Assembly: GCF_026184235.1 (NCBI RefSeq)
Contig: NZ_CP110806.1
Location: forward strand, 4,440,703-4,504,702
DNA length: 64,000 bases
From: Cellulomonas sp. S1-8
Lineage (GTDB): Bacteria > Actinomycetota > Actinomycetes > Actinomycetales > Cellulomonadaceae
Direction of reading: 5' to 3'
Below the pieces are notes generated by a model. It saw nothing but the letters and a program-made list of their open reading frames with translations, ran no database searches and was not told the DNA's origin. This document shows, piece after piece, positions 1 to 64,000 of this stretch (positions are counted from its first letter, which is position 1; each line of letters starts with the position of its first letter). Made by a program: the position numbers and the translations under genes.

Positions 1-2
1 GG

Positions 3-161
3 ATGGAGAAGTACTGGGACGGGGGCTACACGCACGAGGACGGCGCCTCACTCGCCGCGCTGTGGGACATGGACGTCTACGAGGCCAAGGCCACCGCCGG
101 CCGGATGCTCTACGACGGGCAGCCGCTCCCGATCCCCCCGAGCGGCACCCCGGAGTCCTGA
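3..161 (+). CDS. Partial hypothetical protein, C-terminal end
   Basis: An open frame enters from the left edge and ends at a TGA at 159-161. The first visible ATG is at position 3 and would give 52 residues, but the frame is also open upstream of it, so this is probably the tail of a longer gene. The visible part is acidic and aromatic in its first half (MEKYWDGGY) and ends in a proline-rich tail (PLPIPPSGTPES). I see no recognisable domain. It is convergent with the broken toxin gene that follows. Confidence 0.4.
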   Translation: MEKYWDGGYTHEDGASLAALWDMDVYEAKATAGRMLYDGQPLPIPPSGTPES

Positions 162-208
162 CCTCGCGAGTGTGGTCGTGACGGATGCCGACCACGCGTC
201 TCCGGGGT

Positions 209-854
209 TCAGGGTCCCGAGGCGGAGTGCCGTCGGCTCCAGGCGGGCTGACGGTCTGGAGTGGGTGACGCCGACTTCTCGACGTCCAACGCAAGCTTCA
301 GCCGCTCGATGCCGTCCGCACCGCCGTCGACTGCCCGCCACGACGTGTCGTGGCTGACGTTGCCGAGCATGTTGGCGATCCGGGCCCGGTCCGACCTCGT
401 CGCGGCGGCGATGTCGTCGCTGGGGCGAATCAGCGTCGCCAGCGTCACGAAGTCCAGCACATGCCGCCGGCGCCCTTCGTCGATGACGATCTCCAAGGCT
501 GCCGCCTTTGGCGACGAGCGCGCCGAGCAGGCTCGGCCGTCGCACCAACCCGTCTCGACCCATCACCGCGACCCCGACGTCCTCAGCGCGGTCGACGGCC
601 TGCTGCAAGCCGGGTGACTCGAGCGTCGTCGCTCCGGTGACCGTGCGTCGTGCCGGACTGCCCGGGGCGAGCCCGCGCGGGATCAGCACGTCGAGGGTGG
701 CGTCGTCCTCGCGCCAACGGTGCTGGTGACCCTGCCAGGTCGTGCCGTCCGGCTCGAACCCCAACACCTGGAGTGCGGCCGTGAAGTCGTTGAGCGAGCG
801 TGGGTGCGCGCGCACGTCCATCCCGTCACGCATCGCAGGAAGGTGAACTGTCAC
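209..854 (-). pseudogene. Broken AbiEii-like nucleotidyltransferase toxin
   Basis: Two adjacent minus-strand frames together read as one protein of the nucleotidyltransferase family found in type IV (AbiE) toxin-antitoxin pairs. The first starts at 854 and reads well to GALVAKGG; the second continues from about 505 as ALEIVIDEGRRRHVLDFVTL and ends at 209. Removing one G near 506-512 restores a smooth GALVAKAAALEI join typical of the family. The N-terminus is also short: the Gly-Gly/Ser motif that normally precedes the aspartate cluster is absent. The start overlaps the stop of the upstream HTH gene (ATGA), the usual layout of such operons. Truncation plus frameshift suggest a dead toxin, although a sequencing error could explain the frameshift alone. 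Confidence 0.6.
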
Positions 855-1531
855 GGACGACCTCTCACGACAGTGCGAATCAAGTCTCGAGCTCTCGTGC
901 GTTCGCGTGGTCCGCCGTGCTCGGCAAGGTCAGCCGCCACTTGCAGCCGCGACGGCGAGGCTGGCACCAACGGCGACGAGTGCAGCCAGACGTTCGCGTG
1001 AGCATCGGAGGCCTCGACCAGCAGGTGCCTTCGGACAACCTTGCGCACGTCATCCTCGTGGACGTACGCCTCGACGTCTGACCCGGCGGACATCCCGGCA
1101 CGCGCGTCGCTCACTCCGGACAGCACGAGCTCGTCGTCACGAAGGAGCGCGTCCGGCTGCGGCGCCCTGTACGAGTGGCGCGCCGCTCTGTTCCGCACGA
1201 GCGCCTGCAACAGCGACTCGGGTTCAGGGTCGGATGCGAGCCGCGCCAGGTGCTTCTTCAGGCGGTACAGGTCGCCGGGCGAGACCCACTCTGGTCGCTG
1301 GTCGTCGGCCAGCAGCAGCAGCCCCCAGGCCATACGCGGTGCCATGGGACGTCCCGCCCGGCGCGGCATTGCCAGCAGCGCATTCGGATCGAGGATCACG
1401 TGCTGGTTGCCGACCTTGCGTGAGGGCACCCGACCCGATCTCACGAGTGCGCCGACACGAGCGTGGCTGAGCTTGGCTGCGCGCGCGGCCTCGGACACGC
1501 TCATCTCCACACCTCGCCACCCATCAGCCAT
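851..1531 (-). CDS. HTH regulator, probable AbiEi-like antitoxin of a type IV TA pair
   Basis: A 226-residue protein with an N-terminal excisionase/MerR-like helix-turn-helix (roughly residues 9-45, VSEAARAAKLSHARVGALVRSG) and a longer C-terminal part containing a YVHEDDVRKVVRRHLL stretch. Regulators of this build commonly precede nucleotidyltransferase toxins and repress their own operon. I chose the ATG at 1531 because a TATGGT hexamer (complement of 1539-1544) lies 7 bases upstream, which fits a leaderless transcript. An ATG at 1543 is the alternative. The gene overlaps the toxin remnant by 4 nt. It looks intact while its partner does not. The AbiEi assignment rests on partner and layout and is an inference. 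Confidence 0.6.
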   Translation of the reverse strand: MADGWRGVEMSVSEAARAAKLSHARVGALVRSGRVPSRKVGNQHVILDPNALLAMPRRAGRPMAPRMAWGLLLLADDQRPEWVSPGDLYRLKKHLARLASDPEPESLLQALVRNRAARHSYRAPQPDALLRDDELVLSGVSDARAGMSAGSDVEAYVHEDDVRKVVRRHLLVEASDAHANVWLHSSPLVPASPSRLQVAADLAEHGGPRERTRARDLIRTVVRGRP

Positions 1532-1570
1532 GCGCACAACCATAGCAAGATGACAATAGTTGTGCGCATG
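1529..1570. promoter_or_regulatory. Perfect 12-bp inverted repeat, likely autoregulatory operator
   Basis: CATGCGCACAAC at 1529-1540 is matched exactly by GTTGTGCGCATG at 1559-1570, with an 18-base spacer that contains the proposed -10 element of the HTH gene. The arms straddle the start codon at 1531. The position and symmetry fit binding by a dimeric repressor, most likely the adjacent HTH protein. Confidence 0.65.
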
Positions 1571-1759
1571 CTTGGTCGCACCGACGATCTCATCTGCTCG
1601 TGGCGGTCATCGAGGCTGCGGTCTCGCGACGACCCGATCACGGCTCACGAGGGACACGCCGCTGGGGTGATGTCGTCGGTGCGGTACAACGTTCGCCCCA
1701 CGTCGTTCGTCAAGGGGCGAGGACAACGCGACAGCGATGCCCGTCGGACAGGAGAAGAC

Positions 1760-2316
1760 GTGAGAGACACCGCGAGGGACATCGCGTTGACGGGCCTGGT
1801 CCGTGACCGGGGTGCCGAGCTGACTCGCTACGCCTACGCGTTCACCGGCGAGCTGACCGCGGCGCAGGACCTGCTCCAGGAGGCGCTGGTGAAGGTCTTC
1901 GTCCGCACGCGTGCCGGGCTGGATGCCGAGGTGCTGGAGGCGTACGTGCGACGTGCGATCGCGACGACCTACATCGACGGCTATCGCCGTGCGCGGACCT
2001 TCGAGGCGAAGCGTCACCTCAGCGCCCGGCCCGACTCGACGGCCGGGCCCGAGGTCCATGCGCCGGAGCGGCTCGACCTTCACGCTGCGCTCGCGACCCT
2101 CGGTCGTCAGGAGCGCGCGGCCGTCGTCCTGCGCTACTTGACGACCTCACCGTCGCCCAGATCGCGGAGGTCATGCACCTGGCCGAAGGCTCGGTGAAGC
2201 GCTACCTGTCCAACGCGGTCCGTCGGCTCGAGGACCGCCTCGGGCCGCTCGATCCCCCGTCTTCCCACGACGACCACGTCGCCGTGGTCCGTCGCGCACA
2301 GGACAGGAGCGCCTGA
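1760..2316 (+). pseudogene. Frameshifted ECF sigma factor (SigE-like family)
   Basis: The GTG at 1760 follows GGAGAAG at 1751-1757. The frame reads through sigma region 2 (ELTRYAYAFTGELTAAQDLL) to RQERAAVVLRY near 2137, then loses register. One extra base after the TAC codon restores LDDLTVAQIAEVMHLAEG, SVKRYLSNAVRRL and a stop at 2314-2316. This is sigma region 4, matching the four intact paralogues at 32.3, 35.5, 40.5 and 42.5 kb. The membrane-protein gene begins 1 base after the restored stop, as in a coupled pair. The upstream CAACG/CGTT motif has a 12-base spacer instead of the 16 bases seen in the intact copies. I read this as a decaying fifth copy; a base-calling error at 2139 is the alternative. 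Confidence 0.7.
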
Positions 2317-2317
2317 C

Positions 2318-3136
2318 ATGGGCTACGACCTTCGCACCGCGCTGCACCAGTACACCCACGACCCGGACCCCGCGGCGCTCGCCGTCGACCCGGCACCGGT
2401 CGGCGCCCGCGTGCGCCGGGGTCGGATGGTGCGGACCGCCACGACGGGCACGATCAGCGCGGCCGCTGCCGTCGTCCTGGTGGCGGCGGCCTACGGCCTG
2501 ACGACGCTGCCGACGACGGACCGCACTCCCGTCGCACCGGCGTCCCCGTCGGACTCGGCCGTCCAGCCGAGCGCCACGCCGACGCCGAGCGCCACGACCC
2601 CCACCTCCGAGCCCGGGCCGACCACGACGCCCCTCCCCGGCGACCCCGGCGCAGCGCAGGTACCCGTGTTCCGGTCCGGTGCCCGGGTGTCCGACTTCCC
2701 GGCGAACGCCCCGGAGGCGGCCGTCGTCGCCTACCTGACCGAGCGCCTCGGCGTCGAGCCGGAGACGGAGGCCGAGGCGGCCTGCCCCACGAGCGGACTG
2801 CCCGGGCGCATCCTCGGGTGGCCGGGTACCGGTGTGGGGGTGCGGGTCCGCACCACGGACGACGCCGGCGGCACCGTCGACCCCTACATCGCGACGTGGA
2901 CCCTGATGGAGCCGTCCGCGACGCTCGGGCTGGCGACCGAGGCCGGGCTCACCGCGGGGGCCCCTCGTGAGCGGGTGCTCGAGGTGTATCCCGATGCGAC
3001 GTACGGCGAGGACGAGCTCAGCAGCGGTGGGGACTGGTGGTTCGAGGCCACCGACGCGGGCGGGAGCATCCTCGTCATCGGCGCGGGCGAGAACCCGATC
3101 TACCGCATCGAGAGCGGGCACGGCTGCGGGGAGTGA
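2318..3136 (+). CDS. Single-pass membrane protein coupled to the sigma gene
   Basis: A 272-residue protein with a short cytoplasmic N-terminus (about 35 residues), one TM helix (about residues 42-62, alanine/valine rich), a Thr/Pro/Ser linker (about 65-105) and an extracytoplasmic domain with two cysteines (in EAACPTSG and GHGCGE near the C-terminus). It has the same plan as the partners of the other sigma genes, but the outer domain is short and not obviously a propeller. No zinc-binding anti-sigma motif (HxxxCxxC) is visible. By position it may modulate the adjacent sigma factor, though nothing in the sequence proves that. Confidence 0.6.
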   Translation: MGYDLRTALHQYTHDPDPAALAVDPAPVGARVRRGRMVRTATTGTISAAAAVVLVAAAYGLTTLPTTDRTPVAPASPSDSAVQPSATPTPSATTPTSEPGPTTTPLPGDPGAAQVPVFRSGARVSDFPANAPEAAVVAYLTERLGVEPETEAEAACPTSGLPGRILGWPGTGVGVRVRTTDDAGGTVDPYIATWTLMEPSATLGLATEAGLTAGAPRERVLEVYPDATYGEDELSSGGDWWFEATDAGGSILVIGAGENPIYRIESGHGCGE

Positions 3137-3275
3137 GCAACCGCGCTGCTGGGCGGCTCGCGCGCACGACGCCGGCGCTCGACCCGGCATCCCTGACCCC
3201 ACCGTGATGGGATGTCGGGATGACGCAGCCGTCGACGCACCCGGTCCTGCCGCCGTCGCACGTGGGGCTCGACGC

Positions 3276-4133
3276 ATGAGCCGCGTCGTGGTGACCGGCG
3301 GGAGCGGCAAGCTCGGGCGCGCGGTCGTCGAGCACCTGGCGACGCACGGGTACGACGTGGTCAACGTCGACACCGCGCTCCCGCCACAGGGCCAGCAGGC
3401 GGTGTTCAGCCGGGTCGACCTCACCGACCTGGGCCAGGTGACCGAGGCGTTCACGGGCATCGACGACCGGTACGACGGTGTCGACGCGGTGGTCCACCTC
3501 GCGGCCATCCCCGCGCCGGGCCTGCGCCCGAGCGGTGCGACGTTCGCGAACAACGTCGTCGCCACCCACCACGTGTTCAGCGCCGCCCGCCGCGCCGGCA
3601 TCAGGAACGTCGTCTGGGCCTCCAGCGAGACCGTCCTCGGCCTGCCCTTCGACACGCCGCCGCCGTACGTCCCGGTCGACGAGGAGTACGCCGTCCGCCC
3701 GGAGAGCACTTACTCGCTCGGCAAGGCGGTCGAGGAGGAGATGGCCCGGCACTTCACACGCTGGGACCCGGACCTCAAGCTGATCGGCCTGCGGTTCTCC
3801 AACGTGATGGACGTCGGCGACTACGCCGCGTTCCCGGGCTTCGCGGCCGACCCGCGCAGCCGGATCTGGAACCTGTGGGGCTACATCGACGCCCGCGACG
3901 GCGCCCTCGCGGTGCGGCTGGCGCTCGAGAGCGACCTGCGCGGGTTCGAGGCGTTCGTCATCGCGTCACCCGACACGGTGCTGGAGCGGCCGTCGGCGGA
4001 GCTCATCGCCGAGTACTTCCCGGACGTCCCCGTGACCCGCCCGATCGAGGGCCGCGAGACGCTCCTGTCCATCGACAAGGCCCGTCGCCTGCTGGGGTAC
4101 GACCCGCAGCACACGTGGCGCGACGAGGTCTGA
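3276..4133 (+). CDS. NAD(P)-dependent epimerase/dehydratase family protein
   Basis: A 285-residue extended short-chain dehydrogenase. The N-terminal Rossmann motif VVVTGGSGKLG gives the GxxGxxG dinucleotide site, VVHLAAIPAPG is the conserved A-A turn, and YSLGK (near residue 150) supplies the Tyr and Lys of the YxxxK catalytic pair, with SSE upstream as the serine. The fold and length fit NAD-dependent epimerases or dehydratases; the substrate cannot be told. The open frame extends upstream without ATG, but the ATG at 3276 places the Rossmann strand at the usual position. Confidence 0.75.
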   Translation: MSRVVVTGGSGKLGRAVVEHLATHGYDVVNVDTALPPQGQQAVFSRVDLTDLGQVTEAFTGIDDRYDGVDAVVHLAAIPAPGLRPSGATFANNVVATHHVFSAARRAGIRNVVWASSETVLGLPFDTPPPYVPVDEEYAVRPESTYSLGKAVEEEMARHFTRWDPDLKLIGLRFSNVMDVGDYAAFPGFAADPRSRIWNLWGYIDARDGALAVRLALESDLRGFEAFVIASPDTVLERPSAELIAEYFPDVPVTRPIEGRETLLSIDKARRLLGYDPQHTWRDEV

Positions 4134-4150
4134 GGCGCTGCTACGCGACG

Positions 4151-4699
4151 TCAGGCCGTTCTCAGCCCGGCGAGCAGGAGCTCCACAGCGGCGCGCGACT
4201 CCGATGCCCAGTGCGGCCGGTCGGTCGCCGATCCGATGCCGTGCAGCACGATCATGACCGCCCCGACGGCCACGTCGTCGCGGACCGCGCCGTCGCCGGC
4301 CGCGCGAGCCAGGAGGTCGGCGACCGTGCGCTCCAGCTCCATCCCGCCGTCGGCCTGCACCACCGGGTCCACGACGGCGGCGAGTGCACGCGCGAGGCCG
4401 GCGTGCGCCACCAGGTACTCGACGAACCCGCGCAGGAAGGCGTCGAGGTTCTCGACGGCGGTCCGCGTCGGGTCGCGGGCCTGGTCGCAGAGCGCGGCCA
4501 CCTCGCCCTCGTACACGGCCGCGGCCAGCGCCTCGCGTGTGGGGAAGTGCCGGTAGAGCGTCCCCACCCCCACGCCGGCACGCGCCGCGAAGTCGTCGAA
4601 GCGCACGTGCTCGTCCTGGTCGAACACGTCCCGCGCGGCCGCCACGATCGCGTCCCGGTTGCGTCGCGCATCCGCTCGCAGGGCGCGGACCTCGGCCAC
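4151..4699 (-). CDS. TetR/AcrR family transcriptional regulator
   Basis: A protein of about 182 residues with the standard TetR DNA-binding head: NRDAIVAAARDVF, FDDFAARAGVGVGTLYRHFPTR (helices 2-3 with the YRHF signature), then a helical ligand-binding domain. I chose the GTG at 4699 because AGAGGG lies about 7 bases upstream. The frame stays open to a TTG at 4720, which would run into the operator region. It is divergent from the reductase gene at 4784, and two matching palindromes lie between the genes, so it most likely represses that gene. Confidence 0.8.
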   Translation of the reverse strand: MAEVRALRADARRNRDAIVAAARDVFDQDEHVRFDDFAARAGVGVGTLYRHFPTREALAAAVYEGEVAALCDQARDPTRTAVENLDAFLRGFVEYLVAHAGLARALAAVVDPVVQADGGMELERTVADLLARAAGDGAVRDDVAVGAVMIVLHGIGSATDRPHWASESRAAVELLLAGLRTA

Positions 4700-4713
4700 G
4701 ATGAGCCCTCTCG

Positions 4714-4742
4714 TTGACAACTGGAGACTGCCTCCATATCGT
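4714..4742 (+). promoter_or_regulatory. Sigma-70-type promoter for the reductase gene
   Basis: TTGACA at 4714-4719 is a perfect -35 element. Exactly 17 bases later, TATCGT at 4737-4742 matches 4 of 6 bases of the -10 consensus. The first TetR palindrome fills the spacer, so repressor binding would block RNA polymerase. Confidence 0.6.
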
Positions 4743-4763
4743 CGTAAGTGGAGACAGGCTCCA
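4722..4763. promoter_or_regulatory. Two direct copies of a palindromic TetR operator
   Basis: TGGAGACTGCCTCCA (4722-4736) and TGGAGACAGGCTCCA (4749-4763) are both inverted repeats of TGGAG/CTCCA and lie 27 bp apart centre to centre, between divergent tetR and reductase genes. The second copy is extended by GTAAG (4744-4748) and CTTAC (4765-4769). This is the clearest operator in the window. Confidence 0.75.
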
Positions 4764-4783
4764 TCTTACGGAGAGGGTCCGTC

Positions 4784-5707
4784 ATGCGCATCCTGATGTT
4801 CGGTCGTGGGGTGATCGCGACGATCTACGGTCGCGTGCTGCACGCCGCCGGGCACGACGTCGAGTTCTACGTGCGTCCGGGTCGCGCTGCGCAGTACGGG
4901 GACGAGGTGCAGCTGGACTGGATCGACGGGCGCCGCAAGCCGTTCGGCCGGCGGGTGCGTGAGTCGTTCCGGACCCCGTTGCGGGAGTCCCTCGACCCGG
5001 GCCACGGCTTCGATCTGATCGTCCTCAGCGTCGGGCACCATCGTCTCGCCGAGGCAGCCGCGTTCCTCGCTCCCCGACTGGGCACGGCGACGGTGCTCGT
5101 GTTCGGCAACCTCTGGGAGGAGCCGCTCACCGCCGCCGCACCGATCCCCGCCGACCAGCTCGTGTTCGGGTTCCCGCAAGGGGGCGGCGGTCTCGGCGAC
5201 GACGGCGTGCTGTCGGGCGCGATCCTGCCCGCCGTCCTCATCGGCACGACGGACGCTCCGCCGACTCGGCGGGAGCAGGAGGTGATCGCCGCCTTCCGCC
5301 AGGCAGGCCTCGCCGTCCGGCAGGAGAAGGACATGCGCGGGTGGCTGTGGCTCCACTTCATCGCCGACGCCGGCATGTTCGACCAGGCGATACGCAGCGG
5401 GTCGCTGGCGCACATGATCGGAGACCGTCGGGCGTTCCGCGACGCGTTCGTGACGACTCGCGAGCTGCTGCCCGTCATCGAGGCTCGGGGCGTCGACCTG
5501 CGCCGGCACCGCGGCGCGACGACGCCGTTCCGGCTGCCCGGCCTGGTCGCCGCGGCGTCCGGGTGGGCGACCTCCCTGATCCCGCTGGCTCGCAGGAGCC
5601 TCGCGGCGCACACGGATCCGCACACCACGGAGGCGCGCGCCGTCCTGGCGGACACGCTGCGCGAAGCGCGCCGGCTCGGCATCCCCACCCCGCGCCTCGA
5701 GCGGTGA
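4784..5707 (+). CDS. Ketopantoate reductase-like NAD(P)-binding protein
   Basis: A 307-residue protein opening with MRILMFGRGVIATIYG, the glycine-rich dinucleotide site of the ApbA/PanE (2-dehydropantoate 2-reductase) family, followed by HDVEFYVRPGR at the end of strand 2. The conserved N-domain stretch LIVLSVGHHRL and a helical C-domain fit the family. In actinobacteria many such paralogues are not the pantothenate enzyme, and this one sits under a dedicated TetR regulator, so a different substrate is likely. The ATG at 4784 is preceded by GGAGAGG. Confidence 0.7.
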   Translation: MRILMFGRGVIATIYGRVLHAAGHDVEFYVRPGRAAQYGDEVQLDWIDGRRKPFGRRVRESFRTPLRESLDPGHGFDLIVLSVGHHRLAEAAAFLAPRLGTATVLVFGNLWEEPLTAAAPIPADQLVFGFPQGGGGLGDDGVLSGAILPAVLIGTTDAPPTRREQEVIAAFRQAGLAVRQEKDMRGWLWLHFIADAGMFDQAIRSGSLAHMIGDRRAFRDAFVTTRELLPVIEARGVDLRRHRGATTPFRLPGLVAAASGWATSLIPLARRSLAAHTDPHTTEARAVLADTLREARRLGIPTPRLER

Positions 5708-5801
5708 GCTCAGCTTCCTCGGTGCCGACGGCGACCTCCGCCGCGGGCGGCGCGATCAGCCCCGGCCTCGTGGGTGCGCGAGCGATCGATCGACACGGGC
5801 A

Positions 5802-6731
5802 TCACCCCTGGTCCGCGAGGCCGTAGTGGCGCCGGGCGGCAGCCCAGACGCGCGCCCGCACCGTCCGGTCGTGGGAGACCGGCGGGGTGGTGGCGCGCCG
5901 GTCGCGGTCGAAGTACGCGCCCGTCGTCCCGGCGAGCGCGGGGTCGGTCGCGAGGCGCAGCGCGGCCCGCGCACCGTCGGCCGGGGTGAGCATGGTGCGC
6001 CGGATCAGGCCGCCGAGCGGCGTGAGCCAGCGGGGCACGAGGTCGTCGATGATGTCGGTCGCCACGATGCCGGGGTGGGCCGCGTTGACGGTGACGCCGC
6101 GGTCCGCGAGCCGGTCGGCGAGCTCGTACCCGGCGATCACGGCCAGCAGCTTCGCGCGGGCGTAGGCCTCGAACGGGACGAAGCCTGCGGCGGGGTTGAG
6201 CGCCCGCACGTCGTCGAGCTGGGACGGGTCCAGGGCGGCGGGCCGCGCGCGTCCCCCGAGCTTGATCTGCCGGGTGTCGTTGAGGGAGTCCGACGCGACG
6301 CCGACGACGCGGCCGCCGCCGCGGACCAACGGCTCAGTCAGCAGCGCGCTGAGGCCGAAAGCCGCGAGATGGTGGAGCGCCACGTGCCGCTCGACGCCGT
6401 CCACCGACAGGGCGTGCTGCGCGAAGTGCGCCCCCGCGTTGTTGACCAGCAGGTGCAGCACCGGGTGCTCGGCGGCGATGCGCTCGGCCGCGGCGACGAC
6501 GTCGGCGCGGCGCGTGAGGTCGCCCTCGACGACGCGGAACCGGCCGGGTCCCGCCACCCGCGCGACCTCCTCGGCGACGTCCGCGGCGCGGCGCGCGTCC
6601 CGGGCGACGGTGACGACCGTCGCACCCCGGCGGGCGAGCTCGACGGCGATGACGCGGCCCATCCCGCCGGTCGCGCCGGTGACCAGCGCGACCCTGTCGG
6701 TGAGGTCCACCGGGGCGACGTCGGCGCTCAT
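5802..6731 (-). CDS. Short-chain dehydrogenase/reductase
   Basis: A 309-residue SDR. The N-terminal cofactor motif is VTGATGGMGR (TGxxxGxG), the structural NNAG motif appears as LLVNNAGAHF, the catalytic serine lies in VGVASDS, and YARAK supplies the Tyr-Lys pair. The C-terminal part (NAAHPGIV) is typical of the retinol-dehydrogenase-like SDR group. The start codon overlaps the stop of the upstream NAD(P)-binding gene by 4 nt (6728-6731), so the two are co-transcribed on the minus strand, divergent from a TetR gene. Confidence 0.8.
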   Translation of the reverse strand: MSADVAPVDLTDRVALVTGATGGMGRVIAVELARRGATVVTVARDARRAADVAEEVARVAGPGRFRVVEGDLTRRADVVAAAERIAAEHPVLHLLVNNAGAHFAQHALSVDGVERHVALHHLAAFGLSALLTEPLVRGGGRVVGVASDSLNDTRQIKLGGRARPAALDPSQLDDVRALNPAAGFVPFEAYARAKLLAVIAGYELADRLADRGVTVNAAHPGIVATDIIDDLVPRWLTPLGGLIRRTMLTPADGARAALRLATDPALAGTTGAYFDRDRRATTPPVSHDRTVRARVWAAARRHYGLADQG

Positions 6732-7345
6732 CGCGCGATCCGGGGAAGGCCGCGCAGGAACGCCGGGGTCTCGACCTCACGCACCAGGAAGTCGGCGAGG
6801 TCGGCGCGGGCGATGCGCGACCACAGCCGGATCGGCAGCCGCTCGCCGGTGCGGTAGCCGCGCGTCGCGGGCCCGTCGGCGAGCGCCGGGGGGCGCACGA
6901 GCGTCCAGTCCAGGCCGGACGCGGTGACGAGCTGCTCCATCGCCTCCTTGTCGCGCATCCGGTCGGCGACGCCCGCCCAGACCGCGCGCACGTACAGCGA
7001 CCGGTCGCGGCTCTCGGCGACGCCGTGCGCGCTGACGACGACGAGACGGCGGACGTCGGCCGCGCGCATGGCGGGGACGACGGTGCGCAGGGCGTCCGTG
7101 CACACGGTCGTGGGCCCCTTCGGTGCGCCGCCCAGCGCGCTGACGACGGCGTCGGCACCGCGCAGCGCCGGGACGAGGCTTCGGGTGTCGGCGACGTCGG
7201 TCCACACCGCCTTGGTCATGCCCTCCCGCGCGGGCAGTGCGCCGTGGCGACGCACGACGGCGACGACGCGGTGCCCTCGGTCGAGGGCCGCCCCGACCAC
7301 CCGGCCGCCGGTGGCGCCGCTCGCCCCCAGCACGACGATCCGCAT
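6728..7345 (-). CDS. NAD(P)-binding oxidoreductase (NmrA/SDR-a like)
   Basis: A protein of about 205 residues beginning MRIVVLGASGATGGRVV, an atypical SDR nucleotide-binding motif (GxxGxxG), with DAVVSALGGA in the position of the conserved loop and WTLVRPPAL before the C-terminal strand. No YxxxK is obvious, as is usual for NmrA-like proteins. An ATG at 7366 (MGQNVSQ) is an alternative start. It is coupled to the SDR downstream. The pair is divergent from a TetR-type gene only about 80 bases away, which probably controls it. Confidence 0.75.
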   Translation of the reverse strand: MRIVVLGASGATGGRVVGAALDRGHRVVAVVRRHGALPAREGMTKAVWTDVADTRSLVPALRGADAVVSALGGAPKGPTTVCTDALRTVVPAMRAADVRRLVVVSAHGVAESRDRSLYVRAVWAGVADRMRDKEAMEQLVTASGLDWTLVRPPALADGPATRGYRTGERLPIRLWSRIARADLADFLVREVETPAFLRGLPRIAR

Positions 7346-7427
7346 CTGCGATACATTCTGTCCCATAGGGTGAGTGTGGGCTCTGGCGGGTTCTGAGTCA
7401 ATCCGTCTCACAGATGGGGTGGTGCCG

Positions 7428-8006
7428 GTGGCGTCAACCGACCCGCGGTCCGTACGCAGCCGCGAGGCCATCCTCGACGCAGCCCGGGGCCTCCTCGTCG
7501 AGCACGGGCCGGCCGCCGTGACGCACGTCCAGGTCGCCGACCGCGCCGGTGTCGGCCGCGCCACGGTCTACCGGCACTGGCCCCAGGCGCACGATCTGCT
7601 GTCCGAGGCGATGTCCCAGGTCCCGTTCCCGTTCTTCGACGAGCCGACGACACCGGTCCGCGCATGGCTGAAGCGCAACCTCGAGGCGATCGCCGCGCAG
7701 CTCCGGCTCGTGGAGGTCCGCGCCGTGGCGACGACCCTCGCCAACGGCGCGATCTGGGACGCGGGCCTCGACGCCCGGCGGCAGGCGTTCGCCGACGCCG
7801 TCGAGGGCCGCATCGCGGCGGCCCTCACGCAGGCCGCGGCCGACGGCGAGGTCACGCTCCGCGTCGACCCGGCGTCGGCCGCCGCGATCCTGCTCGGCCC
7901 GGCGTTCTACCGCGCCACGTTCGAGGTGGCCGACGTGACGCCCGACCTCATCGAGGCGTCGCTCGACGCCGTCGGCACGTGGACGCCGGGGTGTGCCGCT
8001 CACTGA
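7428..8006 (+). CDS. TetR family transcriptional regulator
   Basis: A protein of about 192 residues with a TetR DNA-binding domain: REAILDAARGLLVEHG, then VADRAGVGRATVYRHW as the recognition-helix signature. The C-terminal helical domain is of the type common in Streptomyces regulators. GTG codons at 7419, 7422 and 7428 are all possible; 7428 has a G-rich stretch at a suitable distance. It is divergent from the two oxidoreductase genes at 5.8-7.3 kb, its likely targets. Confidence 0.75.
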   Translation: MASTDPRSVRSREAILDAARGLLVEHGPAAVTHVQVADRAGVGRATVYRHWPQAHDLLSEAMSQVPFPFFDEPTTPVRAWLKRNLEAIAAQLRLVEVRAVATTLANGAIWDAGLDARRQAFADAVEGRIAAALTQAAADGEVTLRVDPASAAAILLGPAFYRATFEVADVTPDLIEASLDAVGTWTPGCAAH

Positions 8007-8086
8007 GCGGACGTGATCGCAGTGATCAGCAGGCGCTCAGCTCTACGTCGGCAGCGTCGCCCCGATAGACCCGACCGTCGACGTCG

Positions 8087-8464
8087 TCATGCGAGCACCC
8101 ACCGGCCGACCAGGTCGAGCAGGGCCGGGCGACGGGCCGCGAGGTCTGCCGGCGCCACGGTGACCGTCCCGCGGTCCGCGGTGATCCACTCGACGAGGTC
8201 GTCGGCGGCGAACGTGAACGTCTCGGCGTCCTGCCGTACCTTCACGCCCCGGTGCAGGATCAGCTGGACCCGGTCCGTCGGGCGCAGGTTGAACGTCACA
8301 CGGTCCACGCCACCGTAGGTGAAGCTCGGCGCGTTCCACTTGACCTGCTCCGCCACCCCGACGGGCAGCGACAGGATCGCCAGCCGCAGGGAGCGCACGT
8401 CGTCAGCGAGCGGGTGGTCGAGCTCATCGAGAAACGCGTCCACTGCGGGGTTGCGGTTGGTCAT
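8087..8464 (-). CDS. DUF1801 domain protein
   Basis: A 125-residue protein matching the DUF1801/YdhG-like fold: an N-terminal helix with MTNRNPAVDAFLDEL, then LPVGVAEQVKWNAPSFTY and a strand pair around RVQLILHRG. The WNAPSF core is characteristic. Members are small cytoplasmic proteins of unclear function. It stands alone between the TetR gene and a convergent-free gap of about 70 bases, with the glyoxalase-like gene upstream on the same strand. Confidence 0.7.
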   Translation of the reverse strand: MTNRNPAVDAFLDELDHPLADDVRSLRLAILSLPVGVAEQVKWNAPSFTYGGVDRVTFNLRPTDRVQLILHRGVKVRQDAETFTFAADDLVEWITADRGTVTVAPADLAARRPALLDLVGRWVLA

Positions 8465-8532
8465 GTCAGCCTCTCGTCAGGAACGTCGCCTGGCCGAGGC
8501 GACCGGGAGTCTCGGGCGTCCGTGGCGGCACG

Positions 8533-9228
8533 CTAGGAACGCGCCGCGTCGACCGCGGCCGCGAGGGTCCGCTCCGCCTGGTCGCCGAGGTCGTGCTCGT
8601 CGAGCAGCGCGCGCGCCGCGTCGAGGTCGGGGGTCGCGTCCGCTCCGCTGCGGACGCTGAGCTCAGCGCGGTAGAGCCGCGCCTCGAACACCTCGACCGG
8701 CGGGGCGTCGGCGAACCGGATGAGCCCCGCGTCGAGCACAGCGATCGCCTGGACCTCGTCACCGCGCGCGTCACCCTGCCGTGCGGCGACGTCGATCACC
8801 CGGCCGAGGCCGTGCCGGCGCTCCGTCGGGTCGTCCTCGGACGCACCCGCGCGGTAGAAGCGGAGCCAGTTGCCGCCGACGTCCACGACCGAGAAGCCGG
8901 TCGCCGTGCCGGCCTTGCGGCGCGGCGGCAGGAGGCGCGGGATGCCCTTGATCGGCACCTTGCCGTACCGCTCCCGCAGCCCGGCCTTGAACGCGTCGTG
9001 CCGTTCACCGGGCTCGGCGACGGTGATGACGGTGCTGCCGTACGAGGCGGCCGGGTCGAATCCGTCGATGGTGAACAGGTGGATCGCGATGTCGTCCAGC
9101 TCCACGACCGCGCAGGGGTTGGGGCGGCGCTGCTCGAAGGTGACCCTGAACCCGAGCGCACGGTAGAACACGAGCGCCTCGTCCAGGTCCGCGCACGGCA
9201 GCATCGGGTAGGTACGTTCGCCGGCCAT
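8533..9228 (-). CDS. Glyoxalase/bleomycin-resistance-like (VOC) protein
   Basis: A protein of about 231 residues. The first 120 residues form a VOC domain: LPCADLDEALVFYRALGFRV, CAVVELDDIAIHLF (H and hydrophobic strand), then GFSVVDVGGNWLRFYR at the C-terminal strand. The remaining 100 residues are helical and alanine/leucine rich (ARALLDEHDLGDQAERTLAAAVD) and look like a TPR-type tail, which is unusual for plain VOC resistance proteins. I chose the ATG at 9228 (MAGERTYPML), with GAGGGG upstream, over an in-frame start 14 codons earlier. The substrate is unknown. Confidence 0.7.
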   Translation of the reverse strand: MAGERTYPMLPCADLDEALVFYRALGFRVTFEQRRPNPCAVVELDDIAIHLFTIDGFDPAASYGSTVITVAEPGERHDAFKAGLRERYGKVPIKGIPRLLPPRRKAGTATGFSVVDVGGNWLRFYRAGASEDDPTERRHGLGRVIDVAARQGDARGDEVQAIAVLDAGLIRFADAPPVEVFEARLYRAELSVRSGADATPDLDAARALLDEHDLGDQAERTLAAAVDAARS

Positions 9229-9514
9229 CAGGTCCCCCTCGGCGAGGCGCGAGCAGCCCGGACGGCGCACCCTCGCCCACAGGAACGGATCGGGTGGTCA
9301 GACTATCCACGCCGTTCCGGCGAGCGCACATGGCACGGGGGTCCGCGGCCGGGGCGTCCACCTCGTGTCCGCGCCGGATTCTCAGAGGATTCTGTAACTC
9401 GACGAGCACAGTAGGTAGTGCAAAGTTCCACTATCTCTACGGATCGACGTCACCGCCGACGTCATCAGGTGTCGGCGCGACCGTCCGATCTCCCTCGTGA
9501 GAAGGAGCCCGACG

Positions 9515-9973
9515 ATGGTGCGGAAGATCATCTCGACCCTGGCGGCATCCGCCCTGCTGGCCCTGAGCCTGTTCGGCGCGGCGCAGCCGGCACAGGCCGC
9601 CGCGTCCGGCAGCCAGCTTCGCAACAAGGACACCGGACTGTGCGTCGACCGTCGGGAGCACCCCGAGCGGCCGGTGGCGGCGTTCACCACCAAGTGCAAC
9701 GGCTCGGCCACGCAGCGCTGGGTCTACTCGGCGGCGGACCAGACCATTCGCACCCCGGACGGCCGGTGCCTGGCCACCGGGAGCTCCTCCGGAATCTTCG
9801 TCACGGCCTGTGACAGCGGCCTGCTGGTGCGTTGGGGACAGACCAGCGACGGCCGTATCCACCAGCTCGACTGGGGCATCGGCTGCATCGAGGACTTCCG
9901 CACGGCCACGCTCACCTGGGGCGCCTGCACCAACAGCCCCAACGAGGTCTGGTCGCCGCTGGCGACCGTCTGA
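9515..9973 (+). CDS. Secreted ricin-type beta-trefoil lectin-like protein
   Basis: A 152-residue protein with a Sec signal peptide (KIISTLAASALLALSLFGAA, cleavage near AQA-A at about residue 28) and one beta-trefoil-like domain. QRW (ATQRWVY) and paired cysteines (CVDR, CNGS, CLAT, CDSG, CIED, CTNS) spaced as in ricin B repeats support this. Such domains bind carbohydrate and are common as modules of actinobacterial glycoside hydrolases; here the domain stands alone. ATG 9515 follows GAGAAGGAG at 9499-9507. The region upstream (9270-9500) is lower in GC than its surroundings and has no gene. Confidence 0.75.
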   Translation: MVRKIISTLAASALLALSLFGAAQPAQAAASGSQLRNKDTGLCVDRREHPERPVAAFTTKCNGSATQRWVYSAADQTIRTPDGRCLATGSSSGIFVTACDSGLLVRWGQTSDGRIHQLDWGIGCIEDFRTATLTWGACTNSPNEVWSPLATV

Positions 9974-10001
9974 CCCTGTCGGGTGCGGCCGGCCCCGCGC
10001 C

Positions 10002-10014
10002 GATGTCGAGATGC
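10002..10014 (+). repeat. Dispersed intergenic motif GATGTCGAGATGC (copy A)
   Basis: This sits just downstream of the lectin gene. The core GATGTCGAGATG is the reverse complement of CATCTCGACATC found at 13751 and 19635, and related TGTCGAGATG cores occur at 13766 and 15219. Confidence 0.5.
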
Positions 10015-10079
10015 GGGGCAGATCGACTGCCCGAGGGGGGTCCGGGGCCTCAGGCGCACGGCGGTGGCTCGACCCTCTG

Positions 10080-10465
10080 CTACGGCGCGCGGACCTCGAG
10101 GACGTCGTCGAGGCCCGTGAAGTCACCGACGTTCCTCGTGACCAGCACGGCGCCGTGAGCGTGGGCCGTCGCCGCGATCAGCAGGTCGAACGCCCGGGCA
10201 CGCGGCTGCCGCCCGGCCGCGATCGCCTTCGTCGCCAGCAGGGCGTAGGACGACGCGACCGTGTCGTCGATCGGCAGGGCGGCCAGCGCGCTCTCGGCAC
10301 TCGACAGGACCCGCATCCGCGCGCCGCCCTGCTCTCGGGTGTGCGCGCGATCAGGACCCCGAAGCGCAGCTCGGCCAGCGTCGCCATGCTGATCGCGGCT
10401 TCATCGCCCGTGGTGGTCGGCACCAGCCCGTCGATCAGGATGTTCGTGTCGAGGATCAGCCTCAC
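10080..10465 (-). pseudogene. Frameshifted PIN-domain (VapC-like) toxin
   Basis: The frame starting at GTG 10465 reads VRLILDTNILIDGL (first PIN acidic motif, D-T-N), ISMATLAELRFGV (conserved Glu) and stops making sense at ESRAAR near 10328. From about 10325 the neighbouring frame continues MRVLSSAES, ALAALPIDDTVASSYALL, then RARAFDLLIAATAHAHG (A-x-D-x-L-I-A-A-T-A motif) and VLVTRNVGDF. Inserting one base near 10325 restores a normal PIN protein of about 128 residues. The start overlaps the stop of a short upstream frame by 4 nt (GTGA), as in vapBC operons. Either a pseudogene or a single-base sequence error. Confidence 0.65.
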
Positions 10466-10572
10466 CGGTGGGTGCCGCGCTCGAACGGATCGGTCGCGGC
10501 GCCGTCGACCAGCGCCATGTCCTCGTTCCAGTGAGGCCAGCGCTGGGGTCGACCACCGGGTTTCGCGGGCCG
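10462..10572 (-). pseudogene. VapB-like antitoxin remnant
   Basis: An open frame ends at TGA 10462-10464, overlapping the GTG start of the PIN gene. Its last residues, MALVDGAATDPFERGTHR, resemble the C-terminal tail of an antitoxin, but upstream the frame closes at a TAG (10573-10575), leaving at most 36 codons and no DNA-binding head. The position argues for a decayed antitoxin; the sequence alone would not. Confidence 0.35.
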
Positions 10573-10585
10573 CTAGCCTCGGACG

Positions 10586-11185
10586 GTGGTCAGCGCCGAG
10601 GAGATCGTCCGCCATCACCCTGACGACCCCGACGGCGCCGAGTGGCTCGTGCCGTCCCCGCCGGCCGACGTCGTCATCGTCGAGTACGACACCCGCTGGC
10701 CCGCCGCGTACGAGGCGCTCGCCGACCTCGTCCGGGAGGCGCTCGGCGACGCGGTGCTCGCGCTCGAGCACGTCGGGTCCACGTCGGTCCCCGGCCTGGC
10801 GGCGAAGTCGATCGTCGACCTCGACCTGACCGTCGCCGACTCGACCGACGAGCCGAGCTACGTGCCGGCGCTGGAAACCGCAGGCTTCACGCTCGTCCTG
10901 CGCGAGCGCGGCTGGCACGAGCACCGCCTCCTCGTCTCGGACACCCCGCAGGCCAACCTGCACGTGTGGAGCCCGGACAGCCCCGAGGCCGTCCGCCACG
11001 TGCTCCTGCGCGACTGGCTGCGGGAGCACCCGGAGGATCGTGAGGCCTACGCAGCTGCCAAGCGCTCGGCCGCTGACCGCCTGCGCATGGCAGGGGGTGG
11101 TCGGACGGCGGACTACAACGAGCTGAAGGCCCCGGCGATCCGCGAGATCCTGGACCGGCTCTTCCACGCGCACGCCCTGCTCTGA
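10586..11185 (+). CDS. GrpB family protein (UPF0157)
   Basis: A 199-residue protein with the GrpB signature: VIVEYDTRWPAAYEAL, then LEHVGSTSVPGLAAKSIVDLDL (nucleotidyltransferase-like G-S-T-x-V-P-G-L-x-x-K-x-x-x-D-x-D) and NLHVW followed by LLRDWLREHPEDREAYAAAK. The family is related to nucleotidyltransferases and its role is not established. It starts at a GTG about 14 bases after the end of the antitoxin remnant's open frame on the other strand, and is convergent with the universal stress protein gene. Confidence 0.85.
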   Translation: MVSAEEIVRHHPDDPDGAEWLVPSPPADVVIVEYDTRWPAAYEALADLVREALGDAVLALEHVGSTSVPGLAAKSIVDLDLTVADSTDEPSYVPALETAGFTLVLRERGWHEHRLLVSDTPQANLHVWSPDSPEAVRHVLLRDWLREHPEDREAYAAAKRSAADRLRMAGGGRTADYNELKAPAIREILDRLFHAHALL

Positions 11186-11210
11186 CCCGGCGGGCGAGGT
11201 ACACGACAGC

Positions 11211-11675
11211 TCAGCCGGCGCCGCGCTCGCTGTTCGAGGTCGGGCGGCAGACCAGCACCGGGCAGGGCGCGGAGTGCTGCACGCGCGAGGCGGTGCTGCC
11301 GAGCAGGATCGTCCTGGTCAGTCCCCGGCTGCCCGAGGCCAGGGAGATCAGGTCGGCGTCGACGTCCTCCGCTGCCCGGATGATCTCCTGCGCGGGCGAG
11401 CCGCTGCGGATCTCCTTGTGGACGGTGGGCCCCCACCCGTCGAACTCCGCGGCGACGATGTCGACGGCGGTGCGGGCCTCCTGCGTGAAGCTGAGCCCGG
11501 CGAGCTCGGTCGGCTGCTCGGCGCCCAGCTCGTTGGCGAAGGGGACGGCCGCGTAGGGGCTGACCACGGCGACGACCGTCAGGTCGGTGATCTCGCGGGA
11601 GTCGGCGATCCACTTGAACTGCCGGGCCGCGACCAGCGAAGCCCGCGAGCCGTCGGTGGCGACGATGACGTGCAT
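11211..11675 (-). CDS. Universal stress protein (UspA family)
   Basis: A 154-residue single UspA domain: MHVIVATDGSRASLVAARQF (strand 1 with the D-G-S loop), a central EIRSGSPAQEIIRAAEDVDADLI, and GSRGLTRTILLGSTASRVQH, which contains the G-x2-G-x9-G(S/T) ATP-binding motif, ending in CPVLVCR. This suggests an ATP-binding type. The ATG at 11675 is 2 bases after the stop of the amino-acid permease, so the two are translated from one message; transporter-Usp pairs are common. Confidence 0.88.
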   Translation of the reverse strand: MHVIVATDGSRASLVAARQFKWIADSREITDLTVVAVVSPYAAVPFANELGAEQPTELAGLSFTQEARTAVDIVAAEFDGWGPTVHKEIRSGSPAQEIIRAAEDVDADLISLASGSRGLTRTILLGSTASRVQHSAPCPVLVCRPTSNSERGAG

Positions 11676-11677
11676 GG

Positions 11678-13147
11678 TCAGGGCTCCTTGTGCGCAGCGG
11701 ATGGTCCGGGAGCAGCGACGTCGTCGGGCTCGGCTTCCGGTGGGCGTCGGGGCGTCGTGCCGCGGAACTTCTCGAGCAGGTAGAGCACGAGGCCGACGGC
11801 CAGCAGGCCGCCCACCCACAGGAGCGCCGCCGGGTCGTCGATCAGCGTGTACACCAGCACGGCGACGTTGCCGACGATGCCGGCGAACAGCAGCGGCGTG
11901 CTCGCCCGGTAGGTGTCCGCCGTCTCGTCGTTGCCCCGCAGCTTCAGGCAGGCGACGATCACGAGCGCGTAGATGAAGAGCAGGAACACCACGGTGATCG
12001 TCGCGAGGCGGTCGACGACGTCGAGCCGGTCGTCCACGGGCAGCCCGGCCTGGCTCGCGCGGATCGCCGCCCCGATCACTAGCAGGGCACCGACGACGGC
12101 GGCGCCGAAGAGCAGCGCGACGTACGGGCTGCGGCGCGTCGGGTGGATCTTGGCGAAGACCGAGGGCACGACGTCCTCGCGAGCCATCCCGTACAGGATC
12201 CGGGACTGCGCGACGACGGTGACCAGGGCGGTGTTGCTGATCGCGATCATGGCGACCAGCCCGAAGACGACCAGCATGATCGCGGCCGGGACGAAGAAGA
12301 GGTCGGCGCGGATGACCTCGAGCAGGGTCTCGCCGGCGAGCGTCTCGATCGGGACCGCGAGGGCCGCCGAGACGGAGACGAGCACGTAGACCACGCCCGC
12401 GGTCAGCATCCCGCCGATCAGCGCCCGCGGGAAGGCGCGCGAGGGGTCGACGGTCTCCTCGGCGACGTTGGCGGCGTTCTCGAAGCCGGTCATGGCGAAG
12501 AAGGCCAGCGAGACGCCCGCGAGCACCGCCAGGACGGGCGAGCCCTCCGCGCTGAACTCCAGCAGCACGCCCGGGTCGTTGACGCCGTTCACCAGCGCGA
12601 TCACGCCGATCGCCACGACGACGACCAGGCCGCTGAGCTCGATGAACGTCATGACGACGTTCGCCACCACGGACTCGGTGATCCCGATCAGGTTGATGAC
12701 CGTGATGAGCGCCACGAAGAGCAGCGCGACGCCGGTGCCTATCCAGATCGACTCCTCCGACAGCCCGACGAGGTCGCTGAAGTAGCGCACGAACCCCGAG
12801 GCCAGCGACCCGACCGCGGCCATGTTGGCCGAGAGCATGCAGATCGTGATGAAGAACGTCAGCAAGGGCTTGCGGAAGGCCTTGTGCACGTAGAGCGAAG
12901 CGCCGGCCGCCTTCGGGTACTTGGTCACCAGCTCGGCGTACGCGAGGCCGGTGACGGCGGCGATCGCGACGCCGGCCAGGAAGGCCATCCAGAAGGCGCC
13001 GCCGACGGCCGCGGCGACCAGGCCGACGAGCACGTAGATGCCCGAGCCGAGGACGTCGCCGACCACGTAGAAGTACAGCTGCCGGGCGGTGATCGAGCGC
13101 TTGAGCTCGCTGCGCCCCGTGAGGTCCTCGGTCGCGGGAGTGGCCAT
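11678..13147 (-). CDS. APC superfamily amino-acid permease
   Basis: A 489-residue integral membrane protein with about 12 TM helices. The first helix carries GDVLGSGIYVLVG, the APC consensus substrate/ion-binding break (G-S-G-I), and FFAMTGFENAANVAEE matches the conserved helix 6 and following loop. It likely imports amino acids or related amines by proton symport. I chose the ATG at 13147 (MATPATED) over 13189. The hydrophilic C-terminus (TPRRPPEAEPDDVAAPG) is cytoplasmic. It heads a two-gene operon with the universal stress protein. Confidence 0.85.
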   Translation of the reverse strand: MATPATEDLTGRSELKRSITARQLYFYVVGDVLGSGIYVLVGLVAAAVGGAFWMAFLAGVAIAAVTGLAYAELVTKYPKAAGASLYVHKAFRKPLLTFFITICMLSANMAAVGSLASGFVRYFSDLVGLSEESIWIGTGVALLFVALITVINLIGITESVVANVVMTFIELSGLVVVVAIGVIALVNGVNDPGVLLEFSAEGSPVLAVLAGVSLAFFAMTGFENAANVAEETVDPSRAFPRALIGGMLTAGVVYVLVSVSAALAVPIETLAGETLLEVIRADLFFVPAAIMLVVFGLVAMIAISNTALVTVVAQSRILYGMAREDVVPSVFAKIHPTRRSPYVALLFGAAVVGALLVIGAAIRASQAGLPVDDRLDVVDRLATITVVFLLFIYALVIVACLKLRGNDETADTYRASTPLLFAGIVGNVAVLVYTLIDDPAALLWVGGLLAVGLVLYLLEKFRGTTPRRPPEAEPDDVAAPGPSAAHKEP

Positions 13148-13399
13148 GCGATCGACCGTACTGTGATGTGTGTTACACGCGCGTTCCAACTTCTCGCACG
13201 GCGGTCAGGCTCCGGGTACTCGACGTGGAGGCCGCGCCCGGGGGCTGCCGTCGAGCGACCCGCCTGAGTCCCTCGCGCCCTCGGAGCCCGTCTCCGGTCG
13301 CGGGCGTCGTGGCCGTGCGCCATGATCCGGTTGCTCCCGATTCACCCGAAACGTCGGATCCTCCGGCAGGCCGCCGGACCCCTCCCCCTTGGAGTTCTC

Positions 13400-13603
13400 A
13401 TGCTCGCGCTCGTCGCTGCCGCGATCTTCGCCCTCGCCCTGCTCCTCGACCTCGTCGAGGCGAACGTCGGGGACGCTCTGACCCCACAGACGCTGATGTT
13501 CGTCGGTCTGTTCTTCCTCGCGCTGCACCTGGGAGGACTTGGCGGCGCGTCGCCGGTGAACGGCGGCTGGCGGGGGCGTGGGGGGACGTCCCGCCGGCGG
13601 TAG
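13400..13603 (+). CDS. Small two-helix membrane protein
   Basis: A 67-residue protein with two hydrophobic segments (MLALVAAAIFALALLLDLV and TLMFVGLFFLALHLGGL) and a glycine/arginine-rich tail (GWRGRGGTSRRR). The ATG at 13400 has GGAG 5 bases upstream; an ATG at 13322 would add 26 residues. Small proteins of this shape are widespread in actinobacteria and have no assigned function. It is divergent from the permease operon. Confidence 0.55.
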   Translation: MLALVAAAIFALALLLDLVEANVGDALTPQTLMFVGLFFLALHLGGLGGASPVNGGWRGRGGTSRRR

Positions 13604-13640
13604 GGGCTCGTACCACCCGCTCCCGTCATCACGCCGGAAC

Positions 13641-13688
13641 GCACCAAGAGGTCACGACGCGCTCGGCGCGTTCGTGGCCTCTTGGTGC
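13641..13688. terminator. Long imperfect hairpin after the small membrane protein gene
   Basis: GCACCAAGAGG at 13641-13651 pairs with CCTCTTGGTGC at 13678-13688, and the interior (CACGA...TCGTG, GCGC...GCGC) continues the stem to a very short loop, about 22 pairs with two mismatches. No T-run follows on either strand. It could stop transcription or be a mobile palindrome. Confidence 0.5.
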
Positions 13689-13750
13689 ATCCGGGAGGAG
13701 CAGCACGGGCGGCTCATTCCTGCCTCGGTCAAATCAATCTTGCATTTCGA

Positions 13751-13775
13751 CATCTCGACATCAACTGTCGAGATG
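13751..13775. repeat. Hairpin built from the dispersed CATCTCGACATC motif (copy B)
   Basis: CATCTCGACA (13751-13760), loop TCAAC, TGTCGAGATG (13766-13775): a perfect 10-bp stem in an AT-richer patch. The left arm and loop match 19635-19648 and the right arm matches 10004-10013 and 15219-15228. Confidence 0.55.
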
Positions 13776-13941
13776 CGGCGCACATTGACCGCTGACGTGC
13801 GGGCTACCTTGAACCGTGGAGCGCTCAGCGCAGAGCTCGGTCCAAGTACGAACGGCCGCCGCACGGTCGCTCGCTGCTGACGATCGCGATCCGGCAGGTA
13901 TCCGGGTGACTCCGGCGGCCACTTTCGGCAACGATGAGGAC

Positions 13942-14358
13942 GTGGACGGGCGGAAGCGGGTGGCGGCGATCATCGTCCGCGACGGGTCGGTGCTGATGGT
14001 CCGGGAACGTGGGCGAGGGCCGCAGGGGCGACACGACGGCCCGGAGTACTGGACCCTGCCGGGGGGCGGGGTTCACGACGGTGAGGATCTGACCGTGGCG
14101 GTGAAACGTGAGGTCCTCGAGGAGACCGACCTGACCTGCACGTCGGTCCGTGCCGTGTTCGAGTTCCCGTACCCCTCAGGGTGGACGACTGTCTTCCGGG
14201 TGGAGGTCGACCCCGCGAGCGAGCCGGTGCTCGGCACCGATCACGACCTCGAGTGCGACTGCCCGAGGATGGTCGGCCTCGACTGGATCCCGCTGACCCA
14301 GGACCTCGGCGACGACGCAGGACTCGCCGTCCCGGTGATGCTCATGCGTTCGCCGTGA
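13942..14358 (+). CDS. NUDIX hydrolase
   Basis: A protein of about 138 residues. The NUDIX box reads GGVHDGEDLTVAVKREVLEE followed by TDL, matching Gx5Ex7REUxEExGU except that the late glycine is aspartate. VAAIIVRDGSVLMVRER and YWTLPGG precede it, as in typical nucleotide or nucleoside-diphosphate-X hydrolases. GTG 13942 was chosen with GATGAGG upstream; the frame runs open to 13816 without a better start. The stop overlaps the next gene by 4 nt (GTGA), so it is co-translated with the HAD phosphatase. Confidence 0.8.
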   Translation: MDGRKRVAAIIVRDGSVLMVRERGRGPQGRHDGPEYWTLPGGGVHDGEDLTVAVKREVLEETDLTCTSVRAVFEFPYPSGWTTVFRVEVDPASEPVLGTDHDLECDCPRMVGLDWIPLTQDLGDDAGLAVPVMLMRSP

Positions 14359-14999
14359 AGAGCTACATCCTCTTCGACCACGACGGCGTCCTCGTCGACA
14401 CCGAGCACTGGTACTGGACGGCGGGCGAGCGAGCCTTGGCCGACGTCGGGGTGGTCCTGGACAAGGCGCAGTACCTGAGCGACATGACCCGGGGGCTGGG
14501 AACGTGGGCCCAGGCCAGGGCGGCGGGTGTCGACGAGCCGACCATCGACCGACTCCGCGTCGCGCGCGACGGCTACTACCAGGAGTACCTGCGCACGCAG
14601 CCCATCGAGATCGACGGAGTTGTCGACGTGCTCGCCGAGCTGTCGCGGCATGCGCGTCTGGCCGTCGTGACGACTTCCAAGCGCGCGGACTTCGACCTCA
14701 TCCACGAGAGACGGCAGATCCGCGCGTTCATGGACTTCGTCCTCGTCCGTGAGGACTACCAGCGCGCCAAGCCCGACCCGGAGCCGTACCTTGCCGGACT
14801 GCGGCGCTTCGGCGCCGCACGATCGGACACCCTGGTCGTGGAGGACTCGGCCCGTGGGTTGAGGTCCGCGGTGGCGGCCGGCATCGACTGCGCAGTCGTG
14901 GACAACCGCTTCACACGTGACAGTGACTTCTCGGGGGCGCGGTACCGCATCGATACGCTGAGAGAGCTCGGCGACATCGTCCGAGGAGATGCCGGCTGA
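14355..14999 (+). CDS. HAD family hydrolase (phosphatase/phosphomutase-like)
   Basis: A 214-residue HAD protein: YILFDHDGVLVDTE is motif I (D-x-D nucleophile pair), LAVVTTSK motif II (Thr), RAKPDPEPYLAGL motif III (Lys), and LVVEDSARGLRSAVAAGI motif IV (E-D). The helical cap after motif I is of the beta-phosphoglucomutase/phosphoglycolate phosphatase type. The substrate is unknown. Its overlap with the NUDIX gene suggests the two act on related phosphorylated metabolites. Confidence 0.85.
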   Translation: MKSYILFDHDGVLVDTEHWYWTAGERALADVGVVLDKAQYLSDMTRGLGTWAQARAAGVDEPTIDRLRVARDGYYQEYLRTQPIEIDGVVDVLAELSRHARLAVVTTSKRADFDLIHERRQIRAFMDFVLVREDYQRAKPDPEPYLAGLRRFGAARSDTLVVEDSARGLRSAVAAGIDCAVVDNRFTRDSDFSGARYRIDTLRELGDIVRGDAG

Positions 15000-15217
15000 C
15001 GACCTTCGAGCCAGGTGCGCGACCGGTCCGGCTCTCCGGGCTCCTCGTCGAGCCAGGGTGGCCCGTCATGGCCGACGGTCCCGACGCCACGTCCGCTGCC
15101 CGTCCCCCGTACAGACAGCATGCCGCGGGCTGCCGATTAGTTCGCGCGCCGTACCTAATAAACCTGTCGCGGATTTTCAAAGTAGGCGGGATCTCGCCCG
15201 ATTCTCAAAGTCTCTTG

Positions 15218-15229
15218 CTGTCGAGATGC
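15218..15229 (+). repeat. Dispersed motif CTGTCGAGATGC (copy C)
   Basis: Matches the right arm of the hairpin at 13766-13775 and is followed by AGGACAGATTGACC; copy B is followed by a similar GGCGCACATTGACC. The similarity therefore extends about 14 bases beyond the core. Confidence 0.5.
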
Positions 15230-15261
15230 AGGACAGATTGACCGGGGCTGGGCGTCGCACT

Positions 15262-15297
15262 TTGACCGGTCACCGGTCTCGACCGGTCACCAGTCAA
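15262..15297. repeat. 36-bp near-perfect palindrome
   Basis: TTGACCGGTCACCGGTC (15262-15278), TC, then GACCGGTCACCAGTCAA (15281-15297). Fifteen of 17 positions pair. It also contains the direct repeat GACCGGTCACC at 15264 and 15281. It lies in a convergent intergenic space; terminator or protein-binding site. Confidence 0.5.
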
Positions 15298-15392
15298 TGT
15301 GTGCAGTCTGCTCAGTGGGTGCCCGGCTCGGCGGAGGTGCGGGCTGCTGTCCCGCCACGATCGTCGGCGTGGGCCAGCAGCGAGGACGGGCG

Positions 15393-15737
15393 TCAGCGGG
15401 ACCGACGCGTGACGAGGGCGACCAGCTCCCGGCTGCAGCCCAGCACCTCCGCGATCTCGGAGTAGCTCCACCGCGCGGCGTCCTCGCCGCGGAGCTGGAG
15501 GATGAGGCGGTCGCGCTCCAGGCGGTACCGCGCGGCCACCTCGTCCGCCTCGGCAGCCTTGCGATGGAGCTCGCGCGCCCGGGCGGCCCGAGGATCCGAG
15601 GCGCCCCGACGGGACGGCCGCAGGGGTGTGTCCGAAGGCGCGGGCGCCGACCGTGGGGGCGCCGACCGTGGGGCGGCCCCGTGGTCGGTGCCGCCCCCGG
15701 CCGGCGCGTCGGGCCCGTGCGAGGCCCTAGAGGCCAC
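15393..15737 (-). CDS. Small HTH protein downstream of Ro60
   Basis: A 114-residue protein with a disordered, basic, Pro/Ala-rich N-terminus (about 50 residues), a charged helix (RARELHRKAAEADEVAARYR) and a C-terminal helix-turn-helix resembling sigma region 4 or a Trp-repressor-like fold (WSYSEIAEVLGCSRELVALV). Its start overlaps the end of the Ro60 gene by 11 nt, so translation is coupled. It could regulate the locus or bind one of its RNAs. I recognise no named family. Confidence 0.6.
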   Translation of the reverse strand: MASRASHGPDAPAGGGTDHGAAPRSAPPRSAPAPSDTPLRPSRRGASDPRAARARELHRKAAEADEVAARYRLERDRLILQLRGEDAARWSYSEIAEVLGCSRELVALVTRRSR

Positions 15738-17325
15738 GCGCGAACTCCGTGATGAGCGAGGGCACCGCGCCGTCGAAGCCGACGACGTCGAGCATCCCCG
15801 CGTCCGACGGGTCGGCGATCGAGAAGCCCGTCGCCGTCATGCCGACGACCACGAGCCGCGCGTCGATCCCCGAGCGCCGCCGGTACTCGGCGAGGGCCTG
15901 GTGCGGGTGCACCTTGCCCGCCCAGGTCTCGTTGTCCGTGTAGACCACGAACGTGTCGACCTCGGCGCCCTGCTCGGTCGCCCACACCATCGGCAGCGAG
16001 CAGTCGGTCCCGGCCATCGGCATCGCGTCGACGACGCGCAGGGCGTCGTCGAGCCGCTGCCGCGGCGAGATCGCGAGCGACTGCAGTGCGCTGTCGTGCC
16101 AGCCGCTGCCGCCCTGCCGCGTGGTGAACCCGACGGCGGAGGCCGACGGCTCCGTCGCGAGCTGCACCAGGGCCAGCGCGGCGGACGCCTCGCGGGCCGT
16201 GATCGGCATGCCCGAGATCGGCACGCCCATCGACCCCGAGACGTCGACCGCGAGCAGCGTGCGCTTCCCGGAGGGCTCGACGGCCCCGAACGCCGCGTAG
16301 AACGCGGCATCAAGGGCATCGGTCACCTTCCGGCTCGGCGACCACTCGCCGGCGCCGCGGGCCGACCGCCCGGAGGCGTACGTCCGCTGCGCCACGAGCA
16401 CGCTGACCGGGTGGACGCGCGCCGACCGCAGCCGGCCGGGGTCGACCAGCTGCGCGACGACCTCGTCAGTCCGGCCCCCGAGGTCCGGGAGCATGCCAAG
16501 CCGCGTGAGCCGGGGCAGCTGGCGCATCAGGGCCGTCTGCGGCACGCCGACGTCGAGCAGCGCGTCCCAGACGGCCACCTCGCCCAGCGCCGCGTCGGGG
16601 AGCATCTCCCACGACAGCCGGTGCCGCCGGACGAGGTCGACCCACACCGCGGTCTCCGTGGCGGCCTGCGCCGCCACGAAACCCTCGACGAGCGTCGGCG
16701 TCGCGTCGCCGACCGAGCCCCGGACGATCCAGTCGAACGTCGCCCGCAGCTCCGGCGAGGCCGTCGTCGGGTGGGCCAGACGCAGCAGGTCGCGGTGCGA
16801 CCAGCCCTCACGCTGGCGGTACTTGACCGCCTGGTACGCGAGGGCGTCGGCGTCCTTGGACGTGTACCAGCCGCCGACGGCGCGCCGCAGGCCCCGACCC
16901 CAGCCGCGGAACTGCTCGACGTAGCCCGCGAACAGGAACAGGTGCGTCCCGGTCCGGGCCACGGCCGGCAGCGCCGCGAGCGCGAGCTGTGCCGACTCCG
17001 GCACCGACGCGGCGTACGCCAGGGCGAACAGCGCGGGGTTCTGGCGCGGGGCGGCGCCACGGACGGACACGTCGACGATGGTCCTGACCAGCGTCTCGGG
17101 GTCCTCGTGGGCCATCCGCCCGACGACCTCGGCGTTCTCCCGGGCCAGCTCGCGCGGCGCGGCGTAGTACGTGCCGCCGTCCACGCCGAGGGTCAGGAAG
17201 CGCCGCAGCCGGGCGACGTCGTCGAGCGCGAACGCGTAGCCACCGGCGGCGTTCAGCTCCTGGCGGGTGTCGGCGCGCTCGCTCTGCGGCGTGCGCCGCA
17301 GTCCGAGCGTGCGCAGCACGTCCAT
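15727..17325 (-). CDS. rsr: TROVE/vWA protein, bacterial Ro60 orthologue (Rsr)
   Basis: A 532-residue protein of the Ro60 family, a ring of helical repeats that binds Y RNAs and misfolded RNA 3' ends; in bacteria it works with exonucleases such as PNPase in RNA decay. Residues 1-350 are helical-repeat TROVE sequence (RMAHEDPETLVRTIVDVSVR, GWSHRDLLRLAHPTTASPEL). A C-terminal von Willebrand A domain begins at LLAVDVSGSMG with the DxSxS metal site at 361-365 and continues to VVYTDNETWAGKVHP. The length is normal for the family. GAGAGGAA precedes the ATG at 17325. Four Y-RNA-like hairpins lie immediately upstream on the same strand, which strongly supports the assignment. Expression is probably from a promoter before the RNAs. 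Confidence 0.9.
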   Translation of the reverse strand: MDVLRTLGLRRTPQSERADTRQELNAAGGYAFALDDVARLRRFLTLGVDGGTYYAAPRELARENAEVVGRMAHEDPETLVRTIVDVSVRGAAPRQNPALFALAYAASVPESAQLALAALPAVARTGTHLFLFAGYVEQFRGWGRGLRRAVGGWYTSKDADALAYQAVKYRQREGWSHRDLLRLAHPTTASPELRATFDWIVRGSVGDATPTLVEGFVAAQAATETAVWVDLVRRHRLSWEMLPDAALGEVAVWDALLDVGVPQTALMRQLPRLTRLGMLPDLGGRTDEVVAQLVDPGRLRSARVHPVSVLVAQRTYASGRSARGAGEWSPSRKVTDALDAAFYAAFGAVEPSGKRTLLAVDVSGSMGVPISGMPITAREASAALALVQLATEPSASAVGFTTRQGGSGWHDSALQSLAISPRQRLDDALRVVDAMPMAGTDCSLPMVWATEQGAEVDTFVVYTDNETWAGKVHPHQALAEYRRRSGIDARLVVVGMTATGFSIADPSDAGMLDVVGFDGAVPSLITEFARGL

Positions 17326-17353
17326 CGGTCGTTCCTCTCGGTCGGTCGTCGTG

Positions 17354-17462
17354 GCGGTGGCGGGCGTGGTGCGCGCACCGGGTGGACCCGGCGAACCGGG
17401 CTGCCCTCCTCCGAGGGCGTCCTGAGTGAGAGGAGAACCGATCCGCTCCGGCCCGCCACCGC
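17354..17462 (-). ncRNA. Y-RNA-like RNA 4 (no tRNA-like arms)
   Basis: The ends pair through a 12-bp stem (17451-17462 with 17354-17365, GCGGTGGCGGGC/GCCCGCCACCGC). The inner strands keep the shared motif GGGCCGGAGCGGATCGGTT on the 5' side and CACCACGCCC on the 3' side. The interior has a GCCCTC-GGAG-GAGGGC hairpin and a CCCGG-TTCG-CCGGG hairpin but no T-loop. The last RNA before the Ro60 start codon (29 bases away). The ends are predicted from pairing only. Confidence 0.65.
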
Positions 17463-17474
17463 TCCGACAGGGGT

Positions 17475-17596
17475 GGAGCGGGCGTGTGGTCGCGTCTCCG
17501 GTACGGCGGCTGGTGCCGCCGGGCAGTACCCCGAGGGGTCGGGAGTCGAACCCGCACTGCCATCACCAGGTAACCGAAGACGCTCCGGCCCGCTCC
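17475..17596 (-). ncRNA. Y-RNA-like RNA 3 (T-arm and acceptor hairpin, D-arm replaced)
   Basis: Closing stem GGAGCGGGC (17588-17596) with GCCCGCTCC (17475-17483). The shared 5' motif reads GGGCCGGAG...TTCGGTTACC. Inside a GGCAGT/ACTGCC stem (17556-17561 with 17522-17527) are a T-arm CGGG-TTCGACT-CCCG (17540-17554) and an acceptor-like hairpin ACCC-CTCG-GGGT (17528-17539). Where a D-arm would follow there is a plain GGCGGC-ACCA-GCCGCC hairpin. It is only 8 bases from RNA 2, so the two may be processed from one transcript. Confidence 0.7.
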
Positions 17597-17604
17597 GGGG
17601 AGGC

Positions 17605-17732
17605 TCGGGTGGGCGTGTGATGACGCCGGAGTCCTGCTCTGCCATCTGAGCTACGTCACCGAGGTGACGGCGGGACTCGAACCCGCGACCTGGCCATGAG
17701 GAGTGGTAACCGACAGTCTCCGGCCCACCCGA
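17605..17732 (-). ncRNA. Y-RNA-like RNA 2 with full tRNA-like module (YrlA type)
   Basis: Closing stem TCGGGTGGGC (17723-17732) with GCCCACCCGA (17605-17614); a second helix CGGAG/CTCCG lies inside. After the shared TCGGTTACC the RNA has a canonical T-arm GCGGG-TTCGAGT-CCCGC (17670-17686), a 6-bp acceptor-like stem closed by CTCG (17654-17669), then a D-arm GCTC-AGATGGCA-GAGC (17636-17651). T-arm before D-arm is the permuted order expected when the RNA ends sit at the anticodon position. This is the clearest tRNA mimic of the set. Confidence 0.8.
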
Positions 17733-17841
17733 TTCTCCCCGTGTGCTGTTGTCGTCGAGGACTGTAGGGGTCTACACAGGGCGGCTGGTAGCGCTTTTCT
17801 CCGGTGTCACCCGGGCGGGGTCAGCGAGCCGCGTGCACGAG

Positions 17842-18004
17842 GGCCCGGGCGGGCGTGGTGTGGCCTCCGGAGAGCGACGGCCCCTGACGGGACGGTGCGC
17901 AGTCCGCTGCTCTGACCACTGAGCTACGACGTCGAGACGCCGGAGGGACTCGAACCCTCGACCCGCGGAACCAGGTAACCGATGACCTTCGGCCCGCCCG
18001 GGCC
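17842..18004 (-). ncRNA. Y-RNA-like RNA 1 with full tRNA-like module (YrlA type)
   Basis: A 13-bp closing stem (17992-18004 with 17842-17854) is followed by GGGCCGAAGGTCATCGGTTACC. A T-arm GAGGG-TTCGAGTC-CCTC (17943-17959), an acceptor-like hairpin CGGCGT-CTCG-ACGTCG (17927-17942) and a D-arm GCTC-AGTGGTCA-GAGC (17909-17924) follow in permuted order. The 3' strand ends CCACACCACGCCC before the closing stem. A CATACT hexamer (complement of 18013-18018) just upstream is a possible -10 element. First RNA of the array. Confidence 0.8.
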
Positions 18005-18135
18005 GGGGCGTCAGTATGCCGTCCACGGGGCGTGCGGCGCGCGCGCATCGACGCCCGGACGGAAGGCGGGGGTCGGGCGCCGACCGCGTGAGACGGCCGT
18101 GCCCGGTGACGGTCGACGTCCTACCGTGACGACGC

Positions 18136-18588
18136 ATGAGCGCCCCGGAAGGATCGACCATGACCGGCGGGCCTGCGGCGGTCGGCGGCACTCGCTCGCT
18201 CCGGCGCGCGCTGCCGCGCATCACACTCATCACCGTGGTCGCCGCAGGTCTCGTCCTGTGGCTGGGCCTCGCGACGTCGGTGCTCGGCTCGCTCGCCGCG
18301 GAGGTCTTCGAAAGCTCGGTGCCGTCCCTCGGGGAGGGCCCGTCTCTACCCGACGACGTGAACGTCGTGTCCACCGAGGAGGTGTGCGCCTCGGGCGGCT
18401 GCTGGGTCGAGCTGACGCTGCGCGGAGCCGCCGGGGAGTCACCTACCGAGCTCGCCTCGCGCCTGGACCTCACCGAGCGCGAGGCGTGCCACCGGTCCCC
18501 GCGGGTGTGGGTGTGGGACGTGTGCACCCTCGCCGTCCCGCGGTCCGGCACGCTCCTCGTCGTCCTGCAGTACGACCCCTCGGACTGA
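18136..18588 (+). CDS. Membrane-anchored hypothetical protein
   Basis: A 150-residue protein with a basic N-terminus, one TM helix (about residues 29-53, ITLITVVAAGLVLWLGLATS) and an outer domain of about 95 residues holding four cysteines (VCASGGCW, ACHRS, DVCTLAV), probably two disulfides. No family recognised. It starts 130 bases from the first Y RNA on the opposite strand. An ATG at 18160 is an alternative start. Confidence 0.55.
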   Translation: MSAPEGSTMTGGPAAVGGTRSLRRALPRITLITVVAAGLVLWLGLATSVLGSLAAEVFESSVPSLGEGPSLPDDVNVVSTEEVCASGGCWVELTLRGAAGESPTELASRLDLTEREACHRSPRVWVWDVCTLAVPRSGTLLVVLQYDPSD

Positions 18589-18669
18589 CGGCCCCGGGCC
18601 CAACGGCTCGGCACCGCCCAGACGGTCAGCGATGCCCGCATCCGCAAGAAGCTCAGTCCGTAGCCGGCC

Positions 18670-19398
18670 CTACCGAGCGTCCTGTGCCTCGATCAGGTCG
18701 AGGTCGCGGACGCAGAAGCGGTGGTGCTCGAAGGTCTCGTTGAGCACCGTGCCGAGGCACTGCCGCACCGAGCGGCCCCGGGCATACGGCGGCCAGGCAT
18801 CGTCGTCGGGCACCGGCGCTCGCGCTGCGAGCTGCACAGCGGTGACCTCGTCGAGCCAGGCCTCGAGCTCGGCTGCCTGTGCGTCACGCACGCTCACGAT
18901 CTCGTCGAGGGCCGGATCGACCGAGAGGTCAAGCCCGTGCGCTCCACGGTAGGGCTCGACGGTCGGCCCGATGCCCATCGGCGTGAACGGCTCCGCCGAG
19001 CCCAGGCAGCAGCGGCGGAACCACGAGTCATGGACGAAGACCAGGTGGCGCATCGTCTGCACCGCCGACCACTCGTCGTTCACGCTGCGGCGCTCGATGC
19101 CGGGCGTACGGCGGATTCGCTCGATCGTGGCGGCCCAGCCGGCATGGAGCTGACGCGATGCCTCGCGCAGATCGGCAGGGTCCTCGGAGCGGATCAGCAC
19201 CCGCACCGGATGACGCCGGTCGAGCTCTGCCTCGACGTACTCGGTGACCTCGACTCCGTTCACCACGAGGTTGGTGATGAGCCCGTCGATCACGGCATCC
19301 TGCATGACGACGCCGATCAGGCGTGCCCCGGTCAGATCGCACTCGCGGAACTCCGCACCGTGCAGATCCTCGTCGATATACCGCGTCATGCTCCGCAT
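18670..19398 (-). CDS. Pentapeptide-repeat / DinB-like fusion protein
   Basis: A protein of about 242 residues. The N-terminal 35 residues (DLHGAEFRECDLTGARLIGV) are a short pentapeptide-repeat strip (A(D/N)LxG spacing). From about residue 80 on, a DinB four-helix bundle is suggested by LHAGWAATIERIRRTPG, EWSAVQTMRHLVFVHDSWF (first metal His) and FEHHRFCVRDLDLIE (HxxxHH-like C-terminal helix). DinB-like proteins are metal-dependent thiol-linked enzymes. ATG codons at 19398 and 19389 are both possible and neither has a good ribosome site. Confidence 0.65.
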   Translation of the reverse strand: MRSMTRYIDEDLHGAEFRECDLTGARLIGVVMQDAVIDGLITNLVVNGVEVTEYVEAELDRRHPVRVLIRSEDPADLREASRQLHAGWAATIERIRRTPGIERRSVNDEWSAVQTMRHLVFVHDSWFRRCCLGSAEPFTPMGIGPTVEPYRGAHGLDLSVDPALDEIVSVRDAQAAELEAWLDEVTAVQLAARAPVPDDDAWPPYARGRSVRQCLGTVLNETFEHHRFCVRDLDLIEAQDAR

Positions 19399-19474
19399 GC
19401 TAAATCCGAGCACTGACAAGCCAGCCACAACAGGGGCCGCGGGAGGACGAGCAACACGAGGACGACGGCGACGA

Positions 19475-19484
19475 CGTCGAGATG
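19475..19484 (+). repeat. Dispersed motif CGTCGAGATG (copy D1)
   Basis: A one-mismatch relative of TGTCGAGATG followed by CGGGTGGTCAGTGG. It lies in the 260-base gap between the DinB-like gene and the 3' end of dnaB, in an otherwise gene-free stretch. Confidence 0.35.
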
Positions 19485-19632
19485 CGGGTGGTCAGTGGTC
19501 CCGGGCAGGGGCCACGACTGCCCCTCGGCACGATCCTGGCGCGGATGAGCGGCGAGCTGCAGCTGTCGGACTGGCTGTACTTAAAGTATCCCGGCCGTGT
19601 TTTCAAACTATCTTGCGTCTCGACAACTATCC

Positions 19633-19651
19633 GACATCTCGACATCAAACT
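19633..19651 (+). repeat. Dispersed motif GACATCTCGACATCAAACT (copy D2)
   Basis: Shares GACATCTCGACATCAA with 13749-13764. It lies 8 bases beyond the dnaB stop codon, in an AT-rich patch that also contains GTTTTCAAACTATC, a relative of GATTTTCAAAGTA at 15171. Confidence 0.5.
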
Positions 19652-19658
19652 ACCGAAG

Positions 19659-21998
19659 TCACATCTGCATGTCCACGAACCGCGAGTAGTGCCCCTGGAA
19701 CGCGACGGTGATGGTGTCCGTCGGGCCGTTACGGTGCTTCGCCACGATCAGGTCAGCCTCGCCCGCACGGGGCGATTCCTTCTCATAGGCATCTTCACGA
19801 TGCAAAAGAATAACCATGTCCGCATCTTGCTCGATGCTGCCCGATTCGCGAAGGTCGCTCATCTGCGGCTTCTTGTCCGTGCGCTGCTCGGGACCACGGT
19901 TCAGCTGCGAGATCGCGATCACGGGGACCTCGATCTCCTTCGCGAGCAGCTTGAGGGCTCGCGAGAACTCCGATACCTCCTGCTGGCGGGACTCGACGCG
20001 CTTGCCGGACGTCATGAGCTGCAGGTAGTCGATGACGACCAGCTTGAGGTCGTGGCGCTGCTTGAGGCGCCGGCACTTGGCGCGGATCTCCATGAGCGAC
20101 ATGTTGGGCGAGTCGTCGATGAACAGCGGGGCCTCGCTGATGCGGCCCATGGTCGCGGCGATCTTCGCCCAGTCGTCCTCGGCCATGGCACCCGTGCGCA
20201 GCTTCTGCAGGTGCACGCGCGCCTCGGCGGACAGCAGACGCATCGTGATCTCGTTGCGGCTCATCTCGAGCGAGAAGACGACGGCCGCCATGTTGTGCTT
20301 GATGGCCGACGACCGCACGATGTCGATGCCGAGCGTGGAGTTGTGTGTGGGGATCATCGACGGGCCCGCGAGGTACAGGTGCGAGGCGTGGTCGATCTCG
20401 ACGCAACGCACCGGGACCGACGCCACCGGCTCGACCGACACGACGAAGCGCTGGTGCAGTCGCTGCGTGGACGGACGGCGCCGCTCCTTGTGCACGAGCT
20501 TCTTGCGCTCGAGCGCGAACACGTCGTCGTCCGTCGTGAACGTGATCGTGAAGCACGTCGACGACGCGGCCGAGCGCCCCCGCACCTGCTTGACGGACCA
20601 CCCCGTCCGGTATCCGAGCGAGTGCACCAGCTCGCGGACGTCGCGTGCCAGTCGCTCGTCCGTGACGGCGAACTGCACCGACCCGGTCGGGTTCACCGTC
20701 CCGCTGGTGTCGAGCAGGCCTGCGAGCAGGTCACGACGCTGCGCTTCGCTCCCCCGCAGGTAGTCGACCGGGATGTGCCGGCGAACCAGGACACCGATCG
20801 CCTCGAACCCGGCCTTCGCCTGCGACGGCTCGTACCCCCGCCCCTCGATCCGCATCGCGATCTCAGGGTCCGCGCTCGTGAACCGCGCCGACGAGGAGTG
20901 CCCGTCGCCCAGCCACACCCCCAGCAGGTACGGGTCGACCAGCAGGTCCCGCTCGGGCAGCGACAGCGGCGCGGCCGTCGCGACAGCGTGGTTGGCCCGC
21001 CCGTCCGATGTCGCGCACCGCACCGTCGCAGCCAGCTGCTCGGTCGTCCTGACCCCAAAGTCGGCGCCCACCCGACGCTCCGCCCGCGTCCGCGTCACCC
21101 ACTGGTGCTGCGCGTCCGCGACGACCGTCGAGCCGTCGTCGAAGGTCACGCGGTAGCAGGGGCGGTCGACCATGACGTCGGTGGTACGGACGACGCGCGT
21201 GATGGTGCCGTCCGCGGCGATCAGCCGGTCCCCGGCCCGCACCTCGCCCATCGTCGTCCACCCCGTGGGCGTGGGCAGCGGGGTGTCGAGCGCGAGCGCC
21301 TTGCCGATAGCCGGACGCGCCGCCAGCACGATCATCTGCCCCGGGTGGAGCCCGTTCGTCAGCCGGTCGAGATCAGCGAAGCCCGTCGGCACGCCGATCA
21401 TGCCCTCCCCGCGGTGGCCGGCGCGCTCGATCTCGTCGACGGTCCCGCCGATGACCTCGGACAGCGGCAGGTAGTCCTCAGACGCTCGACGCTCGGTGAC
21501 CGCGTACACCTCGGCCTGCGCGTTGTTGACCAGCTCGTCGACGTCGCCGCCGTCGGTCGCGTAGCCGAGCTGCACGATGCGCGTGCCCGCCTCGACGAGC
21601 TTGCGCAGGATCGAGCGCTCGCGCACGATCCGCGCGTAGAAGCCCGCGTTGGCGGCGGTCGGCACACCCGCGATGAGCGTGTGCAGGTACGACGGGCCGC
21701 CGATGCGGGTGATCTCGCCGCGCTTGGTCAGCTCGTCGGAGACGGTGATGGCGTCGGCGGGCTCGCCGCGCCCGTACAGGTCGAGGACCGCGTCGTAGAT
21801 GACCTCGTGCGCGGGGCGGTAGAAATCGGTGCCCTTGATCTGCTCGATGACGTCGGCGATGGCGTCCTTGCTGATCATCATGCCGCCGAGCACGGACCGC
21901 TCGGCCTCGAGGTCCTGCGGCGGGGTGCGGTCGAAACCGCTGCCGCTGCTGCGCCCGCTGTCCGGCGGCGCGCCGTACTCGAGGTCCTCGATGGTCAC
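19659..21998 (-). CDS. dnaB: Replicative DNA helicase DnaB, intein-containing
   Basis: A 779-residue precursor. Residues 1-233 hold the N-terminal primase-interacting domain (AERSVLGGMMISKDAI, YARIVRERSILRKLVEAGT) and the start of the RecA-like domain (IGVPTGFADLDRLTNGLHPG). The Walker A motif ARPAIGK is split after its lysine by a 320-residue intein, and resumes as STLGID. The C-extein has Walker B VVIDYLQLM, the H4-type AISQLNRGPEQR and an arginine-rich end, all normal. The mature protein would be 459 residues, the family's usual size. Because the break is in the ATP loop, the helicase is inactive until splicing. It starts at GTG 21998, downstream of a DnaA-box-bearing intergenic region. 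Confidence 0.95.
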   Translation of the reverse strand: MTIEDLEYGAPPDSGRSSGSGFDRTPPQDLEAERSVLGGMMISKDAIADVIEQIKGTDFYRPAHEVIYDAVLDLYGRGEPADAITVSDELTKRGEITRIGGPSYLHTLIAGVPTAANAGFYARIVRERSILRKLVEAGTRIVQLGYATDGGDVDELVNNAQAEVYAVTERRASEDYLPLSEVIGGTVDEIERAGHRGEGMIGVPTGFADLDRLTNGLHPGQMIVLAARPAIGKALALDTPLPTPTGWTTMGEVRAGDRLIAADGTITRVVRTTDVMVDRPCYRVTFDDGSTVVADAQHQWVTRTRAERRVGADFGVRTTEQLAATVRCATSDGRANHAVATAAPLSLPERDLLVDPYLLGVWLGDGHSSSARFTSADPEIAMRIEGRGYEPSQAKAGFEAIGVLVRRHIPVDYLRGSEAQRRDLLAGLLDTSGTVNPTGSVQFAVTDERLARDVRELVHSLGYRTGWSVKQVRGRSAASSTCFTITFTTDDDVFALERKKLVHKERRRPSTQRLHQRFVVSVEPVASVPVRCVEIDHASHLYLAGPSMIPTHNSTLGIDIVRSSAIKHNMAAVVFSLEMSRNEITMRLLSAEARVHLQKLRTGAMAEDDWAKIAATMGRISEAPLFIDDSPNMSLMEIRAKCRRLKQRHDLKLVVIDYLQLMTSGKRVESRQQEVSEFSRALKLLAKEIEVPVIAISQLNRGPEQRTDKKPQMSDLRESGSIEQDADMVILLHREDAYEKESPRAGEADLIVAKHRNGPTDTITVAFQGHYSRFVDMQM
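20340..21299 (-). mobile_element. DnaB intein (class 3 features, damaged LAGLIDADG)
   Basis: Intein residues 1-320 of the DnaB precursor. It begins with Ala (ALALDTPLPT), has no Cys/Ser nucleophile at position 1, and carries the class 3 triad: Trp67 (AQHQWVT, block B), Cys299 (VRCVEID, block F) and Thr318 (IPTHN, block G). It ends His-Asn before a Ser. A homing-endonuclease domain has LLGVWLGDGH (acidic Asp132 kept) and LLAGLLDTSGTV, where the second catalytic acid is Ser199. Splicing looks intact; DNA cleavage is probably impaired. Confidence 0.85.
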
Positions 21999-22176
21999 CT
22001 GTCACCCACTCCTGCTTGTCCCCACCCGTTGAACACGTGTTCTACCGGGACCCTCTGACAGCCGCCCTCCAGCGCTCCCCTGCCGGACGACGACACCCCC
22101 GGGGACCTGCCCTCGCGAGGCTAGGCCCGGAACCCCCGGGACCCAAACGGGTGTGTGCACGACCCGGTGGACGACC

Positions 22177-22231
22177 TGTGGACAAGCCCTCTGGCCCTGT
22201 GTGCACAGGTTGGGGATAGGCCTGTGGACAA
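22177..22231. promoter_or_regulatory. DnaA boxes upstream of dnaB
   Basis: TGTGGACAA occurs at 22177-22185 and 22223-22231 (complement TTGTCCACA, the actinobacterial DnaA box), with a one-mismatch CTGTCCACA at 22451-22459. The whole 22000-22476 gap between divergent dnaB and MATE genes has no other gene. Confidence 0.65.
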
Positions 22232-22476
22232 CCCGGGTGAGAGCGCCATACACGCGCTCCCACCGGCGCATACGCTGTGCACGTGCTGTGGAACAAGGAA
22301 GATTCGCCCGGAGTTCACCAGGTGGACATCTGAGCCGCCCCCCGGACGCCCCCGGCCCGGTTCCCCCCGACCCTCCACCCCCCGCTGGGCCACCCGGGGG
22401 ACGGACAGACCACCCCGAATCCGGCCCGGTCGACGACGACGCACCCCCCGCTGTCCACAGGCCCCACCCACCGGGT

Positions 22477-23781
22477 GTGGATCGCCAGATCCTCGCCCTC
22501 GCGGTCCCCGCCCTCGGCGCCCTCGTCGCCGAGCCCCTGTTCGTCCTCGTCGACTCCGCGATGGTCGGCCACCTCGGCACCGACTCCCTCGCCGGGCTCG
22601 CCCTGGCCTCCACCGTCCTGGTGACCGTGATCGGTCTGTGCGTCTTCCTCGCCTACGCGACCACCGCGGCCGTCGCGCGGCGGCTCGGCGCCGGCGACAC
22701 CCGCGGCGCGATGCAGACCGGCGTCGACGGCATGTGGCTCGGCCTCGGCCTGGGTGCCCTCCTCGCGCTCGCGACGTGGGCAGCCGCACCCTGGCTCGTC
22801 GCGACGCTCGGCGCCGACGGCGCGGTCGCGCAGCAGGCCGTGACCTACCTGCGCTGGTCCGTGCCGGGCCTGCCCGGCATGCTGCTCGTCCTGGCGGCCA
22901 CCGGCGCGCTGCGCGGCCTGCAGGACACCCGCACGCCCCTCGTCGTCGCCGCGTGCGGTGCGGTCGCCAACGCGGTCCTCAACGCCGTCCTCATCTACGG
23001 CCTCGGGATGGGCATCGCGGGCTCCGGCCTCGGGACGGCCCTCGCGCAGCTCGGCATGGCCGCGTGGCTCGTCGTCGTGGTCGTCCGCGGCGCCCGACGT
23101 GCGGGCGCACGACTCACCCCGGCCGCCGGCGGCATCTGGGCCAACGCGCGCGCCGGCACGCCGCTGCTCGTCCGCACCGCGACGCTGCGCCTGGCCATCC
23201 TCCTGACGGTCGCCATCGCGACCGGCCTCGGCCCGACGGCCCTCGCCGGGCACCAGGTCGTCAACGCCGTCTGGGCGCTGGCCGCGTTCGCACTCGACGC
23301 CCTCGCCATCGCCGCGCAGGCCCTCGTCGGCCACGCCCTGGGCTCCCGCGACGTCGCCCGCACCCGCGCCGTCCTGCGCCGCACCCTGCAGTGGGGGGTC
23401 GGCGCGGGGGCCGTCCTGGGCGTCGTCCTCGGCGCGGGCGCCCCGCTGTACGTGCGCATCTTCTCCCCCGACGCCGACGTGCAGCGCGCCGCCGTCGTCG
23501 GCCTCGTCGTCGCCGCCGTGGCGCTGCCCATGGCCGGCTGGGTGTTCGTCCTCGACGGCGTCCTCATCGGCGCCGGCGACGGGCCGTTCCTCGCCTGGGC
23601 GGGCGTCGCGACCCTCGTCGCCTACGTCCCCGCGGCGCTGGCCGTCCGCGCGTGGGCGCCGCCGGGTGCGGCGGGGCTCGCGTGGCTGTGGATCGCGTTC
23701 GCCGTCGTCTTCATGGCCGCACGCGCCCTCACGACGGGCCTGCGGGCGCGCGGCACGACGTGGATGGTCGTCGGCGGCTGA
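22477..23781 (+). CDS. MATE family efflux transporter (DinF-like)
   Basis: A protein of about 434 residues with 12 predicted TM helices in two similar halves (VPALGALVAEPLFVLVDSAMVGHLG in helices 1-2; TPLLVRTATLRLAILLTVA at the start of the second half). The P-A-L...E-P-L start and D-S-A-M-V-G-H-L-G are characteristic of the DinF/NorM-like group, which exports cationic compounds with Na+ or H+. GTG 22477 was chosen because helix 1 follows at once; the frame is open further upstream through proline-rich sequence that looks non-coding. It is divergent from dnaB. Confidence 0.85.
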   Translation: MDRQILALAVPALGALVAEPLFVLVDSAMVGHLGTDSLAGLALASTVLVTVIGLCVFLAYATTAAVARRLGAGDTRGAMQTGVDGMWLGLGLGALLALATWAAAPWLVATLGADGAVAQQAVTYLRWSVPGLPGMLLVLAATGALRGLQDTRTPLVVAACGAVANAVLNAVLIYGLGMGIAGSGLGTALAQLGMAAWLVVVVVRGARRAGARLTPAAGGIWANARAGTPLLVRTATLRLAILLTVAIATGLGPTALAGHQVVNAVWALAAFALDALAIAAQALVGHALGSRDVARTRAVLRRTLQWGVGAGAVLGVVLGAGAPLYVRIFSPDADVQRAAVVGLVVAAVALPMAGWVFVLDGVLIGAGDGPFLAWAGVATLVAYVPAALAVRAWAPPGAAGLAWLWIAFAVVFMAARALTTGLRARGTTWMVVGG

Positions 23782-23901
23782 GGCGCGCGCCCGTATCCGT
23801 CGCGACCGCCACACCCACCCGCCCGTCGTCTGACCCGCGACCTCCGGGCCCACGACCCGGCCACGACCTGGCCGACCCCAGGTCGCGCCACTCGAGCGAC
23901 A

Positions 23902-24270
23902 TCAGTCGCCGCCACCCCCGCCACCGCCGTCCCCGCCGCCACCCGAGGCGCCTCCCGACGAGTCCGCGCCGTCGCCGTCCGAGCCGTGCCGTCCGTCCCC
24001 ACCACCGCCACCCGCGGTCCCCGACGAGCCGTCCGCCCCACGCCCCGCGCGCTGCTTGCCCCCGGACGACGTCGCCCAGCTCGCGGACATCGCCATGAAC
24101 ACGATCCCCAGGACGAAGAACGCGGTGCCGCTCCCCGAGCCGTTGTTGCCCATCTGCGCGAGCCCGATGACGAAGAACGCCGCGCCGATGGCGACGAACG
24201 CCCCGGCCTGCTCCGGCTTCTTCCGGGTGCCGTCGTCCTCGGTCTCGTCCGGCTGCGGCTGCTCGCTCAT
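23902..24270 (-). CDS. Small membrane protein with Gly-rich tail
   Basis: A 122-residue protein: a charged N-terminus (DETEDDGTRKKPEQ), two TM helices (GAFVAIGAAFFVIGLAQ and GTAFFVLGIVFMAMSASW) and a low-complexity tail of glycine, serine and aspartate. ATG 24270 has AGGAGG at a proper distance. It lies downstream of rplI on the same strand but past a strong terminator. No function recognised. Confidence 0.65.
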   Translation of the reverse strand: MSEQPQPDETEDDGTRKKPEQAGAFVAIGAAFFVIGLAQMGNNGSGSGTAFFVLGIVFMAMSASWATSSGGKQRAGRGADGSSGTAGGGGGDGRHGSDGDGADSSGGASGGGGDGGGGGGGD

Positions 24271-24397
24271 CCGTGCTCCTCCTGGTGACGTGTTGCCTGC
24301 CGCCACGCTACGACGCCAGGACCCGACTTCCCCACCGACCCGAGACCGATCTTCCGCTCCGCCCGGGGACGGAGGTGACCACCTGGGGCCGGACGTG

Positions 24398-24435
24398 ACG
24401 AAGCCCCGCACCGGGCGACCGGTACGGGGCTTCGT
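24398..24435 (-). terminator. Rho-independent-like terminator after rplI
   Basis: ACGAAGCCCCGCACCGG pairs with CCGGTACGGGGCTTCGT around a GCGA loop, one mismatch in 17 pairs. It ends the rpsF-ssb-rpsR-rplI operon. A strong GC stem with little U-tract is usual in such genomes. Confidence 0.75.
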
Positions 24436-24460
24436 CGAGCTCGCGCGTGCGCGAGTCAGG

Positions 24461-24910
24461 TCAGATCGCGACGACCTTGACGGTCACCGCGGCCGAGACC
24501 TCGGGGTGCAGACGGACGTGCACCGTGTAGTCACCGGTCGACTTGATCGCCTGGGCGACCTCGATCTTGCGCTTGTCGACGGCCGGGGCACCGGCGGCCT
24601 TGATCGCCGCGGCGATCTCGGCCGTGGTGACGGCGCCGAACAGCCGGCCGGACTCGCCGGCCTTGGCCGAGACCGTGACGGGGTTGGCCTGCAGGGAGTC
24701 CCGCACGGCCTTCGCGTCGTCGAGCGTGGCGATCTCGCGCGTCTTGCGTGCGCGACGGATCGCGGAGACGTTCTTCTCGGCACCCTTGGTCCACGGCGTG
24801 GCCAGGCTGCGCGGGACGAGGTAGTTACGGGCGTACCCGTCCTTCACCTCGACGATGTCTCCAGGGGCACCGAGACCGGTGACCTCGTGGGTCAGGATGA
24901 TCTTCGCCAT
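24461..24910 (-). CDS. rplI: 50S ribosomal protein L9
   Basis: A 149-residue protein, the normal L9 length. The N-terminal RNA-binding domain starts [20 protein letters not shown], and [13 protein letters not shown] is the conserved RNA-contact loop. A long central helix ([24 protein letters not shown]) joins it to the C-terminal domain ([15 protein letters not shown]). L9 sits at the base of the L1 stalk and stabilises reading frame. It is the last gene of the conserved rpsF-ssb-rpsR-rplI operon, 14 bases after rpsR. Confidence 0.97.
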
Positions 24911-24924
24911 GGGTCAGTCCTTTC

Positions 24925-25161
24925 TCAGCGAGCCGACGACGAGTACGGCAGGAGTGCCATCTCGCGCGCGTTCTTGACGGCACGGGCGATCTGGCGCTGC
25001 TCCTGCACGGAGACACCGGTCACGCGACGCGCACGGATCTTCCCGCGGTCGGAGATGAACTTGCGGAGCAGAGCCGTGTCCTTGTAGTCCACCGTGTCGA
25101 TCTTGGCGGCCTTGAGGGGGTTCTGCTTCTTCTTGGGCTTGCGGACGACGGGCTTGGCCAT
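24925..25161 (-). CDS. rpsR: 30S ribosomal protein S18
   Basis: A 78-residue protein with the S18 core [38 protein letters not shown] and [16 protein letters not shown]. It forms a heterodimer with S6 on the platform of the small subunit. The N-terminus [20 protein letters not shown] has no zinc-binding cysteines, so this is the C-minus type; many actinobacteria have a zinc-dependent paralogue elsewhere. It lies between ssb and rplI in the usual order. Confidence 0.96.
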
Positions 25162-25238
25162 CGCGGTGCTCCTTCGGATGTGGAGCCCCGAGCGTTGCCG
25201 TGCTCGGGGATGCGTTGTTCAGGGGTGCGAGGCGCCGA

Positions 25239-25781
25239 TCAGAACGGAGGCTCGTCGGAGTAGCCGCCGCCGGACCCACCACCCGTGGGCGTGGCCCACG
25301 GGTCGTCGGTCTGGCCGCCACCGCCACCGGACGAGCTGCCGCCGCTGAAACCGCCGCCGCCGCCGTTGTTGCCGCCGCCACCGCCACCGCCGCCACCGAA
25401 GCTGCCGCCACCGGACCGCTGGGTCCGGGTGACCTTCGCTGTCGCGTACCGCAGCGACGGGCCGACCTCGTCGACCTGCAGCTCGTACACGGTGCGCTTC
25501 TCGCCCTCGCGGGTCTCGTACGAGCGCTGCGCGAGGCGGCCCTGCACGATGACGCGGGTGCCCTTGGTGAGGGACTCGGCGACGGACTCGGCCGCCTCCC
25601 GCCAGATCGAGCAGCGGAGGAACAGCGTCTCGCCGTCCTTCCACTCGTTGGACTGGCGGTCGAACGTGCGGGGCGTGGACGCGACCGTGAAGTTCGCGAC
25701 CGCGGCACCGGACGGGGTGAAGCGCAGCTCCGGGTCCCCGGTCAGGTTCCCGATCACCGTGATGGTGGTCTCGCCGGCCAT
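25239..25781 (-). CDS. ssb: Single-stranded DNA-binding protein
   Basis: A 180-residue SSB. The OB fold covers about residues 1-110 ([60 protein letters not shown]). A glycine-rich linker (residues 120-165) follows, and the tip SDEPPF is the acidic partner-binding tail. The length and tail are normal. Placement between rpsF and rpsR is conserved; linker codons make a long GCC/GCCGCCACC repeat near 25330-25400. Confidence 0.96.
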
Positions 25782-25872
25782 GACGGCCTCCTCGCTCGTT
25801 CGTACGGATCGGCTGCGGCGTGACGCCGCGGATGCTGGAGCCCGACGCTAGCGGCGGGCACCGACACGAAGG

Positions 25873-26166
25873 TCAGACGCCGCGGCGCAGGACCTTGGTG
25901 CGCAGGACGACCTCGTTGAGGCCGAGCTGACGGTCCAGCTCCTTGGCCGTGGCGGGCGACGCGGTGAAGTCGACGACGGCGTAGATGCCCTCGGGCTTCT
26001 TCTGGATGTCGTACGCAAGGCGACGACGGCCCCAGACGTCCACCTTGTCGACGGTGCCACCCTCGGTCTTGACGACCGTCAGGTACTTGTCGAGCGACGG
26101 GGCGACGGTGCGCTCCTCGATCTCGGGGTCGAGGATGATCATGATCTCGTACTGACGCAGGCTCAT
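25873..26166 (-). CDS. rpsF: 30S ribosomal protein S6
   Basis: A 97-residue protein with the S6 pattern: [40 protein letters not shown] and [19 protein letters not shown] 26166 is preceded by AGGAGG at 26171-26176 (minus strand); a GTG two codons upstream is less likely. It heads the operon and has an untranslated leader with a hairpin whose flank could pair with the ribosome site. Confidence 0.96.
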
Positions 26167-26170
26167 ACCC

Positions 26171-26214
26171 ACCTCCTCTGGTCTTCGCGGTCACGGTCGG
26201 TCCGTGACAGGAGG
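26171..26214 (-). promoter_or_regulatory. rpsF leader hairpin, possible S6:S18 control site
   Basis: The leader can form GTCACGG-ACCGA-CCGTGAC (26190-26208). A CCTCC just 5' of it (complement of 26210-26214) is complementary to the GGAGG of the ribosome site (complement of 26172-26176). Pairing of these flanks would hide the start. S6:S18 feedback on rpsF leaders is known in bacteria; whether this is the same motif is an inference. Confidence 0.35.
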
Positions 26215-26347
26215 GTCTTCAAGCGTCTCGACGCACCCGTCCCCGACGAGTGTCAGGGAGGTGGGCACGACGAACCGTCCCGTGAAGGACGGCGGTCGCC
26301 CATGCTACCGGCTGTCGCGCCGGTAGCCGAATCGACGTCCGGGCCGA

Positions 26348-28813
26348 TCAGCCGCCGTCCGCCCCGCCCTCGCCCTCCCCGCCGGCGTCCGGCGGTTGCA
26401 CGGGCGGAGCCGTGGGCGACGGCGACGGGCTGGGGCTCGGCGGGGGTGCCGCCGTGGGCGCCGGCGGTGGCCCGCTCGAGACCACGAGCGTGACGGTCGC
26501 GCCGGTCGTGACCGTCGCGCCCTCGCCCGGCTCGACCCGGATGACCCGGCCCGAGGGGACGGACGTGGACCGCTCCGAGACGACGTTGGGGATCAGGCCG
26601 GCGGCCTGCAGGGCCCCCGTCGCGTCCGCCTCGGTACGGCTCACGAGCCCGCTCGGGACCAGCACCTCGGTAGGCGCCGGCGGCTGCTCGGGCGTCGGCT
26701 CCTCGGTCGGGGTCTCGCTCGCGGTGGGGGTGGGCCGACCGCCGACGTTGGCGCGTGCCGGGAACTGCTGGACCTCGGTGTACCGCGGGTGGTCGAAGAC
26801 CTTGCCCATGTAGTCGGCCCAGAGCACGGCCGGGTACGACGAGCCGGTGATCTCCCCGTAGCTGCCCCACGCCTGGATCGAGTCCAGGGACTTGCCGTCC
26901 TGCCCCTGCTGGGACAGTGAGACCGCGGTCGCGAGCTGCGGCACGTACCCCACGAACCATGCCGACTTGTTCTCGGACGACGTGCCGGTCTTGCCGGCGA
27001 TCGGCCGTCCGAGCGGCTTGATCTGCGCGCGTCCCGAGCCCTGCTCGACGACCTGCGTCATCGCGAACGTCGCGTCGGCCATGACGTCGGCGGGGAACGG
27101 CTGGGTGCCCCCGGTGTCGGGGGTCCAGGCGACCTCGCCGGTGCTGTGCTGGACGACCTGCAGGATGTGCGGCGTGCGCTGCGTGCCCTGCGCGGCGAAC
27201 GTCGCGTAGGCGCCGGCCATGTCGAGGGGGTGCACGGCGTCGGACCCCAGGACGTTCGAGACCTCGGTCGTCAGCGGGGTCCGGATGCCCGCCTCGGTCG
27301 CGACGCGGGCGGTGTTCTCGGGCCCGACCTGGATGTTCAGGGCCGCGTACACGGTGTTCACCGAGTTCGCGGTGGCCCGCACCAGGTCGATCGTGCCCTC
27401 GCTGTCGTTGCCGAAGTTGCGGACGTCCTTGGTGCCGCCCTCCCACTCGGGGAACCGCTGCGGGGACGCGCCGTCGAACGTCGTGTTGAGGCTGACCCCC
27501 GCCTGGAGGCCGGCCACGAGGGTGAACGGCTTGAACGTCGACCCCGCCTGGATCGCGTCGAACGTCGCGGTGTTCTTGGAGTCGGTGAGGTAGTCGGTGC
27601 CGCCGTACAGGGCGACGATGCCGCCCGTCGCGGGGTCCACGGACACGACGGAGACGCGCAGCCGCGGGTTGGGCACCTCACCGTCCGACAGGGCACCCGC
27701 CTTCAGTCCCTCGGCCGACTCGAACGCCATCTGCTGGATGCCCTGGTCGATCGTGGTGATGACCTTCAGGCCGCGGGTGTTGAGCTCGTCCTCGCGGAAG
27801 AGGTCGGTGGCGATCAGCTCGTCCTCGACCATCTTCAGCAGGTACCCGTTGGGCCCGCGGAAGGTCTCGCCGCGCGCGTACGGCACGGTCGGCGGGAAGA
27901 CCTGCGCCGCGCGCTCCTCGGCGGTGAGCCAGCCGGAGTCGACCATCGAGTCGAGCACCAGGCCCCAGCGCTGCTCCGACTTGGCCGGGTTGTTCGCGGG
28001 GTCCCAGTTGTTGGGCGACGGGATCACCCCGGCGAGCAGCGCGGCCTCGGAGACTGTGAGGTCGACGGCGTTCTTCGCGAAGTACGACTGCGCAGCGGCC
28101 TGGATCCCGTAGGAGTCGCGGCCGAAGTAGATGGTGTTGAGGTAGCGCCCCATGATCTGCGCCTTGGACTCGCTCTGGGAGATCTTGACGGCGAGGATCG
28201 CCTCCTTCGCCTTCCCCCAGTAGTCCGTCGTCGTGTTCTGGTAGTACCGCTCGACGTACTGCTGGGTCAGCGTCGACCCGCCCTGCGTCGGCTTGCCCTG
28301 GATGTTGTTGAGGAACGCGCGCCCCATGCCCGTGATCGACACGCCGCTGTTGGTGAAGAACGTCTTGTCCTCACCGGCCGCGACCGCCTGGCCGATGTGC
28401 TCCGGCAGCGTCGAGTACTCGACGAGCTCGCGCTTCTGCTCGGCGAACTGCCCCATCACCGCGCCCGGCGTCCCGGGAGTCTCGCCCGCGAAGTACACGG
28501 TCGTCGTCTGGAAGCGGACCTCGGCGAGCGCCGACGGCGGCTGGACGAGCGCGAAGGCCGCGACGCCGGCGCCGAGCACGAGGAAGACCCCGCCGATCAT
28601 CGACCCCAGCACCACGCGCCACGACGGCAGCCACCGGTGCAGGCCGGTGTACTCCCGGCGGGGGTAGTTCCAGAACCCGCGGCCCTGGGTGGCGGACGCA
28701 GACGTGGACGTGGGCCGACGCGTGGCGCGCCGGGCGCGCGAAGGAGCTGCGCGGCGGTTGCTGCCTGCCAACGGGTGACCCTCTCGTGCCGACGACGTGA
28801 CGGCCCGCGCCAC
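26348..28813 (-). CDS. Class A penicillin-binding protein with PASTA domain
   Basis: An 821-residue bifunctional peptidoglycan synthase. A basic cytoplasmic tail (1-65) precedes one TM helix (about 66-90). The glycosyltransferase 51 domain has AAGEDKTFF (catalytic Glu148) and QGGSTLTQQYVERYY near 177-191. The transpeptidase domain has STFK (Ser425), SVN (484-486) and KTG (608-610). One PASTA domain (about 706-768, VPSGLVSRTEADATGALQAA) and a Pro/Ser-rich tail follow. PASTA domains sense muropeptides or the division site. It corresponds to the PonA-type enzymes of actinobacteria. GTG 28813 is the earliest start; a TTG at LAGSNRR is possible. Confidence 0.92.
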   Translation of the reverse strand: MARAVTSSAREGHPLAGSNRRAAPSRARRATRRPTSTSASATQGRGFWNYPRREYTGLHRWLPSWRVVLGSMIGGVFLVLGAGVAAFALVQPPSALAEVRFQTTTVYFAGETPGTPGAVMGQFAEQKRELVEYSTLPEHIGQAVAAGEDKTFFTNSGVSITGMGRAFLNNIQGKPTQGGSTLTQQYVERYYQNTTTDYWGKAKEAILAVKISQSESKAQIMGRYLNTIYFGRDSYGIQAAAQSYFAKNAVDLTVSEAALLAGVIPSPNNWDPANNPAKSEQRWGLVLDSMVDSGWLTAEERAAQVFPPTVPYARGETFRGPNGYLLKMVEDELIATDLFREDELNTRGLKVITTIDQGIQQMAFESAEGLKAGALSDGEVPNPRLRVSVVSVDPATGGIVALYGGTDYLTDSKNTATFDAIQAGSTFKPFTLVAGLQAGVSLNTTFDGASPQRFPEWEGGTKDVRNFGNDSEGTIDLVRATANSVNTVYAALNIQVGPENTARVATEAGIRTPLTTEVSNVLGSDAVHPLDMAGAYATFAAQGTQRTPHILQVVQHSTGEVAWTPDTGGTQPFPADVMADATFAMTQVVEQGSGRAQIKPLGRPIAGKTGTSSENKSAWFVGYVPQLATAVSLSQQGQDGKSLDSIQAWGSYGEITGSSYPAVLWADYMGKVFDHPRYTEVQQFPARANVGGRPTPTASETPTEEPTPEQPPAPTEVLVPSGLVSRTEADATGALQAAGLIPNVVSERSTSVPSGRVIRVEPGEGATVTTGATVTLVVSSGPPPAPTAAPPPSPSPSPSPTAPPVQPPDAGGEGEGGADGG

Positions 28814-29038
28814 CCACGACCCGGACGACGGGTGCGCGGGAGGGGCGCTGCCGGGCCTCAGTATGGACGAACCGCCTGTGTTGTCCTGTCGGAACCGTGC
28901 CCGGGTCGTCCGGTCCGGGTCGACCCTTCACACGATCGGCACGCCCTCACGACGCTCCCTCGACCGTCCCTCGACGTCTGCGACGACCCGCCGGTTCACG
29001 CCGTGTTGTGCTGCGCGACGCGTGGGACATAGTCTCCT

Positions 29039-29059
29039 GATGTATCGCGTTGATACATC
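29039..29059. promoter_or_regulatory. Probable PadR operator
   Basis: GATGTATC-GCGTT-GATACATC, a perfect 8-bp inverted repeat, 68 bases before the PadR start. It contains the ATGTAT...ATACAT pattern described for PadR-family sites, and stands out as AT-rich in its surroundings. Confidence 0.7.
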
Positions 29060-29126
29060 GGGACCGACACACGTCGGGACCGCCGGGTCGACGCAGGCAG
29101 CGTCGAGACGAGTGGAGGTGGGTCAG

Positions 29127-29765
29127 GTGCGCGGACGTACGGACGTGCTCGAACCCGCCATCCTCGGCCTCCTCGCGGAGTCCCCCATGCACGGGTACGA
29201 GCTGCGCAAGCGCCTGAACCTGGTGCTCGGCTCGTTCCGCGCGCTGTCGTACGGCTCGCTCTACCCGTGCCTCAAGGGGCTGGCGGAGCGGGCCTGGATC
29301 GTCGGCGCCGAGGCACCGGGCGACCGCACCGTCGCCAGCCGGCGTGCGCGGATCGTCTACCAGCTCACGGCCGAGGGCAAGGAGCACCTCCAGCAGGTGC
29401 TCTCGTCCTCGGGTCCCTCGACCTGGGAGGACGAGAACTTCGACGTGCGGTTCGCGTTCTTCGCCCAGACGGACGCCGAGACCCGGCTCCGGATCCTCGA
29501 GGGCCGGCGCACCCGGCTCACCGAGCGGCTGGAGACGTTCCGCCAGTCCGTCGCCCGCACCCGCGAGCGCATGGACGAGTACACGCTCGAGCTCCAGCGT
29601 CACGGCCTCGAACAGGTCGAGCGCGAGGTCCGCTGGCTGGACGACCTCATCGACAACGAGCGGGGCGTGCGTCGCGCACGCCCCGAGGGCGGTGGCCGTC
29701 CGGCCGCCACCGAAGACGACGCCGAGGGAACATCCGAGGCGCGAAACGAGAAGGAGCGAGGATGA
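29127..29765 (+). CDS. PadR family transcriptional regulator
   Basis: A 212-residue protein with the PadR winged helix at the N-terminus ([52 protein letters not shown]) and a long C-terminal helical part ([21 protein letters not shown], coiled coil). GTG 29127 has GGAGGTGG upstream. Its stop overlaps the ino1 start (ATGA), so it is co-expressed with inositol-phosphate synthase. This PadR-ino1 arrangement is widespread in actinobacteria. The palindrome at 29039 indicates self-control of the operon. Confidence 0.88.
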
Positions 29766-30856
29766 CCTCCATCCGCGTCGCCATCGTCGGCGTCGGCAAC
29801 TGCGCCGCATCGCTGGTCCAGGGCGTGCAGTTCTACCGTGACGCCGACCCGCTGGCGAAGGTCCCGGGCCTCATGCACGTGCAGTTCGGTGACTACCACG
29901 TGCGTGACATCGAGTTCGTGGCCGCGTTCGACGTGGACGCCAAGAAGGTCGGCTTCGACCTCTCGGAGGCGATCTTCAGCTCGGAGAACAACACGATCAA
30001 GATCGCCGACGTGCCCCCGCTGGGTGTCACGGTGTCGCGCGGTCACACGCTCGACGGCATCGGCAAGTACTACGCGCAGACCATCGAGGAGTCGGACGCG
30101 GAGCCGGTGGACGTCGTCCGCACGCTCAAGGAGCAGCAGGTCGACGTGCTCGTCTGCTACCTGCCCGTCGGGTCCGAGGTCGCGGCGAAGTTCTACGCGC
30201 AGTGCGCCATCGACGCGGGCGTCGCGTTCGTCAACGCGCTGCCGGTCTTCATCGCGTCCGACCCGGAGTGGGCCGCGAAGTTCGAGGCCGCCGGCGTCCC
30301 GATCGTCGGCGACGACATCAAGTCGCAGGTCGGCGCGACGATCACGCACCGCGTCCTGGCCCGCCTCTTCGAGGACCGCGGCGTCATCCTGGACCGCACG
30401 TACCAGCTGAACGTCGGCGGCAACATGGACTTCAAGAACATGCTCGAGCGCGAGCGCCTGGAGTCCAAGAAGCTCTCGAAGACGCAGGCCGTCACGTCGA
30501 ACCTCGACGACGGCCCGCTGGCGGGCAAGAAGGAGGACCGCAACGTCCACATCGGCCCGTCGGACTACGTCGCGTGGCTCGACGACCGCAAGTGGGCGTA
30601 CGTCCGCCTCGAGGGCCGCGCGTTCGGCGAGGTCCCCCTGAGCCTGGAGTACAAGCTCGAGGTCTGGGACTCCCCCAACTCGGCCGGCATCATCATCGAC
30701 GCCGTGCGCGCCGCGAAGATCGCCCAGGACCGCGGCATCGGCGGCCCCCTGCTGTCGGCGTCGACGTACTTCATGAAGTCCCCCCCGGTCCAGACCGAGG
30801 ACACCCTCGGCCGCCAGCAGGTGGAGGCCTTCATCCGAGGTGAGCTGGAGCGCTGA
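29762..30856 (+). CDS. ino1: Inositol-3-phosphate synthase
   Basis: A 364-residue enzyme converting glucose 6-phosphate to 1D-myo-inositol 3-phosphate with NAD+, feeding phosphatidylinositol, mycothiol and related products. [20 protein letters not shown] holds the Rossmann motif, [20 protein letters not shown] and [15 protein letters not shown] are family blocks, and [12 protein letters not shown] with [10 protein letters not shown] supply catalytic lysines. The length fits the prokaryotic (short) MIPS. It is translationally coupled to the PadR gene and ends at a strong bidirectional terminator. Confidence 0.94.
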
Positions 30857-30874
30857 CCCCGCCCCACCCGCACG

Positions 30875-30921
30875 AAGCGTGAAGCGTTGTTGCCGTCTCC
30901 CGGCAACAACGCTTCACGCTT
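30875..30921. terminator. Bidirectional terminator between ino1 and a membrane-protein gene
   Basis: A perfect 21-bp stem (AAGCGTGAAGCGTTGTTGCC start, 30875-30895, with 30901-30921) and a TCTCC loop between convergent genes, followed by TTT on the plus strand. It is almost the same as the element at 34054-34100. Confidence 0.88.
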
Positions 30922-30939
30922 TCCCCCCGGAGTGCTTCC

Positions 30940-32334
30940 TCAGCGGGGCAGCGTCAGCGCAGCGCCCGGAACCATCATGTCGTCGCCCTCCGGACCCCGC
31001 GGCAGGACCGTGGAGGCGCCGGTGAGGGTGTCGACGACGACCAGGTCGACAGGTCCTCCCACTTCGAGGGAGCACGCGGCGAACTGCCGGACGTGCACCA
31101 CGTCGCCGTGCACGCCCGACACGGTCGCCCACGGCAGGTCGGGCGACCGCTCGGGTGCGAGCGGGGTCACGGTGTCCCCCGTCCACAGCTCCGTGGTCGT
31201 CGTGCAGTCGATGACGTCGTCGCCGAGCGGGCTCCCCGCGACGGCGACCACCCCCGGGCGCACCAGCTGCACGTGACCGGGCACGAGGTCGCCGGTGCGC
31301 AGCTCGCGCACCCGAGGTTCGGCGCTGCCGTCGGCGGGTGCGAGGACGTACCGCGGACGGGAGTCGGGGTCCGCCAGGAGGTAGGGGAAGAAGCCACCGC
31401 TGTCGGCGTCCGTCGGGTCGGTGCACAGCTGCGCGACGGTGTCCACGTCGGCCCACCCGATCGTCGTGCAGACCAGACCGTCGATCCCGACGGGCCGGGT
31501 CCCGCCCGAGCCCAGGTCGAGGACCGCGGGCCGGCCGTCGGGCGTCGTCGTCGTGGCACGCGTGCCGTCGGGGCTCAGCTCGGCGACCTGCCCAGGGCCG
31601 GACGTACCGTCGGGCACGCGCCGCGCCGGGCCGCTCGCCGGGACGACCCACGCCGCACCGTCCGGCGTCGACCACACCTCGACCCCGCCGCCCGTGCCGC
31701 TCAGGGACACGCCGGCAGGCAGGCCCCGCGGGTCGGGGGTGAGGGCGCCGGTCCGCAGGTCGTACGACGCCCGCCCGTCGCGGCTCGCGACCGTCGCGGT
31801 CAGGCCGTCCCACGCGAGGACGTCCAGGTGGACGTCCGTCGGCAGCTCGGAGACGTCGAAGAGCGCGCCGTCGGGTGAGGCCAGGACGACCCGGTCCGGG
31901 GCGACCTGCCCGTCGGTCTGCGAGTGCGGGCCGTACGTGGCCAGGGTCCACCCCGGACCGACCGACGCGAGCACGTCGTCGTCCAGGGCCCACATCGCCG
32001 GCATGCCCGGGTGCTCGACCGGGGTGCGTACCGGTGCGGTGCTCGGCGTCACCGTGGCCGTCGGCACGGGTGTCGCGGTGCTCGTCGACGTCGGGGTGGG
32101 CGTCTCGGCGGGGGCGACGTCCGGTGCGGCGTGCAGGCCGTACCAGCCGATCGTCGCGACGGCGGCGACCGCGGCGGCGACGGCGCCCACGGAGCGCAGG
32201 CTGCGGACAGCACGCCGCTGCCGCACGTCACGGTAGAGGTGGGTGAGCTCGGTGTCGTCGGGTCGGGCGCCTGCCTCGCGCTCCTCGTACGCGTCGCGCG
32301 TGGCCCGCAGGCGGGCGGCGAGGTCATCGGTCAT
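30940..32334 (-). CDS. Sigma-coupled membrane protein with beta-propeller-like outer domain (pair 2)
   Basis: A 464-residue protein: a cytoplasmic N-terminus of about 55 residues (EREAGARPDDTELTHLYRDV), one TM helix (VGAVAAAVAAVATIGWYGL), a Thr/Pro linker with repeated TPTSTSTATPVPT-like sequence, then an outer domain of repeated strands (APDRVVLASPDGALFDVSEL, AELSPDGTRATTTTPDG), which suggests a propeller. No HxxxCxxC anti-sigma motif. It overlaps the sigma gene upstream by 11 nt, so the two are made together. A role as its regulator is an inference from context shared by five pairs. Confidence 0.65.
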   Translation of the reverse strand: MTDDLAARLRATRDAYEEREAGARPDDTELTHLYRDVRQRRAVRSLRSVGAVAAAVAAVATIGWYGLHAAPDVAPAETPTPTSTSTATPVPTATVTPSTAPVRTPVEHPGMPAMWALDDDVLASVGPGWTLATYGPHSQTDGQVAPDRVVLASPDGALFDVSELPTDVHLDVLAWDGLTATVASRDGRASYDLRTGALTPDPRGLPAGVSLSGTGGGVEVWSTPDGAAWVVPASGPARRVPDGTSGPGQVAELSPDGTRATTTTPDGRPAVLDLGSGGTRPVGIDGLVCTTIGWADVDTVAQLCTDPTDADSGGFFPYLLADPDSRPRYVLAPADGSAEPRVRELRTGDLVPGHVQLVRPGVVAVAGSPLGDDVIDCTTTTELWTGDTVTPLAPERSPDLPWATVSGVHGDVVHVRQFAACSLEVGGPVDLVVVDTLTGASTVLPRGPEGDDMMVPGAALTLPR

Positions 32335-32881
32335 GGCGGTTCTCCTCCCCGGGCACGAGGTGCACGGCGACGACGTCGGACGCGGGTGCGGTGGTGCCGA
32401 GCCGCGCGTTGAGGCGGGCGATGCCGTCGGCGGTGTACCGCTTCACGGCGCCCTCGCTGAGGCCGAGCACCTGGCCGGTCTCGTGCACGGACAGGTCGTC
32501 GAGGTGACGCAGCAGCACGCACGCGCGCTCGCGTGGCGCCAGGTCCGCGAGCGCGGCCACCACGTCGGCCCCCAGGACGTCAGGGTCCGGGTCGGTGACG
32601 CTGCCCGACGTCAGGGCCTGCAGCCGCTCGACCGCCCGCCGCTCGCGTCCCCGGCGCCGTGCCCGGTCGATCGAGCGCGACGTGATCGCCCGGCACACGT
32701 ACTGCTCCGCCTGGGCGACGGTGCCGAACGTGGCGCCGGCGCCGAACGTGGCGACGAGCGCGTCGTGGACGAGGTCCACCGCCTCGGCGCGGGTCCCGGT
32801 GACCAGGGTCGCCCGGGCGACCAGCGCCCCGTACCGGTCCTGCACGAGTGCCTGCAGCATCGGCTGCCACCCCGGGCTCAT
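32324..32881 (-). CDS. ECF sigma factor, SigE-like family (pair 2)
   Basis: A 185-residue sigma factor with region 2 (LVHDALVATFGAG, AEQYVCRAITSRSIDRARRR) and region 4 (LAPRERACVLLRHLDDLSVH, GLSEGAVKRYTADGIARL). It has no extra C-terminal domain apart from a short tail, VAVHLVPGEENRHDR, that the other paralogues share in form. ATG 32881. It directs RNA polymerase to its own regulon, probably including its own operon, as the promoter-like motif at 32922-32946 shows. It is divergent from an endonuclease-like gene. Confidence 0.88.
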   Translation of the reverse strand: MSPGWQPMLQALVQDRYGALVARATLVTGTRAEAVDLVHDALVATFGAGATFGTVAQAEQYVCRAITSRSIDRARRRGRERRAVERLQALTSGSVTDPDPDVLGADVVAALADLAPRERACVLLRHLDDLSVHETGQVLGLSEGAVKRYTADGIARLNARLGTTAPASDVVAVHLVPGEENRHDR

Positions 32882-32921
32882 CGCGGCCCCGTCCTGTGCG
32901 TCGTGTCGTCCACACCAGTGA

Positions 32922-32946
32922 AACGCCACAGGGTCGCACGACGTTG
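32922..32946 (-). promoter_or_regulatory. ECF-type promoter of sigma pair 2
   Basis: On the minus strand, CAACG (complement of 32942-32946), 16 bases, then CGTT (complement of 32922-32925). The same arrangement with the same 16-base gap precedes the three other intact sigma genes, which indicates autoregulation. Confidence 0.65.
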
Positions 32947-32966
32947 GGGTCGTGCCCCCCGAGGGG

Positions 32967-32988
32967 TTGTCCACAGGGGTTGTCCACA
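32967..32988 (+). promoter_or_regulatory. Two perfect DnaA boxes
   Basis: TTGTCCACA at 32967-32975 and again at 32980-32988, 13 bases apart. They lie just upstream of the pair 2 promoter, between divergent genes. They could let DnaA affect this promoter or titrate DnaA. Confidence 0.6.
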
Positions 32989-33092
32989 GATTCCGGGGCA
33001 CGCCTCTCCCGGCGGGCTCGGTGCGGGACCGTGGGCCGGTGGACAGAGGGGACAGCGGGCAGGCGTGGTCGCCGCGACCTTCCGCACGCGGG

Positions 33093-34061
33093 GTGCGCGA
33101 CGTGCCGCTGCCGGGGCTCGAGCGGCTCGACGCGGCGGTGCGGGCGCGCGTCGTGCGGCAGGACGGCGTCGCGACGACCGGGCAGCTCGCCCTCGGCGGG
33201 ATCGGCCCGACCGTGACGGCCCGCCGCGTGCGGGCCGGGCACTGGCAGCGGATGTTCCGTGGCGTGGTCGTGCTGCAGTCCGGACCGGTGACCTGGCGGC
33301 AGCGCGCTCGCGCGGCGTTGCTCGCGGCGGGGCCCGGTGCTGCGCTGTCGCACCGGTCCGCGGGGTTCGTGCACGGCTTCGTCGCGTCACCGGGTGCCGT
33401 GATCGTCGTGAGCGTCCCCGCCGACCGGCTGGTGGGCCCGCAGCCCGGTCTCGTGGTCGTCCGACGCCGACGGATGCCGCACGCGGGCGGTGCGCTGCGG
33501 TGCGTGGGTCCGGAGGCGACGCTCCTGGACCTCGTCCAGGACGCGCGGGACGAGGACGCGGCGGTCGGCGTGCTGTGCGACGCCGTCCGGACCGGTGCCC
33601 TGCCGCTGCGCGTGCTGGGCGAGCTGGCGGCGCGGCCGTGGCAGGGTCGCCGGTCGCTCGTCGTGGACGTCCTCGGCGACCCGGACGCCCGTGTCGAGTC
33701 GCCGTTGGAACGCCGGTACGACCGGGACGTCGAGCGCGCGCACGGCCTGCCGCGCTCGCGTGCGCAGGTCCGGCAGGTCGTGGACGGGCGGTGGGTCCGT
33801 GCCGACCGGGTCTTCGAGGGGTGGGGTGTGCGCGTCGAGCTCGACGGCCGCCTGGCGCACCCGGACGGGCGGACGGACCGTGACACGTGGCGTGACAACG
33901 CGGTGCTCGTCGAGCGCACCGAGCTGACCCTGCGCTACCGGTGGCGTCACGTCGCGTCGACCCCGTGCGCGACGGCCACCCAGCTGGCAACGGCACTCAC
34001 GACACGCGGCTGGCGCGGACCGGCGCTCCGCTGCGGCCCCACCTGCGGCCAAGAAGTGTGA
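33093..34061 (+). CDS. DUF559-type endonuclease-like protein with AbiEi-like head
   Basis: A protein of about 322 residues. The N-terminal part (VVRQDGVATTGQLALGGIGP, VRAGHWQRMFRGVVVL) is a winged-helix of the AbiEi antitoxin-like type, followed by ALSHRSAGFVHG. The C-terminal part (RVFEGWGVRVELDGRLAH, DTWRDNAVL) has the V-E-L-D-G...H and RD/RDN pattern of DUF559, a Vsr-like nuclease fold. Such proteins are common orphan genes in actinobacteria and their role is not known. GTG 33093 was chosen; 33102 or a GTG farther upstream are possible. It ends in a shared terminator. Confidence 0.65.
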   Translation: MRDVPLPGLERLDAAVRARVVRQDGVATTGQLALGGIGPTVTARRVRAGHWQRMFRGVVVLQSGPVTWRQRARAALLAAGPGAALSHRSAGFVHGFVASPGAVIVVSVPADRLVGPQPGLVVVRRRRMPHAGGALRCVGPEATLLDLVQDARDEDAAVGVLCDAVRTGALPLRVLGELAARPWQGRRSLVVDVLGDPDARVESPLERRYDRDVERAHGLPRSRAQVRQVVDGRWVRADRVFEGWGVRVELDGRLAHPDGRTDRDTWRDNAVLVERTELTLRYRWRHVASTPCATATQLATALTTRGWRGPALRCGPTCGQEV

Positions 34062-34100
34062 AGGGTTGTTGCCGTCTCGCGGCAACAACCCTTCACGCTT
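34054..34100. terminator. Bidirectional terminator, near-copy of the one at 30875
   Basis: AAGTGTGAAGGGTTGTTGCC start (34054-34074) pairs with 34080-34100 around TCTCG, 20 of 21 positions plus one G-T. It overlaps the stop codon of the DUF559 gene. Sequence and loop are close to 30875-30921. Confidence 0.85.
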
Positions 34101-34115
34101 TCCCCTGCGGGCCCG

Positions 34116-35537
34116 TCAGGAGCGTTCCACCACCGTGTAGGCGCCGATGCCGAGCTCCGTGTAGAGCGCCGGGGCGACGAGGCGCGTCGCGCCCGTGGCC
34201 TCGTCCACGGTCCACCACTGGGACCCCACCGGCTCCTCGTAGCAGACACCGGCGGTCTTCACCAGGAGCCCGTCACCGCCGACCCCGACGTCGCACACCT
34301 GGTCGGGCAGGTCCACGGACGTCGTCACGGGTCGCACGTCGCCACCGGTCCACAGGTACGCGCCGCCGTAGCAGTACTCGAAGCAGTCGGTGCTCGACAG
34401 GCGAGGCGCGGACGACGAGATCAGCACCCCGTCGCGCACGTGGTGCCCCTCGTACGGCACGACGCCGTCGGGTCCCAGCGTGGTCAGCGTCTGCGCCGGC
34501 GCTCCGCTGAGGTCGAGGCGCACGACCTGCCCTCCGTGCTCGTCCCAGTTCCACTGGGACGTGGGCGGGTCGGGTTCGGGGTCGACACAGGCTGCCATGA
34601 CGCCCGTGGCGTCGAGCCAGCCGACGACCTCGCAGGTCTGACCCGGCGGGGTCGCCAACGCCGTGCGACGGCCCGTCGCGACGTCGACCGCCTCGAGTGC
34701 CCTCGTCGCGACCCTGCCGGCGACGGTCAGGCCGTCGGGCGACACCTGGGCCATGACGAGGGGCACGGTGAGCTCACGCGCGGGCCCCTCCGCCGGGACG
34801 ACGTACAGGGTGCTGTCCTCGTCCCACGTCGACGCGAGCCAGAGCTCGTCGGCGCCGGACATGCCGACCCACTGAGCGCCCGCCGGGAGCCGGTCGTCGA
34901 CGGTGACCACACCGGTGAGCAGGTCGACCGTGCCGACACCGGGTTCCTCCGGCCCGCCCCCCACGATCGCCCGGGCGACGCCCGGCGACGCCCACCGCAC
35001 CGGCGTGATCCCGACGGAGTCGACGTCGAACAGGTGGTACAGCTCCCCGGTGGGTGCCGACAGGGCGAGCACGTGACGCCTGCCGTCGACCCCCGGGGGT
35101 GGCTCGTACAGGGTGGAGGCGTACGCGGCGAGGAACCAGCCCGGCCCCGACTGCTCGAGGATGCCCTCGGGCGCCCGGAACATCGGCGGCAGCCCGGGCA
35201 GCGACACCGGCTCCAGCGGCGGGGCGTCCGCCTGCGGGCTCGGCGTCGGGGAGGGTGTGGGCGTCGGCGTCGGCGTCACCGAGACCGTCGGCGACGGCGT
35301 GGGTGTCTGGGCGGGCTCGGGCGTGGTGCGCTGCTGCAACCCGAACCACCCCGCCACGCCGACGACGGCGACGGCCGCGGCGGCGACGGCCGCGTGCTGC
35401 GTCACGCGGCCGCGTCGACCGCGGGCGACCCGGGACCGCAGGTCGGCCAGCGCGGCCGCATCGGGCCGCAGGTCGCCCTCGTGCTGCTCCTGGGCGTCCA
35501 GCGCGCGCTCGAGGCGCGCGGTCAGGTCATCGGTCAC
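34116..35537 (-). CDS. Sigma-coupled membrane protein with beta-propeller-like outer domain (pair 3)
   Basis: A 473-residue protein with a cytoplasmic head (LDAQEQHEGDLRPDAAALAD), one TM helix (AAVAAAAVAVVGVAGWFGL), a long TPTPSPT-type linker and an outer domain with repeated strand units (HVLALSAPTGELYHLFDV, TLYVVPAEGPARELTV, VVRLDLSGAPAQTLTTLG). Cysteine pairs near the end (TDCFEYCYGG, QVCDVG, GVCYEE) suggest disulfides. The GTG start overlaps the sigma stop by 4 nt (GTGA). Same plan as the other partners; its effect on the sigma factor is inferred. Confidence 0.65.
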   Translation of the reverse strand: MTDDLTARLERALDAQEQHEGDLRPDAAALADLRSRVARGRRGRVTQHAAVAAAAVAVVGVAGWFGLQQRTTPEPAQTPTPSPTVSVTPTPTPTPSPTPSPQADAPPLEPVSLPGLPPMFRAPEGILEQSGPGWFLAAYASTLYEPPPGVDGRRHVLALSAPTGELYHLFDVDSVGITPVRWASPGVARAIVGGGPEEPGVGTVDLLTGVVTVDDRLPAGAQWVGMSGADELWLASTWDEDSTLYVVPAEGPARELTVPLVMAQVSPDGLTVAGRVATRALEAVDVATGRRTALATPPGQTCEVVGWLDATGVMAACVDPEPDPPTSQWNWDEHGGQVVRLDLSGAPAQTLTTLGPDGVVPYEGHHVRDGVLISSSAPRLSSTDCFEYCYGGAYLWTGGDVRPVTTSVDLPDQVCDVGVGGDGLLVKTAGVCYEEPVGSQWWTVDEATGATRLVAPALYTELGIGAYTVVERS

Positions 35538-36085
35538 GACGCGCCTCCTCGGCGGTCCACGAGCGTGACGGGCGACGTCTCGTCCCCCGGGGGTGAGCTG
35601 GTACCGAGCAGCAGGTTGAGCGTGGCGACGCCGTCGGAGACGTAGCGCTTGACCGCGCCCTCGCTGATGCCGAGCAGGCGCGCGGTGTCGCGCACCGACA
35701 GGTCGTCGAGGTGCCGCAGGACGACGCACGCCCGCTGCTGCGCCGACAACGACCCCAGCGCCGCGGCGACGTCCGCGTCCAGCAGGTCCGAGCGCAGTTC
35801 GACCGACTCCGGGGTGGCGTGCGCCAGACGCACCACGGCGGTGCGCTCGCGTCCGCCTCGCCGCGACCGGTCGACGAACCGCGACACGATCGCGCGTCGC
35901 ACGTACGCCTCCGCCTGGGGGACCGACCCGAACGTCGCGCGCGCCGTGAAGGTGCTGACCAGCGCGTCGTGCACCAGGTCCGGCGCCGTCGACCGGTCAC
36001 CGGACAGGACGGTCGCGTACGCGACCAACCCGCTGTACCGCTCGTCCACCAGCCGGTCGAGCGTCGGCGCCCACCCGGGGCTCAC
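35534..36085 (-). CDS. ECF sigma factor, SigE-like family (pair 3)
   Basis: A 183-residue sigma factor. Region 2: ERYSGLVAYATVLSGD, DLVHDALVSTFTARATFG, AEAYVRRAIVSRFVDRSRR. Region 4: LSAQQRACVVLRHLDDLSVR, GISEGAVKRYVSDGVATL. The C-terminal tail (DETSPVTLVDRRGGAS) diverges from the other copies. GTG 36085 was chosen because VSPGW aligns with MSPGW of pair 2. The promoter motif at 36137-36161 and coupling to the membrane protein match the other pairs. Confidence 0.87.
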   Translation of the reverse strand: MSPGWAPTLDRLVDERYSGLVAYATVLSGDRSTAPDLVHDALVSTFTARATFGSVPQAEAYVRRAIVSRFVDRSRRGGRERTAVVRLAHATPESVELRSDLLDADVAAALGSLSAQQRACVVLRHLDDLSVRDTARLLGISEGAVKRYVSDGVATLNLLLGTSSPPGDETSPVTLVDRRGGAS

Positions 36086-36136
36086 GTCGTCCCTGCCATC
36101 GTCGTCACCTCTCTGGTCCGACCCTGTCACCACTAC

Positions 36137-36161
36137 AACGCCGGGGCGCGTCGCGCGGTTG
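36137..36161 (-). promoter_or_regulatory. ECF-type promoter of sigma pair 3
   Basis: Minus strand CAACC (complement of 36157-36161), 16 bases, CGTT (complement of 36137-36140). The sequence around it (CGGCGTTGT, then GTGAC) also matches the pair 4 and 5 promoters. Confidence 0.65.
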
Positions 36162-36236
36162 TGGGCAGCGGCGCCCGGCCCCTCGGGGCAGGTCGCGTGG
36201 GAGCGGCGACGGTCGGCCGGGTCGTAGCCTGGGCGC

Positions 36237-37547
36237 GTGCAGGTGATCTCCGACCTCCGGGCCCTGTGGCCCCTGACCGGCTTCCGTCGGCTCTTCGCCG
36301 TGCGGCTGGTCAGCCAGGCGTCGGACGGCATGTTCCAGGTCGGGCTCGCCACCCTCTTCTTCTTCTCGCCGGAGAACGCGTCGACGGCCACGGGCGTCGC
36401 GGCGGCGTTCGCGGTGCTGCTGCTGCCGTTCACGCTCGTCGGGCCGTGGGCGGGGGTGCTGCTGGACCGGTGGCGACGGCGGCAGGTGCTGCTGTACGGC
36501 AACCTCGTGCGGGTCGCCCTGACGCTCGTCATCGCCGTCGTCATGCTGACGAGCGGCGTCGGGCCGGCGGTGTACGTCCTGGCGCTGGTGACGCTGTCGG
36601 TCAACCGGTTCCTGCTGGCGGCGCTGTCCGCGTCGCTGCCGAAGGTCGTCGACGGGCCCCTGCTGCTGACCGCGAACTCCCTGACCCCGACGCTCGGCGC
36701 GGCGGCCGCCGGGCTGGGCGGCGCCCTGGGCTTCCTGCTCGGGACGCTGCTGCCGACGGGCCGCGCGGGCGACGCGCTCTCCCTGGTCGCCGCGGCGGGC
36801 GTGATGGCGTGCGCGTCGGCCCTGACGACGCGGCTGACGCCCGACCAGCTCGGCCCCGACGAGCGCGCCGCCGGCACCGACGTGCGCGCGGCCCTCGGGG
36901 AGCTCGCGCGGGGGCTCGTCGCGGGCGCCCGCTACCTCGTCGCGCGCCGCACGCCCGCGCACGCGCTGGGCATCATGGCGCTGCACCGGTTCTGCTACGG
37001 CGCGGTGTTCATCTCCAGCATCCTCATCTCCCGCAACCTGCTGTCCGACCCGGCTGACCCCGCCGCGGGCCTCGCGACGTTCGGCACGGTCCTGGTCGCC
37101 AGCGCCGCCGGGTTCGCGCTGGCCGTGGTCCTCACGCCCGTGCTGAGCCCGCGCGTCGGGCCGCACGTGTGGGTGGTGCTGTGCCTGGGCCTGGCCGTGG
37201 TGAGCCAGGTGGTGCTCGCCGTGACCGTGTCGCTGCCCGTCGTCCTGGGCACCGGCGCGGCGCTGGGCCTGGCCGCGCAGGGCGCGAAGATCGCGGTCGA
37301 CACGATCGTGCAGCGCGACACCGTCGACGCCTACCGCGGCCGCGCGTTCTCGCTGTACGACGTCATGTACAACGCCGCGTTCGTCGGCGCCGCCGCGCTC
37401 GCGGCCGTCGCGCTGCCGGACACCGGGTGGTCGCCCGCGCTGTTCGCGGCCCTGGCCGCCGTCTACCTGGCCGGGGCGGTCGCGTTCGCCCGCGCGCCGC
37501 GCACGCCGGCACCCGTCGACGCCCCTCCCCTCGGGGCGCCCGCGTGA
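36237..37547 (+). CDS. MFS transporter
   Basis: A 436-residue membrane protein with 12 TM segments. The first helices contain FAVRLVSQASDGMFQVGLAT, and GVLLDRWRRRQVLLYGN is the conserved MFS loop 2-3 motif (G-x-x-x-D-R-x-x-R-R). TTRLTPDQLGPDERAAG is the central cytoplasmic loop. It probably exports a drug or metabolite. Starts at GTG 36237, divergent from sigma pair 3, and overlaps the photoreceptor gene by 4 nt at its end, so the two are co-expressed. Confidence 0.82.
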   Translation: MQVISDLRALWPLTGFRRLFAVRLVSQASDGMFQVGLATLFFFSPENASTATGVAAAFAVLLLPFTLVGPWAGVLLDRWRRRQVLLYGNLVRVALTLVIAVVMLTSGVGPAVYVLALVTLSVNRFLLAALSASLPKVVDGPLLLTANSLTPTLGAAAAGLGGALGFLLGTLLPTGRAGDALSLVAAAGVMACASALTTRLTPDQLGPDERAAGTDVRAALGELARGLVAGARYLVARRTPAHALGIMALHRFCYGAVFISSILISRNLLSDPADPAAGLATFGTVLVASAAGFALAVVLTPVLSPRVGPHVWVVLCLGLAVVSQVVLAVTVSLPVVLGTGAALGLAAQGAKIAVDTIVQRDTVDAYRGRAFSLYDVMYNAAFVGAAALAAVALPDTGWSPALFAALAAVYLAGAVAFARAPRTPAPVDAPPLGAPA

Positions 37548-39286
37548 GCGACGGCCGCACCGCCCCGCCCGACGACGCCCCCCGCACGCTCGACGGGGAC
37601 GACGCCCTCCCCCACGACCTGCTCACCGGTCCGCTGGCCCGCGCGATCCTCGAGGCGGGTCCCCTGGCGACGACCGTCTCCGACCCCCGCCTGCCCGGCG
37701 ATCCGGTGGTCTGGGTGAACGCCGCGTTCACGCGCCTGACCGGGTACACGGCCGAGGAGGTCCGGGGCCGCAACTGCCGGTTCCTGCAGTGCGCCGACAC
37801 GGACCCCGCGGTCGTGACGCGGATGCGCACGGCGCTCGCCCGCGGCGACGACGTGCAGGAGGTGCTCATCAACGCCCGCAAGGACGGGTCGGAGTTCTGG
37901 AACAAGCTCGCGATCTCCCAGCTGCGGGACGCCGACGGCCAGGTCACCCACCGGGTGGGCGTGCAGGTCGACGTCACCACGGAGGCCGTCGGCGAGGCCG
38001 CGCGCACCCTCGAGCTGTCCCTCATGCACCGGACCGCCGACCGGCTCGAGCTGCTCGCCCGGATCGGCGAGGAGCTGTCGCGGCACCTCGAGTACGACGA
38101 CGCGGTCGACGCGCTCGCGGACCTCGTCGTGCCGCGCCTGGCGACGTGGGGCTTCGTCGCGATGACGTCGGAGACCGGTCACCTCGAGCGGGTGCACGTG
38201 GTGTCCTCCGAGCCCGCGCACGCAGCCGCGGCGCACGCCCTGGCGACGCAGGGCACGACGTGGCTGACGCGCTCCCCCCGCGTCGCGCAGGCGCTGGCCG
38301 CGGGCGCGAACCACGTGCCGATGCCGCTGCCGATCGACGTCGCGAGCCTGCCGGCCCGCACCACCCCGTCCGAGCTGCGGCTGCTGGAGACCCTCGGGCT
38401 CGGCAGCGCGCTGCTCGTCCCGCTCGCGGGCCGCGACCGCGTGCTCGGCGTGCTGTGCCTGGTGCACCGCGCCACCGACGGCTTCGACCGCGAGGTCGTC
38501 GTCACCGCCGCCCACCTGTCGCGACGCGCGGGCGTGCTGCTCGAGAACGTGCGCCTGTACCTGGCCGAGCGCGACGCGGCCCTCACGCTGCAGCACAGCC
38601 TGCTGCCGGTGCTGGGCGACGTCGGCGGCCTCGACGTCGCGGCGGCGTACCTGCCGTCGGGGCGCCGCGCCGAGGTCGGCGGCGACTGGTTCGACGCGTT
38701 CGTGCTGCCCGACGGCGCCGTCAGCCTGACCGTCGGCGACGTCGTGGGCCACGACCTGCGCGCGGCCGCGTCCATGGGTCAGCTGCGCTCGCTGCTGCGC
38801 GCGTCGGTGTGGCGCGGTGACCGCCCGGGCTCCGCGCTCGAGCGGCTCGACGGCCTGGTGCGCGCGCTCGACGTCGCCGACGCCGCGACGTGCGTCCTGG
38901 TCCGCTGGGAGCGCACGCCCGCCGGGGCGCACCTGACGTGGGCGAGCGCGGGCCACCCCCCGGCGCTCGTGCGCCTGCCGGACGGGCGCGTGCACGGCCT
39001 GGACGGCGGACGCAGCACGCCCGTGGGGCTGCCGCCGGTGCGACCCGGCTCGGTCCCGGAGGCGTCGGCCGACCTGCCGCACGGCGCGATCGTGGTGCTC
39101 TACTCCGACGGCCTGGTCGAGCGGCGCGACCGCGGGCTGCGTGAGGGCATCGCCGCGCTGTCCGTCGCGCTCGCCGCCGTCCCGCCCGACGCGAGCGCGA
39201 CGCTGGTGTGCGACACGCTCACCGCCACGCTCGTGGACCGCCACCAGGAGGACGACGTGTGCCTGCTGGTGGTGCGGGTCGACTGA
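37544..39286 (+). CDS. LOV-GAF-SpoIIE phosphatase (blue-light signalling)
   Basis: A 580-residue protein. A LOV domain (about 35-135) has NAAFTRLTGYTAEEV and GRNCRFLQ; the cysteine (residue 78) is the one that bonds flavin on illumination. INARKDGSEFWN and HRVGVQVDVT hold the conserved Asn and Gln. A GAF domain follows (about 165-330), then a PP2C-like SpoIIE phosphatase (about 350-580) with EVGGDWFDAFVLPDG and VGDVVGHDLRAAASMGQLR (metal-binding Asp) and VVLYSDGLVE. Such proteins dephosphorylate anti-sigma antagonists under light. GTGA overlap with the MFS gene. No STAS or anti-sigma kinase gene is nearby. Confidence 0.9.
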   Translation: MSDGRTAPPDDAPRTLDGDDALPHDLLTGPLARAILEAGPLATTVSDPRLPGDPVVWVNAAFTRLTGYTAEEVRGRNCRFLQCADTDPAVVTRMRTALARGDDVQEVLINARKDGSEFWNKLAISQLRDADGQVTHRVGVQVDVTTEAVGEAARTLELSLMHRTADRLELLARIGEELSRHLEYDDAVDALADLVVPRLATWGFVAMTSETGHLERVHVVSSEPAHAAAAHALATQGTTWLTRSPRVAQALAAGANHVPMPLPIDVASLPARTTPSELRLLETLGLGSALLVPLAGRDRVLGVLCLVHRATDGFDREVVVTAAHLSRRAGVLLENVRLYLAERDAALTLQHSLLPVLGDVGGLDVAAAYLPSGRRAEVGGDWFDAFVLPDGAVSLTVGDVVGHDLRAAASMGQLRSLLRASVWRGDRPGSALERLDGLVRALDVADAATCVLVRWERTPAGAHLTWASAGHPPALVRLPDGRVHGLDGGRSTPVGLPPVRPGSVPEASADLPHGAIVVLYSDGLVERRDRGLREGIAALSVALAAVPPDASATLVCDTLTATLVDRHQEDDVCLLVVRVD

Positions 39287-39290
39287 GGCG

Positions 39291-40508
39291 TCAGCCGCCC
39301 GCCACCCACGACCGGAGGCCGGGCACGCCGTCGACGCTCTCGACCGACGGCAGCAGGGTCGTGACCTCACCCGTGGCGTCGACCGACCACAGCGCCGCCG
39401 ACCCGCTCGCACCGTCGCACGCCGTGGTGCCCGACACCACCAGCCCGCCCGGTACCCGCGCCATGCCCGGGAACGAGACCCCGTCGGAGGGGATCTCGGC
39501 GAAGGGGACCGTGTCGAGGCCGCGGACCTCGTCGATGCGCGTGGGGCACGTGCGGATGCTCCCGTCGTCGTCGGCGGGCGCGACCATCCAGGCGACCAGC
39601 CGCCCGTCGTCGAGCCGGACCGTCGGCCCCTGCGGGCGCATCTCGTCCGGGGCCACCGTCCGCTGCTCGAGGACCGCCCCGGTCGCCGCGTCCATGAGGA
39701 CGGTGGTGGCGCCGGGCACCCCCGACGGCTGCAGGGTCGCGGCGTCGAGCGTGGGGCAGCTCAGCAGCAGGCGGGCGTCGTCGGCCCAGTCGAGCACGCC
39801 GCACCGCAGGGCCGGCAGGTCGTGGCGGACCTCGACCCCGTCCCGCTCGACGAACGCGTCGGAGTCCGACCACCAGGCACGCGCCGTGCCGTCCGGCGAC
39901 ACGAGGTCCGCGCCCCGGAACGGCTCGGACTCGGTCCCCACGACGCTCCCGCTGACCACGTCGACCACCGACGTCGCCACCGTGCCCTCCATCATGACGG
40001 ACGCGGTGCCCGCGGCCCGGTCCCACGACATCAGCAGGACGGACCCCTCGGGAGCCCGGCCGAGCTGCAGGACCTCGCCGTCGGGCCGCACCAGCAGCAG
40101 GTAGGACTCGGCCGACCCCCGCGAGGCAGCGGCCGGCGACGCCGCGCCGGTCGACGACGCATCCGGCGGCTGCGACCACAGGGCGAGCACGCTGCCCTCG
40201 GGCGCACCGCGCACGTCCGACTCGTCGGCCTGGCGCAGCTGCGGCATGCCCGGCACGTGCGCACCGGACGACGGCGCAGGCCCCGGGCCCGCAGGCGGCG
40301 CGTCCGCGCGCGGCGACCACACCACCGCCCCGGCGACGACGACGGCCACGGCGGCAGCGGCACCCGCCACGACCATCGCACGGCGCCGTGCCCGCGCCGC
40401 CCGCACGGCGTCGCGGGCGCGGGCCGCGGCGGCAGCGGTCGGTGCGGCCGCGAGGTCCGCCTCGGCGGCGCGCAGCACGTCCACCAGGTCACGCGTCCGC
40501 TCAGCCAC
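39291..40508 (-). CDS. Sigma-coupled membrane protein with beta-propeller-like outer domain (pair 4)
   Basis: A 405-residue protein: a cytoplasmic helix-rich head (RDLVDVLRAAEADLAAAPT), one TM helix (MVVAGAAAAVAVVVAGAVVW), a short linker and an outer domain with repeated strand units (YLLLVRPDGEVLQLGRAPEG, TVATSVVDVVSGSVVG, TTVLMDAATGAVLEQRTV). It closely resembles pair 5 (W-S-P-R after the TM, G-S-V-L-A-L-W), so this is a tandem duplication. GTG 40508 overlaps the sigma stop by 8 nt. Confidence 0.65.
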   Translation of the reverse strand: MAERTRDLVDVLRAAEADLAAAPTAAAAARARDAVRAARARRRAMVVAGAAAAVAVVVAGAVVWSPRADAPPAGPGPAPSSGAHVPGMPQLRQADESDVRGAPEGSVLALWSQPPDASSTGAASPAAASRGSAESYLLLVRPDGEVLQLGRAPEGSVLLMSWDRAAGTASVMMEGTVATSVVDVVSGSVVGTESEPFRGADLVSPDGTARAWWSDSDAFVERDGVEVRHDLPALRCGVLDWADDARLLLSCPTLDAATLQPSGVPGATTVLMDAATGAVLEQRTVAPDEMRPQGPTVRLDDGRLVAWMVAPADDDGSIRTCPTRIDEVRGLDTVPFAEIPSDGVSFPGMARVPGGLVVSGTTACDGASGSAALWSVDATGEVTTLLPSVESVDGVPGLRSWVAGG

Positions 40509-41073
40509 GACGGTCCTCCTTGCTGGGCACGAGGTGGACGGGGACGTCCCCGCGTTCGTGGTGCGGGTCGGGCGGGCGTACCTCGAGCAGCCCGCACAGG
40601 GTGCGGACCCCGTCGGACGTGTACCTCTTGACCGCGCCGTCGGACAGACCCAGGACCGCGGCCGTCTCCCGCACCGACAGGTCGTCGACGTGCCGCAGCA
40701 GGACGCACGCGCGCTCGCGCGGCGCCAGCGTCGCGAGCGCGGCCTGGACCTCGTGGGCCAGGCCCGTCGACACACCCGCCGGGTCCGGCGCGTTCTCGAA
40801 CGGCATCGCCGCGAGACGTTCGACCGCGGTGCGCTCGCGGCCGCGGCTGCGCAGTCCGTCCACGAACCGCGTCACCAGCGCACGCCGCACGTACTGCTCG
40901 GCCGCCGGCACGGACGTCAGCCGGGACCGCCCGGCGAACGTCGCGACGAGCGCGTCCTGGACGAGGTCCTGCGCCGCCACGGGGTCGCGCACGAGCATCC
41001 GGGCGCGCGCGAGCAGCGCGGGGTAGCGCTCGCGGACGAGCTCGTCGAGCAGGTCGTCCGATCGTCGCGTCAC
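40501..41073 (-). CDS. ECF sigma factor, SigE-like family (pair 4)
   Basis: A 190-residue sigma factor: ERYPALLARARMLVRDPVAA, DLVQDALVATFAGRSR, EQYVRRALVTRFVDGLRSR (region 2); LAPRERACVLLRHVDDLSVR, GLSDGAVKRYTSDGVRTL (region 4); tail VPVHLVPSKEDRRG. I chose GTG 41073 because VTRRSDDLLDEL aligns with the ATG start of pair 5; GTG 41088 would add five residues. It is nearly the twin of pair 5. Promoter motif at 41112-41136. Confidence 0.88.
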   Translation of the reverse strand: MTRRSDDLLDELVRERYPALLARARMLVRDPVAAQDLVQDALVATFAGRSRLTSVPAAEQYVRRALVTRFVDGLRSRGRERTAVERLAAMPFENAPDPAGVSTGLAHEVQAALATLAPRERACVLLRHVDDLSVRETAAVLGLSDGAVKRYTSDGVRTLCGLLEVRPPDPHHERGDVPVHLVPSKEDRRG

Positions 41074-41111
41074 GAGCGGGTTCCGCACCGGGTGGTCGTC
41101 ACACCCTGAAC

Positions 41112-41136
41112 AACGCCCGCGGGCTCGGATCGGTTG
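41112..41136 (-). promoter_or_regulatory. ECF-type promoter of sigma pair 4
   Basis: Minus strand CAACC (complement of 41132-41136), 16 bases, CGTT (complement of 41112-41115), then GTGTGACGACCACC before the coding region. Strongly similar to 43069-43093. Confidence 0.7.
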
Positions 41137-41175
41137 GGGTGCGTGCGCCTGCGGGTGGCGCGGGTCGACCGATGC

Positions 41176-42471
41176 TCACCGCCACGTCGTCCAGGAGAGC
41201 AGGCCGTAGGGCGCGTCGAGCCCGTCGTCGACCGGCAGCAGCTCGTCCACCCGACCCGTCGCGAGGTCCAGCGACCACAGGCCCGAGGTGGCCAGGTCCG
41301 TCGCGCAGAAGGTCGGCCCGGCGACCAGCAGCCGGCCCGGCGCCGCCACCAGACCGGGGTAGGTCAGATCCCCCGCCGGCACCGCGGGCAGCGCAACGCC
41401 CTCGAGGCCCGAGAACCGTCCCAGACCGGTGCCGCAGACCCGCCCGACCTCGTTCTCGTCGACCTCCCGACCGATGACGTCCACGGGAGCGACCAGCGCG
41501 CCGTCGTCCAGCAGGACGCCCTGCACACCGGTCGGGACGACGTCGCCGGTCGTCAGGGCCTGCTGCTGCATGGCACCCGTGACGGTGTCGAGGAGCAGCA
41601 GCGCGGGCCTGTCGGCCTCGGCGGGGACCAGCGACGTCGGTGCGCGGTCGGTGCACGACAGCAGCAGGTGCGTCGCGTCGGACCATCCCGCGAGCGCGCA
41701 CCACCGGCTCGGCAGGTCGAGCGCGCGCACGTCGTCACCGGCCGTCAGGCTCACGGTCGAGCCCTCCACCCGGGCGGTCGCGGTGCCGTCCGGGGAGGTC
41801 GGTTCCTGGTACCGCGGCACCGCCGCCGCCGGTGTCGTGGCGCCCGTGAGCAGGTCGACGACGAGGGTCGCGCCGTCGCCGCCGCCCTCGGCCGTGATCA
41901 CGACGGCCGTGGCGGCGGCGCGGTCCCAGGCGACGACCTCGACCGCGCCGTCCGGGGCGCGCGTGACGTGGCGGACGACGCCGTCGGGTGCGACCAGCAC
42001 GACGTGGACCTCCTGCGGGCCGGAGCCGTCGGAGAGCTCCGACAGGGTGGTCGGTGTCCACAGCGCCAGGACGCTGCCGACGGGTGCGGCGAGCAGCTCG
42101 TCCGCACCGGCCGGGAGCAGCGGCGGCAGGCCACCGACCTCGACGGGCGTCGGCTGTGCTGCCGGCGTCCCCGTGGCCCGGGGGGTGACGGCCGGGGTGG
42201 TCGGCGCCGGGGACGTCGTCGTCGGGGACGTCGTCGTCGGCGCCGCGGGTGCCGGCGACGGGCGCGGGGACCACAGGGCCACCGCACCGACGACCACGAT
42301 CGCGGCGGCGGCACCGGTCGCCGCGAGCGCGGCACGCCGCGTCCGGGTGGCGCGCACGCTCGCACGCACCCGCGTCAGGGGGCCGTCCGTCGGGACGGCG
42401 AGGAGCGCGGCCTCGCGCTGCGCCTCGGCCGCGCGCAGGACGTCGTCCAGGTCGCCGGTTCGCTCAGCCAC
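41176..42471 (-). CDS. Sigma-coupled membrane protein with beta-propeller-like outer domain (pair 5)
   Basis: A 431-residue protein with a cytoplasmic head (GDLDDVLRAAEAQREAALLA), one TM helix (ALAATGAAAAIVVVGAVALW), a TTTSPTTTSPAPTT linker and an outer domain of repeated strand units (VHVVLVAPDGVVRHVTRAPD, GATLVVDLLTGATTPAAAV, ALLLLDTVTGAMQQQAL). Four outer cysteines. The GTG start overlaps the sigma stop by 8 nt. Paralogous to pair 4 over its whole length. Confidence 0.65.
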   Translation of the reverse strand: MAERTGDLDDVLRAAEAQREAALLAVPTDGPLTRVRASVRATRTRRAALAATGAAAAIVVVGAVALWSPRPSPAPAAPTTTSPTTTSPAPTTPAVTPRATGTPAAQPTPVEVGGLPPLLPAGADELLAAPVGSVLALWTPTTLSELSDGSGPQEVHVVLVAPDGVVRHVTRAPDGAVEVVAWDRAAATAVVITAEGGGDGATLVVDLLTGATTPAAAVPRYQEPTSPDGTATARVEGSTVSLTAGDDVRALDLPSRWCALAGWSDATHLLLSCTDRAPTSLVPAEADRPALLLLDTVTGAMQQQALTTGDVVPTGVQGVLLDDGALVAPVDVIGREVDENEVGRVCGTGLGRFSGLEGVALPAVPAGDLTYPGLVAAPGRLLVAGPTFCATDLATSGLWSLDLATGRVDELLPVDDGLDAPYGLLSWTTWR

Positions 42472-43030
42472 GACGGTCCTCCTCGGTCGGCACCAGGTGC
42501 ACGGGCACGGTCGCGGGGTCGGGGGCGGGCGGATGGACGTCGAGGAGTGCGCTCAGCGCCCGCACCCCGTCGGACGTGTACCGCTTCACCGCGCCCTCGG
42601 ACAGGTTCAGCAGCGCGGCGGTCTCGCGCACTGACAGGTCCTCGACGTGCCGCAGGACCACGCAGGCACGTTCCCGGGGTGCGAGCGTGGCCAGCGCGGC
42701 CTCGATCTCGTCGGCCAGCCGCGTGGACGACTCCGCCGGGTCGGGGACGACGTCGAACGGCAGCGCGGCCAGCCGCTCGAAGCCCGCGCGCTCACGCCCC
42801 CGTCGACGCAGCCCGTCGACGAACCGCGTCGCCAGCGCGCGCCGCACGTACTGCTCGGCGGCGGGCACGCTCGTGAACCGGGCACGCCCGACGAACGTCG
42901 CGACCAGCGCGTCGTGCACGAGGTCCTGCGCGGCCACGGGGTCACGCACGAGCATCCGGGCGCGGGCGAGCAGCGCCGGGTAGCGGTCGCGGACGAGCTC
43001 GCTGAGCACGTCGTCGGAACGGCGCGTCAT
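42464..43030 (-). CDS. ECF sigma factor, SigE-like family (pair 5)
   Basis: A 188-residue sigma factor: VRDRYPALLARARMLVRDPV, DLVHDALVATFVGRARF (region 2), LAPRERACVVLRHVEDLSVR and NLSEGAVKRYTSDGVRALSA (region 4), tail VPVHLVPTEEDRRG. ATG 43030. It differs from pair 4 mostly between regions 2 and 4. It reads away from the CCA-adding enzyme gene upstream on the same strand; a separate promoter at 43069-43093 lies in the 67-base gap. Confidence 0.88.
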   Translation of the reverse strand: MTRRSDDVLSELVRDRYPALLARARMLVRDPVAAQDLVHDALVATFVGRARFTSVPAAEQYVRRALATRFVDGLRRRGRERAGFERLAALPFDVVPDPAESSTRLADEIEAALATLAPRERACVVLRHVEDLSVRETAALLNLSEGAVKRYTSDGVRALSALLDVHPPAPDPATVPVHLVPTEEDRRG

Positions 43031-43068
43031 GGGCGCGGCCCGGGCCTGGTCGTCGTCACACCTTGAAG

Positions 43069-43093
43069 AACGCCGGGGCCGTCGGACCGGTTG
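43069..43093 (-). promoter_or_regulatory. ECF-type promoter of sigma pair 5
   Basis: Minus strand CAACC (complement of 43089-43093), 16 bases, CGTT (complement of 43069-43072), followed by CTTCAAGGTGTGACGACG. It lies in the gap just after the pcnA stop codon. Confidence 0.7.
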
Positions 43094-43097
43094 GGGG

Positions 43098-44594
43098 TCA
43101 GGCGCTGCGCGTCGCCCACCATGCCAGCAGCACCTCGCGCGCGCGCTCGTCGCCCAGCGGGCCGTGGTCCAGGCGCTGCTCCAGCAGGTAGCGGTACGCC
43201 TCACCGACGTCGCGCCCGGGGCCGATGCCGAGGATCTCCATGATCTGCGTGCCGTCGAGGTCCGGGCGGATCGACGCGAGCTCCTCGGCCTCGCGCAGCG
43301 TCGCGATGCGCTGCTCGAGGTCGTCGTACGCGGCGCGCAGGCGGGCGGCCTTGCGCTGGTTGCGGGTCGTGGAGTCCGAGCGGGTCAGGCGGTGCAGGCG
43401 CTCGAGCAGCGGGCCCGCGTCGGTGACGTAGCGGCGGACGGCGGAGTCCGTCCACTCGCCGTCGCCGTAGCCGTGGAAGCGCAGGTGCAGCTCGGTGAGG
43501 CGCGCGACGTCCTGGACGGTCTGCTTGTCGAAGCGCAGCGCCTTGAGCCGTTTGGACACCAGCTTGGCGCCGACGACCTCGTGGTGGTGGAAGCTCACGC
43601 CGCCCGCGGGCTCGAAGCGCCGGGTGCGGGGCTTGCCGATGTCGTGCAGCAGCGCGGCCAGCCGCAGGACGAGGTCCGGGCCGGGCACGGCGCCGTCGGG
43701 GCCGGTCTCCAGCGCGATCGCCTTCTCCAGCACCATGAGGGAGTGCTGGTAGACGTCCTTGTGCCGGTGGTGCTCGTCGATCTCGAGGCGCAGGGCGGGC
43801 AGCTCGGGGAGCACGTGGTCGGCCAGGCCCGTCTCGACGAGCACCTCGAGGCCCGCCCGCGGGTGGGCGCTGAGCAGCAGCTTGGTGAGCTCGTCGCGGA
43901 CGCGCTCGGCCGACACGATCTCGATGCGTGCGGCCATGTCGACGATCGCGGCGCGCGCGTCGTCGTCGAGGCGGAACCCGAGCTGCGCGACGAACCGCGC
44001 GGCCCGCATCATGCGCAGCGGGTCGTCGTCGAACGACTGCCGCGGGTCGATCGGGGTCCGCAGGACGCCGCGCGCCAGGTCCGTCAGGCCGTCGAACGGG
44101 TCGACGAACACGAGGTCCGGCACGCGGACGGCCATCGCGTTGACCGTGAAGTCGCGGCGCGACAGGTCGCCCTCGAGGGTGTCCCCGAACTGCACGAGCG
44201 GCTTGCGGGACGTCGGGTCGTACGCGTCGGTGCGGTAGGTCGTGACCTCGACGACGACGTCCTGCGTACCCGCGCCGTGCCGGCCCGCGAAGCGGCGCGC
44301 ACCGACCGTCCCGAACTCCCGGCCGATGTCCCAGTGCGCGTCGCCCCACCGCGCGATCAGCGGCTCGGCGTCGTCGGGCGTCGCCGACGTGGTCAGGTCC
44401 AGGTCGTTGCTCGCCCGGCCCAGGAACGCGTCGCGCACGGGTCCGCCGACGAGCGCGAGCTCGTGCCCGGCGGCGCGGAAGCGGGTCCCCAGCTCGATCG
44501 CGTCGGGCGCCATCACGGCGAGGGACTCCAGCGCGCGGCGGCGCAGCTGTTGCACGGCCGCGGCGTCGGGCGGGTCGAGGGGGACGTCGGGCAC
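43098..44594 (-). CDS. pcnA: CCA tRNA nucleotidyltransferase / poly(A) polymerase family
   Basis: A 498-residue class II nucleotidyltransferase. The catalytic head has ELALVGGPVRDAFLGR and NDLDLTTSA (DxD), then LEGDLSRRDFTVNAMAV (R-R-D-F-T-x-N-A) and DDDPLRMMRAARFVAQLGF, the RNA-binding neck. A C-terminal HD domain follows (YQHSLMVLEKAI, LLHDIGKPRTR, HHHEVVGAKL). It adds or repairs the CCA end of tRNAs. In actinobacteria it usually lies next to the NUDIX-DUF6049-murJ genes, as here, divergently. Starts at GTG 44594. Confidence 0.93.
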   Translation of the reverse strand: MPDVPLDPPDAAAVQQLRRRALESLAVMAPDAIELGTRFRAAGHELALVGGPVRDAFLGRASNDLDLTTSATPDDAEPLIARWGDAHWDIGREFGTVGARRFAGRHGAGTQDVVVEVTTYRTDAYDPTSRKPLVQFGDTLEGDLSRRDFTVNAMAVRVPDLVFVDPFDGLTDLARGVLRTPIDPRQSFDDDPLRMMRAARFVAQLGFRLDDDARAAIVDMAARIEIVSAERVRDELTKLLLSAHPRAGLEVLVETGLADHVLPELPALRLEIDEHHRHKDVYQHSLMVLEKAIALETGPDGAVPGPDLVLRLAALLHDIGKPRTRRFEPAGGVSFHHHEVVGAKLVSKRLKALRFDKQTVQDVARLTELHLRFHGYGDGEWTDSAVRRYVTDAGPLLERLHRLTRSDSTTRNQRKAARLRAAYDDLEQRIATLREAEELASIRPDLDGTQIMEILGIGPGRDVGEAYRYLLEQRLDHGPLGDERAREVLLAWWATRSA

Positions 44595-44734
44595 CGGGCA
44601 AGCGTGCCAGACATCGTCGGCCCGCCGACGCGGGGTGGGCCCCGCTGGCCTGGGGCTGACGTCCCGATGACCAGGACGTGGTCAGGACGTGACCGCACGG
44701 GGCCGTGCACAGGGAAACGGTCACGCGAAGTCGT

Positions 44735-44740
44735 TACAGT
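44735..44740 (+). promoter_or_regulatory. -10 element for a leaderless NUDIX operon
   Basis: TACAGT lies 6 bases before the ATG at 44747, so transcription would start at or next to the start codon. A GGTCA-GGACG-TGACC inverted repeat is upstream at 44680-44694. Confidence 0.5.
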
Positions 44741-44746
44741 GTCGCC

Positions 44747-45298
44747 ATGTCCACGGCCGCCCACACGCCCGGCGCCGGGCGCGTGCCGGCGCCGCCCGGG
44801 GGGCACCCGCTGCGCATCGACCCGTCGCGCGCCCTGCCCCGCCCGCACGCCGTCGCGCTGCCGGTCGTCGACGAGACGTCCGCCGGCGGCCTGGTGGTCC
44901 TGCAGCAGGAGGGGCACTACGCGGCCGCGGTCATCGCGCGACGCAACCGTGCCGGCCGGCTCGAGTGGTGCCTGCCCAAGGGCCACCTGGAGGGCGACGA
45001 GACGCCCGAGCAGGCCGCCGTGCGTGAGATCGAGGAGGAGACCGGGATCACCGGTCAGGTCCTGCGACGCCTCGGGGTGATCGACTACTGGTTCTCGGGC
45101 GAGGAGCATCGGGTGCACAAGGTCGTGCACCACTTCCTGCTCGGCGCCCTGCACGGCGAGCTGACCGTGGAGAACGACCCCGACGGGGAGGCCGAGGAGG
45201 TCGAGTGGGTCCGGGTGGTCGACCTGTCCGATCGGCTCGCGTACCCGAACGAGCGTCGCCTCGCCGGGATGGCGCTCTCGGTCCTCACCGCCGGATGA
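44747..45298 (+). CDS. NUDIX hydrolase of the murJ locus
   Basis: A 183-residue NUDIX protein. After a Pro-rich N-terminus of about 40 residues the core begins SAGGLVVLQQEG. WCLPKGHLEGDETPEQAAVR followed by EIEEETGI is the NUDIX box (G-x5-E-x7-R-E-I-x-E-E-x-G). The conserved position beside DUF6049, murJ and pcnA is seen in many actinobacteria, and the mycobacterial counterpart is MutT4-like. No ribosome site precedes the ATG, in line with a leaderless start. The stop overlaps the next gene (ATGA). Confidence 0.85.
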   Translation: MSTAAHTPGAGRVPAPPGGHPLRIDPSRALPRPHAVALPVVDETSAGGLVVLQQEGHYAAAVIARRNRAGRLEWCLPKGHLEGDETPEQAAVREIEEETGITGQVLRRLGVIDYWFSGEEHRVHKVVHHFLLGALHGELTVENDPDGEAEEVEWVRVVDLSDRLAYPNERRLAGMALSVLTAG

Positions 45299-47415
45299 GC
45301 GCACCGGACCGTCGGGCGTCCCGCCTCGTGCTGGTCGCCCTGCTCGCACTGCTCGGCCTCGCCGGCCTCGCCGTGCCCGTTGCCGCCGCCCCGAGCCCCA
45401 CCCCGTCGCCGTCGCCCGCCGACGGCCTGCCCGTGCGCGTGCAGATCACCGACATCACGCCCGCCGTGCTGCGGCCCGGCGAGGACCTCGTCGTGCGCGC
45501 GCGGCTGACCAACACGTCGACCGAGGAGATCACCCAGCCGCGCGCCGCGGTGCGGCTGGAGCGGATCCGCCCCGGCTCCCGTGCGGACCTGCAGACGTGG
45601 CTCGACTCGCCCGCCACCGGCAACCGCGTCGGCGACCGGGCCGCGTGGGTCGCCGCGGATGCCCCGCTGGCGCCCGGTGCGTCCGTCGACCTCGAGGTCG
45701 TCGTCCCCGCCGACGACATCGGCCTGCTGGACCGCCCCGACACGTGGGGCGCCCGCGGCCTGGTCGTCGAGGCCACCGAGGGTCCCCGCGCCCGGGCGGG
45801 CCTGCAGCGCTCGTTCGTCCTGTGGGCGACGGGCGACGACGTCGCCCAGGCGCGCGTGTCCGTGCTCGCGCCCGTCGTCGGGCCGGCGGCCGTCCCCGAG
45901 GGCGTGGACGTCACCGCCCCCGGCGCGACGCTCACCGAGCTGGTCCAACCCGGGAACCGCCTCGGTGCGGTCCTCCAGATCGCCCGCACCAGCCCTGACG
46001 TCGCGCTCGTCGTGGACCCCGCGCTCGTCGCGACCGCGCGGGACGGCACGGGGGCCGTCGCCGCGTGGGGCGACGCCATCGCCGCCGCGTCGGTCGGCCG
46101 CGACGTCGTGTCCCTGCCGTGGTCCGACCCCGACCTGACCGCGCTCGCGCACGCGGACGCCACCGACCTGCTCACCGCGGCCGTCGATGCGTCCGCGGCG
46201 GCCGTCGGCGCCACCGCCGGGGGCGGGACGCCGATCGCCGCCCGCACCGACGTGCTGTGGGCGGCCGGGCCGACCACGGACCAGGCGACCGTCGACCTCG
46301 CCGCGCAGGCCGGTGCGCAGGTCCTGGTCATGGCGCCGGGCGACGTCCCGACGGACGTCGACGCCGTCGGCGCCCGCACGCCGCTGACGACCGCGGGCGG
46401 CACCATCGTCGGCCTCGTGCCCGACGCGACCCTCACGACGCTGCTCGCCGACCCCGAGCAGCTCGACCCCGAGGCCAGCACCGCGACCGTCGTCCAGCGC
46501 GTCCTGGCCGAGCTGTCCGTGCTCGCCCACGGCTCCGACGAAGGGCTGCAGCACGTCCTGGTCGCGCTGCCCCGCGACGCGACCCCCGACCCCGCCCTGG
46601 TCGAGGCGGTGCTCGACGCCGTGCAGGGCAGCCCGTGGTCCCGCACGGCTCCGCTGACCGCGCTGCTCGGGTCGGCCGACACCGACGACGGCCGCGCCGC
46701 ACCGCCCGTGTTCGCGGCGGTGCCGGACGCGCTCGCGGCGGACCAGGTGCGCCGGCTCGCGGCCTCCCGCAGCGCCACCATCGACTTCGCGACCGTCACC
46801 GACGACCCCGCCTCCCTGCTCGCGGGCGTCGACGCCGCGGTCCTCGCCCCGCTGGCGACGGCGTGGCGCGAGGACCCGGTGGCCCGCGAAGAGCTCGTCG
46901 GCGCCGTCGTCGAGACGGTCGACGCCCGGCGCGTCGGCCTGACGCTGGCACCCGCGAGCACGCAGAACCTCATCAGCTCCGACAACGAGGTGCGGTTCTC
47001 CGTGCGCAACGACCTGCCCGCGGCGGCCTCCGTGCGGGTGCAGGCGACGCCGCGCAAGGCGTGCCTGCGCACCGAGCCCAGCGCGACGGTCGTCGTGCCC
47101 GCGGGCGACGAGGAGACCGTGCCGCTCGCCGTGCACGCGATCGCCAACTGCGAGGTCGTCGTCGAGGCGGTCCTGACCAGCGTCGACGGGACGCCGCTCG
47201 CGGAGCCCGTGACGTTCGTCGTACGGGCCTCCCCCACGATCGAGTCCGTCGGGACGGCCGTCGTCGGCGCCCTGCTCGCCCTGGGGCTCGTGCTGGGCGT
47301 CGTGCGGACCGTCCGACGCGGCCAGAGCGCGCGCCGCGGGGCGCGGCGAGTCGCCGACGACGCCGGGACGCGCCCGCTGCCCGTCCTCGGTGGCACGCCG
47401 GAAGGTGACGCGTGA
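45295..47415 (+). CDS. DUF6049 family secreted/membrane protein
   Basis: A 706-residue protein with a Sec signal (LVLVALLALLGLAGLAVPVA), a large exported domain (PVRVQITDITPAVLRPGEDL, then the long middle part), and a C-terminal TM helix (VGTAVVGALLALGLVLGVV) with a basic cytoplasmic tail. It is the conserved actinobacterial protein between NUDIX and murJ; its function is not established but its place suggests a role in the cell envelope. It overlaps both neighbours by 4 nt. Confidence 0.82.
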   Translation: MSAPDRRASRLVLVALLALLGLAGLAVPVAAAPSPTPSPSPADGLPVRVQITDITPAVLRPGEDLVVRARLTNTSTEEITQPRAAVRLERIRPGSRADLQTWLDSPATGNRVGDRAAWVAADAPLAPGASVDLEVVVPADDIGLLDRPDTWGARGLVVEATEGPRARAGLQRSFVLWATGDDVAQARVSVLAPVVGPAAVPEGVDVTAPGATLTELVQPGNRLGAVLQIARTSPDVALVVDPALVATARDGTGAVAAWGDAIAAASVGRDVVSLPWSDPDLTALAHADATDLLTAAVDASAAAVGATAGGGTPIAARTDVLWAAGPTTDQATVDLAAQAGAQVLVMAPGDVPTDVDAVGARTPLTTAGGTIVGLVPDATLTTLLADPEQLDPEASTATVVQRVLAELSVLAHGSDEGLQHVLVALPRDATPDPALVEAVLDAVQGSPWSRTAPLTALLGSADTDDGRAAPPVFAAVPDALAADQVRRLAASRSATIDFATVTDDPASLLAGVDAAVLAPLATAWREDPVAREELVGAVVETVDARRVGLTLAPASTQNLISSDNEVRFSVRNDLPAAASVRVQATPRKACLRTEPSATVVVPAGDEETVPLAVHAIANCEVVVEAVLTSVDGTPLAEPVTFVVRASPTIESVGTAVVGALLALGLVLGVVRTVRRGQSARRGARRVADDAGTRPLPVLGGTPEGDA

Positions 47416-49208
47416 GCGGCGCCGCCCCACCCCCCGGTGACCCGCAGGACCTGCCGGGAGACCCCGGCAACCCGGGTGAGCCGGTGACGCCGCGGGACGA
47501 CGCGACGGCGGGCGACGCGGCAACGGGCGACACGGCGACGGGCGACACGACGACGGGCGACACGACGACGGGAGCACCGGGCGATGCCGTGCGCCGCGGC
47601 GCCGCGCTCATGGCCGGCGGCACGGCCGCGTCCCGGCTCCTGGGGTTCCTGCGGGCGATGGTGCTGGTCGCGGCGATCGGCACCACCGGGCAGGCGGCCG
47701 ACGCGTTCTCCGTGGCCAACAAGATGCCCAACGTGCTGTACATGCTGCTGGCGGGCGGCGTGCTCAACGCGGTGCTCGTGCCGCAGGTGGTCCGCGCCTA
47801 CAGGCGCAACGCCGGCCAGGAGTACGTCGACCGGCTGCTGACCTTCGGGTTCGCGCTGCTCGCCGGTGTCACCGTGATCCTCACCTTCGCGGCGCCGCTG
47901 CTCGTGCGCGTGTACGCCGACTCGTGCAGCGACGCCCAGCTCGCGCTCGCGACGACGTTCGCGTACTGGTGCATCCCGCAGCTGTTCTTCTACGGCGCGT
48001 ACGCGTTGCTCGGTCAGGTGCTCAACGCCCGCGGGTCTTTCGGCCCCTACATGTGGGCACCCGTGGTCAACAACCTCGTGTCCATCGCGGGGTTCGGGGT
48101 GTTCTTCGCGGTCTTCGTCCAGCCGTCCGGCACCGTCCCGGACGCCGTGAGCTGGAGCGTCGGACAGGTCGCGCTGCTCTGCGGTTCCGCGACCTTGGGC
48201 ATCGTCACCCAGGCGCTCGTCCTCATCCCGTTCCTCCGGCGCGCCGGGGTGCGCTACCGCTGGCGGTGGAGCCTGCGCGGGTCGGGCCTCGGTCGCGCCG
48301 GGACCGTGGCGAAGTGGACGTTCGTCGGCCTCGCGATCGGCCAGCTCGGGTACGTCGTGGTCTCCCGGGTCGCCAGCGCTGCCCCAGGTGTCGACTGCGC
48401 ACCGAGCAGCGAGATCGCAGGCAACGCCGCCTACGACCTGGCCTTCATGGTGTTCATGGTGCCGCACTCCCTCGTCACCGTCTCGCTCGCGACGGCGCTG
48501 TTCACCCGGCTCGCCAGGCAGGCACACGACGATGACGTCGACGGAGTCCGGGCGAGTCTCTCTTCGGGGATGAGAGTCGTCGCGCTGTTCACGCTGGTCG
48601 CGGGCGCCGGCCTGGTCGTGCTGGCGCAGCCGGTCGTGCGCCTCTTCGCTCTGCGGGAGACGCAGGGAGTCGTCGACGCGGTCGCGGGGGTCGTCGTCGC
48701 GATGGCCGTCGGGCTGCCCGCGTTCGGTGCCTGGTCGATGTGCCAGCGCGTCTACTACGCGTACGAGGACGCCAAGGGCATGGTGCCCGTGCAGGTCGCC
48801 ATGGCGGTCGTCGTCGTCAGCGGGACCCTGCTGGGCAGGGCACTGCTCCCGAACAGCTCGTGGGTGGTGGGCGCGGGCCTGTCGATGAGCCTGTCGTACG
48901 TGCTGGGGACCGTCCTCGCGATGAGGACGCTGCGTCGGCGCCTCGGCGGCCGGATCGACGGCGCCAACGTCCTGCAGACGCACGTGCGCGCAGGTGTCGG
49001 CGCCCTGGTCACGGTGCCGGTGGGTTTCGGCACGCTCCACCTGCTGCAGACGTACGGTCCCGCCGGGGCGCCAGGGGCGGTGCTGCAGTGCGTCGTGGTC
49101 GCATCGGTCATGGGCCTGGTGTACCTGGGGCTCCTGCGACTGCTGCACGTGCGCGAGCTCGACCTGCTGCTGGGACCGGTGCTGCGACGGCTGCGCGGGC
49201 GGCGTTGA
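47412..49208 (+). CDS. murJ: Lipid II flippase MurJ (MviN)
   Basis: A 598-residue protein of the MOP superfamily with 14 TM helices. It flips lipid II for peptidoglycan synthesis. The core starts GAALMAGGTAASRLLGFLRA and continues ADAFSVANKMPNVLYMLLAGG, a family hallmark. An unusual 55-residue N-terminal tail is Gly/Asp/Thr-rich, encoded by 15-bp tandem repeats at 47523-47567 (ACGGGCGACACGACG). The protein ends at the last helix, so the pseudokinase part that mycobacterial MviN carries is missing and is found as the next gene. GTGA overlap with DUF6049. Confidence 0.93.
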   Translation: MSGAAPPPGDPQDLPGDPGNPGEPVTPRDDATAGDAATGDTATGDTTTGDTTTGAPGDAVRRGAALMAGGTAASRLLGFLRAMVLVAAIGTTGQAADAFSVANKMPNVLYMLLAGGVLNAVLVPQVVRAYRRNAGQEYVDRLLTFGFALLAGVTVILTFAAPLLVRVYADSCSDAQLALATTFAYWCIPQLFFYGAYALLGQVLNARGSFGPYMWAPVVNNLVSIAGFGVFFAVFVQPSGTVPDAVSWSVGQVALLCGSATLGIVTQALVLIPFLRRAGVRYRWRWSLRGSGLGRAGTVAKWTFVGLAIGQLGYVVVSRVASAAPGVDCAPSSEIAGNAAYDLAFMVFMVPHSLVTVSLATALFTRLARQAHDDDVDGVRASLSSGMRVVALFTLVAGAGLVVLAQPVVRLFALRETQGVVDAVAGVVVAMAVGLPAFGAWSMCQRVYYAYEDAKGMVPVQVAMAVVVVSGTLLGRALLPNSSWVVGAGLSMSLSYVLGTVLAMRTLRRRLGGRIDGANVLQTHVRAGVGALVTVPVGFGTLHLLQTYGPAGAPGAVLQCVVVASVMGLVYLGLLRLLHVRELDLLLGPVLRRLRGRR

Positions 49209-49284
49209 CGGCAACCCGTCTAGCATGCTCACGGGACCGGCAGCCGCGGGTCCGTCGGTCGGGGGCGAGGTCGGAGGAGGCACT

Positions 49285-51123
49285 GTGACGGAAGAGGTCG
49301 GCCGGGGCACGGTGCTCGCGGGGCGTTACCGGGTGGTCGACGCGTTGCCGTCGGACCTCGCGGGCGTCTCCGTCTGGCGCGCCACGGACCAGATCCTCGA
49401 CCGCCCCGTGCGGGTGCGCGTGCTGCAGTCCGGCGCCGTCGCGCCCGCGCTCGACGCGGCCCGTCGTGCCGCGCTCGTCACCGACGCCCGCCTGGTGCGC
49501 GTCCTCGACGTCGGCATGCACGAGGGCGTCGGGTACGTGGTGTCCGAGCAGATCACCGGCGCGTCCCTCGCCCAGCTCGTCGAGCGTGGCGCGCTCACGC
49601 CCGACCAGGCGCGCGCGGTGGTCGGCGAGGCCGCGTCGGCGCTCGAGGTCGCGCGCCGCCGCGGGGTGCACCACCTGGCCCTGCGGCCGTCGGTCGTGCA
49701 CGTGTCCGCCGACGGTCGCGTCCTCGTCTCGGGTCTCGCCATCGACGCGGCGCTGCTCGGCAGCGGCCACGGGGACTCCCGCGCGACGAGCCGCACGGAC
49801 ACCGTCGACCTCGTCCGGCTGCTGTACACGGGTCTGACCGGTCGTTGGCCTGCCGCCCGGGACGACGCGCGCACCACGACCGTGCCGCCCGCGCCCGTGC
49901 TCGACGGTATCCCCGTCCCGCCCGGCGAGCTCGTCGCGGACGTCCCGAACGACCTCGACACGCTGTGCGCGGTGACGTTCGGTCCGCACGACGACGGCCC
50001 GCACACCCCGGGCGACCTGGTGCACGAGCTGGAGCCGTGGGGTGAGATCCGGGTGGGCCGCTCGGCCGACGACCCCGACGGTCGACCCGCCGTCGCCGCG
50101 GTCCCGGCCTTCCGGGACCTCGAGCCCGAGGAGCCGACCGCGCCCGTCCGCGTCGCTCGGCAGTCGGTGCGCTCGGCGTTCGACGAGCTGCCGTCCGGCG
50201 CCACGCGCCCTGGTACGCCCCCGCCCGCGCCGCCCGCGCGCAACGGCACCGGTGCGGCGGCCCGGGGCGGTGAGCGCCCCGGCGTGATGCCGGCAGCCGG
50301 CGCCGCCGTGAGTGCCGCCGCCATGTCGGGCGCCGCCGCCGGGGCCGGGTCGCCCCCGCCGCCCGCCCTGCCCACGACGCTCCCGCCCCTGCCGTACGAC
50401 CCCGAGCCCGAGCCGTGGGACGACGGCGTCGGCTTCACCGACGACCCCTTCGCGTTCGTCGAGGAGGAGGAGGAGACGCGCCGACGGTTCGACCCGACCG
50501 CGCTGATCCTCGTGCTCGTCGGCATCGCCGTGCTCATCGGGCTCGTGTTCGCGGCGCGGGCGTTGTTCACCTCGCCCGTCGGCGAGCGTGAGCCCGGCGC
50601 CGAGCAGACCACCGTCGAGGAGGAGCCTGCCGCGACGGACGACACGGCACCGGAGCCGCCGGCCGCGGAGGAGCCCGAGGCGCCCGCCGGCGGTACGCCC
50701 CCGGCGATCGCGTCGATCCTGACGTTCGACCCGACGGACCCCGCGGGCGAGCGGGTCGAGAACGTCGAGCTCGCGATCGACGGCGACCCGGCGACGTTCT
50801 GGTTCTCCTACACCTACAACCGCCCGGACTTCGGGGGGTTGAAGGAGGGCATCGCCCTCGAGCTGACGCTGGCCGCCGAGACCGAGGTCAGCGGCGTGAC
50901 GCTGCGGGTCAACGGCACCGGCGGCAACGCCGAGGTGCGCGCCACGACCGGCGTCGCGCCGACGCAGGGCGACCTGCTGGCCTCGTCGACGCTCGGCCAG
51001 GAGACCGCCCTGACGTTCGCCGCCCCGGTACGCACGTCGACCCTCGTCGTGTGGTTCACGGAGCTGCCGACCAACGCGGCGGGCCAGTTCCGGCTCGAGA
51101 TCACGGAGATCGAGGTCTCCTGA
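49285..51123 (+). CDS. MurJ-associated pseudokinase with outer discoidin-like domain
   Basis: A 612-residue protein. Residues 1-250 are kinase-like ([37 protein letters not shown]) but the catalytic HRD position reads HHLALRPS and the DFG position reads VSGLAID, so it should lack activity. A Pro-rich linker follows, then a TM helix near 410-430 ([20 protein letters not shown]), and an outer domain ([20 protein letters not shown] to EITEIEVS) of discoidin-like sandwich form. In mycobacteria the same parts are fused to MurJ. GTG 49285 has GGAGGAGG upstream. Confidence 0.8.
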
Positions 51124-51286
51124 GCCGAGCACCCGGCGAACGTCCGCGGAACGCCGGGGGAACGCCCGAGGACGGGTGCACGACGGGAACAGAAGCGCCC
51201 TACGATCGGTTGGACGAGCCAGCAGCAGGTCCGCCCTGCGCCCCTGTCGCCCACCGGCGACGCCGACCGACTCAGCGAGGCACACC

Positions 51287-52312
51287 GTGACCGACTCCGC
51301 CGTGCAGCCCACCCCGACCGACGTGCACGACCTCGTCGTCGTGGGGTCCGGGCCGGCCGGGTACACCGCCGCGATCTACGCCGCGCGGGCCGGGCTCGCG
51401 CCCGTCGTCCTCGCCGGCTCCGTGACCGCGGGCGGCGCCCTGATGAACACCACCGAGGTCGAGAACTTCCCTGGTTTCCCCGACGGGATCCAGGGCCCCG
51501 AGCTCATGGACTCCATGCAGAAGCAGGCCGAGAAGTTCGGCGCCCAGGTGCTGTGGGACGACGCGACGTCGCTCGACCTGACGGGGGACGTCAAGGTCGT
51601 CACGACCGGCAGCGGCGACGTGTTCCGCGCCCGCTCCGTGATCCTCGCGACCGGCTCGGCGTACCGCGAGCTCGGTCTGCCGGACGAGAAGAGACTGTCG
51701 GGCCGCGGCGTGTCGTGGTGCGCGACGTGCGACGGCTTCTTCTTCCGCGACCAGGACATCCTCGTCGTGGGCGGCGGCGACTCCGCGGTCGAGGAGGCGA
51801 CGTTCCTGTCGCGCTTCGGCAAGACCGTCACGATGATCCACCGTCGCGACGAGCTGCGGGCGTCGAAGATCATGGCCGACCGCGCGGCCGCCGACCCGAA
51901 GATCTCGTTCGCGTGGAACTCCGAGGTCGTCGCGATCCTGGGCGAGTCCAAGGTCACCGGGGTCACGCTGCGCGACACCGTCACGGGTGAGACCCGCGAC
52001 GTCGACGCCGGCGGGCTGTTCGTCGCGATCGGTCACGTGCCGCGCTCGGAACTGCTGATCGGCCAGGTCGACCTCGACGAGAACGGTTACGTCCAGGTCG
52101 AGGGGCGGTCCACGCGGACCAACCTCACCGGCGTCTTCGCGTGCGGCGACCTCGTGGACCACACCTACCGGCAGGCCATCACGGCGGCCGGCTCGGGGTG
52201 CGCTGCGGCCCTCGACGCGCAGCACTTCCTCGCGTCGTTGACGGATGTCGCCGACCCGATCGTCCCGGCCGACGGATCCGTCGGTCCCGTCCCCCACGAG
52301 GAGCTGGTGTGA
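51287..52312 (+). CDS. trxB: Thioredoxin reductase
   Basis: A 341-residue flavoprotein. [20 protein letters not shown] is the FAD motif, [10 protein letters not shown] carries the redox Cxx[21 protein letters not shown] binds NADPH, and [20 protein letters not shown] the second FAD segment. Length is typical apart from a short N-terminal extension. It reduces thioredoxin with NADPH. GTG 51287 was chosen. Overlaps trxA by 4 nt (GTGA). Confidence 0.96.
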
Positions 52313-52641
52313 GCACCGTCGACGTCACGGACCTGACCTTCGAGGCGGAGGTCCTGCGCAGCGACGTCCCCGTCGTCGTGGACTTCTGGGCGCCGTGGTG
52401 CGGCCCCTGCCGCCTCGTGTCGCCGGTCCTCGACGAGCTGTCCGAGGAGTACGCGGGTCGCCTGAAGGTCGTCAAGGTGAACGCGGACGAGAACCCGGGG
52501 CTCAGCGAGGACTTCAAGGTCCAGTCCATCCCCTTCATCGCCTTCTTCACGGGCGGCGAGATGGAGAACAGCCTCGTGGGGGCTCGGCCCAAGGCCGTGC
52601 TCAAGGCAGCTGTCGAGGAGCTGCTCGCCGCGCAGGCCTGA
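52309..52641 (+). CDS. trxA: Thioredoxin
   Basis: A 110-residue thioredoxin with the active site WAPWCGPCR, the cis-proline stretch SIPFIAFF and the buried aspartate (VVVDFW). It is the substrate of the adjacent reductase and supplies electrons to ribonucleotide reductase and repair enzymes. It is the last gene of the trxBA operon and is followed by a 110-base gap and a strong hairpin. Confidence 0.96.
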
Positions 52642-52755
52642 GTGCGCTCAGCAGCGTGGTCGCGCAGTCGGATGTACGTCGGCGCCACCCACGTCTGTAC
52701 GTTCGAGCCGGTTGAGGGGCCTGACCAGGGCGGACACTGCTCATCCTCTGGACCA

Positions 52756-52790
52756 CACGACCCCGCCGCGGACGTCGCGGCGGGGTCGTG
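52756..52790. terminator. Bidirectional terminator between trxA and parB
   Basis: CACGACCCCGCCGCG (52756-52770), loop GACGT, CGCGGCGGGGTCGTG (52776-52790): perfect 15-bp stem between convergent genes. Confidence 0.88.
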
Positions 52791-52793
52791 CTG

Positions 52794-53930
52794 TCAGTTC
52801 TTCAGGACGCCCGGGTCCTCCGGGGCGAGCGCCCCGAGGATGCGGTTGAGGTCCTGGACCGACGCGAACTCGACCGTCAGCTTGCCCCGCGTCTTGCCGA
52901 GGTCGACCTTGACGCGCGTCTCGAACCGGTCCGACAGGCGCGAGGCGAGCTCGTCCAGCGCCTCGTTGCGGACCCCTGCCCGCGGACGCTGCCGCCGCGT
53001 CGGCGCGCTCTCGTCGCCGCCGAGCGACACGATCTCCTCGACCGCCCGGACCGACAGGCCCTCGGAGACCACGCGCTGCGCCAGTCGCTCGATCGCGGCG
53101 CCGTCGCTGAGGCCGAGCAGCGCACGCGCGTGACCCGCCGACAGCACGCCGGCGGCGAGCCGACGCTGCACCAGCGGAGGCAGGCGCAGCAGGCGCAGCG
53201 TGTTGGAGATCTGAGGGCGGGACCGGTGGATCCGGGCCGCGAGCTGCTCGTGCGTGCACCCGAAGTCGTCGAGCAGCTGCTGGTACGCGGCCGCCTCCTC
53301 GAGCGGGTTGAGCTCCGCACGGTGCAGGTTCTCCAGGAGCGCGTCCCGCAGCAGGTCCGCGTCGTCGGTCTCGCGCACGATGGCGGGGATCGTCGCGAGC
53401 CCCGCCTCCTGGGTGGCGCGCCAGCGGCGCTCCCCCATGATCAGCTCGTAGCCGTCCTCCGCCGCACGGACGACGACCGGCTGCAGCACGCCGATCTCGC
53501 GGATCGAGCCGACCAGCTCGGCCAGCGCGTCCTCGTCGAAGACGTGGCGGGGCTGGCGCGGGTTCGGACGGATCGAGCCGACGGGCAGCTCGGCGAAGCG
53601 CGCGCCGGGCACCGGGAGCAGCCCGGTGTCGTCCGCGGTGTCGGGGACTGCCGTGGCTGCTGCGACACCCGTGGGCGTGTCCGTCGACTCGGGCGGCGCG
53701 TCGGTCGACGGCGTCGAGTCCTGCCCGTCCGCCGGGGGCGCTGCTGCCGGGCCACCGGCCAGCGCCGCCTCCGCTGCGGCGACAGCCGCCGCCTCCGCGT
53801 CCGCCTCGGCCTTGACGGTGTCGGGGAAGAACACGTCGACCGGTCGGTCTCCGGTGCTGCGCGGGGTGTCGAGCCCGGTCGGGATGAGTGCTCCCAGACC
53901 GCGGCCCAGACCGCGACGCTTCTCGCTCAC
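52794..53930 (-). CDS. parB: Chromosome partitioning protein ParB
   Basis: A 378-residue ParB/Spo0J. It begins [19 protein letters not shown], the conserved end that touches ParA. After a disordered alanine-rich stretch (45-105) come [33 protein letters not shown] (CTPase box), [16 protein letters not shown], the HTH that reads parS ([20 protein letters not shown]) and the C-terminal dimer domain. It spreads from the parS sites on the right of this window. Its ATG overlaps parA by 4 nt. Confidence 0.96.
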
Positions 53931-56203
53931 TTGTCCTCCTGTGCAGGGCCGCCCGGTACGCCGGCGGGGATGTCGGTGGCGCCGGGAACGGCGCGCTCGG
54001 CCAGCTCACGTGCGGCCTCGAGGTACGCCAGCGCACCCGACGAGCCGCCGTCGTAGGTCATGACCGTCTGCCCGTAGCTCGGCGCCTCGGAGATCCGCAC
54101 CGAGCGGGGCACCGTGGTACGCAGCGTCCGCTCCGGGAAGTGCGTGCGGACCTCCTGCGCCACCTGCTGCGCGAGGTTGGTCCGTGCGTCGTACATGGTC
54201 AGCAGGATCGTCGACACCGCGAGCCGAGGGTTCAGGTGCGCCTGGATCAGCTCGATCGTCTTGAGGAGCTGGGAGAGACCCTCGAGCGCGTAGTACTCGC
54301 ACTGGATCGGGATCAGCACCTCACGGGCGACGACGAAGGCGTTGACCGTGAGGAGCCCCAGGCTCGGCGGGCAGTCGACGAAGACGTAGTCGAGCTGGTC
54401 CATCCCCTGCGCGATCCGCCACTCCATGTAGGCGTCGAGGGCGGTCCGGAGGCGCGTCTCCCGCGCCACCATCGACACCAGCTCGATCTCGGCGCCCGAC
54501 AGGTCGATGGTGGCCGGCAGGCACCACAGGCCCGGGACGTCCGGGCTCTCCTGCACGGCCTCGTGCATGGGCGCGGAGTCGACGAGCACCTCGTAGATCG
54601 AGGGTGTCCCCGCCCGGTGATCCACCCCCAGCGCCGTCGACGCGTTGCCCTGGGGATCGTTGTCCAGGACGAGCACCTGCAACCCCGCCTGCGCGAGGGC
54701 CGCCGCCAGGTTGACGGTGGTCGTGGTCTTGCCGACGCCGCCCTTCTGGTTCGCGACGGTGATGACACGGGTCCGCTCAGGCCGTGGGAACTTGCGTCCG
54801 CGGAGCTCGATGCGCCGACGTGCGTCGAGCTGGATCTCGGCCAGGAGAGGCGTGTCGGCCGAGGGTCGCGGGAGGCTGTCGACGAGGGCGGCACGATGCG
54901 CCTCCTCGGAGTCAGGAGCAGCGGTCGTGGTGCGCTCATGCGCCGCGTCGGGACGCAGTGCGCCAGGCAGGTCTTCCACTGTGCCTCTCTCGTCGTCCAC
55001 CGCTGGGAGTGGGGCGTCGTTGCTGGTCAGCGCGCGACCGTCTGCGGCCGGCCCGACCGGGGGGCCCGCCGGAGGGGCCGTCGCCACGGCCTGCTCCCTT
55101 GTCGCGCCGGACGCCTCCGGCGCGGGGGCAGTAGTCGCAGGTCCAGTAGTCGCAGGGCCAGTAGTCGCGGGAGCAATGGTCGCGGGGCCGGCAGTCGGGG
55201 CATCAGGCGTAAGGGCGTTGGAAGCGGGGACGTTGGGCGCGGGCGCGGTGAGCGCGGGCGCGTTGGGCGCGGCGGCAGCCAGCGCGGTGGTGTCCAGCGC
55301 GGCGTCGGCGGACGCGGGGGCGACGGCCGGGGGCGCGTCATCCGCTGCAGTGGCGTGAGCGGGAGTGTCCGATGCGGCCGTAGCCGGCGGTGTCGTCTGC
55401 CAGGGGTAGGCCGCGCCCATGTCCGCGACCGAGACGGGCTGCGGGCGTCCCGCCCTCCGGGGCCGAGTGTCACTCTCGGGCTCCGGCGCGATCGTCTCCA
55501 CGGCGGCAGGAGCGACGACGGCGGGGTTTGCGCCCTGAGAGGGAGAACCGGTCGACGACCCGGGGTGGTCCGCGGAGGTCGCGGTGACCCGCCCAGCGGC
55601 ATCGGCGTCGCGCGATGGCGTTTCACGTGAAACGGGCGCGGTGGGCGCCGACGTCGTGCCCTCCTGTCGCCCGCTCGCCATCACCGGAGCCGCTGCGGTT
55701 TCACGTGAAACGGGGGCGGACGCCGAGACGGCCGCGCTCCCTTGCTGGGTAACCGGCGCCGGCGCGTCGCTCGGGCTGGTCCCGCTGGCCGCATCCGCCG
55801 GGCGTCCGTCGGATGCCGGGCGGGCGCTCGGGCCCGAGCCGTTTGCCGACGGAGCGGCGTTGCCTGCCAGGTCCTCCGACGTCCAGCGAGGTGCGGACGC
55901 GGGGGGCACCGCCTGGGAGGATCCCGGGGTGGCTGCTCCGCCGGTGCGGTGCGGTTCGGTGACGGTGGCCGCGTCGGTTGGGCGGCCTGGTGCGTCAGCG
56001 ACAGGCTGCGCCCCCGCCGGAACCCACGCCGGGCCGGCGCTCGGCAGCGGACCGCCGAGGACGCCGAGGCTCTGTGGCCCGACCTCGTGAGCTGGAACTT
56101 GCGGGCTGCCCACCGCCTCGCCTGGGCTTGGCGGCGGTGCCGGCGCTGCTGCTGCGCGCTCGGCCGCCTCTCGTTCCTCTCGGCGCTTCTTCCTACCGAA
56201 CAC
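53927..56203 (-). CDS. parA: ParA ATPase with very long N-terminal extension
   Basis: A 758-residue protein. The last 280 residues are a normal Par[17 protein letters not shown] (deviant Walker A), [29 protein letters not shown]. The first 478 residues are low-complexity Pro/Ala/Thr sequence, with five 15-bp repeats at 55128-55200 (GPATT units) and two PVSRET peptides encoded by parS sites. It starts [12 protein letters not shown], basic. GTG 56203 was chosen with AAGGAG upstream; it overlaps rsmG by 11 nt. Usual ParA proteins are about 300 residues, so the tail is unusual but the frame is clean throughout. Confidence 0.88.
55620..55633. promoter_or_regulatory. parS site 1, inside parA
   Basis: GTTTCACGTGAAAC, the exact core of the bacterial centromere bound by ParB, read as codons for VSRET in parA. 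Confidence 0.9.
55698..55711. promoter_or_regulatory. parS site 2, inside parA
   Basis: GTTTCACGTGAAAC, exact, again encoding VSRET in the parA extension, 78 bases from site 1 (a multiple of three). Confidence 0.9.
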
Positions 56204-56879
56204 GCGGGCTCCTTCCTCGTACGGCAGACACGACCCGCGTGGGTTCGGTTCCGTCAATCGTCGACGCCTCGTGCACCTGACCGTCGATCAGGCCGACCGA
56301 CCTCATCACCTGCGCGGCAGCCGCCAGCTCCTCGGCCGCTCGCGCACCCTTCATCGCCAGCACCGAGCCGCCGTCACGCACCAGGGGTGCCGTCCAGCGG
56401 TACAGCTTCTCGAGCGGAGCCACCGCTCGTGCGGTGACGGCGTCTGCCTCGAGCGCGCCGTCGAGCTCCTGCGCTCGCGCGCGCCTGACCTCGACGTTCG
56501 TGAGCCCGGTGCGCTCCACTGCATCGTGCAGCCAGGCCACCCGTCGCTCCATGGGCTCCACGAGGACGACCTCGGCGCGGGGTCGCATCGCGGCGATGAC
56601 GATGCCAGGCAACCCCGCTCCCGATCCGACGTCGACGATCAGCCCGGTCTCCGGGAGGAAGGGGACGACCGCGGCGGAGTTGAGGAGATGCCGCTCCCAG
56701 AGTCGGCCGACCTCGCGCGGCCCGACGAGACCACGGAGCTCGCCCTCGTCCACCAGCAGCCGGTGGAACATCTCCACCGCGTCCCAGGCACCCCCGAAGA
56801 ACGCCGCGAGCCGGGGATCTCCCTCCCAGGGGTCGAGCAGGAGATCGCTCGCGATGTCTGCGCGCGGCAGGTCAGGCAC
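56193..56879 (-). CDS. rsmG: 16S rRNA (guanine-527-N7)-methyltransferase
   Basis: A 228-residue RsmG/GidB. FHRLLVDEGELRGLVGPREV, LWERHLLNSAAVVPFLPE and IVDVGSGAGLPGIVIAAMRP (SAM motif I) are diagnostic, with VLVEPMERRVAWL as motif II. It methylates G527 near the decoding site; loss gives low-level streptomycin resistance. GTG 56879 start; parS site 3 lies 14 bases upstream. Its end overlaps the parA start, so the operon reads rsmG-parA-parB as usual. Confidence 0.95.
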   Translation of the reverse strand: MPDLPRADIASDLLLDPWEGDPRLAAFFGGAWDAVEMFHRLLVDEGELRGLVGPREVGRLWERHLLNSAAVVPFLPETGLIVDVGSGAGLPGIVIAAMRPRAEVVLVEPMERRVAWLHDAVERTGLTNVEVRRARAQELDGALEADAVTARAVAPLEKLYRWTAPLVRDGGSVLAMKGARAAEELAAAAQVMRSVGLIDGQVHEASTIDGTEPTRVVSAVRGRSPRVR

Positions 56880-56892
56880 CCGTCGGCTCCCC

Positions 56893-56906
56893 GTTCCACG
56901 TGAAAC
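56893..56906. promoter_or_regulatory. parS site 3
   Basis: GTTCCACGTGAAAC, one change from the consensus, upstream of rsmG. Confidence 0.85.
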
Positions 56907-57203
56907 ACGCGACGATCCGTGAGCCGGATCGTCGCGCGCCTACGCTACCCCGCCGGTCCCTCGTCGGGAGCGCTCACCCGCCCGTTGGACGTGCCCGGTG
57001 TGTCACCACCTGTCCCCTGGCCGACCTCACTGTGCGGCTGGCGTCATCGGTCCGTCGTCCGCCGCCGTCGAGCTCTTGGGTGCCGCTCCGCGAACTACGA
57101 GCAACGCGATCTCCCGTCCGCGCCGGCGCAGTCCGGTCCTGGCCGCGTCTTGCGTGCGATTCCGCCCGAGGCCTCGAGACTCATGCCGTCTCTGCGGCAC
57201 CTC

Positions 57204-57653
57204 TCAGGGGTGTCTCGCGATGCGTCCGGTGGCGACCGGTCCGATCAGAGCGGCGAGGCCGTCCGGGTAGAGGGGGACCGCATCCTCGGAGAGGGAACGC
57301 CACACGCCCGTGACGAGAGGCTGGTCGAGACACGGTCGTCGCTCCGCCGCGTAGTCACCCGCGTGAGCCAGCTCGGCCTCGAACACCAGGACGATCTCAT
57401 GGCCCGGTCGCCCGTCGTAGGTGAACAGGTTCTCCAGCACCCCGAGCTGTCGGCCGACCGTGATGGCGAGTCCGTACTCCTCCTGCAGCTCCCGGACCAC
57501 GGTCTGTGACGCCGCCTCGCCGAACTCGATCCCCCCACCAGCCGGCCGGTGGAAGGTGAGTCCCGTGGTGGGCTCGACCACCTCGTCGACGAAGATCTGG
57601 GATGTGCCCGGCCGGCGGATCACCGCGAGGGCGAGGGCTCGGACAAGGGGCAC
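57204..57653 (-). CDS. NUDIX hydrolase near the origin
   Basis: A protein of about 149 residues. RALALAVIRRPGTSQIFVDE starts the fold, TFHRPAGGGIEFGEAASQTV followed by VRELQEEYGL holds the NUDIX box (G-x5-E-x7-R-E-L-x-E-E-x-G), and EIVLVFEAEL the next strand. GTG 57653 was chosen since the frame upstream is not protein-like. The substrate is unknown. The gap of about 300 bases to rsmG (56907-57203) has no gene. Confidence 0.72.
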   Translation of the reverse strand: MPLVRALALAVIRRPGTSQIFVDEVVEPTTGLTFHRPAGGGIEFGEAASQTVVRELQEEYGLAITVGRQLGVLENLFTYDGRPGHEIVLVFEAELAHAGDYAAERRPCLDQPLVTGVWRSLSEDAVPLYPDGLAALIGPVATGRIARHP

Positions 57654-58093
57654 GACACGAGCGTAGGCCGCGAAGCACGTCACGCAGTAGTCGATCGGTG
57701 AGGCGGTCGCCGTCGCCGGACAAAGGCTCGGCCGGCTCGCGACCGACCTGCGCGAGCGCATCGGGACGACGCCTGGCGTGATGCCCCTGCCGGGACCGCT
57801 GACCGAGCGCCCATCCGCACAGGTGTGCCGGGGATGAATAGCACGTCCAGCGCGTTGCTCGAACGGATCGCGCCGCCCGACTCGGGTGCGGGCGTCGGTG
57901 CACACGACGTCGTAGCCGCACTCACATGCGCCTGCCGGTGGTGCAGTCGTGCGCCCCCATGCCGACGACTCCACCTAGGCACGCTGAGCGAACCTGCGTG
58001 TTCGGGGCGCCGGCCCCCTCGGCCGTCCCACTCGCACGAGCGCGCGGCCGTCGTGACCGTCCCCTCGCAGGACGGCGCCTCGATGCCGCGCTC

Positions 58094-58107
58094 GTTTCAC
58101 GTGAAAC
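58094..58107. promoter_or_regulatory. parS site 4
   Basis: GTTTCACGTGAAAC, exact, in the gene-free region. Confidence 0.9.
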
Positions 58108-59684
58108 GGCGCGACTTCGCGGTCTGCATACTGCGGTCCGCGCGTCCCCGGTGTCCTCGCTCGCCGGGATCGAGGCCCATGTGGGCACAGGTCGCAGCAG
58201 CGTCCCTCCCCTGGCCCGCGATCCACACGCGAGAGGCGCTCGAGAACGCCCACCTATGACGCTCCGTCGGGGATCACACCCGCTGCGGCCGGGGCCACCC
58301 CCGGAGAGCGAGATCGTCGGGCCGCGTTCGCACCTGCCTTCGAGCGTCGCCTCCGAGGAGTGACCGGCGGTCGAGGGGCCGCGCATGCAGCCGAGCGAGA
58401 TAGCGCACCCGGCGGTAGTCGGTGGAGCGCACAAGGGTCGCGGCGGGTAGACCACGAGGTGGGCATACGGAGCGCACCTCGTTGGCGGGCTTCCTGCCGG
58501 GTAGGTCTCCCCTGTCACGAGTCGCGGACCTCCCCGAAGGACCCTCTTCCAGGCGTCGCGGACGAGCGCGCGTACCGTGACCAGCGCTCTCTCGAAGGAC
58601 CACCGCTCGGAACCCCACCACTGGACGCCAATCGCGCGGACGACCCGCATCTCTGCGCGTCGGGAGATCCCTGCCTCCACCGCCGGCCGTCCGACACTGA
58701 TCCCGCGCGCATGGCGGCGGGAGGACGGTCACGAATGCCCGCCCTCCGCCGGGTGACCACCGCCATCCAGCTGGCACGCACGAACGGCGACGCGACACCG
58801 AGGCACCGGCGCAAGCACCGGCCCCACAGGGCCACCATCGCCGACGAGGGCCACCACCGCCGACCAGCGGTCCATACGCACGCCTCGACCCCTCAACGGG
58901 CACCACCGCCAGCCACCCCCACCAAGGGCCCCTCCGTCAGGCAGCCCGCCCGCGCCCACAGCGCGACCCTCGACCGAGAAGTTCGGCGGCCACGGAACGG
59001 AGCCCAGTCGCGGCGACTGACCTCGCCCACCACACCTCGACTCATGGAGCAGCTCGACGGTCGGCCACCGAGGGAGCCCACCTACCCATGACCGGACGGG
59101 TCAGGCGCCCGTAGTCGCCCTCACGGCTGGGGTCGGCCTCATCTCGTCGGGTGACCTGCGCGGCGCCCGCTCTCTTCGCAAGCGGGTGCGATCTCCCAGA
59201 CCAGGATCGTCGCGGCCGGACAGGACCCGCGCCCGCGGGCGTGCCCTCAGGGCTGTGACCTGCGCATTCACTTCGATCCGTCTCCAGGACGGCATCTTCG
59301 AGGAGAATGACCACGGAGCCAGCAACCCTGTGCCCGGGGACCCGCACGGCCCCACGCCACCATCGCGCCGAGACGACGATCGCGTCCGAGGGCGAGTCGA
59401 CCGCACTCTTCTGAGAACCGCGCGGCAGGCGGGCTACGACTCGCAGTTGCACTCGACGCCGCGCGTCGCAGCCCGACGGAGCGCGCGTTCGGTGCAGAGC
59501 GGTCCTCCTGCGTCTCGTTCTCCACAGCTTCGCACCGCGCGCGACATTCTGCGTAGAGCGGGTCAGTGGCCCGGGGGCGACGAAGACGACGCGGACGCTG
59601 GAGGCCGGCTTTGGGCATCGAAGGCAGCAGTCTGCTCGCTGCGATCCGGTCCGCCTCCGGGAACCCCTCGCGATGCACAAGGCG

Positions 59685-59819
59685 CCAGGTGCTGGACGCA
59701 GGGCGCTGGGTGCCCGGTTGCCAGGTGCTGGACGCAGGGCGCTGGGTGCCCGGTTACCAGGTGCTGGACGCAAGACGTTGGGTGCCCGGTTGCCAGGTGC
59801 TGGGAGCCGGGTGCTGGAG
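59685..59819 (+). repeat. 36-bp tandem repeat, about 3.7 copies
   Basis: Copies at 59685-59720, 59721-59756 and 59757-59792, each beginning CCAGGTGCTGGACGCA and ending GTGCCCGGTT(G/A), plus a degenerate partial copy from 59793. Copies 1 and 2 differ at one base. No frame across it looks like a protein. Confidence 0.85.
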
Positions 59820-59951
59820 GCCGAGTGCTAGGAGTGGCTTCTGACCGCCGGCGTCGAGAGTGTGGGCCGCGCCGGCTCGGGCCGGCGGGTACGCAGGCGG
59901 TCGCCCGGCGTTTCGGCGCCGATCACGCTCGAGCGACCATCGCATGGCGGT

Positions 59952-59965
59952 GTTCCACGTGAAAC
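59952..59965. promoter_or_regulatory. parS site 5
   Basis: GTTCCACGTGAAAC, one change from consensus. Confidence 0.85.
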
Positions 59966-60156
59966 GGTGCGCCGAGGACGTTGCCGCAGGCAGCGACAAG
60001 CCCTCCTATCGCGCCCCGCATGTGCCACGTGGTGACAGCCCGAGGTCTTCCGCAGGCGTCCCGCCGTTCCTGTCACTGCGCCGACCGCGATCATCTCTGG
60101 ATCGCTCGCGTACACGCGGACCCAGATCCCGACAGACCGCACCACCCGCCGACCGT

Positions 60157-60170
60157 GTTTCACGTGAAAC
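60157..60170. promoter_or_regulatory. parS site 6
   Basis: GTTTCACGTGAAAC within TGTTTCACGTGAAACA (60156-60171), the full 16-bp parS consensus and the best copy here. Confidence 0.93.
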
Positions 60171-60309
60171 AGCACGGCCGCTGACGCCCGGCGGCCCGGT
60201 CGGGGCTGTCCGCACTTCGGCCGTTCAGCGGGCTCTCTACCCGGGCGACTACGGGCGAGCGCGACGAAGCCATGGCGCACACCGGTGAGCAAGTCGTTTC
60301 CGCACGCTT

Positions 60310-60323
60310 GTTTCACGTGGAAC
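60310..60323. promoter_or_regulatory. parS site 7
   Basis: GTTTCACGTGGAAC, one change from consensus. Confidence 0.85.
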
Positions 60324-60845
60324 GCTGCCGACGCGGCCGAGGCGGCTCGAGCTGCTCCGTCCGCCCCGCTCCTTCTCGCCCGCGCTTCTCCCTGGTCACC
60401 GCGCTGGACTTCTCAGCTTCACCACTCCGGCCCTCAGGCGCTCAGCGCACCCCACCTCAAGACTCCCGCCCTCTTCGCGTCGTTGCTCGCAGACCCCAGT
60501 CCTCGTGCTCGCCGCATCCGCTCCGCCGTCCCGGCGCTCCCCTTGCGACGCTGCACTGCTCGATGGCCGCGCCACCGCTCCTGCCCGCTTCTCCCCGCGG
60601 AACGGGCGACACATGCATGCCTGGCCCGACGACCTCACCGGCCGGCATCCATGAGACCCGCGCTCCTGCCCACCCGCGCCACCCGTGTCGTCCCGAGCGG
60701 ATCGACCCGCCGCGCAACCTGTGGGCGACAACCACGGCTAGGTCCAGGCTCCCTGCAAGCGACGACCTCCCTCCGGGAGGAGCCCCCGGGGTCCCCGACC
60801 GACGAGACGTCACCGGCCTGTCCTACGACCCCACCCAACCCTGAA

Positions 60846-60859
60846 GTTCCACGTGAAAC
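60846..60859. promoter_or_regulatory. parS site 8
   Basis: GTTCCACGTGAAAC, one change from consensus, 21 bases beyond the jag terminator. Confidence 0.85.
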
Positions 60860-60879
60860 GTCCGGCGCAGGGCACAGCA

Positions 60880-60910
60880 AAGGGCGGATGGCTCCATGCC
60901 ATCCGCCCTT
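60880..60910 (-). terminator. Terminator of the rpmH-rnpA-yidD-yidC-jag operon
   Basis: AAGGGCGGATGGC (60880-60892) pairs perfectly with GCCATCCGCCCTT (60898-60910) around TCCAT. On the minus strand the stem ends CCCTTTGCTG, a short U-tract. Confidence 0.85.
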
Positions 60911-60935
60911 CGCCGTGCCGTCTGCTGACGCGTCC

Positions 60936-61448
60936 TCAGACCGCGCGGATCACGACGCGCCGCTCCGGCTCCACACCTTCGGAGTCGCTCACGAGGCCGG
61001 CCTCGGCGACAGCGTCGTGCACCACCTTGCGCTCGAACGGGTTCATCGGGTCGAGCGTGACAGGTGCACCCGCCGACCTCACGAGCTCGATCGCCTCGCG
61101 TGCGATCTCGACGAGCTCGGCGCGACGAGTGGCGCGGTAGCCGGCGATGTCAAGCATCAGTCGGCTGCGCTCCCCCGTCTTGGTCTGGACCGCGAGGCGG
61201 GTCAGCTCCTGGAGCGCGTCCAGCACCTGACCCTCGTTCCCGACCAGCCGGCGCAGCGAGTCGTCATTGACGTCCTCCGCGACGATCTCGACCGCCGCAC
61301 GTCCGTGGTCGACGTCGATGTCGATGTCACCGTCGAGGTCGGCGATGTCGAGGAACTCCTCGAGGTAGTCCGCGGCGATCTCGCCCTCCTCCTCGAGGCG
61401 GGTGACGGTCTCGCCGTCAGCTGCGGTACCGGGCTCAGATGTAGCCAT
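60936..61448 (-). CDS. jag: Jag/KhpB family RNA-binding protein
   Basis: A 170-residue protein with an acidic N-terminus (EEEGEIAADYLEEFLDIADL), a KH-type domain (AVEIVAEDVNDDSLRRLVGN with EGQVLDALQELTRL) and a C-terminal R3H domain (LDPMNPFERKVVHDAVA). It binds RNA and is linked to envelope growth. The N-terminal Jag-N domain of firmicutes is missing, as usual in actinobacteria. ATG 61448 has GGAGAAG upstream. Confidence 0.92.
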   Translation of the reverse strand: MATSEPGTAADGETVTRLEEEGEIAADYLEEFLDIADLDGDIDIDVDHGRAAVEIVAEDVNDDSLRRLVGNEGQVLDALQELTRLAVQTKTGERSRLMLDIAGYRATRRAELVEIAREAIELVRSAGAPVTLDPMNPFERKVVHDAVAEAGLVSDSEGVEPERRVVIRAV

Positions 61449-61512
61449 CTCTTCTCCGTTCAGCGATGTCACGCCTGCACGCGCCCCACTCCGGGCATGC
61501 GTGCGGCGGTGG

Positions 61513-62691
61513 TCAGGATCCGGTGGAGCCGTCGGACGTCCGAGGAGACGACCCCTTGCGCTTCTTCTTCGGGCCAGGGACCACGGGTGCATCGGTGACG
61601 ACCGCGTCGCTCGTCCCTGTGCCCGTGGCCGGCGCGTCCGTGACCGGCGCGTCTGTCACCGGTGCGTCTGTGACACCCGCGTCAGTGGGACCTGCGTCCG
61701 ACGTCGTCGCACCGGACCCGTCCCCCGGCGTCCGCGGCTTGTTCCGGTCCTTGCGCTTGGGCTGCTGCCGCTGACCGCGCGGCTTCTCCTCGATGAGCGC
61801 CGTCGCGGCGGTCTCCTCGGCGACCTCGCCGCGGGCGGCTGCCTTGCGCGCCTTGCGCGCGAGGAACGCCTTCTCCGCCTCCGACCCGGGAACCGGCATC
61901 CGACGGATCGTGTAGAACTGCTGGCCCATCGACCACAGGTTCGTCGTGGTCCAGTACAGGAGCACACCGATCGGGAAGTTGACGCCCGAGAACGCGAAGA
62001 TCAGCGGGAGCATGTAGAGCAGGATTTTCTGCTGCTGCGCCATCGGGCCCTGCAGCGCCGCCGGCGGCATGTTCTTCATCGTGAGCTGGCGCTGCGTGGT
62101 GAACGTCGTGACCGACATCGCGACGATCAGGACGACCGTCACCACCTGGATGTGCCAGTTGCCGTCGGCCTGCAGGAAGGTCCCCGACAGGGGCGCACCC
62201 CAGATCGACGCCGCCTCGGCCTGAGCGGCGAGCTCCTGGGTCATCGGCCCGATGGAGTCGGCGCGTGAGTACGTGCCCTCGGCGAGCCGCGGCAGCTCGT
62301 ACAGCACGCGGAAGAGCGCGAAGAAGATCGGTGACTGCAGCAGGATCGGCAGGCAGGACGCAAACGGGTTGGTCCCGTGCTTGCGGTAGAGCTCCATCAT
62401 CTCGCGGCTCATCGCCTCGCGGGACGCGGGGTCGCTCTTGCCCTTGTACTTCTTCTGCAGCGCCTGCATCTCGGGCTGCACCATCTGCATGCCGCGCGAC
62501 GCCTTGATCTGCTTGAAGAAGAGCGGGATCAGCAGGATGCGCATGACGATGACGAGCCCGACGATCGACAGGGCCCACGCCGCGCCGCTCGCCGGGTCGA
62601 GCCCTGCCCAGGTCAGCAGCTCGTGGAACCTGACCATGATCCAGGCGACCACGACCATCAGGGGAAACAGCAGGCCGTCCATCCAGTCCAT
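61513..62691 (-). CDS. yidC: Membrane protein insertase YidC
   Basis: A 392-residue insertase of the Gram-positive type with five TM helices. VIVMRILLIPLFFKQIKASR begins the core, followed by QPEMQALQKKYKGK (hairpin C1), NPFASCLPILLQSPIFFALF and GVNFPIGVLLYWTTTNLWSM. The basic C-terminal tail has a 15-bp repeat at 61627-61686 coding TDAPV units and ends KKKRKGSSPRTSDGS, likely ribosome-binding. It inserts membrane proteins with or without Sec. Confidence 0.95.
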   Translation of the reverse strand: MDWMDGLLFPLMVVVAWIMVRFHELLTWAGLDPASGAAWALSIVGLVIVMRILLIPLFFKQIKASRGMQMVQPEMQALQKKYKGKSDPASREAMSREMMELYRKHGTNPFASCLPILLQSPIFFALFRVLYELPRLAEGTYSRADSIGPMTQELAAQAEAASIWGAPLSGTFLQADGNWHIQVVTVVLIVAMSVTTFTTQRQLTMKNMPPAALQGPMAQQQKILLYMLPLIFAFSGVNFPIGVLLYWTTTNLWSMGQQFYTIRRMPVPGSEAEKAFLARKARKAAARGEVAEETAATALIEEKPRGQRQQPKRKDRNKPRTPGDGSGATTSDAGPTDAGVTDAPVTDAPVTDAPATGTGTSDAVVTDAPVVPGPKKKRKGSSPRTSDGSTGS

Positions 62692-62713
62692 GAAGCAGTG
62701 CTCCTCGAGAGCG

Positions 62714-63010
62714 TCAGTGCGCGGCCGGGGCCGCGTCGTGAGAATGGTGCGCGTCGCGTGACGGGGGAACGTCGTCGACGCCGCCGGGGTTCCAGGGGTG
62801 GCAGCGCGCCACGCGGCGGGCGGCGAGCCAGCCGCCGCGCAGGGCGCCGTGCCGACGGACCGCGACCACGGCGTACTGCGAGCACGACGGGTAGAAGCGG
62901 CAGGTCGGGGGTGTCCACGGGGAGATCAGGCGCTGGTACAGCCACAGCAGACCGAGCAGGGCGAGCGTGGGAAGCCGGCGGACACGCCCCCACATCGACA
63001 CAGGAGTCAT
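62714..63010 (-). CDS. yidD: Membrane protein insertion efficiency factor YidD
   Basis: A 98-residue Yid[41 protein letters not shown] and [17 protein letters not shown] are the diagnostic blocks with three cysteines. It is a small peripheral membrane protein that aids insertion. Placed between rnpA and yidC as always. ATG 63010. Confidence 0.95.
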
Positions 63011-63018
63011 GGGACGAC

Positions 63019-63378
63019 CTAGGTGTCGCGTCGACGCGCCAGGCGCCGACCGGCCGCCTCGACCGCACCGTCGAGGTCACGCGCGAGCTCGTCGGACGAC
63101 GCCGACGCCGCCGCCGGCTGCGCCCGGACCACGAGCAGTGCACCCGCGGGCATCGCGTCGAGCCGTGCTGCCACCAGCGCACGCAGCCGGCGCTTGACCC
63201 GGTTGCGGGTCACCGCGTTCCCCACCGCCCTGGACACGACGAGACCGACCGCCGGCGGGCCGGGGTCGGTCGCGGTCGTGAGGTGCACGACGAGGGTGTC
63301 GCGGCCTCCGCGCGCGCCCCGGCGCACCGTCTGCTGGAAGTCGGCAGATCGGCGCAGCCGGTGCGCAGCGGGGAGCAC
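63019..63378 (-). CDS. rnpA: Ribonuclease P protein component
   Basis: A 119-residue protein with [40 protein letters not shown] and [17 protein letters not shown]; the RNRVKRRLR motif contacts the RNA subunit. It is the protein part of the tRNA 5'-end nuclease. GTG 63378 gives the expected length; the frame upstream overlaps rpmH and is not coding. Confidence 0.93.
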
Positions 63379-63389
63379 CGGGACGGGCG

Positions 63390-63527
63390 TCAGGCCGAGA
63401 GCTCGGTGCGCCCCTTGCGGCGGCGTGCCGCGAGGATGGCGCGACCGGCGCGCGTGCGCATGCGCAGACGGAAGCCGTGGGTCTTGGCCCGGCGCCGGTT
63501 GTTCGGCTGGAAGGTGCGCTTGGTCAC
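63390..63527 (-). CDS. rpmH: 50S ribosomal protein L34
   Basis: A 45-residue L34: [20 protein letters not shown] followed by [23 protein letters not shown] 63527 was chosen by alignment to the family start (M-K-R-T). It opens the operon leading to yidC and jag, and conventionally lies next to dnaA, which is not in the window. Confidence 0.96.
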
Positions 63528-64000
63528 GACGTTCTCCACACGTTTGTCGTAGCGATCGCGCGCAGTCGCGCGACCAGGTCCTGGTGCCGCGTTCCACCGC
63601 TCCAGGGAACGCACGCAGGTGCACGTGCGAAGGCGTCAGGGCGCGCCGGACGGAGCCGTTGAAAGGCTGGATCACGTTACGCTGCCGCCTCCGACCCGGT
63701 CAAATGCGCCCGGCCGTGCCGGCGGCACCGCGGCGGGCATCTCGTCGCCCCGGAGCGGGAGTCTCGCGCTGGCCGGCCGCATTACCCCAGGTCAGAGCCC
63801 GACCGGCGGCACCGCTCCCGGCGTGTCGCCTCTCTCACCCGGTCGCGTACTACTGCGGTGCGGGTGACGCCGTTAGCATCGGTCCTCGTCGCCTCCTCCA
63901 TCCCCGGCCGGCGGTCCGCACGTCCGCGCCGCAGGTGCGCAGCGGTCCTTCCGTCGCGGTCAGCGACCACGTGGCGCCCGACCGCCGCACGCACGTCGCA
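63528..64000. other. rpmH upstream region, probably rpmH-dnaA intergenic
   Basis: No gene seen. One DnaA-box-like sequence, TTCTCCACA (63532-63540, one mismatch), lies just upstream of rpmH. No perfect TTGTCCACA occurs in this stretch, so the main origin may lie farther right (in many actinobacteria between dnaA and dnaN). Confidence 0.5.

Follow-up and report, generated by a model that had tools for sequence, protein, structure and literature searches.

A Ro60 gene of Cellulomonas preceded by four tandem Y RNAs of decreasing tRNA-likeness and linked to a small HTH gene and a palindrome

Chen reportedly found in 2014 that many species encode Y RNAs close to Ro60, and that each species has at least one with a tRNA-like domain. 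A stretch of 64,000 nucleotides of Cellulomonas sp. S1-8 (contig NZ_CP110806.1, hereafter the window) raises the question of what one Ro60 gene does with four such RNAs in a row, and how the set might be controlled. An earlier note had described a Ro60 gene preceded on the same strand by an array of four Y RNAs, and both the sequence and the Pfam matches bear this out. The Ro60 (Rsr) gene (15727..17325; this and all features below are on the minus strand) encodes 532 aa with TROVE and vWA domains (Pfam TROVE, 1.4e-42; vWA_Ro60, 5.8e-62). It belongs to Ro60/Rsr by these two domains and by homology over its full length, matching Rsr of D. radiodurans (PDB 2nvo, E 7.8e-116) and human RO60 (9nen, E 9.3e-100), and scored 514 bits against the NCBIfam equivalog RNA-bind_Rsr (NF041674), below its cut-off of 900 bits. 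A purine-rich GAGAGGA (17333..17339), 14 nt past the Y4 stem, is the candidate ribosome-binding site. Neither rtcB nor rtcA was matched among the five neighbouring ORFs scanned.

The computed structures of the four RNAs, upstream of Ro60, differ in the module that they carry. Y1 (17842..18004) is closed by a 13-bp stem and contains a T arm (GAGGGTTCGAGTCCCTC, 17943..17959, helix 3 of alignment A1), an acceptor-like hairpin, a D arm (GCTCAGTGGTCAGAGC, 17909..17924, helix 5 of alignment A1) and an extra 3′ insert. Y2 (17605..17732), with a closing stem of 10 bp, likewise has a T arm (17670..17686), an acceptor-like hairpin and a D arm (17636..17651); in both RNAs the tRNA-like module is permuted. 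In Y3 (17475..17596, alignment A3; 9-bp closing stem), the T arm and the acceptor-like hairpin are present, and a GC hairpin (17521-17504) takes the place of the D arm. Y4 (17354..17462; 12-bp closing stem) is devoid of both arms, and two stable hairpins (17418-17403 and 17401-17386) are found where they would be. End-joining stems of 9 to 13 bp, read earlier from the sequence, are thus confirmed, and the graded loss of the tRNA-like part, proposed with them, is supported.

The inner 5′ motif, said to be shared by the four, is GGGCCGRAG-N4-TCGGTT in Y1, Y2 and Y4, but has an N5 spacer in Y3; it is followed by ACC in three of them, Y1 to Y3, as had been stated. The 3′ strands carry CCACGCCC in Y1 and Y4, and ACACGCCC in Y2 and Y3. 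All four RNAs contain the lower-stem motif (GGNCCGAAG...CGGUUA) by way of GGGCCGRAG and CGGTT, Y4 reading CGGTTC. According to the literature this motif is the place where Ro60 binds; here it is a match of sequence, from which binding is predicted.

Are the closing stems maintained by pairing rather than by sequence, as expected of bacterial Y RNAs? A set of 114 RNAs from the window and 80 named loci was found by internal sequence motifs only, pairing not being used for finding, and the next 8 positions outward were compared. On average 5.95 of 8 were Watson-Crick paired; pairing with 3′ strands taken from other loci gave 3.40, and so did pairing with other RNAs from the same locus. The set retains one motif match of the window, 848 nt upstream of Ro60, that is probably false. 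Restricting the count to 91 distinct stems gave 5.71 pairs, compared to a permutation mean of 3.29 and a maximum of 3.79 in 10,000. In the alignment of the tRNA-like class (41 sequences), 94.4% of cells were paired, with a covariation score of 0.384 versus 0.144 for shuffled and 0.06-0.11 for slid alignments; two-sided changes affected 17 of 33 pairs versus 14.0 after shuffling, 20 shuffles out of 500 reaching 17. The Y4 class (20 sequences) was 92.7% paired, with two-sided changes in 15 of 31 pairs versus 8.8 shuffled. Stem pairing was itself rewarded in the search that selected the outer-stem rows for alignments A1-A3, so that the motif-only test on 114 RNAs, and not the A1 covariation, is the clean test of this stem. 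We conclude that the stems are kept by pairing, and that the compensatory changes claimed for them are supported.

A covariance model, R1, was built from the tRNA-like class only, with Y1 (99.3 bits) and Y2 (125 bits) in its training set. In a whole-genome search, where 150 of 7,165 first-look candidates were scored, it found the untrained Y3 (44.9 bits, E 4e-5) and Y4 (40 bits, E 3e-4) as well; Y4 scored 103.6 bits with a second model, R2. The models detected the four array sites and, within the candidates scored for R1, no further full-length site at E < 0.001.

Of 81 genomes of the genus, 10 had Ro60, and the same 10 had a full-length Y RNA; as is also expected of bacterial Y RNAs, the array adjoins the Ro60 (Rsr) gene. 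Among 8 close genus loci, one of them that of the window, all have Y2 and all have Y4. Three or four Y RNAs were counted in 34 of the 80 named loci, 19 of them having four, and a M. abscessus prophage record also has four in tandem. The suggestion that four in tandem is unusual does not hold: many loci in this section of the actinobacteria have three or four. These counts accept matches up to E 0.037, so that single weak ones may be false, and, like the T/D types, they rest on 195 of 207 R1 matches. The 12 left out are four in the window, four in L009/L010, one in L083 and those in L087, L090 and L062 (E 0.06-0.14). The L083 match (E 0.014) overlaps the matched Ro60 stretch, and the locus was therefore scored as having none. 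The counts leave R2 matches aside; with them L087 would have four RNAs (E 0.008) and L084 three (E 0.038).

The order of the RNAs is far from random. Over 66 loci, tRNA-likeness dropped toward Ro60 in 131 pairs and rose in 19, a bias attained by none of 10,000 shuffles; when each genus label contributed a single pattern (34 labels, every MAG counted separately), 68 pairs fell and 15 rose, again with 0 of 10,000 shuffles as high. T- and D-arm tallies omit loci with less than 900 nt upstream. The T/D rule was revised once, as the first D pattern was too loose, and the order test uses the stricter rule. Exceptions are Arachnia and Myceligenerans, in which the last RNA is fully tRNA-like.

A small coupled HTH gene had been said to complete the locus. 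Coupling is seen in the 11-nt overlap of this gene (15393..15737, 114 aa) with the Ro60 stop, yet the gene does more than complete the locus, as it tracks a palindrome placed before the Y RNAs. In the window this operator-like palindrome is GTGTAGACCCCTACAG (17762..17777; consensus GTGTA-N6-TACAC). An HTH homolog lies directly behind Ro60 in 27 of 76 loci, and in the genus the gene occurs in 8 of 81 genomes, Ro60 being present in all 8. The palindrome, with arms of up to 12 bp, was found at 8 or more of its 10 letters in 27 of 27 loci with the HTH gene (25 at 9 or 10), and at 9 or more in 0 of 49 loci lacking it; shuffled DNA gave 0.8%. Definition and count of the motif rest on one set of loci. 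L033, L037, L038 and L056, whose flanks are short, are omitted from this count; L033 has the palindrome, and L056 the HTH gene. On the Ro60 tree, gene and palindrome (at 9 or more) change 7 times each, well supported branches leaving only 4 independent pairs (p 0.125-0.25).

Phages provided a fresh test of the palindrome. The HTH gene was matched in 6 of 50,697 phage records, always directly behind a Ro60-like gene. In 4 of the 5 records examined the palindrome was present (Cashline and BearBQ with 9, Sparky and Farewell, which are near copies, with 8 of 10 letters), and prophiGD43A-5 fell short with 7. Two phages without the HTH gene also have an 8-of-10 site, though a long way from the Y RNA. 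In one phage record, a Y RNA seems to be labelled as a tRNA. A regulon of such palindromes across the genome was considered and is unsupported: three sites, this one included, lie within one mismatch, a reversed-pattern control also gives 3, and no other genome site is within one mismatch of TGTAGNCCCCTACA.

What the HTH protein does was approached from its structure and from the position of the palindrome. The predicted structure has a long helix (49-85) and HTH helices at 92-99 and 103-113, with pLDDT block means of 93-98 from residue 51 on. Its sequence assigns it only weakly to a family: Pfam gathering scores were missed (Sigma70_r4, 20.6 vs 24.1 bits; HTH_23, 19.4 vs 24.6 bits), of 23 homologs, 6 matched HTH_23 and 22 matched MRP-L20 at E up to 0.001, and a PDB sequence search gave three matches at chance level (E 0.17-0.93). 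A candidate -10, TACAGT (17761..17766), falls in the right arm of the palindrome and is the proposed start of a Y2-Y3-Y4-Ro60-HTH unit; between palindrome and Y2, the leader CGACGACAACAG (17746..17757) is largely conserved in an alignment of 10 Cellulomonas-type loci. The HTH protein is probably a dedicated regulator, and is predicted to be a repressor, a dimer of which would sit on GTGTA-N6-TACAC over the -10 site and hold the operon down until released by a signal. Alternatively, it may activate transcription, act like a sigma factor or serve the Ro60 particle as an RNA-binding adaptor, or some other protein may read the palindrome. Such roles would agree with the weak Sigma70_r4 and HTH_23 matches, with the lack of a TANNNT at the right arm in 9 of the 27 loci with the HTH gene (18 have it), and with a simple scan of the window that found no consensus sigma-70 -35/-10 pair (nor any intrinsic terminator). 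The symmetry of the palindrome and its tie to the HTH gene nevertheless fit a dimeric DNA-binding partner, and overlap with the candidate -10 suits repression better than activation. We regard this alternative as rather unlikely, and retain repression by the HTH protein.

Y2, Y3, Y4, Ro60 and the HTH gene would probably be made as a single transcript, then cut into parts. Y1 probably has its own promoter, as suggested by a candidate -10, CATACT (18013..18018), just upstream of it in an alignment of the Y1-upstream region from 10 loci. Another view of the same arrangement is that Y2 to Y4 act mainly in cis, as a structured leader of the Ro60 mRNA bound by Ro60 and controlling translation or decay, free Y RNAs being by-products. 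The end of Y4 so close to the Ro60 ribosome-binding site favours it, as do the gaps of 8 nt between Y2 and Y3 and 12 nt between Y3 and Y4, too short for separate promoters. Y1, however, lies outside the unit with its own candidate -10; in 11 of the 27 loci with the HTH gene a tRNA-like Y RNA is found upstream of the palindrome, hence outside the proposed leader; and known bacterial Y RNAs work as separate RNAs, according to a review. A role mainly in cis thus appears improbable. An origin of the segments from decaying tandem tRNA genes, or as GC-rich stems arisen by chance, is scarcely credible, for although T-then-D is the order at the junction of two adjacent tRNA genes, and the three off-locus R1 matches checked were such junctions, off-locus matches cover only positions 28-31 to 110, without the closing and lower stems of the array RNAs, while ARAGORN finds no tRNA in the window and the array RNAs covary and co-occur with Ro60.

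We therefore favour, with reasonable though not high confidence, a Ro60 ribonucleoprotein operon in which four Y RNAs carry different modules and the HTH protein holds the operon down via the palindrome. The Ro60 ring would be supplied with four RNAs sharing a Ro60-binding lower stem and displaying either a full permuted tRNA-like module (Y1 and Y2), a half module with the T arm (Y3) or plain stable hairpins (Y4). On binding, the lower stem would gate the outer surface of Ro60, and the displayed module would select the partners brought to the ring, such as the nuclease PNPase or enzymes that modify tRNA. Counted in favour of this operon model is the likeness of the protein to D. radiodurans Rsr (2nvo), which a Y RNA tethers to PNPase (PMC4726728).

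How does the locus compare with known systems? YrlA (RF02553), as in Salmonella, shares the long terminal stem, the Ro60 neighbour and, in the case of Y1 and Y2, the permuted module of T arm, acceptor-like hairpin and D arm. A search with the Rfam models, proposed in the earlier note, gave no match in the window at gathering scores, and sub-threshold YrlA matches for Y2 (43 bits) and Y1 (40 bits) against a gathering score of 69, Y1 and Y2 covering model positions 23-88 and 24-84, respectively. Nor did YrlA reach its gathering score when 14 of the 80 loci from relatives were scanned. The present RNAs differ from YrlA in standing four in tandem with graded tRNA-likeness, and in lying upstream of Ro60, whereas the Salmonella operon is rsr-yrlBA-rtcBA (PMC7790460). 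The same paper describes control of that operon by RtcR, responsive to tRNA fragments, and its inclusion of rtcBA; a dedicated regulator over Ro60 and Y RNAs, proposed here, would be a common trait, but at this locus the place of RtcR would be taken by a small HTH protein, with a palindrome that overlaps a candidate -10. The D. radiodurans Y RNA (RF01053) has a lower-stem consensus, GGgCCGaAG...CGGUUaC, that aligns to Y3, although the match as a whole is no better than chance (18.7 bits, E 1.5, gathering score 80). The nematode stem-bulge RNA ceN72-3_ceN74-2 (RF01656) is matched by a T-only Y RNA of Nocardia carnea (L048; 42 bits, gathering score 38), and by none of the window's RNAs. With the Ro60/Rsr proteins of known structure (2nvo, 1yvp and 9nen) the full-length TROVE and vWA homology is shared; the overlapping HTH gene behind and the palindrome before Y2 set this locus apart. 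In a literature search the HTH gene, the palindrome and the ordered array were found undescribed, which is no proof of their absence in print.

More broadly, the locus may exemplify a self-regulated set of exchangeable Ro60 adaptors in actinobacteria and some of their phages, in which as many as four Y RNAs are arrayed in order, tRNA mimicry is lost step by step, one ring protein yields several particles and a Ro60-dedicated HTH autoregulator acts on a GTGTA-N6-TACAC operator; on this general claim we consider the case evenly balanced. A series of tRNA mimics from full to none within one operon, in which each module can be swapped and tested, bears on the function of bacterial Ro60 particles and on the reason for having several Y RNAs. 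With the proposed regulator and operator there would be a handle on the inducing signal and on the control of RNA-quality-control particles. Rfam at gathering scores misses these RNAs, in the window and in the 14 relatives' loci; the palindrome and the HTH gene could also help to identify loci of this kind in genomes and phages. If the model is true, one ring protein would give rise to several particles with different partners.

The window forms the 64-kb end of a single contig of 4.5 Mb, and its Ro60 locus is read from the minus strand. Four Y RNAs, Y1 (18004-17842), Y2 (17732-17605), Y3 (17596-17475) and Y4 (17462-17354), follow one another in the order of transcription; next come the Ro60 gene (17325-15727), encoding a TROVE and vWA protein, and, overlapping its stop, a small HTH gene (15737-15393). 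This Ro60 shows full-length kinship with D. radiodurans Rsr and human RO60 and, judged by it, the nearest named relatives are Cellulomonas. The HTH protein is predicted to have a disordered start, followed by a single long helix and an HTH modelled with high confidence. Upstream of the locus lies a gene for the replicative helicase DnaB (19659-21998, minus strand), in which DnaB_C falls into two stretches and 420-491 weakly matches LAGLIDADG_3 and Hom_end; it looks split by an intein.

These RNAs are Y RNAs of an already known kind, and their structure is supported by pairing. With internal sequence motifs as the sole guide, 114 RNAs were located in the window and in 80 named loci (the best 80 of 107, some cut by contig ends), and pairing was then scored at the eight positions outside the motif. 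In the outer stem, 5.95 of the 8 positions were paired, compared to 3.40 with the 3′ strands of other loci; for the 91 distinct stems the observed value was 5.71, and the permutation maximum 3.79 in 10,000. Alignment of the tRNA-like class, which comprises a T arm, an acceptor-like hairpin and a D arm, revealed covariation in helices 1-4. The D stem was near-invariant (4 pairs, 98.2% paired, 0 two-sided changes), and the acceptor-like hairpin had the lowest pairing of the helices, 85.7%. Whole-structure scores of this class were above all 500 shuffles, with the exception of pairs with two-sided changes (17 versus 14.0 in shuffles, 20 of the 500 reaching 17). For the Y4 class all measures were above the shuffles, the number of further pair types being reached by 3 of 500.

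Two covariance models, R1 for the tRNA-like class (window Y1 and Y2 in its training set) and R2 for the Y4 class (Y4 in its training set), were both searched against the whole genome, Y3 being in neither set. R1 recovered all four array sites; R2 recovered three at E < 0.001, with Y3 reaching E 0.24. No other full-length site in the genome fell below E 0.001 with either model. The next three R1 matches (E 0.005-0.55; model positions 28-31 to 110) fell on junctions of neighbouring tRNA genes (G000:C1:3587971-3588087, 3226903-3227039 and 3315926-3316062), where the T arm of one gene and the D arm of the next are arranged as in the Y RNA module. Such a junction is a possible origin of the permuted module. 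Two more R1 matches had E 0.58 and 0.88. Ro60 is present in 10 of the 81 genomes of the genus; R1 matched these 10 plus G055 (11/81), where the match spans model positions 31-110 only, and R2 matched 9 of the 81, all holding Ro60. One genome (G052:C69) has two full-length Y RNA matches, 3251-3397 and 4894-5041, about 1.6 kb apart.

Among the best 80 of 107 loci, four Y RNA matches were found in 19, three in 15, two in 32, one in 10 and none in 4. Arachnia propionica, which we take to be the present name of Propionibacterium propionicum, has two loci with four matches each. Of these 80 loci, 74 had one or more Y RNAs and 900 nt or more of upstream sequence, and in these the RNAs were typed by T arm and D arm. 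A full tRNA-like RNA was present in 66 of the 74, and 64 of the 65 multi-RNA loci included one or more RNAs lacking the full module. tRNA-likeness decreases towards Ro60, with 131 falling versus 19 rising pairs over 66 loci, and 68 versus 15 when one pattern was kept per genus label (34 labels, each MAG its own). The full order, both arms in the first two RNAs, T arm only in the third and neither in the fourth, was found besides the window in 8 of the best 80 (three Cellulomonas, Micropruina, Nocardia carnea and three MAGs). All eight close genus loci, the window's included, kept Y2 and Y4. Y1 was lost in two (L003 and L006) and Y3 in three (L004, L006 and L002, the last of which retains a shortened remnant). 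In L003, unrelated sequence is followed by only the 3′ strand of Y1, perhaps cut off by a mobile element. By eye, the linker CCCTCTCACGGAA is common to the Y4-class RNA of Nocardioides (L018) and the last Arachnia RNA, but the latter retains a T arm, suggesting that the module was lost in the Y4 class. A T-only Y RNA of Nocardia carnea (L048, 3759-3868) exceeds the gathering score for nematode stem-bulge RNA RF01656. Three and one in-frame stops, which may be frameshifts or match edges, were seen in the translated matched stretch of the L086 and L061 Ro60 genes, respectively.

The HTH gene lies directly 3′ of Ro60 in 27 of the 76 loci with enough flank (from the best 80 of 107). In the genus it was found in 8 of 81 genomes, the 8 close ones with Ro60; across the class, in 2 of 296 sampled genomes, the window's and G306, Ro60 being present in 5. 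In G306 (L119, contig C30, 3829-4110), the end of the HTH gene comes directly after a remnant of the Ro60 C-terminus, the palindrome described below is absent, and the flanking L114 and L118 have no Y RNA match: a decayed locus. Out of 50,697 phage records, 340 have Ro60 and 6 an HTH match (E up to 0.01), each directly after a Ro-like gene, one being prophiGD43A-5. Mean Y RNA number was 3.07 in loci with the HTH gene (HTH+) versus 2.10 in those without (HTH−), kinship not being accounted for. The Pfam family MRP-L20, of mitochondrial ribosomal proteins, was matched by 22 of the 23 sequences in the HTH family alignment, A4 (best E 2.9e-8).

An alignment of the region upstream of Y2 from ten Cellulomonas-type loci revealed an operator-like palindrome, TGTAGACCCCTACA. 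Nocardioides and propionibacterial loci have it too, as does Actinomyces, with the middle reversed; the remaining HTH+ loci have variant sites, such as GTGTAACGCGTTACAC. Scored as GTGTA-N6-TACAC, it reached 10/10 in 20 of the 27 HTH+ loci, 9 in 5 and 8 in 2, and at best 8, in four loci, among the 49 HTH− loci; shuffled DNA gave a top score per locus of 9 in 0.8% and of 8 in 17%. The arms extend up to 12 bp, the innermost pair being broken in Arachnia (L035, L036), and the right arm gives the candidate −10 pattern TANNNT in 18 of 27 loci, reading TACACA in the other nine. In 26 of 27 the site is at most 42 nt away from where a Y RNA match begins; in Labedaea (L046) it lies between Y RNA and Ro60. 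A tRNA-like Y RNA precedes it in 11 of 27, like Y1 in the window. In a fresh test on HTH+ phages, Cashline and BearBQ scored 9 and Sparky and Farewell 8, and prophiGD43A-5, with 7, was a failure. The HTH− phages FuzzBuster, Mareelih, Cursive and Comrade scored 7, and LinStu and Phabba 8, both at sites near −880, away from the Y RNA match; shuffled 100-nt stretches gave at least 9 in 0.2% and at least 8 in 2.5%. HTH− bacterial loci (L009, L010, L115-L117) scored up to 7. On a Ro60 tree built by a quick method, HTH gene and palindrome (at least 9) change seven times each; well supported branches leave four independent pairs, of which 3 or 4 agree, too few for significance. In prophiGD43A-5 (L125), an annotated tRNA-Thr (1750-1828) falls on the first part of an R1 match (1752-1891, 103.6 bits), the first of four tandem Y RNAs, and is probably a Y RNA misannotated as tRNA.

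The ordered array, HTH partner and palindrome were not found described in the literature searched; part may be in print, since the main bacterial Y RNA papers were outside it. According to excerpts of published work, the ring-shaped Ro60 binds the lower stem of Y RNA, Y RNA tethers Ro60 to PNPase in D. radiodurans, and tRNA-modifying enzymes act on YrlA (PMC4726728, PMC8394870); a review passage reports Y RNAs in the Ro60 particles of Propionibacterium propionicum (PMC11277228). The computations show RNA structure, order and co-occurrence; what binds, how the RNAs are processed, with which partners they act and which way control runs are inferred. On this reading one Ro60 ring would have four RNAs to choose from, the HTH protein would hold down the main unit, and the array would set the mix of Ro60 particles.
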